Part shown: positions 1-64,000 of the stretch, one piece after another
Layout of the letters: each line of letters begins with the position of its first letter
Position numbering within the stretch: the first letter of the stretch is position 1
From: Filosporella fistucella
Taxonomy: Eukaryota; Ascomycota; Leotiomycetes; Helotiales
DNA length: 64,000 nt
Direction of reading: 5' to 3'
Assembly (NCBI GenBank): GCA_030077755.1
Contig: JAQJZZ010000007.1
Span: forward strand, 62,001-126,000
Notes under the pieces: generated by a model
Databases searched by the model: none
Told to the model about the DNA's origin: nothing
What the model saw: only the letters and a program-made list of their open reading frames with translations
Translations under genes and position numbers: made by a program

Positions 1-2656
1 CCTTATTATATGCGTCATCATGGACTAAAGCACCATCTGGTCCAGTCTTCAACTTTGTCCCTCTCCCTGACAGCAGACGCCATACCACAGATTCCTTAAA
101 TGTAGCTCTTTCTCTCTTGAATTCTTTCCAGAATGATTTGCCAAACATCCACAATATCAAAACCCCGACGATCGGTAGACTGACTACCCAAAAGATCCTG
201 ACATGTTAATTGAAATGTGGTATATAAATCGCTAGTGTTACGTACCAGAACTTGGAGTTCCCAGCTGCGAAATTGCCACCCATCGAACTGAACATGGTCA
301 ACATCAAATTCCTGTCAGTTAAAATAAAACTCACAAAATTGCAGCCGCGAGGCTGACTGGAACGAATATAGTAGCCATTCTGAGATCGTTCGTCAGATAC
401 AAGTCAGACTATCACAGTTTGGGCAGTATTACTGGGTCAATTTTCCAACACTATTTCATAGAACCATCAGTAACTCCTCATAAACAATACATTCTTGTCA
501 CAAACCTCATTGCTTGGAAATTGGAAGCCTGGGACTCTCGAGCTTGCACAGTCTGCAAGTAGCTTTCCGTAGTCCGGACAATGACCTGATTGATGTAATC
601 TGCTGTATCATCAAGATCCCTCCATTCATGTAGATCGTCCATCTCTTGACGATATAGTGCTGATACAATTCGGTCTAACTCGTTGGTCAATGATTCGGAG
701 ATTGGTTTCAATCTTTCATAAGAAAACGGTAGGGTTGATCTGTGGTCGTCTTCAAACATCTTGCGTATCTCCTGATCAGTAAGTGCCAGTCGCTCTGCAA
801 CTTTTAAGTTGTGCCTCATATTATAGCGTAACAGTTCCAAGTTTTCACGTTGCTCCCAAAGCCTGGTGAATCGCCTTCCCTCCCATTGCGAGTTCCAAGC
901 CTTCTTATCCAAGTTCGCATAATCCAAATTAGACATTTCTTCTTCAAGTGGTAGTCCTGCTGTTGATGATACCGCTAGCTGGTAAGCCTCTAAGAAGGCG
1001 ACCTGGAAGGTAGCTACTGTACGAGCCAACACCAAACGCCGTACACCAAAACTGACGGTTAGAGCATCTTGCGTAGGAATCCCTTGAGGAGTGTGAAGGA
1101 TGTCGTGAAACATAGATACACCTTCTGGATTGCGAATAGTTTGGATATTCAAGGGGCTTTTAGATACTCCAGGAGCTGGTTCATCTCTGAATTTTCTTCT
1201 CTGAGAGAGTGGCGGAAAGTATGACTCCAGAGTCGATCTCCTTTGCCTCAACTTATATCCCACACGAGGAAAGGAACTTAGTCGAGGCAGTAGTTCAATA
1301 GAAGCCTCATTTGAGTACACGTCTGGGTAAGTGAACATACTATTTATTTCTTCTTGAGTGTAAATGCTCCCCCTTAAGGCCTCAGGTAAGGTTTCGCTGG
1401 CTCGAATGTCTAAGCCCAGTCGGTTCAAAGGTGGATCTACAAGTATTAAAGCTATACAATTTTTAACATGTGACTCCTCATCAATCGATGATACTTGCCT
1501 ATTTGTAATGGTATATTCTCGTCCCGATCAGGGGCCCAGAAGGTTACTAGCTGCTGGCTACTGTATACTGATGAGGCTCGTTCTCGCTGTTCGATTTCTC
1601 TGTGTTTGTCCCTTTGCTTTCTGTCTTGACTTGCTTTGGAGCCATCGTCATCAAAAGTTTTGAGATTGAAGGCAATATTTCGATATGACCTGCACGCAAT
1701 CCGGTGGGTGAGGCCTGCATATAATGAACGTTTTGTGGTGCAAGTAGGGTTGGGAGGAGACGTTTGATTCACTTACCCTTGTTGATTTTGTTAAGGAATG
1801 TAATGCCATGCTGTTGTTCATAATTGAGGATGAAGTGTCGACGCAAGTTCTGACCCAGTGGTACCCGCGACCTTCCATCACTATGCTGGGTAGGTGGAGC
1901 CCAGTGCTGAGCAAAAACTTCAACAGGCACATCACACTGCTCCGAGAGAACACTGAGCCAAGAACTTCCCAAGTCTTCCAGCACTATTAGCAGCGGTCCA
2001 TGTCGCCTCCCTGAAAGAGTGTTCTCCAGAAAACTCTGAAGTTCTTCGGGTTTCTCGAATTTGTTCAGCTGCGGCAGTTCTCCAGTTTCATCTGTCACAT
2101 TGAAATTGAAAATAGCTGCCCTGCCCTCTAAGCGTTGCGCAAGACTTTGAGACTCTATCGAGATTTTGAACGCCTCATCTAAGCTGGTGATGGGCTTCCA
2201 AGCTGTTCTATCAATCCAGGATGATTGGTCCTCCTGCATTTCCATTTGCTGCGGCAGCTCTCTTTCTGCCTTAGCTGATGCCGTTGTAGTTTTGTAAGCC
2301 TGATACAGAATTCGATTGAAAGACAATAGATTAATTTCCCCTCGAGTTCTTTCCTGATCTCTTCTTGACGAAGATAAGCCGATTTCAAATAGCTTTCGAG
2401 GTGTGAGGAGGTTTTGTAGAAGCAAACAAGGACATTTGAGCAGCATATGAAGGTTGCGGGGTCTCCTCAAGGCTGAACACCTGCAAAAGCAGTGCAGCAC
2501 GCCACGCCATTTTCGGGGCTGGTGAATGTGACACGTGGTGTGATTCTGCATATTCTGCCCAATCGATATGCATCTGCTTATTGATTGATGCAAAGCGAAT
2601 GAGCACTGCATATGAGTCGCAGCTACCTTCAGCATTCCTTCAGAAAGTGGTTGCAT
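1..2656 (-). CDS. CorA-like magnesium-transporter-family membrane protein (partial, runs off left edge)
   Basis: Multi-exon gene. An N-terminal soluble domain (about 2656-1777) carries the segment VPVEVFAQHW and PLGQNLRRHF typical of fungal CorA-like proteins. It joins exon 1499-1714 (intron 1715-1776, GT-AG), then exon from 1451 (intron 1452-1498, which starts GCAAGT, so GC-AG), then a long helical region to about 490. Two further introns (288-334 and 198-245) separate the C-terminal membrane segments: ATIFVPVSLAAAIF, then SMGGN where classical CorA has GMN, then a second hydrophobic helix FWVVSLPIVGVLILW. The reading frame is still open at base 1. The splice between about 490 and 390 is not settled. 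The N-terminus is also uncertain because a second protein-like frame covers 2606-2385. Predicted membrane protein; ion specificity cannot be read from the sequence, and loss of canonical GMN argues against assuming Mg2+ transport. Confidence 0.75.
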
Positions 2657-2854
2657 AAAAAGCCCTGCGAGTCGCCCGTGGGCACAGCTTCTTGAAACTG
2701 GGTCTTGTTACGAAATGAGTTCGTTTGCAAATCAAGCAAGGCATTCAAAAGCAGTTCAAGGCAAAGCTAGGCGGATCAATGACTGTGTGATACTGTTAGT
2801 AGAACATAGGCTGCTGCCGTACAATAGGTGACTAAACTAACCCACAATAGCGTT

Positions 2855-3807
2855 ATGGGCGCTCAGTCGATGGATAAAAGAGAAGTAAGTGTAGTTGAAT
2901 TCATCTTATCATTCATGACTGATGGCAACCATCATTAGTTGATTGAGTGTTGTATTCATGGATCTGAATATCATGGTGTGCAGCTTCTTGGCTATCAAAC
3001 TGTCGAAGTCTTCAATGCTATATATGGTGAGAGAGTGGTTAAATACGTACAAATCCCAAATTTCCTAGCTCCCGATCGATGTTTTGATGGAAATGATTAC
3101 GGCGCGGTACGCAATGCTAGTGTCCTGAAGGACATGTTTGGATTTCAGGTACAATCGTATGTTGCCACATCACTTTCACAATTCGGTGCTGACCGAGACC
3201 AAGATCAAAACAGGGGCAGCCGATTCATGACAAATTGGCTGGAGTAATGTTTGCTCACATCTCGAGGCCCGTCATTGTTGTTTTTGAAGATATCATTCGG
3301 AATATTGAAATGATGCTAGACATAACTGGGAGAGAAAAGAATCGCAATCGCCTCAAGCTCGCACTTAGTTACACAAATGAAATTTTGAGAGACGGAGACG
3401 ATACGCAACTCAAGGATTGTTGGCTCCAAAGAGTTGGCAAAGAAGGTTGGGCTGCTGACCCAGTCACTTTTCGGCGTGGGGACAATCATGAAGTGATGAA
3501 ATTGCTGGAGAGTGTTGATTTCATGGGCACAGTAAACTTTAACCTTCTTGATGAGTTTATTGGAGGCGAAATGAAGTTGAGCAAAACGGCGGCAGGCCGG
3601 GCCGTCACTTCTGGCTTTGTGGATACAATCGACCATCTGAGTAGAGACATTCGACAGATGGAAGAACAGAAAACACACCTCAGAGATAATTTCGCTAATC
3701 GGTCTCAACGCCGTGCCGAGAAGCAAAGGATTACCGTAGAGATCAATCGCTTGAAGGAAAGTCGTAGAAACCTAAATGAAGAGCTGAAGGATTGGGTCAC
3801 GAAATAG
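2855..3807 (+). CDS. hypothetical protein, 277 aa, three exons
   Basis: I do not recognise the family. Exons 2855-2884, 2939-3148 and 3214-3807 join in phase through two GT-AG introns (54 and 65 nt), giving one frame with no stops; the second junction reads FGFQ|GQPIHDKLAGVMF, which is smooth. The C-terminal third (roughly residues 215-275) is strongly charged and helical, rich in E/R/K/Q with heptad-like spacing, so a coiled coil is likely. No signal peptide or membrane segment is seen. It is divergent from the CorA-like gene, with about 200 bp between them, so the two may share a promoter. Function unknown. Confidence 0.6.
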
Positions 3808-4231
3808 GGTCACATATTAAATTTTCAACAGCCATCTATCTTCTTGTCTTCAATTACCTCTCCTGCCGCCATAAACTTAAATTAGTGCTCAATAAGGCGA
3901 AATCCAGGTTACTGTACTGAAAGCAATAGTGTTTGACGCACAGAGAATTCACAGTGGCTATTGCTACAGATCGCGGGACTATTGAATCTATGCAAAAAAT
4001 CGGCTGTGATGACTACTAGTTCCCCATGCCATTTAGTATCCGCCGAGGATTCTCCTTCTACAGTGCTTGCACAACGAAAGTAGATTTGCTAGGGCACATA
4101 CAGAAGAATGAATATGATTACCACGTGTAGACCATTACGTCTGTGAAATTAATCATCAATAGTAAACTAAAAAGCAATCTCAACGTTTTCCAGAAGTACA
4201 TGTACTGTTATCTTCTCTCATAGCTCCTATT
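3808..4231. other. intergenic, nothing recognised
   Basis: Convergent 3' flanks of the 277-aa gene and the SGNH hydrolase gene. No ORF, repeat or RNA gene was recognised. Confidence 0.6.
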
Positions 4232-6140
4232 TCAACAGACGCCTCTCCCATTATTGCACATCTTGCGAATGGGTTGCGCCGGCGGAGGCGGAGGGGCTGG
4301 GCACTTGTTATACCACACCCAAGCTCTGTTTGTGGCAGGATCGGCATAGATGTAACTGTAATCATCAGCAGAGTCCTACGCCATACTGAAAGATAAATTA
4401 CTCAGCTCTTCCAAGACCACCTAGGTTAGCAAACTTGATTGTCGCTCCAGGAACCCCTCCGTAGCCGAAGCTGTACGACGTCAAACCTCTATATGTCCAA
4501 TTGATAGTAGTGGGCGCTCCTGCATTAGTCCAGGTTGTTACCCAGCCGGTATTTCTGGCATCATCAGCTATATCTCGCCGATCAGTCCATAATAATTCTT
4601 ACCTGTCAACCCACAAGAGATCTGCCCGTCCATTTCCATCAATCTTGGTGGATATTAGTACACTTCATTACAATCAGAATCAAAATACCCACATCTGCAA
4701 ACCTGATATCCGTCTGGCCATTACCAACACCTGAAACAATAAGACCAATTGGATTCCAGGTTCCAGCCACTGGACCAGTATTGAGCCATCCGTGGACCTC
4801 GCCGTTGCTGTTTCAAGTCAAAACAGGCCAAACAGATCTTGCAAACAATACTCACCTTCCCACACATGCGATATCTGCCTTCCCATCACCGTTCAAATCC
4901 GCGAATATGATCTTGCTTGGAGCAGGACACGCCCCCCCTCTGAACACGTTTCCCTTATTTTCCCAAAGAAAGCTGTCGCCTACTCTTCCATGGTTCTTCC
5001 ACATTCCAACAGCTCCAGTCACAGGATCCACCACAAGATAATCACACCTCCTGTCGTTGTCGAGATCGGCAAGGTGGATGTTCGGACGTGCTGCTCCTAC
5101 ACCCGTAGCAATGATTCCACGGAAGTTCCAGTTGGGAGGAGAGTGAATATTCTCATACAGGTAAATCTTTCCTTGCGTGTCCATCCAGATATAATCATCT
5201 GATCCGCTGCCCGTCATATCACAATAGAAATCGCCATCACTCGCACCAGCTGCCGAATCTGTCTGAATAGGGATTGGTCCGAATTCAATTCTGGGACTCT
5301 TCGAACACTGGTTATTCGGTCCGGGAATGAAGTCGACATCTGGTATATTGGTGACTCGAGGAGGGGTTATCCATGAAGCGACAGAGTCAAGGGCAGAGTG
5401 AAAGCTGTCTCCCATCTTGAGATAGCCTGTGTCCGTAGGGTGGGTCCCATCAGCAATATCTGACAAGCTAAATTGCGAAAACATATCGTACAACATCAGT
5501 TTTTGGCCCGGCCGAGCAGCCACCATGGATGCTAAATTCGCATTATATATCCTGACATTTGCCATCGTATTCGGATTTCCATTTGGCAGAAGTGTAGTGA
5601 CAATGATTGTGACATTTGTAATCGCCCCGAAGATGTTGTCTATCATCTGACCTAGACGATTGTGTGCATTTGCGACGTCGAAATTTTGTGCGCAATCATT
5701 CGTACCAAGATGGAACAAAACCACATTAGGATAGTACCCTAGAGCAGGGTTGATAATGGATGCAACTTGGTCGACTCTATATCCTGGATATCCTTCATTT
5801 GCACCGTTGCTCATAGATCCAGAATATTGAGTTCCCACGAAGTGTACAGAATTTCCATTTGCTATAAGTCGCTTCTTGAGTTGCGCTCGATAACCATTGC
5901 CTTCAGCAGATCCCCACCCCCAATTAATTGATGCACCAACAGGCAATATCCGAAGTGCAGATCCGGTGATGATTGAAGTTTTGGGTTTCGGTAGGAATGG
6001 AAAAGACGCATTCATAGGAATTAGGGGCGAGGCTTCTGTTCTTGTAAGTAATTATCACCTGCGGTCCTAAAGAACTGACCGCATATCGCTATTATAACAA
6101 ATACGAAGCCGCAAAGCTGTAAATGAGAAGAAAACATCAT
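4232..6140 (-). CDS. secreted SGNH/GDSL-type hydrolase with C-terminal FG-GAP/VCBS-like repeats
   Basis: Six exons rebuilt in phase: 6080-6140, 4856-6035, 4693-4807, 4603-4643, 4402-4554, 4232-4355, giving 557 aa. Exon 1 supplies a signal peptide (start MMFSSHLQLCGFVFVIIAIC). The SGNH hydrolase domain follows: block I ILPVGASINWGWGS (nucleophile Ser in GAS rather than GDS), block III GTND, and block V ADGTHPTDTGY with the catalytic Asp/His pair. The second half holds repeated Asp-rich loops such as ADLDNDRRCDYLVVDP, ADLNGDGKADI and ADIDGNGRADLLWVD, which are FG-GAP/VCBS-like calcium-binding blades. It ends with a Pro-rich, Cys-containing tail. Introns are 44-49 nt; one donor is GTGGGT. Likely an extracellular carbohydrate or ester hydrolase; the substrate is unknown. 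Confidence 0.85.
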
Positions 6141-6780
6141 AACAAGAACTTTTAGATAGGATCGAAGAACATCAGCGGCGAGGCAATTCTTCATAGAGAC
6201 ATCGACTCGCTATTCGGAGATTTTATGCCACTAAGCACGATTAAGAAGTGAAACAACAGCAGAAGAGATTGACTGTTTGAGATATGATGAGTACAACTCT
6301 ATACGACAAGATATTGCTATTGGTGGTTCTCATGTAAAGAAGAAACCTGAAAAAGTTTCTCCCTCTTTCAATCAAAGTATAGGTCAAGCCAACTTGCACT
6401 GTGAGACATAGTCACAAGCAGAACGGGCAGCCCAGGTGGAGAATTTGATTCGTTGGTATAATACATACCGAGACGAACCTCTCCAGAGGCACAATGGAAT
6501 GGACGCTGTGATCGGATATGAGTGTCAAGAAGGTATACACATTCCTGTCAAATTATGCACCGGATGGAGTCGATTCTTTGTCAGCTGATTTGAAAAGGAA
6601 CAATTGGTGGTGACGAGAACAATGAAATATGTGCAAGCAGTACAGAGCTGGGATATTTGATAATGCTCAGGTGTGGCTCCTGAAATGATCAAAGATGCCC
6701 AGAGAGCAGGAAAAAGTGTGTTTTCGAGTCTATGACCTATTCAGCCCAGTATTGCTAGCAACATGGCTAAGATCGAGTTA
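6141..6780. other. intergenic, nothing firm
   Basis: Upstream of the SGNH gene and downstream of the NmrA-like gene. A short protein-like stretch near 6435-6590 is open but has no supporting start, splice sites or known motif, so no gene is called. Confidence 0.5.
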
Positions 6781-7767
6781 TCAACCGGCCAAAGCAGCCT
6801 TAATGGTAGCTTTCAAATCCTCCCTGGGAAGTCCCAATTCCTTGTTCGCGAGATCACCCTCTTTCGGGGATTTACCTTCACCATCACGGAATATATATAG
6901 CTTTAAGTAATCCCCAAATGCCGAGTAATCGCCCTTTGCCAATTTCTCATCAGCGAGTTCAAGTGTTCCGTCCAAACTCTTGTGCTCCACCGTCCACTTC
7001 GTGCCTGATACTTCCTCCACCAATGACAAAATATCATTTTGTGTAGTGATAAAGGAGGCAACATCAATGTATTTGTTGGCTGTGGATTGTGGATTCTTTA
7101 AAACGCCTGCGATTGCAAGACCAATTGTGTATAGATTCGTACCAGTGAAAGGCTCGTTACCGGAATCGTAGATTGTGGCAGTCTTCGTAGCAGGCACGAA
7201 CCCAAGGGAACCAACTTTGAGGCCCTGCAAAGGTCAGTGGGGGTCGAATCGGCTGAATTGGAGCTTACCCAGTCAAAGAACAAGTTGGTTGAAATACCAG
7301 TCCAAGAGAAATTGGGATTGTCAGCTGCAGCCTTCTTCAACTGGTCTTGCAGAGCAAGCTTAGCTCCTAGAATTTTGGCGACTCCACCAGAGACCTTTGT
7401 GGTATTGAGACCAAATTCGCTAGGTATAAACCTCTGCACGCCTGCCTTGACAGCTGCGTCTACAATCGTTGGTTGATTGCCCAGAGCAGCTGTGGCAATG
7501 GTAGAGACAACTGCATCCTGACCAGTCAGAGCTTCTCCCACGGAACTGGCAGAGCTATAGTCGACTTTGTGGACAGTAACTGCAGGGGGGAAGGTAGATT
7601 TCGATTCGGGTCGAGTAAGGACGGAAACAGTGAAGCCAGAGTCAATTAGAGCCTTAACAACTTCTGGGCCAAGATTTCCACTTCCCTAGAGGTTGTCAAT
7701 TGTATACTTTGAGGTGGCAGATGGTGGGGCCTACTCCAACAACGGCGACCTTCTTGATTGTAGACAT
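6781..7767 (-). CDS. NmrA-like / isoflavone-reductase-like NAD(P)-binding protein
   Basis: Three exons in phase: 7735-7767, 7269-7685 and 6781-7224, with introns of 49 and 44 nt, giving 297 aa. The N-terminus reads MSTIKKVAVVG then GSGNLGPEVVKAL, a Gly-rich dinucleotide-binding loop formed across the first splice junction. Further family features are DAVVSTI, VKAGVQRFIPSEFG and a C-terminal substrate region. This is the atypical short-chain dehydrogenase group that includes NmrA regulators and isoflavone/phenylcoumaran reductases. Cytosolic, with no signal peptide. Whether it is a reductase or a redox-sensing regulator cannot be decided from the sequence. Confidence 0.88.
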
Positions 7768-8739
7768 AGCGATAGTGGTGTGTATGTGTTTGTATCGGTT
7801 CTATATACGGCCCTCCTTTGATTGATGAAGCAGCAGAAGACTATATCATTCCAAATGCCTGGCATCATCGGGGAGGGGCATAGCGACATCGAGACTGCAT
7901 GCAATGAAGCTGCTGTGGCCCCACAAGGATAATTCGCAATTCCACACGTCGATGGTGATCGGGGAGGACGACATGTTGGGGTGTGGTGGCGCAGAATAGA
8001 TGTGCGATAATGCAATTGGACTTTCGGTAGAATGAGGGGTAAAGGAGTCGAAGAATCTGTTTCGTGCTGATAAATCGTTTCCTGTGGGATGTGAAGGCGA
8101 GGTGAGTTGAGATGTTGTGATGATGTGAGTGAGAAGTGGGAAATGTGGATGTAACCGAAGTTGGAAATTCAGCGGCTCCCACCCTCTACAGCGCTTCTTA
8201 CAACCCAAGGTAAAGCCATTCGTTTCTCTCACTCTGTCAACACAAACGCAGCCCCATATTTTGCCAGTGCAGCTACATGACATAACAATGTCAGATGGAA
8301 TGGTTTCATGGATTTTGAGATATCCTTTTTGCTAGGTTTCGTGCGCTTGCACTGGCGCTATGCTAATGGTCAAGGTTCAGCCTCAGCACAACGCTGCTCT
8401 CATTGAACAATTGAACGTGTCATATTCAAGGGTGTAGTTAGGCTTTTCAATTCATGTGTGTATCATTTTCTGCTATGGGAGCCCGCCTTTTCTGTATTGG
8501 AGCCATGTGTCCATACGTTGCTTCCGTTGCTATTTGTATTGATATTGCCCCAAGGCGAAGTCCTCAGGGGACAGTTTCATCAGAATTTACAGTACTCGAA
8601 GACAACATTTCCCTAACGATATCTTCCAAAAGCTCGAGTTCTGCTAGAATCTTTAGTTCATTCGCGTCTTTCCTCCTCACTACCGGTTCGTCTTTGTGCT
8701 CCCATCTATCTAGGATCAATTTTTCCAACAACCCATCCC
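7768..8739. other. intergenic, upstream of NmrA-like gene to transposon
   Basis: Holds the NmrA-like promoter and DNA up to the transposon's left inverted repeat. Several overlapping short ORFs on both strands (7731-8335, 8454-8780) have no recognisable protein character. Confidence 0.5.
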
Positions 8740-8771
8740 CACCAGTGGGTGCACTAATTCCCGCACCAGCC
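8740..8771 (+). repeat. left terminal inverted repeat
   Basis: Begins CACCAGTGGGTGCACTAATT and is the exact reverse complement of 10171-10202. The inner end reads GCACCAGCC. Confidence 0.92.
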
Positions 8772-8836
8772 AGATTTTAAGCGAGATGTAAATAGCCTCG
8801 ATTTTAAAAGTAAACAAACTCAATTCAACCACCATT

Positions 8837-10114
8837 ATGGCAGTCAAAACAAGGTCCAATCGCTACCAAACTCCCCCTACTGAATTCTATAACCCTGGTA
8901 CACGTACTTCTCGAAAGAGAGTGCGATTCTATGACGCATGGGACCATAGATCCCCCTCAAAGTCGCTGCGCGCCCTTAAACGCGATTTTGGACTTACTCA
9001 TCCAAATGGGCAGCGATGGCTCGACCAGAGAGCTATTTATGGCTCTCCTGCATACAAGAGGACGCGTAGGCTGTCTGAGAAGCTTGGTAGACGTTCTGAA
9101 GTCTCAGCAGAGGTGTGTAAAATGCTTGTGGATCCAGCGCAGAACCCGGTACGCGACCAGCTATATGAGGTACAAATTGAACATCACAACCTACCTATTA
9201 AGAAGCGCGCTTTACAAGCCAGACTTAAAGCAACCACCAGGAAGGGCAGGAGGTATAAGAAAGCATATGTGAGGAAGGTGTTTCGCCGTCAGAACTTTGC
9301 AGAACGCATTCATTACGGCGCAGCCCACCGGGGCAAGAATATACACGATTTCTGGGCGTGGGTCTTCTTCACAGATGAAGCACACTTAGATCCTTCTTCT
9401 ATGTGTGTAGGAGAGATACTACGAGAGGAGGGGCACCGGTATGACACTGAAAATATCGAGCAACGGCCTGCTTTAACCGGGGCGAAGCTACATGTGGCCG
9501 GGTGGTGTACTTGGTGGGAGAAGGCAGAGTACTTAGTCTTTTATAATGATAAACAACCTCATGTGGAGACTCCTCCCTATCCACGCAAGCCACGCCACCG
9601 TAAGAAGGAGACTCAAGAGCAATATGACACGCGTTTAAAGGAGTGGGAAGCAGGGAAGCCTCACAAGGTCGAAGTGAAGCCACAGGGCAATGGTATGACG
9701 CAATTATATTACTGTGAGAAGATCCTGCCTACTTATATTGAAGCTATTCACAAAGCACGATAATAGCCCGGCTAGGATCTTAAACCGTGGCTATTTTAAG
9801 AGGATGGCGACCCTAGCCATGGCAAGAAGAAGTATGGCTTGGCTTCAAAGCTTAGAGACGAGAATTGGATCCCTTGCTTAAAGCATCCACCGTAGAGCCC
9901 TAATTTAAACCCTATGGAGGCAGTATGGAACATATTAAAGCAAAGAGTGCGTCGTAGAAGGTGGGATGATTTGGAGGGATATAAACAAGTAGTGCAAGAG
10001 GAATGGAGCAAGATTACAATGGCAGAGATCCGTGCACGCATTATAGACATGCCTAGGAGATGTCAATTGCTTACTGAAACAGGTGGAAAGCGCATTAAAT
10101 CAGCGTTGTGGTAA
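8837..10114 (+). pseudogene. Tc1/mariner-like transposase, broken by five in-frame stops
   Basis: One frame runs from ATG 8837 to 10114. The first 308 codons are intact: an N-terminal DNA-binding region, then the catalytic core with FFTDEAH (first catalytic Asp). Stops follow at 9761, 9764, 9773, 9797 and 9893. The same frame then continues with family-typical features: the second catalytic Asp region (DGDPSHG) and the SPNLNPMEAVW motif with the third acidic residue, ending near 10114. All five stops are TAA or TAG, as expected if CAA/CAG codons suffered C-to-T changes. This suggests RIP-like decay, but it is inferred without an intact relative to compare. Confidence 0.88.
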
Positions 10115-10170
10115 TGAATTGTAGTAATTGTAGCATTAATAGCCATTTTCTTGACTTTTTTGGTGTTCTC

Positions 10171-10202
10171 GGCTGGTGCGGGAATTAGTGCACCCACTGG
10201 TG
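10171..10202 (-). repeat. right terminal inverted repeat
   Basis: Exact inverted copy of 8740-8771; ends GTGCACCCACTGGTG. Confidence 0.92.
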
Positions 10203-10741
10203 TCCCCAAAAACACGGCAACACCTCCGCAGTGGTGTTTTACAACAACTCCAGAAACATCAAGGCTGGTCAGCTTATGCATGAAAGACCTTGATATCATC
10301 ACCACTTCTTGGTACTTGTACATTATCGATCACGGAGACCTTGTCTTGGCCACAACCCGAATTCGCCACTTTCATCTCATCACACCTTTGAATCTGCCGA
10401 ATTATATACCCTTTAAAAGCGACTATTCGAGGGCAGACGCGCGCCTCCACTCAATATCTTGCCCGAGTCCTAGCTGTTACTTATCAAAATCTGATTTGAA
10501 GGAAAATCTCCGGAACCACACGAGCAATTGGGTTTTCCCGTAGACCAAGGTAATGCATGATATCATCACATAGACTGCTGCTAACCTACTTCAAACCTCA
10601 CTTGACGTTGAAATTATTCCCCATTGTTACTATTTTACAAAAGAAATCAATAAAGACCGCTCCCAAGCCTCATGGAGGTCGACCACCGAACAGCCGCCAT
10701 CGTGGAATTCGTTGAACAAATCCACACGTCCTGGTTCGCAA
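10203..10741. other. intergenic between transposon and 2EXR-like gene
   Basis: No gene recognised. The missing N-terminal part of the downstream 2EXR-like protein was looked for here in all three frames and not found. Confidence 0.4.
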
Positions 10742-11479
10742 ATGAGCTTCCAGACTCGGAAGCAGAATTATACTTCCAGCCAGTCTATCACTTCAAATTC
10801 CATTATCTTGGCGGAATACTTCTCGAAGCAAGGGCAGTTGTCTGTTATCTCATTCGACCGTACTCTTATTGCCACCATCGATGGATATGGAAACTTGAGA
10901 ACCAAAATACCAACTCTGATCACGTTCCGAATCAACCATGACCGTCGCAGCGAGACTATGCGTCACTACTTCAGGCCCTATAGATTCCTTTCGTATCCGT
11001 CGCAAGAATCGGAACCAGCTCTTCATCAGTATTACTTCAACCCCAAAGTTGATACTGTCCAATTCTCATCAGCCGACTTCCTGTATCTGCATTACCATCG
11101 AGTCTTTACACCACAAGACAAATATTGGGGTTATATGGGAGAGAATCTGTCAAGAGTATCGTTGGTAGAGTTTGGGGCAGGACCGGATCGCAAACTTTCT
11201 CAAGAGGGTCTCAACGTACAGGGCAACTTTGATTATACACATACCAGCTTCATTCACTGGCCAGCATTCCTGAACTTGGAAGAGCTCACTATCTGCCTCG
11301 GTCGCCGTGGGTTGAGACACCAAAGAGCTGTTGACAATCTCCTCCAGGATATACGAAGCAAGTTTCTTCCATTACTCAAACCTATGGTGGACATGGCATT
11401 ACATCCAAGGTACCACGATTCAACTTCCGATTCCGTGACGGTCATAGACTGGTGTCCAGACCGGCTATCACAGAAGTGA
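10742..11479 (+). CDS. 2EXR-domain-like hypothetical protein, N-terminally shortened
   Basis: An ORF of 245 aa from ATG 10742, the first ATG of an open frame that extends upstream without one. The middle resembles the second half of the fungal 2EXR domain: IPTLITFRINHDRRSET, then a YYFNPKVDTVQF segment. The opening motif of the family (F-x-x-FPxLPxELRxxIW) is absent upstream in any frame. The gene is therefore either truncated or strongly diverged at its start, perhaps connected with the transposon 540 bp away. 2EXR proteins are numerous in Leotiomycetes and have no known biochemical role. Confidence 0.55.
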   Translation: MSFQTRKQNYTSSQSITSNSIILAEYFSKQGQLSVISFDRTLIATIDGYGNLRTKIPTLITFRINHDRRSETMRHYFRPYRFLSYPSQESEPALHQYYFNPKVDTVQFSSADFLYLHYHRVFTPQDKYWGYMGENLSRVSLVEFGAGPDRKLSQEGLNVQGNFDYTHTSFIHWPAFLNLEELTICLGRRGLRHQRAVDNLLQDIRSKFLPLLKPMVDMALHPRYHDSTSDSVTVIDWCPDRLSQK

Positions 11480-11814
11480 TCGAGACGGCGGAGCAATAAA
11501 AAAACGGGTACACGAGCAAAATTGATGGATAGTAGCTCAGCCCCTGTACATTTGTGAAACATGTGGTAGAAAAGGGGAACACAAAAAAAAGGATTAAAGT
11601 GTGGCATGAACTAGGCGATGTACGGGGGTTGGGTTTTCTCTGAATGATAGGTGTCTAACTCCAAAATACGCCAATGAAAACTTCATGACGAAATAAGATC
11701 CAGTGACGCCAAATAACATAAAAATCGTGAGCCACGGATTCGCAACTTTTCCCCAACGCCAAACTCTAAATGCACCCCAAACGCCACGCTAAATGCTAAA
11801 AGTACCAACCCAGC
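11480..11814. other. convergent intergenic stretch
   Basis: 3' flanks of the 2EXR-like and AIM6-like genes; nothing else seen. Confidence 0.5.
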
Positions 11815-13166
11815 CTAACACAAACTTAAGCCCAAAACCCCACACCATCTCCAATTCCACCTTGCTGCCACCTCCACTTCATCCACACTCAAAATCCCCA
11901 CCCCCAAGTCCTCCAACTGCCGCCATATTCTCATTCTCCTGCCCACCGGCCATGTAGGTACATCCCAGTATCTACTCACTAACCCCAAATCTCTAGCTTG
12001 TTGAATTTGCGCTTTTACGATCGCAATCTGTGCTTTGTTGAGTCCGTTCAGGCCGATAGCCGCGATGCCCGGGAACAACTCCCGGAGAGAGGTCGATGCA
12101 TAGTAGGAATTTGAGACATTGTATTGGCTTCTTGTGAGCGAGGTGAGAGGAGCATCAAAGAAGACGTCTCTGTATGTCTCGTTTGCGAACGTGGAGTTTA
12201 TGACAGAGGGGAATGGCGTATTCCCTGTTCCTACGTGGATTATTGGGCCAGGAACGATTGCAGAGCCGTTCCAGTATGTCAACCACCCTTTCTCGCGAAG
12301 TGGTTGCAGTTGTATTTGTACTGCTCCCAATGTCGTAGCGCCGTCGGTTTTCAGATCGGTCATCAAGATGATGGGTGCTGAAGTATCAGTGTCCCAAACA
12401 CCAGAGATAGAGAAATCGGAGGTGAGGTTATTTGCCTCGTTTTGGTTTGTGAGAATGGCAACGAGAGGGTCGAGATAGAGTGATCTGAAGGTGCGATCTG
12501 GACGAAGATGACGGCGGCTATGGCCAACAATGAGATCGTTGTTGATGAGATGCACATCAGCTTCTATTCCTGTCACTCCTAAAGATAGGGCTTGGAAGAG
12601 AGGTACTGGACGCCAATAATCGTTGTGTGAGTGGATTTGTTTAGGGTAGATGCCTCGACTGAAATCCGGGAGCCAGAATGGCGGCGAGGGAGTAGTGCCT
12701 GGCTCTGTCCAAGAGGATACTATCTTCGAGAGGCCAGTATTGGGGGCTTTGGGAGGTGACAGACGACGTGCGAGGTCTAGAAGCAGAGAGTGGTAAACTC
12801 TGGTCTCAGTTAGCAAACCCAATTGGAGTAGAGAAGAAGATTTTCATACAGTATGGCAATTGTGGCCAAGCCAACTATTCCTGTGAGAAGATACAGACCA
12901 TGCCTAACAAGCTTCGGCCAAGGAGATTCATCAGAATCAGATCGACGCCTAAATGATCTTCGCAATAGGGAAGCACAACTCCTCAGATTATTCCTTTTAG
13001 TCGAGTTTCTGTCGTGTCTTTGGCCGGCTAGTGGTATGCGAAGCTTTGAGAAGTATTGTTGTATTCGTCGACTTTTTGTATGTAAAGGTCGAGGAAGTCC
13101 TGCCTCTAACTCGACAATAGTGACTTGGACCGAGGGTTCATCCTTATCTGAGATAACCTGCCCCAT
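11815..13166 (-). CDS. AIM6-like PLC-type phosphodiesterase family protein
   Basis: Two exons, 12850-13166 and 11815-12799, joined through a 50-nt intron (GTATGA, branch TGCTAAC, CAG), giving 433 aa. The N-terminal part is charged, then has one transmembrane helix (GLYLLTGIVGLATIAIL). The C-terminal domain starts with IHSHNDYWRPVPLFQAL, followed by GIEADVHL and VGHS, matching the altered-inheritance-of-mitochondria 6 (AIM6) family of PLC-like phosphodiesterases, where His, Asn-Asp and Glu-x-Asp line the metal site. Probably membrane-anchored. The substrate of the family is unknown. Confidence 0.85.
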
Positions 13167-16100
13167 AGCTACCGTTTTGATCTCCCACTTATCCGGCCGT
13201 TAAGCATAAATGTTGACTCGGAATTGGTGGGGTAAGAAACAAACTGATGAACAAAACAGCATGCGACTTCAACATGCAGATATTCTTAATGGGAAAATAA
13301 CACCATAAGTCCAGCACACATATTTCCCACCAACCTGGCGAAACACAAGTACTTATCCTTCTTACCCCATTTTCCCATACCGCTGACATTCATCCTCACA
13401 TACTTTTTGTGGCCAGGTCCACTGTCGCGATTCTGTGGCGTCAAAGAGGCGCTTCTCCGAGTCTGGAATGGGATCTTTATCCGAGCCCGGAGAAGGTGCA
13501 ATGGTTGTGTCTCAGTGACAGTCGCACCAGACCGGGCCATTACGGATTTTTGGCAGGTGGATAGAGTTGACATCCATTCGTAATTCTGGCTGGAAGAATT
13601 TGGGAAAATTCAATAAACATGGCAGCAGCGTGAGACATGATTTGTTGGAGGGTGGGAGGTGGTAGTACATTGTTTCGAAGAGTGTTGGTGATTTTCATCA
13701 GGGTCGTGGGTATCTTCCTCTAGCGAGGGGTAACATCTGTTTGGCAGCCGACATGGCGCATGAGGAAGTTGGGCTGGGTGTGGGAGTCCTTGTCAGCTTC
13801 AGGTCCAGGCTTCTAGAAGTCCCAGTCCCACCCCATTTCCATGACAGTGCAGCTGCAAGAGCACGCGAGCATGTGGCAAGAAATCGTGATTATCGTGAAC
13901 AGTTGCTTATCATGGAGTTGATTTGAATCCGGAAACTTGAAGAAGAAACAATTCCGGTTTGGCCGCAAGTTTATTCCTGTTGAGATGTTTCCAACTCCGT
14001 TACGAGTTGCCATAGGTTTTGATGTTTTGCGACGGCAGCTGCATCGCAATTGAACGTGCGACAACAATGTTTGAAGCTTGGCATGAGTTGAATAGCGAGG
14101 GAATTTCAAGCAAACATACCTGGTATGTAAACAGAGATTGACACTGATATGTCCCAATTGGAACAGAAAGTTCTCTTGAAGCACTAAGCTTGCATTCTCT
14201 TGGTGGACAGTGTTAAATTTTCGTTTGTTACGCTCCTTGCTGCACTTCTACTTGAATTGCACCTCATCGAGACATATCGGTACGAATGGAAATGAGATAC
14301 TTGGAATACCTGAGGCACTTTGGCAGGTGAGATCCCATTCCTAGTTCTCACAGTGTCCCATGAGGGTTCGAGTGGGCTGGGAGCCAGCTTCCACAACGCT
14401 TTATTAGAATCGGTACTTCCTGCGCTGTATCAAAAGAGGCTGAGTGTGGATGACACAGGGCAAACGAGGCCGACCTTCCTGGTTGACGAAATGTAGCTCC
14501 TTTCTAGTCAGTGTTCCTTCTGTTGTCCCTTCTGCTGTGAAAAAGGCCATTCATCAGGTCAGTGGAGTCAACATCCTCCGTTCATGTCCTAGAATTTTCA
14601 GCAATGGATTGTACAGAACACAGCACCTCGTGGTCACAACTAGGGACAAATGCGCACTGCGAAAAGCTCCTTTGATCAGGAATTGGAAGAGTAAAGGGAG
14701 TTTTTGGGAGTCTTTCTGGGGGCTACAGAATTCTCTGTCGAAAATTGGAGAGGGAAGGAAATCGACCTAAGCCATTCTAGTAGGCTGTGGCTGAAAGTAA
14801 CCCATTGAATTTCTCTTTCTTGAACGACATGCATTGCAGCATTATTCATGCTACAAAAAGATCAGCGTAGGTGATTTGTCGAGTGCGCATTTATTCAAGT
14901 AGAGTAGTAACATGCCTCTTCGAATCGTAGCGGGTTGAATGCCGCTGCTTGAATACTCGTAGCTCTTCCCAAGCCGTTTCGTGCATTATTATGCCTCCCA
15001 TTGCTTGCCTTCCATTGCTTGCCTCCCATTGCCTGCCTCGTCCAGAGGAATCGTAAGAAAGAGACATATTATCAGACTCAGACAGCAGCAAGATACTGAC
15101 AAACAGCTAACATCACCAAGTCCAGCTTTTGCGGGCTGGAAAACTATCCCCAGGCTTCCTACCGGCAGTCGTGCTTCCACACTCAACGAAATTGAGCATA
15201 GCCATCTGCAATGGCGAAGGGACTCGAATGAGTTGCCATGTATTGGCCAAATTTAGGAATGCCTCGCTGAAAACAGCATTGGGTCTAACAATTCGTCCCT
15301 TTGTATCCAGTCCGGGCAGGAGAAGACTCGATCAAACTACCAGGAATACGCCGAAGGAAGAGATTTGAGACAGGAAGGATCGTACTGGCCGAAATCGTGC
15401 CCCTCAAAGGGCATTGATTGCTTCCATCAGCTGAAATCGTTTCATCGCGATCCTTTACCCGGCTCCTCGGGCTTAAGGCTGAGGCGAAAATATTGGAGGT
15501 CGTGGAGCTTCACGAAATTTTTGCCTCATCATCTCAGCTGTCAACATTCGATCGGTACACAGATAGAGTACCGAAAGATTACCTATTCCTCACAGAATAC
15601 CTACGAAAAGTTTTGCAAAGTTTCGCAGCGAGAGCTACTGCTTTTGAGTATTGCAACATCTTCTCCTTTCTATCATCGACAACTGAATGTTGCCATCCTT
15701 TACTATGGCATGGCATGTCCTGAAACTCAAAAGAAATTGGCTGTGGCTTGCCTCTCTATTTTAAAATTGATGCTGGTAGCATTGGACGAAAGCGAAGTTG
15801 TCCCATGAAATGCCGTCTCCCCAGCCACAAAAAATTGCGTTTGATATACGAGCTAAACTGTGTTCAGAATAGAGGCACAGCAAACAGCACGTTTGCTACG
15901 TCATATTGGAGCTTGGTGTGGCGCAGATGGAGATGCTAGGCTGAGGGTTGGCTTAGTAGGGATTAATGGGGACTTGGGACCTGCATTTAATGAAGACCTG
16001 CTGCCGTTTGCTTAGGGAGTCTCCTTTTATTGAAATAATACATCTTATTCACCTTTCCCACTTTTCCATTCAATCTCTCTCAAAAACAATTCCAACAAAC

Positions 16101-16188
16101 TTGACTCTCAAACCTCACCACATCTACAAATCGTCCTCCAGCAAACAAATATCCTCTACTCTTTAAAAAAATCCTTCACACCACAATC
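13167..16188. other. 3-kb region without a supported gene
   Basis: Several small ORFs on both strands (13286-13573, 14444-14770, 15365-15808, 15418-15723) overlap each other and show no recognisable domain or convincing splice pattern. The 15418-15723 frame is the most protein-like but has no partner exon that I could join. A short tandem repeat lies at 14992-15033. The last 150 bp are CT-rich leader sequence for the cell-wall protein gene. Confidence 0.5.
14992..15033 (+). repeat. 14-bp tandem repeat, three units
   Basis: Three consecutive units of TGCCTCCCATTGCT with one or two changes, followed by a partial unit. Confidence 0.8.
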
Positions 16189-16797
16189 ATGCGTTTCTCC
16201 TTCACAGCAGCCATTGCCATCTTGGCATACACCTCTTCCTCAAACGCTCAACTTGACAGTATTGTCAACGACCTCACCTCCAATGCCGCAGGTGCCCTCT
16301 CTACCGCAACATCAGTTGTAGGAGGTGCTCTATCAACCGCAAATTCAGCAGCTGCTGGAGCATTATCTACTGCCACCTCAGTTGTAGGAGGAGCCCTCTC
16401 AACCGGTACTTCCGATATTGCCGGTGCTCTATCCACAGCCAAGTCTTTTGCATCAGGAGCCTTCGCATCTGGCACTTCCATCGCAGCTGGGGCAATCAGT
16501 TCTGCCCTCTCTGAAGCCTCAGCCGGTATCTCCAGCATCGAATCCATTGCCAGTACCGCAACTGGAGCAGAAAAGTCAAGACTACAAAGCCAAGCTAGCA
16601 GTTTGAGCGTTGCTGCCAACTCTGCAGCTAGCTCTGCCAGAGCTGCATTGAGTTCGGCAACGGATAGTTTGGCAAGTCGTCTGAGCTCGGCCACTGGCAC
16701 TGGCACATCTTCAAGTACAGCTGGTGTCCCAAAAATGACTGCTGCCCCTATGTTTGGAGCTGCTGCTTTCGGTGCCGCTGCTCTGTACTTGGTCTAA
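16189..16797 (+). CDS. secreted, probably GPI-anchored Ala/Ser-rich cell-wall protein with internal repeats
   Basis: Single-exon protein of 202 aa. Signal peptide at the start (MRFSFTAAIAILAYTSSSNA). Residues about 33-95 are built from repeats of the type GALSTATSVVG, with a period of 10-11 residues. An Ala/Ser region follows, and the C-terminus is hydrophobic (FGAAAFGAAALYLV) after a small-residue stretch, as expected for GPI attachment. The 5' leader is CT-rich, typical of highly expressed fungal genes. Role unknown, presumably structural at the cell surface. Confidence 0.85.
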   Translation: MRFSFTAAIAILAYTSSSNAQLDSIVNDLTSNAAGALSTATSVVGGALSTANSAAAGALSTATSVVGGALSTGTSDIAGALSTAKSFASGAFASGTSIAAGAISSALSEASAGISSIESIASTATGAEKSRLQSQASSLSVAANSAASSARAALSSATDSLASRLSSATGTGTSSSTAGVPKMTAAPMFGAAAFGAAALYLV

Positions 16798-17303
16798 GTT
16801 GGATAGGATGGATCGAAAGGATAGGACTTGCGATGGAGTTTGGGATTTGGGTTGTACATTATTGGAGGCGCAAAAGCCAATGCACATAACATGACAGGAC
16901 GTCCCAGTTGAGATTTCCAATGAAAAGCGATCGATTCTGCATAACAGAAAACAATTGTTCGTGGGTTGTCTGGGTTTGGTGCTTAACAATTCTGTGATTG
17001 AAGATGTCTTCGAAATTATGAACTGTTTACGGATACACATATTCATCAATGCATTCAGGTGACTACCAGGTAAAAAAAAGGCTCAATGTCGTGACTTGAG
17101 CAAGGATTGCATCCTTCTCTCGGTGAAGCCGAGGTCCACACTTGGCGTTTCCTCTGAACTTTCCTGAGTAACGAAACTCAAAAATGCGCAGCTTCCCTTT
17201 CCATCCCCTCAAAGTACATTTTTTGCTTCTCTCTAACATTAACATTACTAGATCTTGACTTCTTCCCTCCGATTTCAAACTCGCCCAAACCAAATCCGCA
17301 ACG
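16798..17303. other. intergenic, nothing recognised
   Basis: 3' flank of the cell-wall protein gene and promoter of the DUF1304 gene. Confidence 0.5.
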
Positions 17304-17666
17304 ATGCCCCTCCAAACTACCATCCCAGTCTCTCTTCTCTCCGCCCTCCACATCTACATATTCACACTCGAATCCTTCCTCTGGACCTCTCCTCGCGGTC
17401 GCAAAGCTTTCGGCACCACGCCTGCCTTCGCCGAATCTACCAAAGTCCTCGCTCTGAATCAAGGGTTGTATAATGGCTTCCTGGCTGCGGGGTTGATATG
17501 GGGAGTCTTGCACCCGGTTGCTGAGGTTGGGAAACAGATTCAGGGTTTCTTTGCAGGATGTGTAGTTGTTGCTGGTGTGGTTGGGGGATTGACGGCGAAC
17601 AAGAGGATTTTCTTGGTACAAGGTGTGCCTGGATTGATAACTTTGGCGGCTGTTTGGTGGTTGTAG
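17304..17666 (+). CDS. DUF1304 small integral membrane protein
   Basis: Single exon, 120 aa, matching the usual DUF1304 length. Four hydrophobic segments are visible, with the conserved pattern LALNQGLYNGFLAAGL between helices 1 and 2 and GGLTANKR before the last helix. The family is widespread in bacteria and fungi and its function is unknown. The overlapping antisense ORF (17178-17708) is treated as a shadow. Confidence 0.88.
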   Translation: MPLQTTIPVSLLSALHIYIFTLESFLWTSPRGRKAFGTTPAFAESTKVLALNQGLYNGFLAAGLIWGVLHPVAEVGKQIQGFFAGCVVVAGVVGGLTANKRIFLVQGVPGLITLAAVWWL

Positions 17667-18546
17667 GTTGAATCTTAGGCTGGAGGACATCGTCGAGGGA
17701 ATCGGCAATCGGCCTAAAGAACAGGATTGGTCATACCTAGAGCGTTACTGAGAGTGATCATACCTATACCTACATAAAATACCAGGTAGAATTCGCGTGG
17801 GCGGAGCCATTGTCCAATTTTCACCTAGGTGACGAGTTCAAACATACCGACATATTTCGTTCACTCTCACGGAAGCAGCTTCTAAGTACCACATAGTACG
17901 CCTACTTAGCATCTCGAATTTATTAGTAAAGAGATATATCCAAGCAGTCAAAAGTATTGTGTAATACCCATTCTTTGTGTGCTACATCACCCCTCGATAG
18001 GATGTTACCAAAATACAACGGCCCCAAAAACATCAATTCCAAAAGAATGGAACGAAACGAAACGAAACGAAACTGTCTAGTTGACTCAACCAACTGAAAG
18101 AAATTGATCGCAAACCCTCCAAAGCTGTTCCTATTAAAGCCCAAAAAGAAAATTGGAAAAAAAAAGCTCTGTAGTGTTCTTGAGTAGGGTTTCTAGGAGA
18201 AGATGGGCTGCAGAACTGGCTAGTGCTGTTTCTTGCTAGCTGGGGGGCAATACGTACATCCATCCGAGTCACTCCTCAGCCACCAGGCCAAATGGTCGTG
18301 CGTCCACTGATACCAGCTTGGGACCCTGATTATTAGCCTGTTGCCTATTTGAGTATACATACTACAAGACAGGATCTCCATCAAAAAATTAGGAGTTGCA
18401 ATGTCAATTTATTTTCTGCAGGAATGTATGTGCAAGTGCAACAAAGTATGTACATCAGAATATTCTTTCCTCATTCCACCTATTCACTCATTCAATATCC
18501 AATTGTCACATCTCCCACCTCATATCCATACTCATACTTCCACCCT
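17667..18546. other. convergent intergenic region with a microsatellite
   Basis: Contains four AACGA units at 18051-18070. No gene recognised. Confidence 0.5.
18051..18070 (+). repeat. AACGA microsatellite, four units
   Basis: Four perfect tandem pentamers, continuing partially into the next bases. Confidence 0.85.
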
Positions 18547-19351
18547 CTATTTTACAGAGAGAGTATAGGCAGAAGTCTTGAAGACAGCATTGGAACCAGA
18601 GAATGGCTCAGTTCCACCCTGCAAGCTGGTAATAACAGAGCTGGAAGACACGCCTTGGCTATTGACCAAGTAGGTGAAAAACAGCTTTAAGTCAGCAGAG
18701 AAAGAGGCAATGTTGCTTGGAGCCACGAATGAGAAAACAGTGGTATCTCCGTTGGGTCCCTTGAACAATTTCCATGTAGTACCTGCAATCGTGGGGGAAG
18801 CAAGTGGTGTTGTGCCGGTGGAAGAGATTGGTGCTGCTCCACCATATGATCCAAGCCAAATCATGATCTCGTACTTGTTGGCAGCTCCAACAGAGGGAGC
18901 GAGCCAGAGATCGTAGGATACGTCTGCAACGAGAGAAGTTCCAGTGTAACTGAATGGATTAGCATGAGGTCTGCAAGGACAGAGTATGGTGAACTTACGT
19001 CCACTTCCATGTTGATGGAATAGAGGAAACGGCAGAGATAGCCTTGTTAACATTCTCAAGGGCAACGTTGGAGTACGACTTGACTTGTCCAGCTCCACCA
19101 GCCCAGCTCCAGGAAGTCGACCAGACGAACGAGTTGCTGCTGCTGACACTGGTGAAAGTGGTACATTGCGATCCAGATGAGGCGGTTCCAGCGCCCCAGT
19201 TGTTGTGATAGACAGTGTATCCAGCGGTGGCGACGGTTCCCCAGTTACCACACATGGTTGTGGCACGCTTCTCGAGGTCTTTGGTAGGAGTAGGTGATGC
19301 CAGAGCGGTGATGGCCAGCGCGGCTGACACGAGAGTTGAAGTGAACTTCAT
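18547..19351 (-). CDS. GH12 endoglucanase, probably xyloglucan-specific
   Basis: Two exons, 18999-19351 and 18547-18949, with a 49-nt intron; 251 aa. Signal peptide MKFTSTLVSAALAITALA, then a short pro-region ending KR. The mature domain has the GH12 fold markers CGNWGTV, YTVYHNNWGA, and DVSYDLWLAP followed by YEIMIWLG, which carries the catalytic nucleophile Glu. The acid/base Glu is expected within TEPFSG near the end. This is a secreted plant-cell-wall-degrading enzyme cutting beta-1,4-glucan backbones. The sequence resembles fungal xyloglucanases, but the specificity call is inference. Confidence 0.93.
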
Positions 19352-20352
19352 GATGAAAGTAATTGAACGGAAAAACGTCTATACAGAAATTGGAAGAAGA
19401 AAAGCAAAGTCTGAAGCAGCAGCTGCAGAAAGCAAATAACGGGAAGAGAGCAACTTATAACTTTTTCGTCTTGTTCGAATTGCCCTTCCCTTCGGTTTCG
19501 GTCATGCTGGACATTTGAAAGCCGGTCATCCATGCAGAACATCCCACCAGTGTAGACGCAGATCTCAATCCGATCTGTGATTCTTCCGTCTCCATATATA
19601 CACTCTGGAAGCAATACCCAAAGAAGCAAAGCTTTCAACTAGACTTCAAGCTTTGGCACGTTTGCCCCCTTTCAGACTACCCGGGTGGAGTGCCGAGATT
19701 TGAGAAGGGACGATTGCGGGGCAACGTCGAAAATAAATTAAGGTTATTCGGGGCTGCTGCTTGTTTTCCACCAATTAGTGGGGCGGTTTCGAAACAGTGG
19801 TACGTATTTGGGATGGGCAATCCGGCTCTGAGAACATTGGACCTTTTCGTGACTTGAGAGATGGATACTCTGGGGCTCAGATCTATACGGTAGAGTGATG
19901 TCTCAAAATTTGTGTCGAATGCGGATTGTCAGTTGCACTTTAATATAGTGATATTCGGTAGCTACCTTTGGCGAGAACTATCAACAATGATGTCGTGTCG
20001 CAAGATTATCTCGACTGCGGATCCCGCAAGACCGTATTACGGCTCTAGAGATTACAGTACGGGAGAATGAAATAGAAACAGGCTTGTCTTCTGGTATCAC
20101 TGAACCATTCTTTGCTGCCCAATTTCAGGGGCCCAGAAAGATGAAAACAAAGAGCTGAGGTAAACAATACAAGTCATGGACTCTCGAGACCTTGTTAGAT
20201 ACTTTGCCGCAAACACTCGGCGAAGAAACAGGACTTGAAAGTCAAGAACGGAGATAGATTGGGTCACATACACACGAACTTGAAAACGATTCTAATTTCG
20301 AGAATCTTATTCAGTGTCTTCGTCATCAACCTTCACCTACCACTAGACAATA
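19352..20352. other. GH12 upstream region
   Basis: Promoter side of the GH12 gene, with a TATA-like TTATAAG about 100 bp before its start (near 19455), then the 3' flank of the Nudix/IF-2B gene. No further gene is supported. Confidence 0.5.
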
Positions 20353-21983
20353 TCAAAAATCGCGATATAATCTTTCCTCGAGATCCTGCGATTCTTGCCC
20401 TAGTCTTAGAATGGCATTCATTCCCAAGACTCCCTGCTCGGTGATGTATTGGTCTATGTACCTCGCTGGAACCCATTCAAAGTACTCGTTCTTCACTTGT
20501 ACTTTGAATCCAGCAGATTGATTCTCTTTCAAAATGCTCGCCTCGGATGATGGCCAGGACTCGGTGATTTCTGCCTCGTCGTTTTCCTCGACCGTGAGAT
20601 ACTCCGAATCAAAACCCGAACTAGTGATTTTATTGGTTTCGAACAGAGCGACGACTTTGCAAGCAGGGTTGAGGCTTTTTGCCAGAACCGCAGTTGTCAT
20701 ACTCCCAATTTTGTTGCAGACATCTCCATTCGGGATGACTTTGTCGCCTCCAAAGAGAAAGAAGTTGGCTTTACTGGCAACACTCGCGACATTAGCATCA
20801 GCCACAATTACAACATTCAGCCTCGCTAGAATATCTGGCTTGTGGTTGAAATTTCCAAGTAGCGAGTTAACGAGTGATGCTCCTTCAAAATTGGGTCGAG
20901 ATTCAAGAACAGACAACGTAACGTTCAGCCCTCGGGATGTCAATGCCGGTATCAATTTCACTAAACTTTGGATGACTGTTCCCGAAGAAGATAATGTTAG
21001 AATTTGCGTAAGAGGGAAAAACTTTCCCTCGTCGGTCTCTTCCAAATTTAGAGCCACATATTGCGTGAGATTCTCGGCGATTGGTTCCAAGGTTTGCCTT
21101 CCAGCTGCGATTCTCGTCCAAATGGCCCTCTCTACAACCTCCTTCAAGTTCGACAATGGAATCTTGGAAATTCCTCCACATTCCTCAACGTTTTCTCTCA
21201 CACTATCCAACGTCTTGAATATCACCGCCTCAATCGCTGCTCCCATGCTTGGCCTGCCATTTTTTGCCAGATGCCAAGCAATCCCTCTCAGCTCCCTCCA
21301 ATACTCTTCGGATGTCATTAAATGAGATAGACGGTTCCCTCCAATAGCGTCTTCCAAGATCCTCAGAGCTTTCAGAGCCAAGCCTTGCGCTCCGCTGTGG
21401 TGGTCGTCTCTCAGTAGTGCGAGATCTTTCTCCAACTCGGCATTAACCAATACTCTCCGCATGCCAACTTCAAGCTGCGGAACATGGTCGAGTGTGGATA
21501 ATTCTTCGGGCTGAACAAACTTGTATTCTGTATGCTCCCAATCAAATTCTATTGATCTAGCATGGTCCTTCAACTGCCATGCGAATGGATGAATCGTCCA
21601 TTCCGTCTGTAGCTTTTCATCCACGAGACTAAATGGCTTGCCACGGCGTAATAAAGTGATATCATCATCTGATAGCTTCGTTTCCTCTAATATCTCCCTC
21701 TTTGCCGCAGCTGCTGGACTCGAATCTGTTGGGTCTATAGATCCAGAGCAGACTGCCCATTTACCTCTGTATCACGTGTCAGCATGAATATTTAAGCACC
21801 ATTAAACCTTGGGCATAGAGTTCGAAAAATGTATTTTCCCACGCCTATATCATGCTCGACTTACTTATAGGTTGACACATCTTGACTTCGCTTGAACAGT
21901 GCAAAGGTCAGGCCCTGTGGGGATTGAGGTGATGTGCATATGAATGACGAAACAACGGAACGTTGTCGTAAATTTGATGCCAT
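20353..21983 (-). CDS. Nudix hydrolase / IF-2B-like fusion protein
   Basis: Two exons, 21865-21983 and 20353-21766, with a 98-nt intron, giving 510 aa. Residues about 1-150 form a Nudix domain: after [11 protein letters not shown] comes a Nudix-box helix [14 protein letters not shown] with the REx2EEx core. The domain ends [21 protein letters not shown]. The remainder is an initiation-factor-2B alpha/beta/delta-like fold ([52 protein letters not shown]). Fungal proteins of this combined design are known; they are not the canonical eIF2B subunits and are more like the sugar-phosphate isomerase relatives. Actual substrate unknown. Confidence 0.88.
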
Positions 21984-22755
21984 ATTATGGTGGAACAGGC
22001 GCACTTGGTGATCTCTCAGTAGTTTTGTGAATGCCCCTCGAGGACATTTCATAAGAAAAGGATTCATTAAATAGCCCAAGAAGATGTCGTGATGGTATGA
22101 GATCAGCTTTCCCCAACACCTCCTGATGTTCACCATCGAAGCTTGACGTGACCCCATTGGCCCGCTTCATAAGGTACCCATTTCCATTTGGTGACAGTAT
22201 CACGTGAAGCGCCACTGCCTTGCCTTCCGAAACCTCAGATCGCGTCGCGTCCTTCTCAAGATTGCCATTCTTCTTCTTGCCATCCTGCAGATGCCGTTCT
22301 GAGACTTGCTATCTCTCTATAACCGTCTTATCACAAAGTACCATGTCTTCCTATTCCCCGCTGTCATCGTTTCCTCTCAGTCTAGAAATAATCCGAAGCT
22401 CAATATGTTTGTTGAAACTACCGATTGACCCGATTTACTTCCCTTAGAGTCTCGCACCATGGATATACTCTCACATAACGCACTGCCAAGGTGCAACATC
22501 CTTTTTCTCTGACAAAATCTCATCGGAATCCAACAGTAGTTCTCGCGGACTCGTCCCGAAACATCGCATTGACCACTCATGTATTCAAAAGTTGAGTTCA
22601 GGCCCCTCAAAGTCGCAATCAAGTCTACAACAAGGATTGGGGCTCGATCGCGGATGTAAGAGAAATGCAGGATGAAAGCTTGTATCCTCTTACTTGACTT
22701 ATACTCCCCCTCCATCAGCTTTCTGGGCTAAACCACTTCATCCTTTCTAGCCAAC
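21984..22755. other. divergent promoter region between Nudix/IF-2B and ZZ-protein genes
   Basis: Overlapping small ORFs are not convincing; the region probably holds both 5' leaders. Confidence 0.5.
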
Positions 22756-24441
22756 ATGGCGAAAGAAAAAGCCCAAGAGTTGTACCTCTGTGATGGATGC
22801 ACTGAGCACATTCAGACTAACAGAGCTCGGATTCAATGCCACAAATGCCCAGGTTATCATTTGTGTGCCAATTGCTATGTCATAAAGCAGTTTGACCGGC
22901 CACATTCTGATTCTCACCCCACCATGATCCTTAAGCAGTCAGGAATCGTTGTACCAATACCTCCTGGATTTTCTCCAAGACCTCCTGCTTTGCCACCTCG
23001 TGCCAACATGGCAACCAGCTCAAAACAATCTTCGAGAATGACCGAGATCCCTACGGCAAATTGGGGTACGCTGTGGAATATTATGAAAGCACCTTTGGAA
23101 AAGAAGGACAAAAAAGGTCGGAAAGCAAGCGTAGACACTTCAGTCAAAGGAGAGGAGTTGAGGGAGGTGCCAAGTAAATCATCCTCGACCATGAATGGCG
23201 CACTCGAACGGACTCCAGACTCGTCCCCTCTTTCGCAACATCCAAGCATCGGCTTCCCACCTTCACCTCCAAAATCGGTACGCCGAGGAGTCGAACGTAT
23301 GGAAAGTCTTGGACCATCCTATCCTCAACCTACAGCATGGGAACCATTGTTTGAAGACAATATGACTCCTACTCCGATATTTGTGGCTCTGATGAGCAGC
23401 ATCTTCAGCAAGCTCGACCCTGAACATACGGGTTACTTGAGTCCGGAGATATACTCAGAATTCTTGGAGACTCAAGGATATCATTTGGCAGCAAACACAT
23501 GTGGGTACCCTGATGAGAGACAAATCATACACTGACATCAAGTAGGGAAACATTCATTGGAGATTGAAGATGGCGAGCATTCGAAAGACGTCGCGGATCT
23601 TGAGCTTGGCCTATACTTCTCTGACCTAGATATATCCCATGTACTTCGCGTGCGACCTAGAAATTACACTTCAGAGGACACCGAGGATGAGCCTGCCTCA
23701 GCGGTAGAGATTCGAATACGCCAGTCAATGAGTTTCAACGCAAATATGCCAATGCTGTCGAGGCAAGGATTCATCGATGTCAATTCAATCGAGTATCTCA
23801 AGGATCCTTCAAAGGGTTATGAACATCTAGCTAGAGCTGTGTGCGAATATGGAGTATGGACTGAACTCGGAGAAATGCCCCGAGCTGTTCTGCCAGACAA
23901 GTCAACTCCGAAGAATTCGCGGATGGGCCAGGAAGATACGGAAGTGGACGAGTCCAAAACGAAACTTACGGGCGCGAACGCGACTACTACGCTGGGTGGC
24001 ATGAATCTGAAAGGTGGGGAGGCAAAGATCAATGCGATCACAGGAGGAGAAGAGTTCGAATACTCAAGTTCACCAGAAGAAAGCGAAACTCCGCCAGTGC
24101 TGGGCGACCTTCGTCGGAATGGAGGAGAGGCGAAAGTTGATGCAATTATCAAGGATGTGGAGTTCGATGAGACTTGTACCCCAAGAGTTGGCACTCCCTC
24201 GCCAATGCAATCACCACTGCAGAAAAAGGTCGTCGATGAAAGGGTACTTGTTATAGACACCCAGGTCGAGAATGAGGCCGCGTTATTTGAGAGTGACAGC
24301 GAGGACGAGGGTAAAGGACGCAAACCTGAGGATGAACGAATTACTGTCGAGGACAAAGATCTCAGGCCGGAAACCCTCAAAATTGGTGGGGTTGATTTGA
24401 CCAAGCCGAAATCCGAGGATCTATACTCATCAGAGTCGTAA
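22756..24441 (+). CDS. ZZ-type zinc-finger protein with EF-hand-like segment
   Basis: Two exons, 22756-23500 and 23546-24441, joined through a 45-nt intron with a GTGGGT donor; 546 aa. Residues about 10-58 form a ZZ finger: CDGC, CHKC, C-x2-C and a final His pair. A Pro-rich linker follows. Around residue 220 there is an EF-hand-like LDPEHTGYLSPEIYSEFLE. A fungal-specific conserved block comes next, with DLELGLYFSDLDI, MPMLSRQGFIDVNSIEYLKDPSKG and an EYGVW motif. The C-terminus is acidic and disordered with two related repeats (about GGEAKINAI.GGEEFE and GGEAKVDAI.DVEFD). Probably a scaffold or ubiquitin-pathway-type adaptor; the precise role is unknown. Confidence 0.85.
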
Positions 24442-24808
24442 ATATAGCATTTTTTATCGCTCGAACTGCCAAGATGGGTGTCCAAAAAATGGTACTATGC
24501 AATCACATAGACAGCACAAGTGTGTCGTTGCGGCTATAAATGCTTAACAGCTATTTTGCTTTCATTTCGTGTTTGTTATTCGAGCCAAAAATAGTGTCTG
24601 CCTGACGCCTCACATTGGACGTTTATGACTGGGTACAGTTGCCTGGTTCTGCGAGTTGTCGGCCACCCATAACGTCGCATCCAATGATCTGCACAGCTGC
24701 CTGGAAACATTTGGTATAGAATGATCGGGACAGAGATGCCTATGGTGATCGACATGTGTATTTAACGGAGGTTCACGAAGTCGGAAACCTGTCGTTCTGA
24801 AGATTCAA
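24442..24808. other. intergenic, nothing recognised
   Basis: Short spacer between the ZZ-protein and ankyrin genes on the same strand. Confidence 0.5.
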
Positions 24809-26548
24809 ATGAACATATTTCCTTGGCATCTCATTGTCCCTACTGCATCTCCTAATTATTTCATGATGTCTGAACCATCGTCGCCACTGGATGAACGCGA
24901 CAACGATGATTTATTCCTCGAGGAATACGTTGAGCTTGATGAGTATGAGGATAATGAGGATGGTGAAGAATTGGATCGAGCAGCCTCACGCAAGACGGCT
25001 GTGGACTACGAAACTGAATTGCTCAAGGATAACTGGACGCCTATTCATATAGCTGCATCCAGATACAGACTTCAATCCCTTCAGGCACTGTTAGAATCCA
25101 ATGACTACGATGTCAATGCCGTCACGAACGAAGAGAATAAGACAGCACTTCACTACGCCGTCGAGTATTCGGAGGACAATGATAAGAAGACCGATACCAT
25201 TCAACTTCTGATTGCAAATGGTGCCGATTTGAACGCACATGATTGCGTTGGAGCAACACCACTACATTACGCCGCCAAGTTCAATTGCCTGGACACTGTC
25301 AAGGCTTTGATTGATAATGGAGCGGATGTCAATGTGGGTAATACAGAACCTGAGAGACAGCTCAAATATGTCAAAAGTGGATGTACATGCGGAGATCAGC
25401 ATGCACTGCAAGAGACATGCGCACATTTGACGGGAGAAACATATCAGTCTAGAGTTTCTTCCAAGCGTGAGACGTACAGAGCGGATGTAACTCCACTCCA
25501 TGAAGCTGCTAAAGCGGGACATTTTGAGATGGTGAGACTTCTCATCCAATTCGGGGCAGATATAATTGCTTTCGATTTTGACGACGGGACACCACTCCAC
25601 AGTGGCATTCTCGGAAGTAGCGTAGAAATTTGCAAAATGTTACTTGAACATGAAGGAGGTACTACAGCTTTGACGATAAAACAGCGACAGGGATTTCTTC
25701 CCATTCACAATGCCGGCATTTCGAGTCCAGATGTCTTGAAACTCCTTCTCAAATACTGTCAGGAGGCAGACGTAACTGTCGATCAAGAGGATTCGTGGGC
25801 CCATGGTACGACAGCACTCAACGAAGCTTGCGAACGGCGAAATGGAACGGAGGAAAATGTCAGAATATTATTGGAAGCTGGAGCAAATCCAGACAAGCCT
25901 ACACGCCGTGGAATGACACCTCTCTGGACAGCAGTCTATTCAGGCAATGCGAAGGCAGTAAAGCTTATGCTAAACGCAGGTGCCGATGCAGCTTCATTGG
26001 CCGCCTCGAAGGTACCTCCACTCTTTGCAGCAGCTAGAAGAGGTCATGGAGGAATCTGTAAGGTCCTTATCCAAGCTGGGTGTGACGCTAATCAGAGGAG
26101 CAACGACGGTGATAAATTTGCCCCGCTTCACTACGCTGCTGCTTATGGTGGCGACGAAGAGACTGTCAGGATTCTTGTGGAGGCTGGCGCGGACATTGAC
26201 GCTCCAGGTTCCGATGGATGTCGACCAATACATATGGCATGCTTTCAAGGAAAGTTTAGATGTGTCAAAGAGCTTCTCTCGTTGGGTGCAGATGCTGAGT
26301 GTGCAGATCAGAATTCATGGACCCCGCTTCACTTCGCGGCTCGGTATGGGCATTTAGAAGTCGTGAAGCTCCTTCTCGTTGCCTGTGGGGGAAATAAACA
26401 TAGTCTGGAGAGAACTACTTCCAGAGGGCCTGGGTTGAAAAGCCCAGCTCAATACACTGCCGCTGCTCTGGCCAAGATCTATGGACACGCAAACATTACT
26501 CAATTGCTGATGGAACCCAGTGGCACAATTGGGAGGATCAACGACTGA
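24809..26548 (+). CDS. ankyrin-repeat protein
   Basis: Single exon, up to 579 aa; an in-frame ATG at 24863 is an alternative start that would skip a weak N-terminal stretch. A short acidic N-terminus is followed by about 11-12 ankyrin repeats, recognisable by T-P-L-H/T-A-L-H..A openings and LL..GAD loops (TPIHIAA, TALHYAV, TPLHYAA, TPLHEAA, TPLHSGI, TALNEAC, TPLWTAV, PPLFAAA, APLHYAA, RPIHMAC, TPLHFAA). An insert with several Cys (CTCGDQHALQETC, residues about 190-205) interrupts the array and could bind metal. Protein-protein interaction module; partner unknown. Confidence 0.92.
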   Translation: MNIFPWHLIVPTASPNYFMMSEPSSPLDERDNDDLFLEEYVELDEYEDNEDGEELDRAASRKTAVDYETELLKDNWTPIHIAASRYRLQSLQALLESNDYDVNAVTNEENKTALHYAVEYSEDNDKKTDTIQLLIANGADLNAHDCVGATPLHYAAKFNCLDTVKALIDNGADVNVGNTEPERQLKYVKSGCTCGDQHALQETCAHLTGETYQSRVSSKRETYRADVTPLHEAAKAGHFEMVRLLIQFGADIIAFDFDDGTPLHSGILGSSVEICKMLLEHEGGTTALTIKQRQGFLPIHNAGISSPDVLKLLLKYCQEADVTVDQEDSWAHGTTALNEACERRNGTEENVRILLEAGANPDKPTRRGMTPLWTAVYSGNAKAVKLMLNAGADAASLAASKVPPLFAAARRGHGGICKVLIQAGCDANQRSNDGDKFAPLHYAAAYGGDEETVRILVEAGADIDAPGSDGCRPIHMACFQGKFRCVKELLSLGADAECADQNSWTPLHFAARYGHLEVVKLLLVACGGNKHSLERTTSRGPGLKSPAQYTAAALAKIYGHANITQLLMEPSGTIGRIND

Positions 26549-27133
26549 TTTCACAGGGCCGCACATATTTATTTGGAATGCACTTTTATGTAGCGTCTCT
26601 TTTGGAGATCATATTCCTTCGTTATCAGTGTTTCACATTCTACCGGTATCTCCTGCGACGAAGACGCGCCTGTATTTGGAATTTTCGCACGAGCACTTCT
26701 ACTTCTGTCTTCATATCTGATCACTTGGCGCATGAGCTGAGCTCTGATCCCTAAACATCCCAATGAGTGGCTTGTATCTGTTGTTTTACATACTTGCCCC
26801 CAGCTTTTGGGGGGGGGGGGGGGGGGGGGGGATATGGAGCAAGGGTATGAAAATGTTGAGATTCTAGGAGGGCTGGACAACGATGCTAGCTTCGGAGTTG
26901 TTTACTTTGCTTAGACAATGGCCCGGACAGTGAAACATGATCAATGAAGAAGTCTTCGAAGATCGTGAGCAGTATATACAGCGCAGGTTATATCATTCCT
27001 TGTGCTATCAGTCCGTTGCATTTAGCTAAACGACAAACTACACCCCATTCCGCTAGATTTTCATTTGATGTCACGATCGTAACATTTTCTGGCATATCTA
27101 TCATTGAAAATTTCGAGTCCATCCTATCCTGGC
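26549..27133. other. intergenic with a long poly-G tract
   Basis: Contains 23 consecutive G at 26809-26831. No gene recognised. Confidence 0.6.
26809..26831 (+). repeat. homopolymer tract of 23 G
   Basis: An uninterrupted G run in AT-rich intergenic DNA. Its length may be inaccurate because of sequencing or assembly limits at homopolymers. Confidence 0.9.
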
Positions 27134-27349
27134 TTAACACTTCTGTGGCTCGTCGTCAAAACATCCGTCAACACCAGGGTCGCTAGCAGCAAGTGCTTCA
27201 CGTGCCACAGTGACTGATTCTGCTGTTTCGCTAGTCAGATACCTTATCACAATTTTTCTAGGTCGCAAAGACATACGCTGAGGAATAGCCATTCCAATGA
27301 TACTAGTCACTAGTGCCATGATGGCAATTATCGAAACGGTGAACCGCAT
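27134..27349 (-). CDS. small secreted protein, 71 aa
   Basis: ORF of 71 codons from ATG 27349. The in-frame upstream extension to 27433 is judged leader, because the signal peptide starts here (MRFTVSIIAIMALVTSIIGMA). The mature part is about 50 residues with a basic patch (RPRK) and only two Cys near the C-terminus (GCFDDEPQKC). No family recognised. It could be a small secreted or effector-like protein; the absence of a Cys-rich core makes this weak. Confidence 0.5.
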   Translation of the reverse strand: MRFTVSIIAIMALVTSIIGMAIPQRMSLRPRKIVIRYLTSETAESVTVAREALAASDPGVDGCFDDEPQKC

Positions 27350-27527
27350 GTTGAGTTGTCGTGTGGAGGGTGACTTATTGTGGTGTAGATGAATTGAATG
27401 TGTATCAGCGACGAGGTTCTCGGATTGTGGCAATGGACAAAATGGACCTTTGAAGAGAACTATTTATATGAATTAGTATGGATAGCTGAAAAGCATTGTA
27501 CTGCGTTCAAGAGTGCTTGGGCAGCAC

Positions 27528-28203
27528 CTAGGGTACCTGGTAAGAACTCGTTGATCCCAGGCCTTCGGCAATACTAATATGCACATTTTTGGATAAATGG
27601 GATGGTTTGCATATAAGCACTAAAAGATAGCAGATAAAGACGACATCAACGCCGCTCTTCAGCATGATGCAGAGCTGACTCGGGGTCTGGTACATCGCCC
27701 GTCGTATTCTTTGCCATTGGTCGGCTCGGTGATCTTTCACCTCCATCTCACGACAATAAATGTATAGCCACTCATGCTTTTGTTCTACTCCGAAATGGAG
27801 CTCACGATTCGACTCGGCATTGAGATCAAAGAGGAAAAGAACATCAGTTGTCTTTGAACCCATGAACAATTTCGCTCCGTATAGCTCAATACTCAATGCA
27901 AGTACCGTATCTTCGTACAGCCTTCGAATAGAGTCACTCTCAATAAATGGATCCTTTCAACCCCGATATACTTTCCTTAATCTTTCAACTTCAATGTGCC
28001 CTACCGGCTTGCTTATCTTTCGGATGAACATATCCAATATTTCGCAGACTAATAAACCATGAAATCAGACGCGGGCTAATCAAATATTCAGGGCCTCCCA
28101 ACATACTATGACTGGTACTCCGACCACAGAGAATAGCCCTCTTCAAAGAGGGCGGGACGGATACAATGGAGTTGCGGTGAGAGCATGACCCAGACTCGAC
28201 CAA
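27528..28203 (-). pseudogene. decayed or misread hypothetical gene with one in-frame TGA
   Basis: A protein-like frame begins near 28203 and crosses a plausible intron at 28049-28106 (GTATGT to TTATTAG) in phase. It then reads EILDMFIRKISKPVGHIEVERLRK, TGA at 27957-27959, and SIRRLYEDTVLALSIELYGAKLFMGSK onward to 27528. The sequence on both sides of the TGA has coding character in the same frame, and I could not find a canonical intron that removes the stop. Family not recognised. Confidence 0.35.
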
Positions 28204-28913
28204 TCCATAGATAGCTAGGACTCGAGGAACTCAAATCGTTGGTCGGCTTCACCTTCCACTTGTCTTAACCCTTTCCACCTTGCAGGCTGATGCTTTTATC
28301 CGCCTTACAAATAATCAAGTGACACCTTTAGCAGCAAGTACGGCGAGTTGCATACTGTAAACAGATCTTGAACTTACCCTGGGCGTGCTTTTAGGTTGGG
28401 CATGATCTTGGGTTCAGAACCCGCTGATTGGTCAGCTCACTTGGTCCTATGAAAGGATCAGAGTATCCTATAGACATCGAATAAGTCGACATATTATATT
28501 TCAAAGCTACTCGATATCAGCCGTCTATTATTGTTGCTGTATTTTTTCCCCCTGTTTTTGTATGCTGGACCGTTTTCGAAGCCGGAACGAAGAAAATTGG
28601 CCCAGAAAAAGCTCATACTATCTTGAGTTGTTTGGGAGATGGATTCATACTCCAAACATCGCAAAATTGCTTGACGTAAACTTCTAAAACCATGATAGCG
28701 CAATCAATATTAAGAATGAACTTAGAAATATCGTTTAACAGTTCAAGATATTTCTCTCAATTCTATCTGCTTCTCTTACCAAACTACCAATCCACCACAG
28801 CTTCCATAAGAATAAGTCAGAAAGCCGGAGCCTGAGCTCATAATGCTTGCAGTAAGATCATCTTCTGGTAGTTAGCCAAAAATTATAGAGTAGACCATTT
28901 GATAGCTTTGGAC
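28204..28913. other. intergenic, nothing firm
   Basis: One small antisense ORF (28494-28703) without recognisable content. 3' flank of the UstYa-like gene. Confidence 0.45.
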
Positions 28914-29540
28914 TTACCAACAAGTCCCTGGCTTGATATGTCCAGGATCTTTCACTATTTTTGCTCTCGGCGAGTATTCCATCTCCCTCAGAATTAATTT
29001 CACACAATGCTTTTGATGATGCGGATCCAGCGTCATTCCATCAAGCGGCGAACGTCTGTCTCCCAATCGTAGGAACATGTACAGACAATGTGCGACATGG
29101 TGAACACGATTTGAGTGATATGTCGTGTTAAACTCCAATTTGCTGAAGTCGACGGCATCTGTGCCATGAACTTCCGTGTAATATCCCATTCCGGTGGTGT
29201 TGAGAAAATCATCTTCATACTTGCGAGAACAAGTTGCAGGTAGCCAAGTTGCTGTCAGCTGGTCAAATGAACAACCAAGGGATATGGCTTCTTCTCGTGA
29301 TGTCCCGCAATGTCCGATTGATGTAGGACGTTGTGCAGAAGTCAGAGCATTTCTTTGCGCCGCGAAAAGAATCGCAACTGCAATAAGAATCGTAACGCAG
29401 GAAATGAGTAATGATATGAATCTTCTTCGTGTACAAAGCAGGAAAGGATGGTATCGAGATGAATTTGGAGACTCAATGAGAGATTCTTCGGAATCGTTCG
29501 TTGCAATTCTTTTGTACTCTTGATAAGGTGATGACTTCAT
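28914..29540 (-). CDS. UstYa/DUF3328-like membrane protein
   Basis: Single exon, 208 aa. Type II membrane topology: basic cytosolic start, one transmembrane helix at about residues 43-62 (LLISCVTILIAVAILFAA), then a lumenal domain. The lumenal part carries CGTSREEAISLGCSFDQLTATWLP and two His-Cys motifs, HHVAHC and HHQKHC, the paired HxxHC signature of UstYa-related proteins. UstYa-type enzymes perform oxidative cyclisation or related oxidation in fungal peptide (dikaritin) and other metabolite pathways; many homologues are uncharacterised. A second family member lies divergently 850 bp away. Confidence 0.75.
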   Translation of the reverse strand: MKSSPYQEYKRIATNDSEESLIESPNSSRYHPFLLCTRRRFISLLISCVTILIAVAILFAAQRNALTSAQRPTSIGHCGTSREEAISLGCSFDQLTATWLPATCSRKYEDDFLNTTGMGYYTEVHGTDAVDFSKLEFNTTYHSNRVHHVAHCLYMFLRLGDRRSPLDGMTLDPHHQKHCVKLILREMEYSPRAKIVKDPGHIKPGTCW

Positions 29541-30389
29541 TTCGACAAGTGTGAATCCATGTGCAAGTGTTTGACTTGGGGGAAATGTCAGATTTTGCGG
29601 ACGGTGGAAAGATATTTCGACGATGTTGCCCTAAGCTTTTCGGCTGTGGCAGTTGACAGTTGCCCTGGGTCCACCTGTCAGCAACCCCACAAGAGGGGCA
29701 GGCATTCAACCTCTCCATTTCAAAATTCCTTCTTTAGGAAGTTGTTCCGGATCGAACTGATAAGGATCATGCACGGGTGAGGCGTTGGAGAGCAGGTATC
29801 GTATATGCACACTTGGAGCTGACTGCGACAAAAGTCTTGCTTCGATGTAAACTACTACAACAGCATCCAATAGGAGGTTTCGCCTGGATATATGTATTGC
29901 GCATGAACATAGTATGCTCCGTTGAACCTGCAAGCTCATTCATGTAGGGGAGAAGGACCGAGTCATACATACGTATTTCATTTGAAGACTTCATTGATCC
30001 CACTTCTCTATCCCTGCCTCAACTATAACTGATGTGTACGGAGGCATGTGCTAGGTGGGATTTCGCTCAGAACCACGCCGACTATCCTGCGGTGAGATAT
30101 TATAAAACGTGAGATGGATTATGCATGGTGTTTGTTATCCCAGCCATTGGAAACCTCGAATGGACCACGTATTGATTGAGATGTGCTTTAGGCTAATGGT
30201 GTCTACGGAAGTACAGCTCCTTCATACTCAGCATCTCTGGTAGTGTATAGAACTTTAGCAAGATTTCTCTCACCGGCCATATTCTCACAAGCGATTCCAA
30301 TCAGGGCGAAGCGGATTGTTGAACGTCCAGGCTCCTCCATCAAACATTTTGCGCTCTCAGACACCGGATCTAGTTCTGTTCAGAGCGAT
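29541..30389. other. divergent intergenic region between the two UstYa-like genes
   Basis: Presumably holds both promoters. An open frame reaches 30243 upstream of the second gene but contains no ATG before 30390. Confidence 0.5.
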
Positions 30390-31301
30390 ATGACTTTCAT
30401 GTCTCAACTTTTCAAACCAAAATATCTGACTATTGACAAGGAGGACGTCTACTGTGAAGACGATGATCTAACTAGTCACAACCTCTGTCAAGTCTGTAGT
30501 GAAAGTAACAAATCTTCACCAAAATCATGTCTTCGTCCCGAAAGGTTTTGGGTCTTTAGCACATTCTTCCTCCTCTTTCTCATAGGAGTAGTGGCCGTCT
30601 TTGAAATATCTATCACAAGGAAGTCCCAGAATGGGGCATTCACTACTGAGCTTAGTATGTCTTCGACTTATCGATGTATAATGCATGTCCCGTTTCTAAT
30701 ATTTACTAGGCACTGCCAGATCTGAGGTATCTTTTCGCCCAGTCGCCTTTACTGGGAATATCAATTTCGACAAGAATGGGAAGACTTACCTTGAGCGAGA
30801 GCCTGGAAGCAAAGTATATTCCGGGCCGCCCACAGATGAGATGGATGAAAACTGGCACGAGTTGTTGCAAAGTCAGGTTACTCCTCTTTACCATGTTACG
30901 GTTACTGATGACTGATTACAGAACGATACTTTTTCATGACCGAAGCTGAGGTTGTTGACAGCTGGGGACTTGTAGGACTAGAAAAGTATTACTACGAACT
31001 CGGACCCAATGACGAGAGAAAGTATGTTGGCGGCCTGGATGTTTTACACACACTGCATTGTGTGGAGGGCCTACGGCAGACACTGGATCCGGAACGCTAC
31101 ACTGTTCGGCGAGCCAAATTGCATTTGTATCATTGCATAGATCATATTCGGCAGTGGATTATGTGTTCTGGTGACTTCACCCCTATACCAACGAGGTGGC
31201 ATCCAGAGAAGAATAGTAGCTACGTTGACACGGATCAAATACATACGTGTCGAAATTTTGATGCAGTGGCGGAATGGGTCAGGAAAAGGGAGGCAGCGTA
31301 G
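30390..31301 (+). CDS. UstYa-like (DUF3328) protein
   Basis: Three exons, 30390-30654, 30710-30871 and 30922-31301, join in phase; 268 aa. One transmembrane helix at about residues 57-77 (VFSTFFLLFLIGVVAVFEI) precedes the lumenal domain. Conserved elements are DENWHELL, a YxGGLDVLHTLHC motif and YHCIDHIRQWIMCSGD, which together give the HxxHC...HC signature, and then DQIHTCRNFDAVAEWV at the C-terminus. This closely follows canonical UstYa-family architecture. Likely an ER/Golgi membrane oxidase in a biosynthetic pathway; no recognisable precursor-peptide gene with Kex2 repeats is in the window. Confidence 0.88.
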
Positions 31302-31559
31302 AAGGATTACATTTTTTATTATTTGTGTAGCGACAGCAAGTGGCTCAGAATTCCTGACAGCAGATTGGGTCCCGTTTCCTACACAGATTACCGGCTGAAA
31401 ATCTCACTTATAACAATGGTGAGGTTTTGTGAAAGTCTAGACGGAAAATATTTCATGACCCTCAAAAGCGTGACTGCGGAACGTTGAAGGAGAGCAAAGC
31501 AGATGTAACGATTAAACATTTTCTATATGCTTTGGGTCATAATTTCTAGAAGTTGTTTC

Positions 31560-32513
31560 TCATCTCAGACTTTTTGCAACCTCGTCGATGATCTCTGCCA
31601 ATCTTCCACCCTCTTCCCACAGATCATTATGGTCACCACCCGCCTCAAGCTCGCTGACTTCCAACTGACTCCCTTTCGACACCAAAAGTTTCTTCCTCAA
31701 ATCCTCAAGTTGCCAATATGGCACCAAACTATCTTCTTTACTTTGCACCAACACTGCTTTTCTTCCTCCTTGCCACTCCTTCTCCCAGTTGCAGACAGAG
31801 ATAGGCGAGATCGTATTCCATACTTCTTCGTCGTCTCCAAATGCCAGACGCGTGAATGTTTGATATATCGCTTGTAGGTGTAGGTGTTTCTCCCCGGGCT
31901 CGCGAATGAGTGTGGGCATATCATAAAGACCATTCAAACCGATGATGGCAACAGGTTTTGCTACCTTCAAGGTACTGGGACAATTCCACTTCTCGTGATC
32001 CATAGCGACTTGGAAAGCTAGTGTAGCACCACAGCTATGTCCGAGGAGAATATAATTACTTCCAAATCCAACCAACTTCTGGAGATATGAAAGTCCCGTG
32101 AGTACATCTATGATGTGATCTGGATGTGCAGCTTTCTGGGATGGATCATTGGTAGCTGCATCCTCGCGTGATCGTGGACTGAGAGAATAATCGATAGATG
32201 CAATTCCGGCGATGTTTGAGAATATTCCAGAGTGTTTGCTTGCTATTTCGGCGACTGTGGGTGCGAAGGAAGAAGAATTGACGAGAGGATCTCGCCATGC
32301 GCCGCCATGAATATAGATCACCCAAATCCCCTTTTTCACAGGCAGCGTGGATGCATCTGGCACTTCTGAAGTCGTGATTGGTATCCAGACGTCGAGATTT
32401 TGGAGAGCACTCGCTTTACTTCTGTATGGAACGAGATGTTTATGCAGGAGAGAACTTCCACCAGGCGATGTTTGTAACTTCCAGGAGATGGAAGGCCATG
32501 TGTCTGTTGCCAT
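31560..32513 (-). CDS. BNA7: kynurenine formamidase-like alpha/beta hydrolase
   Basis: Single exon, 317 aa. The HGGAW motif characteristic of kynurenine formamidases is at about residue 67, the nucleophile elbow GHSCG at about 157, and the C-terminal catalytic part reads GDHNDLWEEGG with the His. This matches fungal Bna7-type enzymes hydrolysing N-formylkynurenine to kynurenine in tryptophan catabolism and de novo NAD synthesis. No signal peptide; cytosolic. Other HGG-motif esterases are possible, so the function is a good family-based inference rather than proof. Confidence 0.82.
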   Translation of the reverse strand: MATDTWPSISWKLQTSPGGSSLLHKHLVPYRSKASALQNLDVWIPITTSEVPDASTLPVKKGIWVIYIHGGAWRDPLVNSSSFAPTVAEIASKHSGIFSNIAGIASIDYSLSPRSREDAATNDPSQKAAHPDHIIDVLTGLSYLQKLVGFGSNYILLGHSCGATLAFQVAMDHEKWNCPSTLKVAKPVAIIGLNGLYDMPTLIREPGEKHLHLQAIYQTFTRLAFGDDEEVWNTISPISVCNWEKEWQGGRKAVLVQSKEDSLVPYWQLEDLRKKLLVSKGSQLEVSELEAGGDHNDLWEEGGRLAEIIDEVAKSLR

Positions 32514-33041
32514 GGTTTGCAGGCCTGGTTGAGAAGTCGATGTTGTAGATCAAGTCAAGTTGGAGGTTCCATATATGAACTTGTTGGAATTCGCAGTACG
32601 ATAGGTACCAAAGTTTGTACTGCCCGTCAAGAACGATTCAAAATTTACCCCACCTCGGCGATAATACACTGATAGACAGCGCTCCGGCGGCTCCCCCTTG
32701 CAGTAGCTAGTGAAGACCGCCAACGTCGGCTACCGACATCCGTCCTGGCGGGCAGCAATAGCCTGAGCAAATTTGCGGGCGGATGTTGCGGTTCGTTTTG
32801 ATGGATCGTACGGGACTATCCGACCTCTGTTTCATATATTCAGAAGAATAAATTGTGTATGTACTTGTACAAGTACAGATAAATATTAGGCTTAAATTTT
32901 CCAAGTGCTGCCGATCCATTGATTGTCTTCATATACAGTGGAATCTTGTCTGAATGTAATTATTGTCTTATGTGTGATAAAATTAATGATGTGGTACAAA
33001 TTGCTGGTATAAACGTCATCCTTTCACAGTATTTGAACCCT
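32514..33041. other. intergenic, nothing recognised
   Basis: Promoter side of the formamidase-like gene and 3' flank of the cupin gene. Confidence 0.5.
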
Positions 33042-33692
33042 TCATTTGGACTTAGTGGTCTCATAATACTCCTCATAACTCGATTTATACCCCAATATCC
33101 AACTTCCCCAAGCGGCAATTGCAATCAAAAACACCCGACTAACAATCCTCCCTAGCCATTCGGTAGGCATCGGCAATGCCAACGGAGTATCAGCTTCATA
33201 CAAAAATACCATCAACTGAAAAAAGCTGGGTGAAACCTTTGCCTTCTTACAATCATCCAAGTAACCAAAGAAATTCCTGAAAAAACGCATCTCGCCTTCA
33301 TATGACTCGGGCGTAAGATGAATATCAAGTACGAGATCTTCATTTGACGAAGCATTCTCGAAACGATGATATTGTCCTGCTGGTATTGAAGCTGTTTTTA
33401 CCCCACCAGGTGAAGAGGAGAGGGTTAGTGGTTTTGGATCGAGGCCACGATAAAAGTCCCCCCTGCCAGAGCGGATATTAAAGTACTCGGTTTGGTGGAT
33501 GTGGTAGTGAAACGGCGGTTGAATAATGGAGGTCCCATTGGATTCTGTGGTAGGTGGAATTTGGTGCGTCATAATAGATTTTGAGCCTGGAGGATGGAAG
33601 GTGACTGATGATAGACCTCCCTCGTAGATGATTGGGTTATTTGAGGCATTGTTTGTTCGAGGAGGGGCACTGGCTCGGAGGAAAGACAACAT
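33042..33692 (-). CDS. cupin-domain protein with C-terminal membrane segment
   Basis: Single exon, 216 aa. Cupin motif 1 is PPFHYHIHQTEYFNIRSGRG (residues about 59-78), giving the H-x-H..E metal-binding set. Motif 2 is PAGQYHRFEN near residue 105. A C-terminal hydrophobic helix (IVSRVFLIAIAAWGSWILGY) suggests membrane attachment. RmlC-like cupins of this type are common in fungi and have no agreed activity. An in-frame alternative start cannot be excluded. Confidence 0.85.
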   Translation of the reverse strand: MLSFLRASAPPRTNNASNNPIIYEGGLSSVTFHPPGSKSIMTHQIPPTTESNGTSIIQPPFHYHIHQTEYFNIRSGRGDFYRGLDPKPLTLSSSPGGVKTASIPAGQYHRFENASSNEDLVLDIHLTPESYEGEMRFFRNFFGYLDDCKKAKVSPSFFQLMVFLYEADTPLALPMPTEWLGRIVSRVFLIAIAAWGSWILGYKSSYEEYYETTKSK

Positions 33693-35268
33693 TTTAAAGG
33701 CCGCCGACTCTTGGATTGATGAGAGTAAACTAGTAACAAAGAATGGCCAGGTATTGAAGACTTCAGATGCACAGAAATATCAAAGAGAATGGCCCAAAAT
33801 GATACAGAATCTTATGTCGTGGCTGAATTGCTTTAAACTATGGAATGGTATTGCGAGGAAAGAGTTTCGGCAATGTGCACAAATACTTCTCGATTACACG
33901 ATGACCTGGGCCCGTATGAAAGTTAGTGTGTACCTGTGCTGTACAAAAGTGGAAAGGTCCCGGAACAAGCTGTAGACTTGGCCCCGGCTAGGTGTTACAG
34001 CAGCCAAGAAGCACTGCATCAAAGTGGGATAGCCCAGCCCTCGAATATCATATCTCTTGAAGGCATTTCCAGCGAGTAGAATTCCCTAAACTTCGAATGC
34101 TGATTCACCTCTTTTGAAAGATCGGTCTTTACAATCAATTCTTCACCGAGTTTGTTGAACTTGTGTCTTGGCTTTGCTCTAGGGTATGAAAACCCACAAA
34201 TGGATTGAATTGGACATAAAGAATTAAATTTTGTGCAATTCACGAAGGACAAGTAGGACATGGAGATGGATAAATTTTGTAACATTGCTCTTCAGTACGT
34301 ACTCTTGTTCAGTGTAGTTACAGGCCATTTACACGAGTGATTCGCTGACAGCCGCCCAAGCATGGGCATGGGCAGCGTCTATTATGCGACAGTGTTACAG
34401 TAGACTTTATGCCCGAAATACAATTTTGGCCCGGGCAGGGATTGCCTCAGAATATCTCGGCAAACGTTACCTTCAATCGTATAGTCCCACTGCAGCTGGT
34501 ACAAAATCAAGTGCATTCATTTCTCAAATGCGAGCAACTGGCAGTTTCCAGTGATCTCTCCTGATGATATGACAAGCCCCAATTCTTGTACCCCAACTCT
34601 GACTTGGCAAGCTCAGGAGCAAGCAACTCAGGGTTCTGGAATACCTCTCATGTTTCTGGACGACGGGCGGGTACTGATAACCTTTGGCCGCGATGCTTTC
34701 TTATCAAGTACCATGTTCACCGATTTGGTGCTTGGGCGGTTACGACCTCTCCGAAGACGTTGCCTAAGAATCCCAGATGGGTTGGGGAACTTGTCTCGGG
34801 ATTTAGATCTTGTATACCAAAAATGTGCATGGTCAATATTTGCCAACAACAAATCCGCTCCTACCTTACCCGACTCGTAGAGGTCATGTATATTCTTAGC
34901 AAAGGATCCACTTTAGCTTCTTGCTATAGAAATTGGTCCTTCAGTCCAGTCGGGGGATACACTTTGATACATAAAACCGGGCCGCATCCGCATCCGCATC
35001 CGCCTCCGCCAGCCATGCCTGATAGACCCCGCGCGATGAAGTCAAGAACAGGGTTTGAGAAATGTAGACTTCTGATCTCGATATGTAAGGACCGTTTTCC
35101 TAGAGAGTTTCAATATTTTCCATCCTTCCATCGACGTGCCTTTTTTAAATCTCTACAATACCTTCACGCCGAAGACTTCACTCCAGTGCTCTTGCCACAA
35201 AACCAGAAGAGTAGCACGTATTCTACTATCTCCTTTATAACGAAGGGCCATCCCTCTCGCTAGGCGAC
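33693..35268. other. 1.6-kb region without a supported gene
   Basis: Overlapping ORFs (33628-33975, 34551-34880, 34586-35263) lack recognisable domains. A short GCATCC triplet repeat lies near 34984-35010. Confidence 0.45.
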
Positions 35269-36881
35269 ATGGTTGGAACTGTTGGCTGGAGACCTTTGAG
35301 TGTGGGTGTGATCGGTGGAGGAATCGGTGGACTTTCTGCAGCTATCGCGTTGCGTCGTGCTGGCCATGAAGTAACTATATATGAACGACACGACTTTGCT
35401 GGCGAGGTCGGTGCTTCTGTCTCATGCGCAGCGAACGGAACAAGGTGGCTACACGAATGGAATGTGGATGTCGCCAGAGGTGATCCAGTGGTTTTAAAAA
35501 AGCTGATCAATCATGATTGGAAGACTGGTGAGGAGGTTAGTGTGTACGATCTTGCAGACTACGAGGAGAGGTGGGGCTATGTGTACAACATGTTCCATCG
35601 TCAATATATGCATGCCATGTTGAAGGACTGCGCTTTACAAGAGGAAGGCGAGGGAACGCCAGCCAAGCTACTAGTAAACCACGGTGTAAGTGATTCCCAA
35701 ATCCACTTGCAAGTACAAGCTTATAAGATGTCTAGTGTCAAAGCATCGACATTGATGCAGGGAAGATCATCTTCAAGAACGGTGTTGAAGCTCATCACGA
35801 CTTGATTGTTGGTGCTGATGGAATTGGATCTGTTGTCAGAGGAGAGCTGGGTATATATCCCGTGAAAAAGCCCGCAGACTCAAGCTGCCTTCATGCCAAT
35901 GTTATGACCGAGGATGCTGTGAGACTCGGGTTGGTCAACTACGCTAAGAATGATGCTCTTGAGTACTGGGGAGGTCAGAATGGAACTTGGGATAAAATTG
36001 TGTTATCACCATGCAATGGTGGTAAACTACTTTCCTACTACTGTTTCTTCCCAAGAGAGAAAGGCGACTATGTCAATCAGTCATGGGGTAGTGGGGATCG
36101 GCCTGTTGAGGAATTGCTTGCTCCTTTTCCAGAGCTCGATGAGCAGGTCAAACGCCATCTTGAAATCGGGATTGAAGTTCAGCCGTGGAGGTTGTGGGTA
36201 CAGTGAGCAGAATCTGGCATTTCAAACACTCATTAAGACTGACGGGTATACAGTGAGCCGTATCCATACCTCAACAAGGGATCAGTATGTTTGATAGGCG
36301 ATGCTGGCCACCCCGTAAGATCGCAACAGAATTCCCCATACGCACACACTAATGATTTATAGATGATGCCACATCAAAGTCAAGGCGCTTGCATGGCAAT
36401 TGAAGATGCTGCAGCACTAGGGATCCTGTTCAGCAAAAAGTACTTTGGTGGTGACGTGGAAGAAAGTCTCTCGGTCTACAACACAGTGCGTTTGCCACGT
36501 GCGACTAGGGTACAAGCAGCAGCTGCCAGAGCTGCGTACAATATAAACGAACGTATCGGTAGGCGCTTTTGGGATGTAGACTGGCATATATGATACTGAT
36601 GAGGCCTAGGCTTTTCGAACAACAAGAATACTGCGACATATAAAGTTGAAAATGAGAAATCTAAGCTCACCATCGAAGAAATGAATGCGTAAGTCGAATA
36701 TATTTCTGTCAAGTCTTTTCTTCAAATTCACTTAGCTTACAAAAATAACAGGTACGACATGTATATGGATGTTGAGGAGCAGCTATGTAACAAAAGAGGG
36801 GTCAAGTACTCTGGTAAATTTTTGAAGGGTCTGCCGGTTGGTTTGGAGTTACCAGGAGGGATAATTTCAACTTCGTCGTAG
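35269..36881 (+). CDS. FAD-dependent aromatic-ring monooxygenase (salicylate hydroxylase-like)
   Basis: Six exons rebuilt in phase: 35269-35685, 35736-36202, 36254-36314, 36363-36558, 36610-36688 and 36752-36881, giving 449 aa. N-terminal FAD-binding GGGIGGLSAAIALRRAGHEVTIYER (GxGxxG). The middle DG motif is VGADGIGSVVR. The GD motif [29 protein letters not shown] spans the exon 3/4 splice junction and contacts the FAD phosphates. This is the class A flavoprotein monooxygenase architecture shared with salicylate hydroxylases and many secondary-metabolite oxidases. The substrate is unknown. Introns are 48-63 nt. Confidence 0.92.
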
Positions 36882-37740
36882 GGATTGTTTTAAGAAAGGG
36901 AGTGACAGAAATTTAATGATTCAAGATATCCATTTATACACCTAAAGGAGTCTCTAGTACCCAGGCCGTAAGAGCTGCAATAGGGCATAGTGCTCTCCTT
37001 GGCGAGGCGAAAATCAATTATACAATAAATTCAACCTGCTACAGAAAACCTCGAAACTTTTCTAAAATCATTCTGTTTGGAGAAGAGGTTGTAGTTTTGC
37101 TATTTTTGAATGAATGTTTTTGCTTTCTTAAGGCTGGGAACAACCACAAGTATCTGTCTTTATGGTTCGAGGAGTACTCCAGCTGTACTTGAGTAGCCGG
37201 ACCCATGCTTCCAAACTTAACACCTATCACGTGGTTCAAGTCACGTTCCTATCCTTTGTCTAGCTTTTAGAATGTGAAAGGACGGCTAGAAAGGAAGAAT
37301 AGGGATCAAAAGGATACGACGCCTCACTAGGAAAGGCGCAAGTGACAGGAAATTGATTTTCTTGCTTTGCCGGGGCCGTCGAGCAAGTCAAGCACAGAGG
37401 AGGAATAACTAACATAAGATATCTGAGGTAGTGAGAATGACGAGCAATTTAGGTCATGGAATAAGACGTGGTGGGTTGAATCGACTCATACAGAGAATCT
37501 GAGATGGCGAAATTACGGACTTTAGGAGGGAGGAGTTGGGGGATCATATGATGGCCTGTAAACTCGGACGCATTGCACTCGAGATCTTCAAGATACCAAT
37601 GCATCCCGAGCACTATGTGTGACTGATGAAAGAGATGAGAATGCCTTCAAGGCCAAGCCCATTGATATGATACGCATCGAACGAAACTTGCGAGTCTACA
37701 CCCCAGACTCTAGAATTAGGAAAGGGGATTATATTATCAT
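36882..37740. other. convergent intergenic region
   Basis: 3' flanks of the monooxygenase and dienelactone-hydrolase genes; no gene recognised. Confidence 0.5.
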
Positions 37741-38604
37741 TCAACTGAGAAACCTCTTGAACCAGTTTACTGCCTGATCCGCCGCTGCCATGGCAGCTTC
37801 ATTCTCAACTGTCTTGTTTGGATCAGCTCTCACAGCAAAACCATGACTACAAGATTCATAGATCTTGACCTCGTACTGATGCGAATCATCGCCTCCAACC
37901 GAAGTTCTCAATCCGGCTTCGATCTCTAAGACAACATCCTTCGACAGAACAAAATCCTGGTCTCCAATTGCCATGCTGAATGGAACCTTGAACCTCTTTA
38001 AACTCTCGATAATCTCTGCTGGTCCTTTGATACCCGCAGGATGAGCAGTGAAATGGGCGTCAACGAGTCTCGACTCCCCATTCTCTACAACGGCTTCCTG
38101 CGAAAGCTTGATAGTTTGTAGTCCTCCCCAACAGAAGCCAGCGACGCCCAGCTTCGCAGTAGGCAATTCTGATTTGACGCCCCTCGTGTACGCAAGAATC
38201 GAAGGGAACGCGCCTCGTGTTCGTATCGCAAATGGTATGAAAATGCTCATCATTCGAATAACAGCAATCGCACGCCATAATTGACCCCGGATGTCCCACC
38301 ACTTTACAGGTGTTGAAAACGTATTCATCAAATCTAAGGAGTAGAGAGGTACACCACCGCCAGGAATGATGTCCGGTACCAAGACACGGTAGCCAGTTTT
38401 GGAAGAATAATAGTCGGCAAGAAGCTGGGTGTTGGGAAGATTAAAGCCAAATGCATCAGTGATCAAAATGATTGTAGATCTTGGTGATGTTTCGAGATGT
38501 GGCTGAGGAGATACATATGTTCGCACTCCCTGTATAATTTCCAACGATCCAGCAGGCTTAGCTTCATCGTGGGCCGAGCCCCGGAAGCAGTCAGGACAAG
38601 ACAT
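37741..38604 (-). CDS. dienelactone hydrolase family protein
   Basis: Single exon, 287 aa. Early Cys pair MSCPDC. The alpha/beta-hydrolase core has the nucleophile elbow GFCWGG (Cys nucleophile, as in dienelactone hydrolases), an Asp region GDQDFVLS and the catalytic His in SCSHGFAVR. Cytosolic. The family acts in intradiol aromatic degradation in bacteria, but many fungal members have other or unknown roles. Its position near the flavin monooxygenase is suggestive only. Confidence 0.9.
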   Translation of the reverse strand: MSCPDCFRGSAHDEAKPAGSLEIIQGVRTYVSPQPHLETSPRSTIILITDAFGFNLPNTQLLADYYSSKTGYRVLVPDIIPGGGVPLYSLDLMNTFSTPVKWWDIRGQLWRAIAVIRMMSIFIPFAIRTRGAFPSILAYTRGVKSELPTAKLGVAGFCWGGLQTIKLSQEAVVENGESRLVDAHFTAHPAGIKGPAEIIESLKRFKVPFSMAIGDQDFVLSKDVVLEIEAGLRTSVGGDDSHQYEVKIYESCSHGFAVRADPNKTVENEAAMAAADQAVNWFKRFLS

Positions 38605-39026
38605 GGTGAGAATTGGAAGAATGAGAAGCTGCTAAAGTACGGAGAGTGAAGTTTCTAAATGCCAACAAAAGAGGTGCAATCGGAGAAAACACTTAAATCC
38701 GAGACCGAATACGAGTTCGCATTCCCATACAAAATATGCCCATACGGATCTTCCCCCGCAACCATGCAAGAAGAGCGGCGCGGGGTTTTTGAAGGGGCTG
38801 GGAAGATAGGAATAGAGGTCACGAGAAATTGTACTCATCTCAGATGCATATTTTGCGCCATGCTTGTATCAGCACCCGAGAAGGTTCCCGATTTTGGCTA
38901 CCTTCCCTCTAGTTTTCCCCACTGAAAGCGAGCTCAAATAACAAAACAGTCACTCGTCGGCCAAGACCAAAAGCGAATGCGCCTAAAACGAGCTGTAGGA
39001 TATATTTGAGATTTGAAAATCTTCAT
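38605..39026. other. intergenic, nothing recognised
   Basis: Promoter of the dienelactone-hydrolase gene and 3' flank of palC. Confidence 0.5.
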
Positions 39027-40507
39027 TCAGTAATAACTACCACTGCCGGAATAATCGCCTTTCGTCCCTGGAAAAGCGCCAGCAGGAGCCTGCTCCTCAT
39101 GGTCGTCATCCGAACTTGCATCATTCCCATATGTATCTGCTCGGTCTGGAGGTGCTCTCATGCTTTCGAGTATTGATAATTCCAGGACAGGAGGGCTAAA
39201 AGACTTGACGGTATGGATTTCTCGTCCAGATGGCATGGAAGCCAGAAGAGGCCCGAATGGAGGAATTGACTGAGTATTAATCTAAAAGAGTTAGTAAGCT
39301 CACATAGAGAATGGACCTCGAAAATTACCGTATCATTCTCCTTCGACCATTTCTTCTCTAACATCTCAAGAACGCGACTTTCTTCTAATCTCCCAGCGTC
39401 GGCTCCCCAATATGCACCTTTTTCAACTCTTTTATCCTCCTTCTTCTCTTCCCATCCTTTCTTCAATCTTCCAAGGCTGAATGATTTCTTCCCATCTTCT
39501 TTTTGGGCAAATCCCAGCTCATGCAATCCTGCCATCAACCAAGCAATCCCTGTGCCAGTTTGCCCACTCATCTCGGCATATATACCAAAGAATCGACACG
39601 CCTTACCCCTAGCTGTCCTTCGAAGGTCCTCGAGATATTTCAGCAAATTGGCATCTGCCTTGCCTTGCGACTTGCTGGATGTGGCATGGAGCAACGACGA
39701 AGCATTTGCTGCATGCTCTGCTGCTGCCAAACATAGACGAGCGAAAATGTGTGCCCTTGGTTTTGGAATTTCAGGGGCTTTGATCATCCACTCCTTGTCA
39801 TTCTTGTTACGCTCCTGAGCTACAATTGCAGGATAAGAGTCGTCCTTGAGAACAGCGAGTAGGGTCGCCTCAGCCAAAGCAAGGGATTTTAATCCACTAA
39901 AAGAAGATTTCGTAATATCTATACACGGTGGCGCGGAAGATATCTGATCTGAACGAGTAGAGAGATAATCGTGAATTGAAGCTGCGGAAAGAAGATGCTT
40001 AGTAGCCGTTGTGATAGCTAAGGTGCGCTGCTCGATATTTGGTGAGGCGGTTGCGGATGAGTATAGTGGGTGAAGAGATACTCGTGACAGTAGAGTGTAT
40101 GTATATGCAAGTGTTGAAAGAACGAAACAAACTTCGTATTCCAGTGACTGGATCTTGAGTCGACCCATTTCACGACCAGGAATTGCATTTTCAGATAAAG
40201 TTGGACGCCACTCCAAGGTCGGTGTCGATTTTAATACCACATCAACCTCTTCTCCGGAGACTGTTTTATTTCCGAGTCCATCATCTACAGCAAGGAGATA
40301 AGGTATATAATTTTCCAGGCTGAAAAGGACGGAACTCAGATGAGGTGATTGCTCATTTGGGGGGAGCCGTTTGTGCTTCTTGAGGGTGTCTCTCAGAACT
40401 CCTCTATAAGTACTCGCGGATAGGGGAAGTGAAGGGTGAGAATCACTATTGAAAAAGGTTGAGAACGAGAATGAAGATGTCGTGGGTAGCGTGAAGGGGA
40501 ACGGCAT
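39027..40507 (-). CDS. palC: pH-response regulator palC (BRO1 domain)
   Basis: Two exons, 39329-40507 and 39027-39281, with a 47-nt intron containing CTTACTAAC; 477 aa. The start at 40507 is chosen because the N-terminus [15 protein letters not shown] matches the conserved start of PalC proteins; an upstream in-frame ATG at 40663 would add 52 unlikely residues. The body is a BRO1 domain ([34 protein letters not shown], and [17 protein letters not shown]). PalC links the Pal ambient-pH signalling complex to ESCRT-III (Vps32) at the plasma membrane, leading to PacC activation at alkaline pH. Confidence 0.93.
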
Positions 40508-40930
40508 GGCGGTGCCGGAAAAGGCTGAGTGGGGCTGATTCGGTCTCCAGATATTCGCAAACTGGTGAATCGCTGGAAGCTTTAACGGTGGAGTTAAATT
40601 CTCGGGATTGAAAGCTTCTTCCCTAGTCTGACGTGGAAATGAAGATATAAACGTTGGACACACTATTCAGTTACACGTGAGACGGAAACGTTGTGGTGTC
40701 TTGGCTGGAGCACAGCAAAACGGAAGGCTGAATGTTGAAACTAGCGACACGAGGGGGTGACTTTATCCACGTTCGAGGTTCATCGACGTCACAAGTATGG
40801 CGGGGAGCTACGACATCCCTTAGATCAAAATCTGCTAGCCTTGATTTCGTGTTTGTATATACAGATATAATTTAAGCATCACATTGAATTTCCCCAGCTG
40901 ATACATATTTCCTTTGCAATTCAACTCACC
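40508..40930. other. divergent promoter region, palC and hydrophilic-protein gene
   Basis: Both genes start outward from here; no further gene seen. Confidence 0.5.
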
Positions 40931-41374
40931 ATGTCTGCTTCTAAAGACCAAACCCCCCTCAATGCTGCAAGAGGCGCAGGAAGAACCTGGGGCCCGAGTA
41001 ATACAAAAGACTCGTCAACGGCGACACCTGGAATGTCTGTAGGTTCAGCAACAGCTGCAGGACATGGTGATCACCCTCAAGACAATGCCGACGACAGCAA
41101 TGCTACATTGCCTGGATCGAAAATCGGACCACAGAATGAGGATTTGGAAGGAGAACAGATGCGAGCAACTGGGGAAGGAGAAGTTATGGATGCTCAGTTC
41201 AACAAGAAGAACGCTGGTTGGGGTGAGCAAAATAGCTTGACCAGTGATTTGGACAGACAGAAGGCAGAACAGAAGGGGGCAAGAGAAAGTACACAAGCTG
41301 CCAGAAGAGAAGGCGCCAATATTGATGGAGGGGCAGGAAACAGAGTCGAGAATGAAGGACTAAGCAGTGTATGA
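40931..41374 (+). CDS. small hydrophilic LEA-like protein, 147 aa
   Basis: Single exon. Very hydrophilic and Gly/Ala/Asn/Asp/Gln-rich with almost no hydrophobic core; the repeated style GAGRTWGP, TAAGHGDHPQDNAD and REGANIDGGAGNRVENEG suggests an intrinsically disordered, LEA-like stress protein. No signal peptide or Cys. Similar short disordered proteins are conserved in filamentous fungi; the function is inferred only from composition. Confidence 0.7.
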   Translation: MSASKDQTPLNAARGAGRTWGPSNTKDSSTATPGMSVGSATAAGHGDHPQDNADDSNATLPGSKIGPQNEDLEGEQMRATGEGEVMDAQFNKKNAGWGEQNSLTSDLDRQKAEQKGARESTQAARREGANIDGGAGNRVENEGLSSV

Positions 41375-41496
41375 AGGAGAAATCCAGTCAATTGCTGATA
41401 ATGTGTGTTCTTTATATCGTTCGTTGGGTATTCCACGCGATATAATATCGAAATTCCAGGCACACCTAACGCCGTTGCAATGCAATCCAACCCATT

Positions 41497-42190
41497 TTAA
41501 AATACCATGTCTTCCATTGTGTCGTCTCCAAGGGAACTTAATGCAGATGACTGTCGCCTGGACGAAATAGCAGACGACGACTCTCGAGATTTATTCAGTT
41601 TCTCTGACCATTCTTTCAGGCTTCCGGTTCCCCCTCCTTCCACTTTGATGGTTCGAGGATCAAGAGGCTTCCCGAGGAATGTTCCATTGTATCTTGTCTC
41701 ATCGACTGCTCCGTTTGCATTCGTCTTCTTCTTGAGTGCTATCAAAGAATTAGTTGGGTTTTAAAATTTCTTGCCACAAAAACAAACCTGTCAGATAATC
41801 CTCCTTGGTACCTTCACCCTCCAATGCAATTCTTCTTATCTCCTTGTTTGTAGGCCCTTGTGCCCATGCAATAAATCCATCCACCCCTCTAGTATCTTCC
41901 TCCCCATCAAATTCCTGCTCCTGTAGCGCTTTCTCTGGGAGAAGGGCGCCACAATCCTGCAGAGCCATTCTAATATCCTGAATAGCAATCTCCAGAGAAA
42001 GTTCGGGTTCCGTGTGATTGAGCGCAGCATGATTGGCCGTTGCTTGTGCTAGAAGTAGCATGTATCGAGATGCCATATCCGTGACTGTATCTAAGACAGA
42101 TGGGCGCGTCGAGTGGTAGCCTGCTGCGCGCAGAATATGTACAACACATGGTCGCAATAGCGAGTGATGAAGGGATTGGGGAGTTGTCAT
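41497..42190 (-). CDS. TAF3: TFIID subunit TAF3-like, histone-fold protein
   Basis: Two exons, 41788-42190 and 41497-41738, with a 49-nt intron; 214 aa. Start at ATG 42190 (MTTPQSLHHSLLRP); an ATG nine codons upstream is possible. The N-terminal bromodomain-associated histone fold is clear: LLRPCVVHILRAAGYHSTRPSVLDTVTDMASRYMLLLAQATA. A conserved block IRMALQDCGALLP and a Lys/Ser-rich tail follow. The protein lacks the C-terminal PHD finger of animal TAF3, as usual for fungi. It pairs with TAF10-type partners in TFIID. Divergent neighbour of TAF7. Confidence 0.85.
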
Positions 42191-42693
42191 TTCGCTGGAT
42201 GCACTGCTGTAAGACAACTCAAGGCCAGATAATTTGAGGTGTTGAAAGCTTCATGGCCATCTGTAGATGAGTAATTGCTTCAATAGTTTGTCAAGCAATT
42301 CAATTTCGATGCGTGAGTTTGTTGCCGCAAAGTAGGAATGCGAGTATTTTGAAGAGGAAGAGCAGGGCAGTTGCCACTTCGGCATGTATTGTGACCGTAT
42401 CGAATTTCATTCCACCTTCAGCCTCATCCCACAACCATATCCTCCACCATCTACACTTTTTTGACTACCACACCCTCTAAAACATCGCGCGACAACTTTG
42501 ATCTCTAACGCCATTCTTGTAAACAAAGGAATCAATACTCGATCTTTCCGACTCCACACAAAGTCCTCACACGCTTCCTCCGTCCATCTAAAGCTACGTA
42601 ACAGATCAACGACAACTCCACCTACCCACCTCTGCGCGGCAAAGAGATTCAGCCTGCGCATGCGCGCATTTACCTCAAAGGTCTCTATTCAAG
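42191..42693. promoter_or_regulatory. shared divergent promoter of TAF3-like and TAF7-like genes
   Basis: About 500 bp separate two divergent start codons of subunits of the same complex. No clear TATA box is seen. Co-regulation is inferred from the layout. Confidence 0.6.
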
Positions 42694-44298
42694 ATGGCTG
42701 GGCTTAAGCTGAAAATCAACCTTCCTCCCAATGCCAACAGACCTCCGCTGGCTACACCTGGCAGTGCAACACCAGTGACGGCAACTCCTGGCGGAACCAC
42801 AAAACCAAAGTTCAAATTCACAACGAGTTCTACTGCCTCCACACCCGCGCCACCAGAGGTATCCCCAAAGCCAAAGAAGACCAAAGCAGGGCGAGCCCCA
42901 AAACCCAGCTCAAAGCTGGTCGAAAGTCGAAAACGTGTAAAGGACGAAAGTGAGAATGATGATCAAGATACAATACAAGTCCAACCAATTACAAAACGTA
43001 TCAAGTTAAACTTTACAAATTCCAAGCCAGAATCTGTTCCAAAGACTCCTGGAGGTGTTGTGTTGAAGGCGAAGGTTAAAGGGAAAGCACCAAAACGACC
43101 AGCAGGAGAAGGATATGATTCCGAAGCTAGTGATCGCGAGATTGATCCTACCATCGAGGAACAGTTCGTTCTGCGTATGATGCCAGGCGATGACTGCGAT
43201 TATCTACGACAGGCGATCAATGAAAAGAGGATTGGACTTTCCAAACATCAAGGGGGAGCGGATGTCAATATGAAGTTCTTCCATGCAGAAGGCCGGAGAG
43301 CAGCAATCACCATTCGAGGGCGGGTATATGCCGCTACCCTGGTGGATTTGCCCTGTGTCATCGAGGGAATGAAGAGCTGGGATAGAAGGGGTTGGTGGAA
43401 AAGCGCAGATATTTGTCAAATGCTTTGGGTGTATGCTCAGGTCAAGGATGAGGCAGAGGCAAAGGTAGCGCCATTGCCCCAAATCGTCAACCCTACCACC
43501 TTTCAATATCCACATGGTCTCACTCCACCCATGCAGTTTGCTAGATCTCGAAGATTTCGGAAGCGACTGCATAAGAGTCAGATTGAAGCGGTAGAGGATG
43601 CTGTTGAGGCACTTCTCCGCGCCGACGAGCAGGCTGAAAGTACTACTTGTGAATTCATTGATCCTGATGCGGATGATAGAAGAGCCAGCCATCCATATGG
43701 GGGCAGCAGCCCTGGCTACGATGATGGAGACCAGTACTCAGAGGATGAGGATGCTGATGGTGATCTGGATGAGCCTCAATATTTCGATCAGCAACATAAT
43801 CACACAAATGGTTATACCAATGGTTATGGTAATGATGAGAGCCTTACAAATGATGCCGATATGCAGGCGGAATTGGAGGCAGATTTGGCAGCAGATCTCG
43901 AGGCAGACTTAGAAGCGGACTTTCAGGCGGAGCTTGAGGCAGCTGAAACACCTGCCTCAAATTCTATTGCGACACCTTCAATGCCGAACAACCTTGGTGG
44001 GGATGAGGAAGCTGAAAGTGATGATGAATCCATCGATGAGGACGATGAGGATGATGAGGATGGTGGTGTTGATGAAATATCAGAGGAAGAGAGAGCTAGA
44101 CAAGCTGATCTGCAAGGCAAGAGGGAGGACATTGCTGAGCTTGAGAAATCGATTGCAGAGAAGCAAGCAAACCTTGCATCACAACCCAATGCCATTCTAC
44201 GCATGCGTATTGAAGATACAATCAGGAAAATACGCTCGGAATTGGAAATGAAGAAGGCAGCCCTGAGCGCACTTGGAGAAGACGAAGATAACGAATAA
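42694..44298 (+). CDS. TAF7: TFIID subunit TAF7 (TAFII55 family)
   Basis: Single exon, 534 aa. A disordered Pro/Thr/Lys-rich N-terminus precedes the TAFII55 N-terminal domain: EEQFVLRMMPGDDCDYLRQAI, then RAAITIRGRVYAATLVDLPCVIEGMKSWD and SADICQMLWV. An acidic low-complexity region follows, with a short repeat of EADL-type units (about residues 390-415) and Asp/Glu runs, and then a C-terminal coiled coil (ADLQGKREDIAELEKSIAEKQ). TAF7 regulates TAF1 within TFIID. Overlapping antisense ORFs are composition shadows. Confidence 0.93.
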   Translation: MAGLKLKINLPPNANRPPLATPGSATPVTATPGGTTKPKFKFTTSSTASTPAPPEVSPKPKKTKAGRAPKPSSKLVESRKRVKDESENDDQDTIQVQPITKRIKLNFTNSKPESVPKTPGGVVLKAKVKGKAPKRPAGEGYDSEASDREIDPTIEEQFVLRMMPGDDCDYLRQAINEKRIGLSKHQGGADVNMKFFHAEGRRAAITIRGRVYAATLVDLPCVIEGMKSWDRRGWWKSADICQMLWVYAQVKDEAEAKVAPLPQIVNPTTFQYPHGLTPPMQFARSRRFRKRLHKSQIEAVEDAVEALLRADEQAESTTCEFIDPDADDRRASHPYGGSSPGYDDGDQYSEDEDADGDLDEPQYFDQQHNHTNGYTNGYGNDESLTNDADMQAELEADLAADLEADLEADFQAELEAAETPASNSIATPSMPNNLGGDEEAESDDESIDEDDEDDEDGGVDEISEEERARQADLQGKREDIAELEKSIAEKQANLASQPNAILRMRIEDTIRKIRSELEMKKAALSALGEDEDNE

Positions 44299-44592
44299 TG
44301 GTTGGCGTAAGGAGACATTGGCACGAACCAGGCTTTGGACGAAGAAAGAGTGTCACGATGCTCAGAATGCAAATTGCGGAGTAGGTTTTGTACAAGATTC
44401 AAGGTATTGAACTTTGACAGGGCTGCTATGATTTGCAAGCGTCTATAATACAAACATGATCAATCCAGATCCATCTACCATGCATACGTGACCTGCTCTG
44501 TTCCTTCGAGGTCACCCTATACCCTCATATTTGTACATGTCTTGAACTCCCATTGCTCTTGAATGCTGCCGACATCACTATGCTGCTATAGC

Positions 44593-45294
44593 TCACATTC
44601 CCTTCAAGAAATTGGTCTCCTTGATTTTTGCCCTTCTTTCCCTCCTCAGTGCAGCTCTAAGTTCCTCTCTCTTCGCATCCGCGTCCAGAGCCCCTTGAAT
44701 CGTTCCCTCTTCGTTTGCTGGAAGATCTATAGATTGCTGGGTCATCGGCACCTTAACATCAAGCATTGATGTATCTCCTGACGCCAATCGTTGAGCATCT
44801 AACTTTCGCTGCCTCTTCGCTGCTTTCCGGCGGAGTTTTTTGGATTTGGCTATGAAGGTAATTAGATATTGATCTCATCTCATGATAACATTAAAGCGAT
44901 ATGACATACAGAACAGATCGCCAGCACCCTCATCACTATCTCCCTCTTTTTTCTTGACATCTAGACATGTCCATAGCCATTCTGGGTATTCCTCTTCAGG
45001 AAGCGCAAGTGGATCATCTCTCCCTTTGAGATAATTCAATCCTTTCATCTGCGTCCCCGCTGGGCATATCGATACCGGGATTATTGTCTTCGACTCAGGC
45101 CGTAAAGTAGTACCTAGAGAGACAGCATTTGGTGCTGGAGAGAGAGGAGTCGAAAAGGGTTGAGCCAGCCCTGTGGATGTGGCAGGTGGTGGAGTGCCGG
45201 GGAGGAGTGATTTCGAACCGGATGAGAATACGCGGGCGATTGAAGGTGAGCTACGAGGAGCAAAGGCTCGACGTATGCATTGTGAGCAGATCAT
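44593..45294 (-). CDS. MRPL37: mitochondrial large ribosomal subunit protein mL54 (Mrpl37)
   Basis: Two exons, 44910-45294 and 44593-44849, with a 60-nt intron; 213 aa. The N-terminus is a basic Ser/Arg-rich mitochondrial targeting sequence with MICSQCIRRAFAPR. The mL54 core is PAGTQMKGLNYLKGRDDPLALPEEEYPEWLW, then SKSKKLRRKAAKRQRK across the splice junction. The C-terminal RRERRAKIKETNFLKGM is typical of the family. Structural component of the mitoribosome. Confidence 0.9.
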
Positions 45295-45666
45295 GGTTGT
45301 GGTTGTGACTAGAGGGGGTATTGCTTAAAGATGGAGCTGTAGATAATTTTTGGCCGGGTCGGGCGGCCATAGAGACCGTTGTGGCAGTCAATATCAAGCC
45401 ATGCACCAGCAAATAATGTAGTGGGCAAGGATCAAGGACATCAAATTGGAGTTTCACATTCTGGAGAATTCAGATTTAGATGTTCATACAATTTTGATAT
45501 TTACAATGGCTGCAATAGTAGTACTGGTAGACTCCAATTGCAGGACACCCCGGCATTGTTTAGGAACGACAGAACTTCATGTCCATGCCGAAAAGAGCCT
45601 CCGCAGCCTATCTTCTCTTCTACAGATCGCAGACCCCAGATCTTCCAGGCCCATCTTATCAATTCT
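45295..45666. other. intergenic, nothing recognised
   Basis: Spacer between mL54 and the complex I subunit gene, both on the minus strand. Confidence 0.5.
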
Positions 45667-46085
45667 CTATTCTTTCGGTATGTAGTTTTGTTGCTGGAAC
45701 AAGTACCCTTTGATCTTGGATTCCTTCAATAGCTCGAAATATCGTTCTAAGTCACACAATCGTCAGTACGAAATACCAAATGTTCAGACTGTGTATATTA
45801 ATGCTATATTTGAGATTTTCTTCAAAGACCATGCCCTCAATGCAACACAAACGTACCTCTTAAGTCTCCACACTTCTCCAGATGGTTTACACCCTCCCTG
45901 TAATAGCATTTTCCAAGCTCCTCTCTGACCAATCTTGCCATCATGCTCTTAACCCATTGTTCCCGAATGATTGCATCCTGTGCTTGCTTCAATTGTTTTG
46001 TATCGTCATAGTCAACACCGTCAAAGGTCGGAGGTACGGTGGGTTTCTTCGCGAGGAAAGCTGCAGACTCGGGGGTTGGTGCCAT
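45667..46085 (-). CDS. complex I 12-kDa-type subunit (NDUFB10/PDSW-like)
   Basis: Two exons, 45857-46085 and 45667-45746, with a 110-nt intron; 102 aa, the usual fungal length. Start MAPTPESAAFLAKKPTVPPT matches the fungal NADH-ubiquinone oxidoreductase 12-kDa subunit. Further motifs are AIIREQWVKSMMARLVREELGKCY, EGVNHLEKCG and, across the splice, LRERYFELLKES. The Cys residues fit the twin-Cys pattern of intermembrane-space subunits. A start nine codons upstream is possible. Accessory subunit of the complex I membrane arm. Confidence 0.92.
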
Positions 46086-46462
46086 AGCGTAGGTAGATAA
46101 TGTGCTCTCCAATTGGATTTGCAGATGAGAGCTGTGAGAATTGCTGGACCTGTTGTCTGGAGAGATCGTGAACTGGAACTGAAGCTCAATTCCGAACTCA
46201 ACGCAGTCACGTTTCTGCGAAGTTCATGCCCCAGGCTCCAAGCTCTGTCGCACGGAACCAAGCTAAATTAGGTCTGGTATCCAGACACTAAGATAGCCGA
46301 GCAAGAAAAAAATTCGTCTTCGACTGATAAGAGCTTGAACCCTCCCGCCATCATAATTTTTTTTCTACCAACATCCTCTTTCCACATCACGACTCGAAGC
46401 ATTCTTCGATCTTTCATCACTCCCTTACCTTACTCTACCCAATCATACCCTCAATCACCACA
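46086..46462. other. divergent promoter region, complex I subunit and nucleolin-like gene
   Basis: CT-rich leader precedes the nucleolin-like ATG; nothing else seen. Confidence 0.5.
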
Positions 46463-48065
46463 ATGGCAAAGACCAAGGAATCTAAGACTTCTAGCAAGTC
46501 CAAGGCTGAGGTCAAATCACTTTCAGCTGTCAAAAATGCGTCTATCACTAAGCCTTCTCAGACTCCCAATGCCAAATCAAAGCAAATCGCCAAAGAAACT
46601 GCTACCAAGGTCAGCAGCAAGAAGGCATCAAAGCCAGTCGTCAAGGCTGCTACCCCATCTTCCGATAGCGACTCTGACTCTGCTTCTGACTCCGAGTCTG
46701 AAGTCGAAGTCAAGAAGGCTGTTGCCACCAATGGAAAGACCAATGGCAAGACCAACAGTGCTGCGAAGAAAGAGGTAGATACCTCTGATTCCTCTGATTC
46801 AGCCTCAGAGGATGATTCCGAGAGCTCCGATTCTGACTCTGGCTCTGAAAAGGCCTCTGCGTCAGAAAGTGATAGTGAAAGCGAATCCGAGTCTGAGGAC
46901 GAGAAGAAGCCTGCCGCAGTCGTCAAGGATGTCGCAAAGAAGGCTGTCGACGCTGGAAAGACTGCTGTAAATGGAGCCGCAAAGGCTGTCGCCAAGGCAA
47001 CTGTATGTATCTTGCTTCCATTCCACTTACACTCTAACGATCAATAGGAGACCTCCGATTCTGAGGCTGACTCTGATGATTCTGACTCATCCGACTCCAG
47101 TGAAGATGAGGCCGAGAAGAAGGATGCATCTGGATCTGATTCCGACTCGAGCGATTCTGAGAGCGAGACCGAAGCCCCAAGCAAGAAGCGTAAGGCCGAA
47201 GATGATGTCGCCGCTCCCGCAAAGAAGACCAAGACCGATGCTGCTGAAGATACTGGATCCAAGAACTTGTTCGTTGGTAACTTGAGCTGGAACATTGATG
47301 ATGAGTGGTTGTACCGTGAGTTTGAGGAATTCGGAGAGATCTCTGGCGCCCGTGTTATCAGCGACAAGGCCACTGGACGATCAAAGGGTTTCGGATATGT
47401 TGAGTTCACCAGCTCTGCATCTGCTGCTGCAGCCCTCGCAGCCAAGAAGGGTGCTCTCATTGACGGTCGTGAGGCCAACGTTGATTTCTCTACTCCCCGC
47501 AGCACCGATTCCGCACCAAGAGACCGTGCTCAAAACCGTGCTGCCACTTTCGGAGACTCTCAAAACCCCCCATCTGATACTCTCTTCTTGGGCAACCTTT
47601 CATTCGATGCCAATGAGGACACTGTCGGTGAAGCTTTCGGTGCTCATGGCACTGTTGTTAACGTCAGACTCCCAACTGATATGTGAGTACTTCCACCTGA
47701 TCATAGCATCCACATACTGATTGCATCGTAGGGAGACTGGTAACCCCAAGGGATTCGGATATGTTACCTTCGGATCAATTGACGATGCCAAGACCGCTTT
47801 TGAGGCCATGACCGGTGCTGAGATTGCTGGACGTCCCGTTAGACTTGACTATGCTACTCCTCGTCCTGAACGTGGTGAGGGTGGTGGACGTGGCCGAGGT
47901 GGATTCGGCGATCGTGGAGGACGAGGAGGTGGCCGTGGTGGTGGACGAGGTGGTCGTGGTGGATTTGGTGACCGTGGAGGACGTGGGGGTGCTCGAGGAG
48001 GCCGAGGAGGATCCACCAACAGAGGTGGCTTCGGTGACTTCAAAGGCAAGAAGCAGACTTTTTAA
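46463..48065 (+). CDS. nucleolin-like protein (Nsr1/gar2 type)
   Basis: Three exons, 46463-47002, 47048-47682 and 47732-48065, with introns of 45 and 49 nt; 502 aa. The N-terminal half is Lys-rich with alternating Ser/Asp/Glu acidic tracts (CK2-like SDSDSDS). Two RRM domains follow: RNP2 KNLFVGNL with RNP1 KGFGYVEF, and RNP2 DTLFLGNL with RNP1 KGFGYVTF, the latter spanning the last splice site. The C-terminus is an RGG box (repeated GGRGG/GFGDRGG). Nucleolar protein for pre-rRNA processing and ribosome assembly. The GC-rich RGG coding repeats explain antisense ORFs here. Confidence 0.95.
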
Positions 48066-48738
48066 GTCTAAGGCATGATGAGGACACATGCCTGTCAACA
48101 CTGCCGCACATAGTTTCTTTTGAAGCTTAGTGTTGACTGTGGGGTAGTCGGCTTTGTGGGTTGTGGGCTCTTGACTATACTCCTTCCTAGGAGCTGTGGG
48201 CTTTGAGATCAGACTTGTGGGCTTGATACATTTCACCGTTGGCTTGTGGCTGTCCCTCAGCTTGTCTACTTGACTTGCTTGGTTGGCTTTTTGATTCATT
48301 GTGGGGCGTTTGGGTTCTGACCGACATGTGGGCTTTGACATACTCTGGAGTCGGGATGAAGCTTCTTATTTCAATCTTGGGGATTGACATCTTGAAGTGG
48401 ATCGAGCTTCTTGTACACGAAAGATCATTTGCTTCTGCGTCTGGATGGGAAAAGTTCTTTGTTTCGTTGGCTACTGGCAGTGCGGTAGTTTCGCACACTG
48501 TATCATAATGGTGAGTATACCCTGCTTGCTTTGGATTTGATGAAATCATTCCTTTCCGAATAGTAATCAAAACCTTACAATACAAAATTCTGTGATTTTC
48601 GTGTCTACTGCAAGTTATATGTAATAGTAAGATTGTTCAGCTACGACTGTCTACTTCAAGCTTTAGGGTTTAAAGCACAATTAGGGCAGCGGTCGACTAC
48701 TTTGTCTTGCCTGGTATTGTTTCTATTATAAGAGGCAC

Positions 48739-48783
48739 AGTGACGCTCCGCTGGCCCTCCGGGGGCGACTGCCGTCGAGGCCG
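48739..48783 (+). repeat. 45-bp GC-rich dispersed repeat, copy 1
   Basis: Begins AGTGACGCTCCGCTGGCCCT and ends GCGACTGCCGTCGAGGCCG. About 78% GC. Identical to copies 2 and 4. Followed by a pyrimidine-rich stretch. Located 674 bp downstream of the nucleolin-like gene. Confidence 0.95.
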
Positions 48784-50817
48784 CCCCTTCGATCTTCTGA
48801 ATTTCTCACTATTCGAGTCCATGATCTTTGATGAAGTGCGCAGAAACAATGAAACACGGACTTCAGTACTCTAAAGCAATTACTAGAAGTTTAAATTGAA
48901 GTCCAGTTGTATTTTATACTATGAATAAAGTGGAACCCTTGTTTCCATGCTATATGCTACAACATCTAAACGCTGGTTTTACTTGTTGAGGTCATACACC
49001 TCACCACCCAAATCTCAAGGCTCCCTCACCTCATTAACCAAAATCTATCCCAACACTTATGTACACAAAGTGGTATACTTTCTGTCTCTCCTACTTTCGC
49101 GATAACTTGCTCTATAATACTTCAACTCTAAAAGTTCAGGGGAAAGTCACCGTGTGCGGGCATAGGGATTAGTTCGGGTTCAGCTAGGTCTTCTAAATAC
49201 CTTCGACCTATGAATCGTGAGAAAGTAGATCGAGCACACGTGTGCTTAATGTTTGTCGTTATCGAAAGAAGAGGTCAGTAAAGACTAGGAAACCCCAAAC
49301 TTTAAATGAGTCATGGAAAATATATTTCCACTCTTTTCTAGGCATGGGAAACAAATAGTCACATTTGGGGCCTCAAACAATTGCAAAATGCGTGCCTTGA
49401 AAACGTTACACCAGACTCAGGTTGCCAGTGGAAGATGTATTCAAGTTTGAACTTTTCCTTCCATATCATTAAGTTTACCCCGCATCGTGAGTGAAGAGCA
49501 ATTGCAACCATGACTTTCGGAGTGATATTTAAGCACATGACGGAGCAAATTCTTCCATATCTGCCATATGCGTACTCGCATTGTCTGTCAAGCGTCCTCG
49601 TATTTCGCATCGCTACCATCATCTCGCAAGCCAACCCAAGTGGCGTAACACAAAACGTGAAGGCGCAAACCATGAAAATTTTCTTCAATTTAGATTACCT
49701 GACGTTTACAACGTCGAAAGATAACTAATCACTCCATCAGCGTATATGCCTAGCCAAATATTCTTGAATGGAGTGTATATACACGACTTCGCTGAAATTA
49801 GGAGTTGGAAAATCTGACTCGAGGTGAAAATTAGACTAAAAATGTCCGAGGTGACCTTGCTACGATCGTATCTTGACTTGGGGCAAACCCGGCCGGATTC
49901 TCTTCGGTACATCTTCCACCATTCCAAGAAAAGCCAGCAATCTGATATTGCATTTACCAAAAGACCGAAGGTGGGTCTTCCGGGAAATGGCCAGACTGAT
50001 GTGTTAACTTGCACTTCCTAAATTGACCTCTTATTCTTCAAGTGGGAATAGGAAGACAGAGACAGATTCTCATGTAGTCATGTCATATATGTAGAAAATG
50101 TTGCACCTATTGCACTACCAAATACTTCAGTTTATGGTTCAATACAATAAGGCCTCTCCCGTGTTGGATGATGGTAAACTCAGCCCCAGCCAAGGATTCC
50201 AATCATCCCATCTTCTGAAACAAGTAGAAAAGATCAAGAAATGGCCCTGTCACAAAACTGGGCGTTTTCCAGCTGTTTTCATATAGAGTATTAGTGGGTC
50301 TCGCCAAGCGAGTTTATCCCAAGGTGGAAGCATTTCAATGCTTTGGTACTCCTGCCAAGGACTTAACATCATCCTGCCAAGCGAAACGGAAATATCGTTC
50401 AGATCAAGCAATGCTTCCCTCGGAGCGCTCCGGCTAACATCCAAACATAACAGGAGTTTGCCCGGTCAAAGATTTCTTCCTCCACTTACATATCGCTTTC
50501 TCATTCCACATCGTCCATTCTGGATACCAAATCTTCTGAGCCAAGATTTCCAAGCATTGGCAGTACTTGAACAAGAGGATGCCCAGAAAAATAGAGGCTT
50601 CGATTGCACCCCTTAACTTATCTTCGTGAGGCTGTTCCTCGCAAACATGTTCCCAACAGCAGGTTAAGCTTGTTCTATGCTCATTCTAGCTGGTACTTTA
50701 TTATCTTACAATTTAGCTTGCTTTCAGGTATAGTGAATTGAGAATTCTATAGCAGACAGCTGACAAAATTCGGGAGGGGAATTGCCTCGAATTTAATCCG
50801 GTGGAGCAGAAAGGTGG

Positions 50818-50825
50818 TATATAAG
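50818..50825 (+). promoter_or_regulatory. TATA box of the pectate lyase gene
   Basis: TATATAAG, about 140 bp before the ATG and followed by a CT-rich leader, the usual arrangement for an inducible fungal gene. Confidence 0.65.
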
Positions 50826-50963
50826 TCTCTCTTCTATTCTTGTTAATTCTCTCCTCACCAACCTTCATTCGTCTTTACATTCGTTTTCTACATTCTTTAC
50901 AGATCTCGCATCTATTTCACTCTTTACAACAAGTTTCAGTCTTTTAAGATACTAGCCATCAAA

Positions 50964-51776
50964 ATGCAATTCTCAGCTACCGTCCTCGCCGCCATCATGG
51001 CCACTCTTGTCTCTGCGCAGACTCTCAACATTCCTGCTCGCTCTGGAAGCATCATCTCCCTCTCAGCTCCTATGAGCATCTCTGGTGTCAAGGATATGGG
51101 CAACAAGGAGTACGACCGTGGACGTGCTTGCAACACTGATGATGATACTGGATCCGACTCTGCTGTCTTCATCCTCAAGGATGGTGCTACCCTCTCCAAC
51201 GTTATCATTGGTGTCAAGCAACTTGAGGGTGTTCACTGTGAGGGTGCTTGCACCTTGAAGAACGTCTGGTTCCGTGATGTCTGCGAAGGTAAGATAACTC
51301 CAGCCTTCTATCTTCTTCAACCTTCTATTTCTACCAAAATATACTAACTCACTCCCTTAGATGCCATCACCCTCAAAGGAACAGGCAGCGTCCTCATCCA
51401 AGGAGGCGGAGCCCAAAACGCAAAGGACAAAGTCGTCCAACACAACGGCAAAGGCACCGTCACCATCAAAGACTACACCGTCGTCTCAGTCGGCAAGCTC
51501 TTCCGCTCATGCGGCAACTGCTCCAAGAACGGCGGCCCACGTAACGTCATCGTCCAGAACCTCAAGGCCAACGGCGTCACTGCCGATGTCGTGGGCATCA
51601 ACTCCAACTACGGAGATGTGGCTACCATCTCAGGCTCCTGTGGAAAGAGCGTCAAGCACGTCTGCCAGGAATTCAAGGGTATTCTCAAGTCTGAGGGTGG
51701 AGAGTCCCCAAAGCTTTCTACTACCAAGAACTGCCAGGGTGCTCAGGGAAAGCTTAGCACTCTTCCTGCTTGTTAG
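50964..51776 (+). CDS. secreted pectate lyase, PL3 family
   Basis: Two exons, 50964-51288 and 51361-51776, with a 72-nt intron; 246 aa. Signal peptide [18 protein letters not shown]. The mature enzyme shows PL3 features: [15 protein letters not shown], then [27 protein letters not shown] across the splice, [18 protein letters not shown], and KLFRSCGNC. Regularly placed Cys residues suit an extracellular right-handed beta-helix. Cleaves de-esterified pectin (polygalacturonate) by Ca-dependent beta-elimination. Confidence 0.94.
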
Positions 51777-52068
51777 AGGGGGATTTTGCTCAAGTGGAAG
51801 GAGTGGTGAGAGGTTATCAATGTGAGGAGAGGATGACAATTCTTGTACCTAGGCTTTGGCTTGGAAGTTGGCAGCGAGTATGCTGGCTGATACTTACCCT
51901 TTTTGTGTATATACTTCACCGGCGAGTCCGGTGTACCGGACCGGATATCATGCTGGAATAATGAACGGGTTCGATCTATATGTTGTCTTTCCTGCTGCGA
52001 TACTTTCCCACACCTTCCCTTCCTCATTCCCTCAACTGCTTTCCCCCATCTCCCCATCCCCTCTCCGA
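51777..52068. other. convergent intergenic spacer
   Basis: 3' flanks of the pectate lyase and PEBP genes. Confidence 0.5.
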
Positions 52069-52936
52069 CTAATTACTCAAAACCCAATTCCCCGCCACAA
52101 CCTCCCCCAATCCAGCCTGCTTCTTAAACCCCCCTAAATCAAATCTAATCCTCTTCCGGACCCCCACCTTCCCCCCATCAGGTGGTGCAAACCTCTCTGT
52201 TGCAAAATCCACAGGCTGTTTATAGAGTAAAAACACATAGCGATGTGGCGCGCTCCATGGTGGAGGACCAGGGGGGGCGTAGTCGACTAGAGGTGGGGTG
52301 GTGGTGGTGAGCGTTGTTTCTGATGAGGAGGAGGAGTTTTGGAGTGAGAGGGAGAGGGAGGCTTGGATCCCTAGTTGTGAAAAGTATCAGTAATGTATAA
52401 GACCCAGACGACCATGCTGATTTCCCAGCCAAATTCAATTCCCCTCCCAACCCACTCGTAAGTGACGCTCCGCTGGCCCTCCGGGGGCGACTGCCGTCGA
52501 GGCCGTCTTTTCTTCTCTCCATATCCCTTTATCATCCCATCATCTCACAACTTTCCCAAAGAAAGAAAAAATAGCGAAAAAATAGCGGAAAATAAAAAAT
52601 ACTAACAATGCAATGCCGGACTCAACGCCCTCCACGCCGGAAACGGCGCATCGATATCAAGACACACAACTATATATTTCTCTCCCGCCACCGCTGAAGA
52701 GAAATTGATATTCGGTGGATTTTGCGCTTCTAATTAAAGCTAAGGATTAGTTTTTAGTTTCTGGTTTATATCTAGGTTAGGAGGGGAGGGATAGAGAGGG
52801 TATACGTGCCATTTTTAGGAATATATTGCCCTGGCGAGACTTTCACATTTGAGAAGGTCAAATTGAGAAGTTTAGATTGATCTTCTGCATCGAAAAAGGT
52901 AGGAAGCAGGGATTCGATGTGTGCCATATCCGGCAT
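52069..52936 (-). CDS. PEBP (phosphatidylethanolamine-binding) family protein
   Basis: Exons 52810-52936, 52607-52729 and 52069-52370 give 183 aa. Start MPDMAHIESLLPTFF; then LTFSNVKVSPGQYIPKN; exon 2 has AQNPPNINFSS and YIVVCLDIDAPFPAWRALSPALHW (ligand-site region 1, with D-x-D-A-P). Exon 3 contains PPLVDYAPPGPPPWSAPHRYVFLLYKQP (region 2, G/A-x-HRY). The 236-nt intron between exons 2 and 3 (52371-52606, donor GTTAGT) is about five times the local norm and contains copy 2 of the 45-bp repeat. The first intron only keeps frame with a GC donor (GCACGT), so exon 1's exact end is uncertain. Family members bind phospholipid headgroups or act as kinase/protease regulators. Confidence 0.85.
52461..52505 (+). 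repeat. 45-bp GC-rich dispersed repeat, copy 2, inside an intron
   Basis: Identical to copies 1 and 4. Lies within the second intron of the PEBP gene, in antisense orientation to that gene. Followed by GTCTTTTCTT-type pyrimidine-rich sequence. Confidence 0.95.
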
Positions 52937-55900
52937 CTTCAAGATCTAGATTTTCCCCGCGGAGGAAAATAAATGAGCTTGCGATGAATGATATATCAGA
53001 AAATAAAAACCATTCCTTCATTTCATAGACTCGAACACTTATCTAAACGTTACGATTTCCATGGAATATATACAGACCCTGGAGTTAAACATATATCTTC
53101 ACTCGTCTATTTCCGAGACCTCGGCGCTCTAGCGACCGGTTCCCGATGAGTGTGGAGTTATGTCCGTAAACGCCATTTCGTGTTCCTATTGGACGATGAT
53201 TTTTGCGATATACTATTGGAAGGTGTAGAAGTAAAGGAGGGGAGAGGATGGGTGTGTGTGAATGGTGGAGGGTACCAAAGCAGTCTCTGGTGAGGCCATG
53301 GGGAGGTCGACTGTTTGGGATTTTCTTTTTAGAGGGGAAGGGTTGCGATGAGGCGAGGTGAGGTGAGGGGAGGGTGAGATTTTTTTGAGAGTATAAGATG
53401 ATATCTTAATAAGAGATGCGGTGGGATAGAGAATGATAGCGCTAAATGACCACTACTGGATATTATCGCCTTGTTACGCTCGATTTATGCCTGCTCTCTA
53501 GAGGTGTGATAATCTATTACTATAGAAGATTGCATATATGTATCAATACATGGGATTAAAAATCAAGTAATAGGTTCTTGGAGAGTTTTTCACAGTACGA
53601 GATAGTGAGCGTGAGGGAGGTAAAGATCGAAGATAAGAACTCAATAATAAGAGTGGTGATAGAAGAGAAGTTTGAGAAATAGGATAAGGAAGATGGATTA
53701 GATATTTCTATCCCACCAATACCTTTATTACGACAGGAAAGGAGAAATAGGTTAGAAACTGAACTAGGTTACTTTCCATGTAGCCTTACTACAATTCCGC
53801 CTATTCGATGTGTAGCACACAGAAACTTCGAAAAGAACAACATCTGAACTCCTACTTTGCATACTGTAATACCAGGGCCTCTCTCATCGGATTAAGAGAG
53901 GTAATCCAGTATATAAAACCACAAAGCTATTCAAACTTGACAGGAAAATCGGTTTGACAGCTGTAAGCTCGCACTCTTTTGATAGGACCTAGCTGGTAAT
54001 CATCTAGAATGCGTTGGAGAGGTTAACGAGTTCACCTGATACTTTCTTTGGATGTTTGGATTTTGGCGTGTCTTTTGTAGGGAAAGCTGAGGGGCTATGG
54101 CTTTCTTTTGGTAAGATGTGGTGGTGGTGGCAAGTCAGGTTTTGGTGATGAGGTTTGGTATGAGGTGGGTCTGAGGGATTTGGCCAGATGAAAGGACGTA
54201 TTGCTTTCTACTGCTCTAGCCTAACATAAGCTGAGGAAATATATTCTTAGCACTACCTTATCACAGCACCAACGTGCAACACAGTAAATCTCTCCCAAAC
54301 ACAGATATCATAAAATCTTCAACCCAGACCCCCTCCCAACCGTCCGAGCACACAAACACAAACTCTCAATAGCACGAAAGAAAAATCGCCACATTCAAGG
54401 CATTCTCCAAACTCAAACACTGACACAAGACTTACAAACACAAGCTAATGGAACAACAGAAAAGTTGATCACACTTCTAATATCACAAGGCAGATTCTTA
54501 CACCCACATGCCGGCCGACCAACAGAGCGGACGCTTTCTGGCCGCAGGAGGCTGGACGAAACCTGGATGGATGGGGATAGCAACCAACACTCGGCGGAAA
54601 GATGAAACGACGAGGGGGAAAAGGGAGATGTTCAGCTGATGGGAATAGGAGTGATGTGATGGACTGATTTGGAATGGATGCGAGGGTAAGGAGAAGATGA
54701 ATGAATGTGTGAGAGACGAAAATGTGATTGGGGGCAAATCGTCCCTTTCCAAGCCAAGTACCTATGCAGCGAACGTCTCATCCGGTGAACTACCCAACAG
54801 AGATCTAAAAAGACACCTCAATCTCCCAACGCTCGCTAGAGGGGTTCCAGTACTCAGGAGAAAAAAGAGGCACAGTACAGATATTCATAGAAGCTTAACG
54901 CAAGGCAAAGTAAAGTAAAGTAAGGCTCTTCCCACCTGCTCCGGCGCAAAAGGCAGAACGAGATAAGAATAAACTGCAGAATATTAATTACTGAGTCTGT
55001 AAATAACCGGTAGACGCAGCCGCGAGGAAGAATAGGGGGACGAGGGAATAAATTATCAATATGGAGGACCGTTGGGTTGGGAATGGGACGGGGAAGGGTG
55101 GATGTATGGCGGTTGAAAGCGACCTCGAGCGATATGAACATCGTGATGGCCAGCCTCGACGGCAGTCGCCCCCGGAGGGCCAGCGGAGCGTCACTCTCTC
55201 TGGGATGAAGAGGAAGAGTGTTATTGAAGAAACTAGCTCATTTGTGCAGAGTTCCGAGGCTTATAGTGGATTCCCTTATTTAGGGTCTTATCTGCTGTGC
55301 AGCATTCAATCGGTAGATGGGATGGAAATGATATTATCTCTGATGTTGGACTCATCTTCGCTCAGAATGGTTTCCCAGGTGAAGAAGCGAGACTTGGTAG
55401 GAACCTATATCTATCTGTCAGTACCTACCTTGGTATGGAGGAATGCTAAAAAGAGGCTCAATATAGATTCCCTTGACAGATGCTCGCGCGAGGGTGCAAA
55501 ATATAAATAAATGCTGATTGATGAAGGTGTGTGTCTGTGTGTGAAATAGGCGCGAGGAGGTGGGATGGGAAAGGGTGGTTGTGCATCCGGGGAGGCGATG
55601 GGACGGAATATTAATAGAAGTGGGTGAATGGGTGAAGTGACGGGGCAAGAATGTTGGTAGCGAGTGTTGTACTTGTACTGTACCTATGTATAGTGGCTGG
55701 GTGGGGTGGTTTCTTTTTTCTTCTTTGGTTTCTTCAGCGGCAGCGGCAGCGGCTGTGGCCGTTTGGGACGGACGATGCGACCGATGGGCTTTGTGGGTTG
55801 TTTGGGTGAGGAGGAAATTGAATGTTAGAATATTTATGAAAAAGGTGCTGAATTGGAATACAAGTACCTGCAAGTAATAGCTGTATAGAATGGGTAACCG

Positions 55901-57327
55901 CATGCACTTTTCTGACACAGTAATCTCTTGTCTCCACCACAATTGCTTATGGCTTTTCCCCATACTTTTCGATTTCCTTACTATTCAGATCGAATCGGAA
56001 CAGATCAGTAAAATGTTTCGCAGTCTTACGCAGCACCAATAATATCTCAATATCAATCTAAACATTGTTCCCTTTTCCTTTTTCTATTCGTAGAATCTGC
56101 AGCGAAGGAAGCGACTGCGCCTCGGGATGGACTTGGTACCCGCCACTAAGCCCCTATTCAGCCTAGTTCAGCCATTGCCGAGGATGAGATGGAAGAGGAA
56201 GGGAGGGTAAGACGGTACGGGCTATTTGTTGCATCATGAAGGACACAGGGTGATCTGATCATGGTGATCCATTACTGCGATTACTGTCTGACTGTCTGAC
56301 TGTATACAATTTACATCGGTGAATGCATGTAGATAGTAGGGATGGAGTAAGTATGGTGGGATAGATGAGATCGTACCTCATGATGAAATGGTATTGAGGG
56401 AATGAGGGTGAATGAGAATACACAAAGGAAGCAGAAAGTTCAGAGTTCAAGGCTAGTGGGGGGCGGTGCGGAAGGGTGACATTTCTTCCCATGCAGAATA
56501 TGCAGATACTGTAGGTACCCCACCCAGTCCGGTGTGCTACTGCAGGCAAGATAATTGACGAGCAGCCGACTGGCGCAGAGACGCAAGGTTGGAAGAAAGC
56601 AGGGAATAGAAAGACCACACCACTGCAGAGAATGGAAGTGCGAAAGACTCGAAAGACTCGATCTTGTCATTCAATCATTCAATGACATGGGGGATACCAC
56701 ACCATTACGCCTTTGTACCACCCGGTTACAGTCCTTCTTTACTATACTCGGCCATACTCAACCACATTCTACCACACTCATCCACCCTTCACCTCCATCC
56801 CAGTCTTCCTACCCGCTCCCAAGTGGCTGAGATGCTCTTCCATGCAGAATCTACAGTAAAAGTACAATACCTACCTAGTACGAGCAGCAGCGGACCCGCG
56901 GCAGACCCCGGATTAGTTGCATCCAGGCACGGGCACAGCAAATCCAAAGATAAGTAAGAGTAAATTTATACCGCCCGAAGTGACTATGATAGGTAAGGTA
57001 TGGTCAGATCAGTTCACTTCACTTGCATACTAGTATACCAAGGTGTACTAGTAGTCACGATCACTCACATTTATTTGCGTGTGTGTTGCTTGTTGTTGGT
57101 CAATTGACTTTCACCTCCCCCCAACCCACACCCTCCTCACACCCCTCCCCTCTCAGCCTCGCCCCTCATACCTTGCCCATACCTCCCTCGACCATTCCAT
57201 GACCACTTTAGCAATTGGCCATTGACAAACTTCCATATGTAACCTCTGTCTCCCAGCAACCCCCGACCTTGATCGAGAATCTCTTTTGTTCCTACCCGCC
57301 AACTCTACTTCGAAACATCAACTCAAC
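52937..57327. other. 4.4-kb non-coding region
   Basis: No recognisable gene. Purine-rich and pyrimidine-rich low-complexity stretches alternate. ORFs at 54498-56957 overlap on both strands and lack domains. Contains copy 3 of the 45-bp repeat. The last part is probably a long promoter and leader for the membrane protein at 57328. Confidence 0.6.
55151..55195 (-). repeat. 45-bp GC-rich dispersed repeat, copy 3, inverted
   Basis: Reverse-complement copy with a single mismatch at 55152 relative to the other three. No gene within 2 kb on either side. Confidence 0.95.
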
Positions 57328-59160
57328 ATGTTTCTATCAGGAAGAGCTTCGACCGATTGCCTGGGCACAAATCAATCAGGTCAGAAGCAGTTGTGGTATA
57401 CTTGCAACTCGAATAACTTCAGAGGTTGCTGTTCAGTGGATCCATGCAGTCTACCTACTTGTCCTGATACCATGGCGAGTTCAGCAGCTTTGGTAACGAC
57501 GACCTTGACTTTGGCTCCTGCACCAGCAAAGACGAGCGAGTCTTCTTCGTCAACATCAACTTCGACCTTCACAACTTCCTCGACGCCTGTACCTTCACCA
57601 GTAGCTGCTACATCATTGTACAACAGTCAAGTATCATCAACGTCTGTTTCGGCGCCAATTACAACCTCAACCTCATCTTCAAATCTGACATCCAAAAACT
57701 CGACAACTCCAATTATTGCCGGTGTCGTTGGTGGAGTAGGATTTATCACATTACTCGCGGCTCTGATCTGGTTCTGTCTACGAAGAAGAAATCAAAAGCA
57801 GTTACAAGCACGAAGAGATTCTATTGCACAATATGGCCTCCCAAACAAAGATTTCATTCTCGACCTCCCACCAAAATCAGAACGTAGCTCTGAAGGGGAT
57901 ATCTTTGCCGCATACGGAGGTATGTTTCCCTCTTCCATTCCATGACCACAATCTAACCACATATCAGGCCGTTATGAATCACCTCGTCCCGTCCCGTCAA
58001 TCCCAACCCCATTGTCGCCACCTTTACCTCTAGACCAGAGATCATACCAACAATACCCTCAACAAACCAACCAACTTCACATTACACCAGCTCCTCCCTC
58101 AACTCACCCACCTACTCCATCCACCCCAGCAGAAGACAAACATATCCCTGATCCGGAGAAAACGGCTGCTGTCCGCGCCGAGCCACCACTTACTTCCCAC
58201 CCAGCATATCACGCCGTCCCGCAATACTCTCCCCCTCTCGCCTCACCTGCCTGGTTACCGGATCAAACTACACACCAACTTCACTCCTCTCACTCGACAC
58301 CTCATCTCTCTTCCCTCCCTTCCCATCCAACACACCACATCGCCTCTTTATCAACACACCCCGCTTTCCGCGTCCCCTCAGCAGAAGAACTACGCATCAA
58401 ACATGCCTCCTTCCCCCGTCGTTCACCAGAGATAAAACACAAACCTCAATTCCGATCTCCCAAGCCCTCTCCAAGAACTTCACCTAATTCCTCTCCTCCC
58501 CGCCATGGCAAGCGTAACGCTCGGGGTTTTCAATCCGTGTCTCCAAATAGGAATAAATCCCCTATCCCAGGAAAGATAGAGCTAGAAGCAGAAACAGTAC
58601 CTGCTTCTTATCTGTCCCCTCTTCAGACAAGCTCTATCTCTGAGACCAGAGAGAGAGAACGAGGAAGATACGATGAGCGATTATATCCTTCCTCACAAGA
58701 AAAAGGCGATGGAGAGATGAAAAGGGGAAACACGGAGGCGAGTACATATAGTATTCCCATCGGACTAGGTTTCTCTTCTGCCTCACCCGACGAATCTCAA
58801 ATCCAACAAAACCAGCTCCAAGAAACCACAACATCCCCCCTCATCTCGCCGCAAACCCCAGCCTCCTCGCAAATGATCGGTCCCCTCGGTCCCTCCCTCA
58901 CGTCCCCTACGCTAGATACATGCGATTACGCCTACAGTATTCGCAGCATGCGTGTCGTAGACGGGGAAGGCAGAGATGAGAAGGAGGTCGTGAGTCCTGT
59001 CGTTAGTCCGATGAGTCCGGAGATGGGACTAGGTTCTTTCGCGCTGGAGAGGGAGAGGTGGAGTGGTGCTACTGTTGTTGCTGAGAATGGGGAGTTGGGG
59101 TTAGGGCTGGGGAAGGAGGGGAGAGAAGATGGGAGGAGATGGTGGGGTGTTAGACGGTAG
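57328..59160 (+). CDS. single-pass membrane protein, Cys-rich head and Ser/Thr stalk (sensor-like)
   Basis: Two exons, 57328-57919 and 57968-59160, with a 48-nt intron; 594 aa. The N-terminal extracellular part has a Cys-rich motif (CLGTNQSGQKQLWYTC then GCCSVDPC..PTCPD). A Ser/Thr-rich stalk follows, as in O-mannosylated wall sensors. One transmembrane helix (IIAGVVGGVGFITLLAALIWFCL) is followed by RRRN, which marks the cytosolic side. The long cytosolic tail is Pro/Ser-rich and disordered with SPxxSP motifs. No clear signal peptide precedes the Cys head. The layout recalls Mid2/Wsc-type cell-wall stress sensors or mucin-like proteins, but no direct homology to them is seen. Confidence 0.8.
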
Positions 59161-59240
59161 TTTTCTTCTTTATGTTTTTGGACTGGAGAGAGGAGATGGA
59201 TGAAGATGACGGGGAATTGTAGATTATGATTAATTGTAGC

Positions 59241-59260
59241 ATAGCATAGCATAGCATAGC
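59241..59260 (+). repeat. ATAGC microsatellite, four units
   Basis: Four perfect tandem pentamers, 80 bp after the stop codon of the membrane protein gene. Confidence 0.85.
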
Positions 59261-59505
59261 GCGGCGTTCAAGGGGCTTTTGCATAAGGCGGCGTATGGAG
59301 TTACAGTACACTCTTTCTTTTCTTTCTAGCGATTTGGCGCAATGGGTGTAGAAAGGAGTGTAAAAAATGAATACAATGATAATGTTAACATTTTGATTCT
59401 GGTCTTTTTGTGAATCTATTTTTTCTGACAATGACATTATGCAATTCAGCTCAGATAGAGGGGGAATGGTGTATCGAGAAATATATCAGCTACGTACAAA
59501 TACCA

Positions 59506-59550
59506 AGTGACGCTCCGCTGGCCCTCCGGGGGCGACTGCCGTCGAGGCCG
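59506..59550 (+). repeat. 45-bp GC-rich dispersed repeat, copy 4
   Basis: Identical to copies 1 and 2, in strongly AT-rich surroundings 346 bp downstream of the membrane protein gene. Followed by a pyrimidine-rich stretch beginning TCCTTTCTTTC. Confidence 0.95.
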
Positions 59551-60651
59551 TCCTTTCTTTCGCGCCGTCCCTTCTAATATCCTACCCCCTACTATTTCTT
59601 CCCCTACCTATCCTACATCTTGCCCCATCCTATCCTATCTATATCCTATTCCTCAAAATCAAACCACCACAGCATTCACGGAACTAGTTACCAAATCCCT
59701 AAAACCCCTTCCTCCTATCCTCTAATTTCCTTCAGGACTTATTCAATTTCTATGTCTGTATTGTACTTTATATTTGGAATTTGTAAGTACAAGAAATTAT
59801 TATTCAAAAATGTATACAAATATACAAGAGTGAAAATAAAAAAAGAATTGAAACTAGCGTAATTTAATCAAATCAAGGTAGGAATAAGAATAAGGGAAGA
59901 AAATATCTATACAGGTAATATACTAATATTGATACCAACAGGATTTGATTCACTACCTTACCCTACCCTACTTTCCCTAACCTGTCTATACTTATATACT
60001 TCTCCTCTCACTTCCACAAACAAGTATTATACAAAGTAACTACCACCAGAGCCCAAAACTCCCCAGCTCAGGTAAATAGTAAAAACCACTAGAATTATAA
60101 TTAAAGGCGTGCAATATCCACAAAGCCTAAATAAAAGAAAAAGGGAGAAAGAATGGGAAGTAACTAATCTAGAAAGAGATAGGTTTATATAAATCATCTC
60201 CTTCTCTCTTCTATGTTAAATCTTACTTTCCCGACTTCTGATTTCTGATTCCAAATAGCCAAAACAAAAATAAGAACCTCCTTTATTATTCCCTTCTTTG
60301 AATATGACAGAATTTTACTCCATTCAAAGCGCTAGCATATGCTTGTAAATTACCCATATACTAATCAAACAATAAACCATCTCTACCTATCTTAGTTATT
60401 ATGTATAAAGTATAGATTTATTTATATATTCATACCCTACCTTGGGTTTACGAAGTGACACTTTCTCAAGATTCCTGAAAAGAAGGTACGATTGAACTGT
60501 TTAAAGGGTAATTAGGGGGTACGAAGTTTGGGAACTATTGATTTAGAGAAAATTGGGGTAGTTGAATAGCGATATAGTGCTTTGCTTTTGCTTTTGCATA
60601 GGGAGTTTGTTCACTAAAGGAATAGTGAAGGGAGGGGATATAAAGTAGGAT

Positions 60652-60700
60652 TTACTTACTTGCTTTCTTGCTTGCTTGCTTGGTTGGTTGCTTGGTTACT
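60652..60700 (+). repeat. imperfect tetranucleotide repeat (CTTA/CTTG/GGTT)
   Basis: Runs of TTAC, CTTG and GGTT units; low complexity. Confidence 0.7.
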
Positions 60701-61557
60701 GCTTAGGTAGCATCCTAATTATGCTCCGGTCGTTTATAAGCTATAAACTCCAAGAGTAAAGAAGATTAGAAGAAAAGATACTATTGTGTTACTTGCCCCT
60801 CACATTTTGGCCGCAATCATCCAGGACAAAGCGTAAAAAGATGGAAGTGGAATTTATTTCTTTACTCAGCTACATATCTCCTGCACTGGCAGCATTTGTT
60901 ACAGGTTGTAGTCTACATGTATTTATCGTGGGGAGTCGTAATGTTTTGAACACATATTATTTTCTTACTGACTGACTGACCTACCTATGCGCTACCACCT
61001 ATCGGCATAGATAGAATACTTACCATGATTAATAACGTAAATACTTAAAAAGATCAGAAGGGCATATTTTGGCAGCGTTAGTATTTATAGCCTCTCTAAC
61101 GAGAGGGCAATTATGGGAAAAATGATGGAGAATTTGCTTACTTACCCATCAAACACTAAATGTCGTAGATAGTACACTCACAAAGACTAACAAAAGAACT
61201 GCTTTAAAGGTCTCATTCTGACTTCTATTATTCCCTAGGTACATTTACCTATAATTCGGACTAAGCAGGGTAAGGTATCCAACACCGCCCAATTCCATAC
61301 CACCACCTTCCATCTTCCTCAAATCAATCTTGTGCCCCCTCCATTCCATTCCAGCCCAACGCCAGCCCCCTCAAACACAGCAATAAACTTAAGGAACACA
61401 CAGAAAGGTAAGAAGATCTTCGCTCATGCCACGCCATGCAATGCCCAAACGCCATATATAACTTTTTCCCCTCGTATTGCCCCACTCCTTTCTAGCTGCA
61501 CCGCCACCTGGTGCCGCCGACTTGCATTTGGGGTCGCAATCTCGATCCAGAGCGCTC

Positions 61558-62292
61558 TTAATTGCCATAGCCCATTAGTTTCATGATTTCGTCGAGCAGT
61601 TCTTGAAGATCGTCGTCGTTTATTTTGTCTTGGAGGGAGGGGATGAGGGTTTTGGCTTCTTCGGCTGTGTCGCAGCAGAGGCTGCCTGGAGGGGGTTAGC
61701 TGTAGTTTTTATATGGCTGCACTTTCGTTTTGTAGTGGTAGATTCCAAATATTGACTGGAAGTAGAGCTTGAGTCGAGGGAATTGGGTGTAGGACGTACC
61801 AAGTTGTGCTCTTTCAAACTTAGCCAACTCCTTGTGAGAGGAAAGTAATCGTTCTACCGCCTCGACATTCTCCTTCCTCTTGAACCGCGCAAAGTGATCC
61901 AGATACTCCGTTGTTTTCATCAGCATTCTATCTCTCGTTAGCCATGCTCTCTTCTCTCCAGATCCAAAGGCCCAAATTTCCCTCCAAAAGCACAATATCA
62001 TTGCTATGTCTTATCCCAAACCCAAATGCCCAGCTCTTGACCTTCCTCGTAAAACAGAACAACATCCAGATCCTCCATCTCTGTATATAGTAGGGAAATC
62101 CACATACTCAGTCTCATTGACGTTCTTCTTATCCATCCTCCTCCTAGCCATCAGCGCATTTATAACCAACGCAGCCTCACTATGTGTCAAAGCATCCACA
62201 TCCTGGAATTCTCCAAGTCGCAACTCTGAAGCTGCTTCTTCGTCTCCTTGAGGTGCTTCACGCGATCGAGAAGTAGGAGCTGGTTGTGCCAT
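61558..62292 (-). CDS. RPB4: RNA polymerase II subunit RPB4
   Basis: Three exons, 62108-62292, 61800-61927 and 61558-61685, with introns of 180 and 114 nt, joined in phase; 146 aa. Conserved segments are LRLGEFQDVDALTHSEAALVINALM, MLMKTTEYLDHFARFKRKENV, EAVERLLSSHKELAKFERAQLGSLCCD across the second splice, and AEEAKTLIPSL ending with LQELLDEIMKL. RPB4 forms the stalk of Pol II with RPB7. Divergent from the Trs23 gene. Confidence 0.95.
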
Positions 62293-62738
62293 TGTGCTAA
62301 CGTTCAGCTTGCGATTTTGGTGAAGGACTCTTGCGCGTGTGAGCAATTCGATGGGGGACTGCCGTGAGCGAAGTTTGATTCGAGGTTCTCTTTTGGGCGA
62401 ATGAAGAAGTAAAGTGAATGTGTTTATTTGAAAGCTGGCGCGGCGTGGTTGTATGTTGTTGGAAGGTTGACTTTGTGCTGGTGGGGTGAAAGCGGGAAGA
62501 ATTTCGAGATGGAAATGCAAGCTTGTCTGTCGCGAATCTGGGGAACTTTGCCGAGCTGTCTACGTCGACAGTGAATTACCTAGAGTAAATCCATTCAACT
62601 CTGAACAAATTGACTTGAGCAGATTGCAAGTCATCGAGTTTGGTTTCAAGAGGCGCTGTAAAGTTGCGGTCTGGAAATAGGGTATCTAGTGCTGTTGCCA
62701 ACATCTGCAGAATCAGGAGGGCAAGCAGAGCCGCCAAC
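62293..62738. promoter_or_regulatory. divergent promoter region, RPB4 and Trs23-like genes
   Basis: 446 bp between two outward-facing housekeeping genes. No other gene seen. Confidence 0.5.
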
Positions 62739-63292
62739 ATGTATGTAGCCTCCACCATATCCCCTAGCATATAGCTAACATAACAGGGTCGTCTTCGCTT
62801 TAATCATAATCAATAAAGCTGGAGGCTTAATCTACCAGAGAGATTTTGCAGAAGGGCTGAATAAGCTCAGCATCAACGATTACCTCGTTCTGGCTGGTAC
62901 ATTTCACGGGTATACCTCCATTCAATACCCTCTAAATGCCATAACATACTGACAATTCCAGCGTTCACGCAATTACCACGCGTCTCCACCCTCTCCACCA
63001 TCTCAACTCCTCCCTCTCTTCCTCAGAAAACCGTCCCGATCCTCCCTCCGGCATTGAAGTCCTAGAAACAGAGAACTTCCGACTCCAATGTTTCAGCACA
63101 TTAACGGGAACGAAATTCCTACTATTTACTGAACCACAACAGCCAAATGTGGACAAGATTGTTGGGAAGATATACGAATTGTATAGTGATTATGTGATGA
63201 AGAACCCATTCTACCAGTTGGAGATGCCGGTGAGGTGTGAAAGTTGGGAGAGGAAGTTAGTGGGTTACATTAGGCCTTTGAATTCGAGGTGA
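62739..63292 (+). CDS. TRS23: TRAPP complex subunit Trs23 (TRAPPC4, sybindin-like), start codon split by an intron
   Basis: Exons 62739-62740, 62787-62909 and 62962-63292 give 151 aa. The first intron (GTATGT, then GCTAAC, ACAG; 46 nt) splits the ATG after its first two bases; splicing yields MVVFALIIINKAGGLIYQRDF, the expected N-terminus of the longin-like Trs23 fold. Without splicing the same ATG reaches a stop after three codons. Downstream features are INDYLVLAGTFHGVHAIT across the second splice, FRLQCFSTLTGTKFLLFTEP, IYELYSDYVMKNPFYQLEMPV and a basic end. Role: ER-Golgi vesicle tethering and Rab activation. Confidence 0.9.
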
Positions 63293-63597
63293 GGCAAGGG
63301 AGAGGTCATGAACGATTTCTCTGTGATTTGGTGACGGCAAGGTGGAGGGAGGAGAGGATGGACAAGTTGAAGGATTGTAACCGTGGAAGACAGCGAATGG
63401 GGACTGGAGGCGATAACATGGGGCATAGGAAGAACCTCTATTCCACTGGACATGATGAATAGCTGCTTCAGAAGGAGTGAGAGAAGTCTAAGATCGCAGA
63501 AGCAGGATAGAGACACGCAGAATTACAGCTCATTAGGCTGCTCTAGTTGTACAATCATACATCCCAACGCCATGAGCAATGCAGATCAGCAATTCTA
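63293..63597. other. convergent intergenic spacer
   Basis: 3' flanks of the Trs23 and RPN10 genes; nothing else recognised. Confidence 0.5.
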
Positions 63598-64000
63598 TCA
63601 TGCTGTATCCATCTTATCAGCATCATCATCTTTCTTATTATCCTTCTTGCTTCCCTCTCCGAGTAATGGTGCCTTCTCTCCAGCCTCATCTTCTTCCTTG
63701 ACGCTCTCCAACTGCGCCTTTTCTTCTTGTGCCTTCTTTTCCTTTTCTGCTTTTTCTACTCTCGCCTTCTCCTCTTCCATACTCATCCTCAAAGCTAATG
63801 CCAATTCTGGATCAACCGAAGGGTCGATACCAAATTCAAATGATTCTCCACCACCAACATTTTCTGATGCACCTCCTGCCATACTAGATGATCTATCTCC
63901 ACTTAATATTGGGGTTGTAATAAGTTGGTCTGACAACAGTCCTGGTCCAGGAGGAATGATTGCAATATGTGATCCATCACTGCCTTTAACATTCTCGTTG
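63598..64000 (-). CDS. RPN10: 26S proteasome ubiquitin receptor RPN10, C-terminal part (runs off right edge)
   Basis: The frame is open from 64000 to a stop at 63598-63600. It reads [21 protein letters not shown] and TTPIL, the end of the VWA domain. A ubiquitin-interacting motif follows, [18 protein letters not shown], then a Lys/Glu-rich helical tail. This is the conserved C-terminal half of RPN10, which delivers polyubiquitinated substrates to the proteasome. The VWA domain start lies outside the window. Confidence 0.93.

Follow-up and report, generated by a model that had tools for sequence, protein, structure and literature searches.

A 41-bp GC-rich core dispersed behind genes in the nuclear genome of Filosporella fistucella: a possible family of very short mobile elements

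SINEs are a few hundred base pairs long and may have a conserved central domain between diverged outer parts, and fungal MITEs are short, non-coding units that are dispersed and lie near genes. Mona of Monilinia is a fungal promoter repeat, and the double-hairpin elements of fungal mitochondria are short GC-rich units thought to be mobile. According to the main text of the paper on GC42, yeast mitochondrial GC clusters are mobile by an unproven route, and GC42 is intergenic at 82 of its 89 positions (PMC4478555). Mobile units of such small size are described there from organelles, with the route of movement unsettled (PMC4478555). Here we analyze a family of comparable size from the genome of F. 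fistucella. No fitting fungal element was found in a literature search that covered mostly papers outside subscription, which does not establish its absence from print. Exact matches to pieces of the core were absent from the prokaryote genomes, viral contigs and printed papers searched.

The window, the whole stretch of DNA that was analyzed, spans 64,000 nt (contig JAQJZZ010000007.1, positions 62,001 to 126,000). A sequence-only reading had reported four copies of a 45-bp element, three of them identical over 45 bases and the one at 55151–55195 with a single change, and all four were confirmed at the positions collected in Table 1. The pattern search gave four matches in the window and none in 100 shuffles, and a permissive profile scan of the whole window gave no fifth copy, the next score being 7.6 bits against 54.8–56.2 bits for the four copies. 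The pyrimidine-rich tract noted 3' of three copies is also present, copies 1 and 4 having tails that resemble that of copy 2. The account of the surroundings needed correction: the core is indeed GC-rich (79% GC), but the 11-kb stretch around the copies is not AT-rich by comparison with the preceding part of the window (46.5% versus 46.3% GC), and it is gene-poor only in part, as three of the copies trail same-strand genes.

Table 1. Coordinates of the element copies and associated features in the window
Feature	Position	Strand	Remarks
Copy 1, 45-mer	48739..48783	+	Conserved 41-bp core begins at T48741; pattern search and profile scan
Copy 1, spacing		+	675 nt 3' of the stop of the RRM-protein gene
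Copy 2	52461..52505	+	686 nt past the pectate lyase stop codon
Copy 3, inverted	55151..55195	-	One change (core position 42)
Copy 4	59506..59550	+	347 nt past the stop codon of its host gene, which ends at 59160
Copy 1 host gene, RRM protein with glycine/arginine-rich tail	46463..48065	+	From ORFs; exon joins not worked out
Copy 2 host gene, pectate lyase, one intron	50964..51776	+	Start and intron read by eye
Copy 4 host gene, serine/threonine-rich, one hydrophobic stretch	57286..59160	+	Two ORFs, probably one intron, by eye
Pyrimidine-rich 3' tail behind copy 2, 'TCTTTTC' type	52506..52520	+	

The host gene of copy 1 carries an RRM_1 domain (Pfam, 47267–47683) and a stop codon (48063–48065) in the frame of its tail; we take it to be nucleolin/NSR1-like. 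In the host gene of copy 2, presumably a PL3-type pectate lyase, the Pfam domain Pectate_lyase (PF03211) was found in the second exon and the stop codon is TAG (51774–51776). The second part of the host gene of copy 4 (L002) gave no match in a Pfam search, and no convincing host gene was found for copy 3, whose same-strand upstream ORF of 188 aa is without a Pfam match.

The genome-wide count that the sequence-only reading had proposed reveals a family extending far beyond the window, with 78 known places of the core, 75 of which entered the study. A 43-base pattern with up to three mismatches matches 39 places, the 29-base core 65 places and the 23-base 5' half 75 places (50 of them exactly), with no match for the reversed-pattern control. 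The conserved unit is 41 bp long, with all 41 bases exact in 37 of 65 copies, and core identity peaks sharply, with sharp borders. Adapters can give short identical words in unrelated flanks; an assembly or library artefact is nevertheless hardly credible here, since the copies carry private substitutions and indels, decayed forms sit inside a decayed repeat, and the copies are oriented relative to genes. The core resembles no adapter known to us. The contigs with copies, 1.3–6.2 Mb long where shown, bear nuclear-type protein genes, so that a mitochondrial location does not fit.

The four window copies have in common a double change that is absent from all other matches found, and their joined flanks match their own loci only. 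As this private double change is shared although the flanks are unrelated, the core appears to have spread locally. Two further copies (C13:2779381/2779558) share a one-base loss in a G run, a loss also seen in one copy on C4. The places are clustered, with 17 neighbor gaps of at most 25 kb among the 78 versus 3.2 expected when contig borders are ignored; the maximum in 5000 simulations was 12.

The absence of obvious target-site duplications and terminal inverted repeats, reported for the window, holds in 52 core-only copies: direct repeats flanking the core are not clearly over-represented at any offset in these, nor are inverted repeats in excess within 20 nt of it, the ends of the larger repeat described below having been inspected by eye only. 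Comparison of empty and filled sites, also proposed earlier, returned no empty site for the 6 of 48 joined sites of core-only copies searched in the same genome. The view that the core has no coding role was upheld, as no frame is common to the copies and the features of a protein-coding exon were not found: only 7 of 57 copies are covered by a frame that reaches 120 aa, the longer frames differ in reading, and two core changes create a stop in one forward frame. When one frame of a single copy was used as a protein query, no candidate shared three words, which is uninformative.

The copies are placed in a consistent direction relative to the genes upstream of them. Enough flank for an orientation test was available for 57 of the 75 copies, and the longest upstream ORF was scored by strand. 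This ORF lies on the core strand in 47 of 55 cases at a threshold of at least 120 aa, in 36 of 39 at 180 aa, in 29 of 31 at 200 aa and in all 23 at 250 aa. Downstream ORFs of at least 180 aa show no strand bias (4 sense versus 6 antisense), nor do 400 random intergenic points of the window (110:113 at the same threshold). At this threshold, the sense bias is found both in copies with the left flank of the larger repeat (11/11) and in those without it (25/28). A domain-bearing sense gene is present upstream of 28 of the 57 copies (Pfam); this count comprises 24 ORFs that exceeded the curated cut-off, out of 40 examined, together with L061, L054 and two genes of the window. Of the antisense upstream ORFs that reach 150 aa, 17 in all, one exceeds its cut-off and another falls just short. 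True exceptions to the sense rule include L083 and L007, the latter apparently antisense inside an intron read by eye. The host genes, among them a ribosomal protein gene at L076, are diverse, without evident common function (Pfam). Third-position C is 0.30 in 29 host ORFs and 0.23 in 23 other window ORFs, chance ORFs included; this difference is too weak to use, and the idea that host genes are highly expressed was dropped. The placement, mostly just past gene ends, some hundreds of nucleotides behind the ORF, and in the direction of the gene, seems to tie spread or upkeep to transcription.

The same place and direction would also suit a DNA site acting after genes, namely a long candidate site for a many-fingered protein that would act as a roadblock terminator by halting polymerase, or as an insulator between neighbors, with one copy for each of two convergent genes. 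Conservation in primary sequence rather than in structure would fit such a site, as would the five pairs of copies less than 1 kb apart (one partner being a half copy), in all of which the partners face each other. On the other hand, genomes of this kind are expected to hold ten thousand or so genes, far above the roughly 75 copies, and a near-invariant site of 41 bp would be unusually long. Furthermore, when the double-change pair of the window is set aside, the 65 copies show 46 changes in the core, of which 29 are C-to-T or G-to-A, the pattern of neutral decay. We regard this explanation as improbable.

Some copies sit inside an older, non-coding repeat with a full length of ~430 bp, whose left flank was recognized in 23 of the 75 copies (E<1e-3, no control hit). 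In 12 chosen repeat-flanked copies (66 pairs), the flanks differ by 22–27% on average and the core by 1.95 of 41 bases. No repeat copy lacking the core was found: in all eight left-end matches and all seven right-end matches the core is present, whether intact, decayed or truncated. Some copies whose flanks lack significant similarity still retain a weak trace of the repeat; seven of ten copies with such a trace have no or one core change, which is also compatible with selection on each copy. Inspection of 10 copies by eye showed a palindrome at the right end of the repeat and no obvious A- or microsatellite tail. In L034 a hairpin together with CTAG suggested, by eye, a Helitron-type end, but other copies lack it and the idea was rejected.

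The left flanks, the presence of the core in every match to the two ends, and the weak traces elsewhere could all be expected if the core were no more than the best-preserved segment of an old repeat family of the SINE or MITE type, with the core-only copies as its worn remnants. However, wear is unlikely to have ended at one and the same pair of borders in some 40–50 copies while sparing 41 bp almost completely. Neither flank of the window copies bears a trace of the larger repeat, and the sense bias would be left unexplained. Such debris is in our opinion a quite improbable origin.

A further explanation is that the core works in place in many host genes, as an RNA element within their 3' UTRs or read-through transcripts, or as a small RNA derived from these. 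The old repeat would have dispersed the core, and selection would keep sense-oriented copies intact as their flanks decay. The sense position behind genes, the contrast between core and flanks in the 12 chosen copies and the continuum of decay formed by the weak traces agree with this. So does the CCAC/GTGG hairpin, which is kept in the window variant via the double change, with a pair score above those of all 500 shuffles; this single event fits the CGAC/GTCG fold proposed from the sequence alone, though no other compensatory event was found, and the variant disrupts the more stable hairpin of the consensus. In addition, a 109-nt stretch of the larger repeat in L021 folds better than shuffles (z −2.15, with 4 of 200 equally good). 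Against these points, no covarying pair was found, either for the core in its minimum-energy fold or among 11 larger-repeat copies, and the core folds only as its composition predicts (z −0.69 for the consensus and +0.30 for the window variant). Rfam gave no match to the core and no family at E≤1 for three loci, the host genes lack an evident common function, and the window copies lie outside any larger-repeat trace. We think action in place unlikely, if still worth serious consideration, and the structural-RNA reading is weak; were it to act in place, the element would be a gene-end signal common to some 75 unrelated genes, to our knowledge a new one. ARAGORN, run with bacterial settings that may overlook tRNAs with introns, detected no tRNA in 54 loci. 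A long stem formed between the two flanks strikes the eye in L019, L026 and L079, but was rejected as a general property: the native mean is at best slightly better than with flanks swapped between copies (permutations as good, 139 of 2000 at 60 nt and 1397 at 25 nt), the number of strongest native flank pairs is close to expectation, and control stretches farther away do equally well.

Among the earlier readings, the best fit is a GC-cluster-like mobile element or a short repeat of the non-autonomous kind. We tentatively favor, as a possibility approaching an even chance, a family of very short non-autonomous nuclear mobile elements tied to the transcription of host genes. The core would be the part recognized by the spreading machinery, and would therefore remain unchanged in active lineages even as its flanks diverge. 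Insertion, or later survival, may be coupled to transcription of the upstream gene, since read-through of this gene would in nearly all cases transcribe the core in sense. Possible routes of movement are reverse transcription of an RNA form of the core and insertion into DNA that transcription has opened beyond the gene end; new copies would often land close to their source, as in the window cluster. A bolder form, which we think rather unlikely, is a ~41-bp nuclear selfish element that reproduces via ordinary gene transcripts, lives only where it is read in sense past a gene end and spreads to nearby gene ends, the core alone being sufficient. If true, this would mean that a minimal mobile unit dependent on transcription exists outside organelles. 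With its sharp borders, unrelated flanks, local variants and strong sense placement behind genes, a nuclear family of this kind would make the question of how such units move testable.

When compared with known systems, the family resembles SINEs in that a short block is kept while the outer parts of copies have diverged, but differs from them in that no tRNA or Rfam head, target-site duplication or tail was seen and most copies consist of the core alone. Like MITEs, it is short, non-coding, dispersed and near genes; unlike them, it shows neither terminal inverted repeats next to the core nor target-site duplications and is strongly oriented to the neighboring gene. The double-hairpin elements are mitochondrial, and the two-hairpin fold of the core is backed by one compensatory event only. 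GC42, as presented in the main text of its paper, is also mitochondrial whereas the core family is nuclear, has a putative AG target-site duplication for which no counterpart was found in the 52 core-only copies, and has its changes concentrated in loops; the sense bias behind genes is a feature of the core family, the word 'orientation' being absent from that main text (PMC4478555). The two nevertheless share a near-equal length (42 versus 41 bp), GC-richness, foldability, dozens of copies, variant lineages and a location mostly outside genes (PMC4478555).

The GC-rich element described from four copies in the window belongs to a genome-wide family. All four copies lie where the sequence-only reading had placed them; three agree at every one of 45 bases, and the inverted copy departs from them at one position. 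A permissive profile scan of the whole window found no fifth, in line with none having been noticed in the other 53 kb, and 100 shuffled sequences contained none. Their flanks are unrelated, again as claimed, and the joined flanks match their own loci only. The source, to judge by its intron-bearing genes and a pectate lyase, is probably a filamentous ascomycete. In its genome (45.8 Mb in 19 contigs, with the window taken from 62001-126000 of contig C6), the family was matched at 39 places with 43 bases and up to three mismatches, at 65 places with a 29-base core, and at 75 and 69 places with two 23-base halves as queries, and a reversed control pattern gave no match in any of these searches. 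One half copy, one decayed copy and one cut copy bring the known places from 75 to 78, of which 75 were studied. Among 65 copies, 14 are off consensus at position 42, a higher number than at any of positions 1-41, and the core was therefore taken as 41 bp. It is exact at all 41 bases in 37/65 copies; with a double change private to the window copies left out, 46 core changes remain, of which 29 are C-to-T or G-to-A. The base directly 5' of the core is a purine in 65/75 copies and the next one out in 70/75. On the 3' side comes NG, then mostly a tail of purines (RGARG) or of pyrimidines, as in TCTTTTC.

Coordinates of the copies and neighbouring features
Feature	Location	Strand
Window copy	window 48739-48783	+
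Window copy	window 52461-52505	+
Window copy, inverted	window 55151-55195	-
Window copy	window 59506-59550	+
Stretch around inverted copy (~4.8 kb)	window 52506-57285	
Longest minus-strand ORF of that stretch	window 55418-55963	-
Apparently intronic copy, locus L007	G000:C7 near 2011086	
Convergent pair, locus L104	G000:C13:2779250-2779710	
tRNA-like stretch between convergent copies	L080:1854-1913	
(CACATA)n array	L076:1301-1414	

The core lies mostly in sense after genes. The longest upstream ORF was taken for each of the 57 copies, out of 75, that had enough flank; it lay on the core's strand in 47/55 cases at a minimum of 120 aa, 36/39 at 180, 29/31 at 200 and 23/23 at 250. Downstream ORFs had no strand preference (18 sense versus 18 antisense at ≥120 aa, 4 versus 6 at ≥180), and 400 control points between window ORFs were likewise unbiased (150:179, 110:113 and 54:44 at ≥120, 180 and 250 aa). 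Where the sense ORF has 180 aa or more, its end lies 164-934 nt before the core start. The distance shrinks to 66 nt at locus L061, whose 168-aa ORF bears a domain; any of these ORF ends may be an intron border instead of a stop. In each of the five copy pairs within 1 kb, one of which includes a half copy, the two members point towards each other, and the two host genes at L080 are convergent and domain-bearing. Between the two L080 copies, a stretch looks by eye like a tRNA gene's first half, of the serine or leucine type, with no ARAGORN call.

Pfam domains above the curated cut-off were found in 24 of 40 sense upstream ORFs, with two more below it, which confirms these ORFs as real genes; L061, L054 and two window genes raise the domain-bearing hosts to 28 of the 57 copies. 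Antisense upstream ORFs of ≥150 aa number 17; scanning all of them gave one above the cut-off (L083) and one just below (L007), both exceptions to the sense rule. The L007 copy apparently lies antisense within an intron, judged by eye, and the exon frame, which belongs to a zinc-binding dehydrogenase gene, is 27 nt away. Downstream, domains occur in 3 of 9 sense ORFs scanned (of 11) and in 4 of 11 antisense ORFs scanned (of 13); a twelfth antisense ORF, also host of a neighbouring copy, has one too. Also counting against the sense rule are the convergent settings L024, L072 and L079, in which the antisense ORF is the closer one. The hosts include a ribosomal protein, arginyl-tRNA synthetase, permeases, glycoside hydrolases and an ATG1-like protein, and inspection of the list revealed no common pathway. 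Past the copy downstream of the ribosomal protein SA gene, at a distance of ~170 bases, lies a (CACATA)n array. For the inverted window copy, likewise an adverse case for the sense rule, no host gene is convincing; the stretch around it, in which no ORF with a Pfam match was found and the longest minus-strand ORF looks like chance, could be either non-coding RNA or simply empty intergenic DNA.

Related left flanks accompany 23 of the 75 copies (E<1e-3; no control hit) and related right flanks 14. The best-preserved of these form a non-coding repeat of ~430 bp, running from ACAAGTCC to the palindrome TTCCAGCTAAAGCTGGAA; L021, L014, L034 and L114 combine this terminal palindrome with an internal near-palindrome of the type CCTAAGGGGAACCCCTTAGG. 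The core is present in 5/5 matches to the repeat body, 8/8 to the left end and 7/7 to the right end, whether intact or nearly so, decayed (e.g. L114) or cut after ~11 bases (L115), and is therefore an original part of the larger repeat. In 52 copies the left flank shows no significant similarity; a weak repeat trace on either side survives in 10 of these, 7 of them with at most one core change, and the window copies show no trace. At ≥180 aa, the sense bias holds in 11/11 copies with the repeat's left flank and 25/28 others.

The 41-bp core is a discrete unit, dispersed, clustered, locally multiplied and mostly sense after genes. It may be the part recognised by a spreading machinery, and its insertion or upkeep may be tied to transcription reading through from the host gene. 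As the chief alternative, the individual copies may serve their genes' transcripts and be maintained by selection. Across 12 chosen copies, mean divergence was 22% and 27% in the flanks and 1.95 of 41 bases in the core, and such slow change beside fast-changing flanks suits function in place equally well as spreading.

Local multiplication is recorded in the window copies themselves, which carry C-to-G and G-to-C changes seen in none of the other family matches, where ...GGCCACTGCCGTGGAGG... stands in the core, in full or decayed. This double change, a single event, preserves a four-base hairpin and disrupts a more stable consensus hairpin. Since the chance of such a compensating pair somewhere in the family is, by rough estimate, several per cent, it is only suggestive of a conserved hairpin. 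It is firmer as a lineage marker, most simply read as descent of the four copies from one another. A second variant common to neighbouring copies is found at L104, where two convergent copies 177 bp apart are each one G short in the central G run, as is L107 on contig C4.

Of the proposed folding, a single compensatory event, in the window variant, favours one hairpin, and no fold has more than one event. In favour of structure, the CCAC/GTGG hairpin scored above all 500 shuffles, a result that depends on the window variant, and the folding z over 109 nt of the larger repeat was -2.15. Pairing between flanks was near the swapped-flank control. No Rfam family matched, ARAGORN called no tRNA genes in 54 loci, and pieces of the core had no exact match in the prokaryote or viral collections searched. 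That no coding role or target-site duplication was obvious, as noted earlier, was borne out: no reading frame is common to the copies, and no duplication was found at the core.

Yeast mitochondria contain the nearest described counterpart in size, composition and behaviour, the GC42 cluster, whose way of working the core family resembles in outline (PMC4478555). The family is nevertheless not a GC42 member, because no two-base duplication like that of GC42 was found, because it lies outside the mitochondrial compartment of GC42, and because its strong tie to gene direction is a feature that sets it apart from GC42 as described there (PMC4478555).
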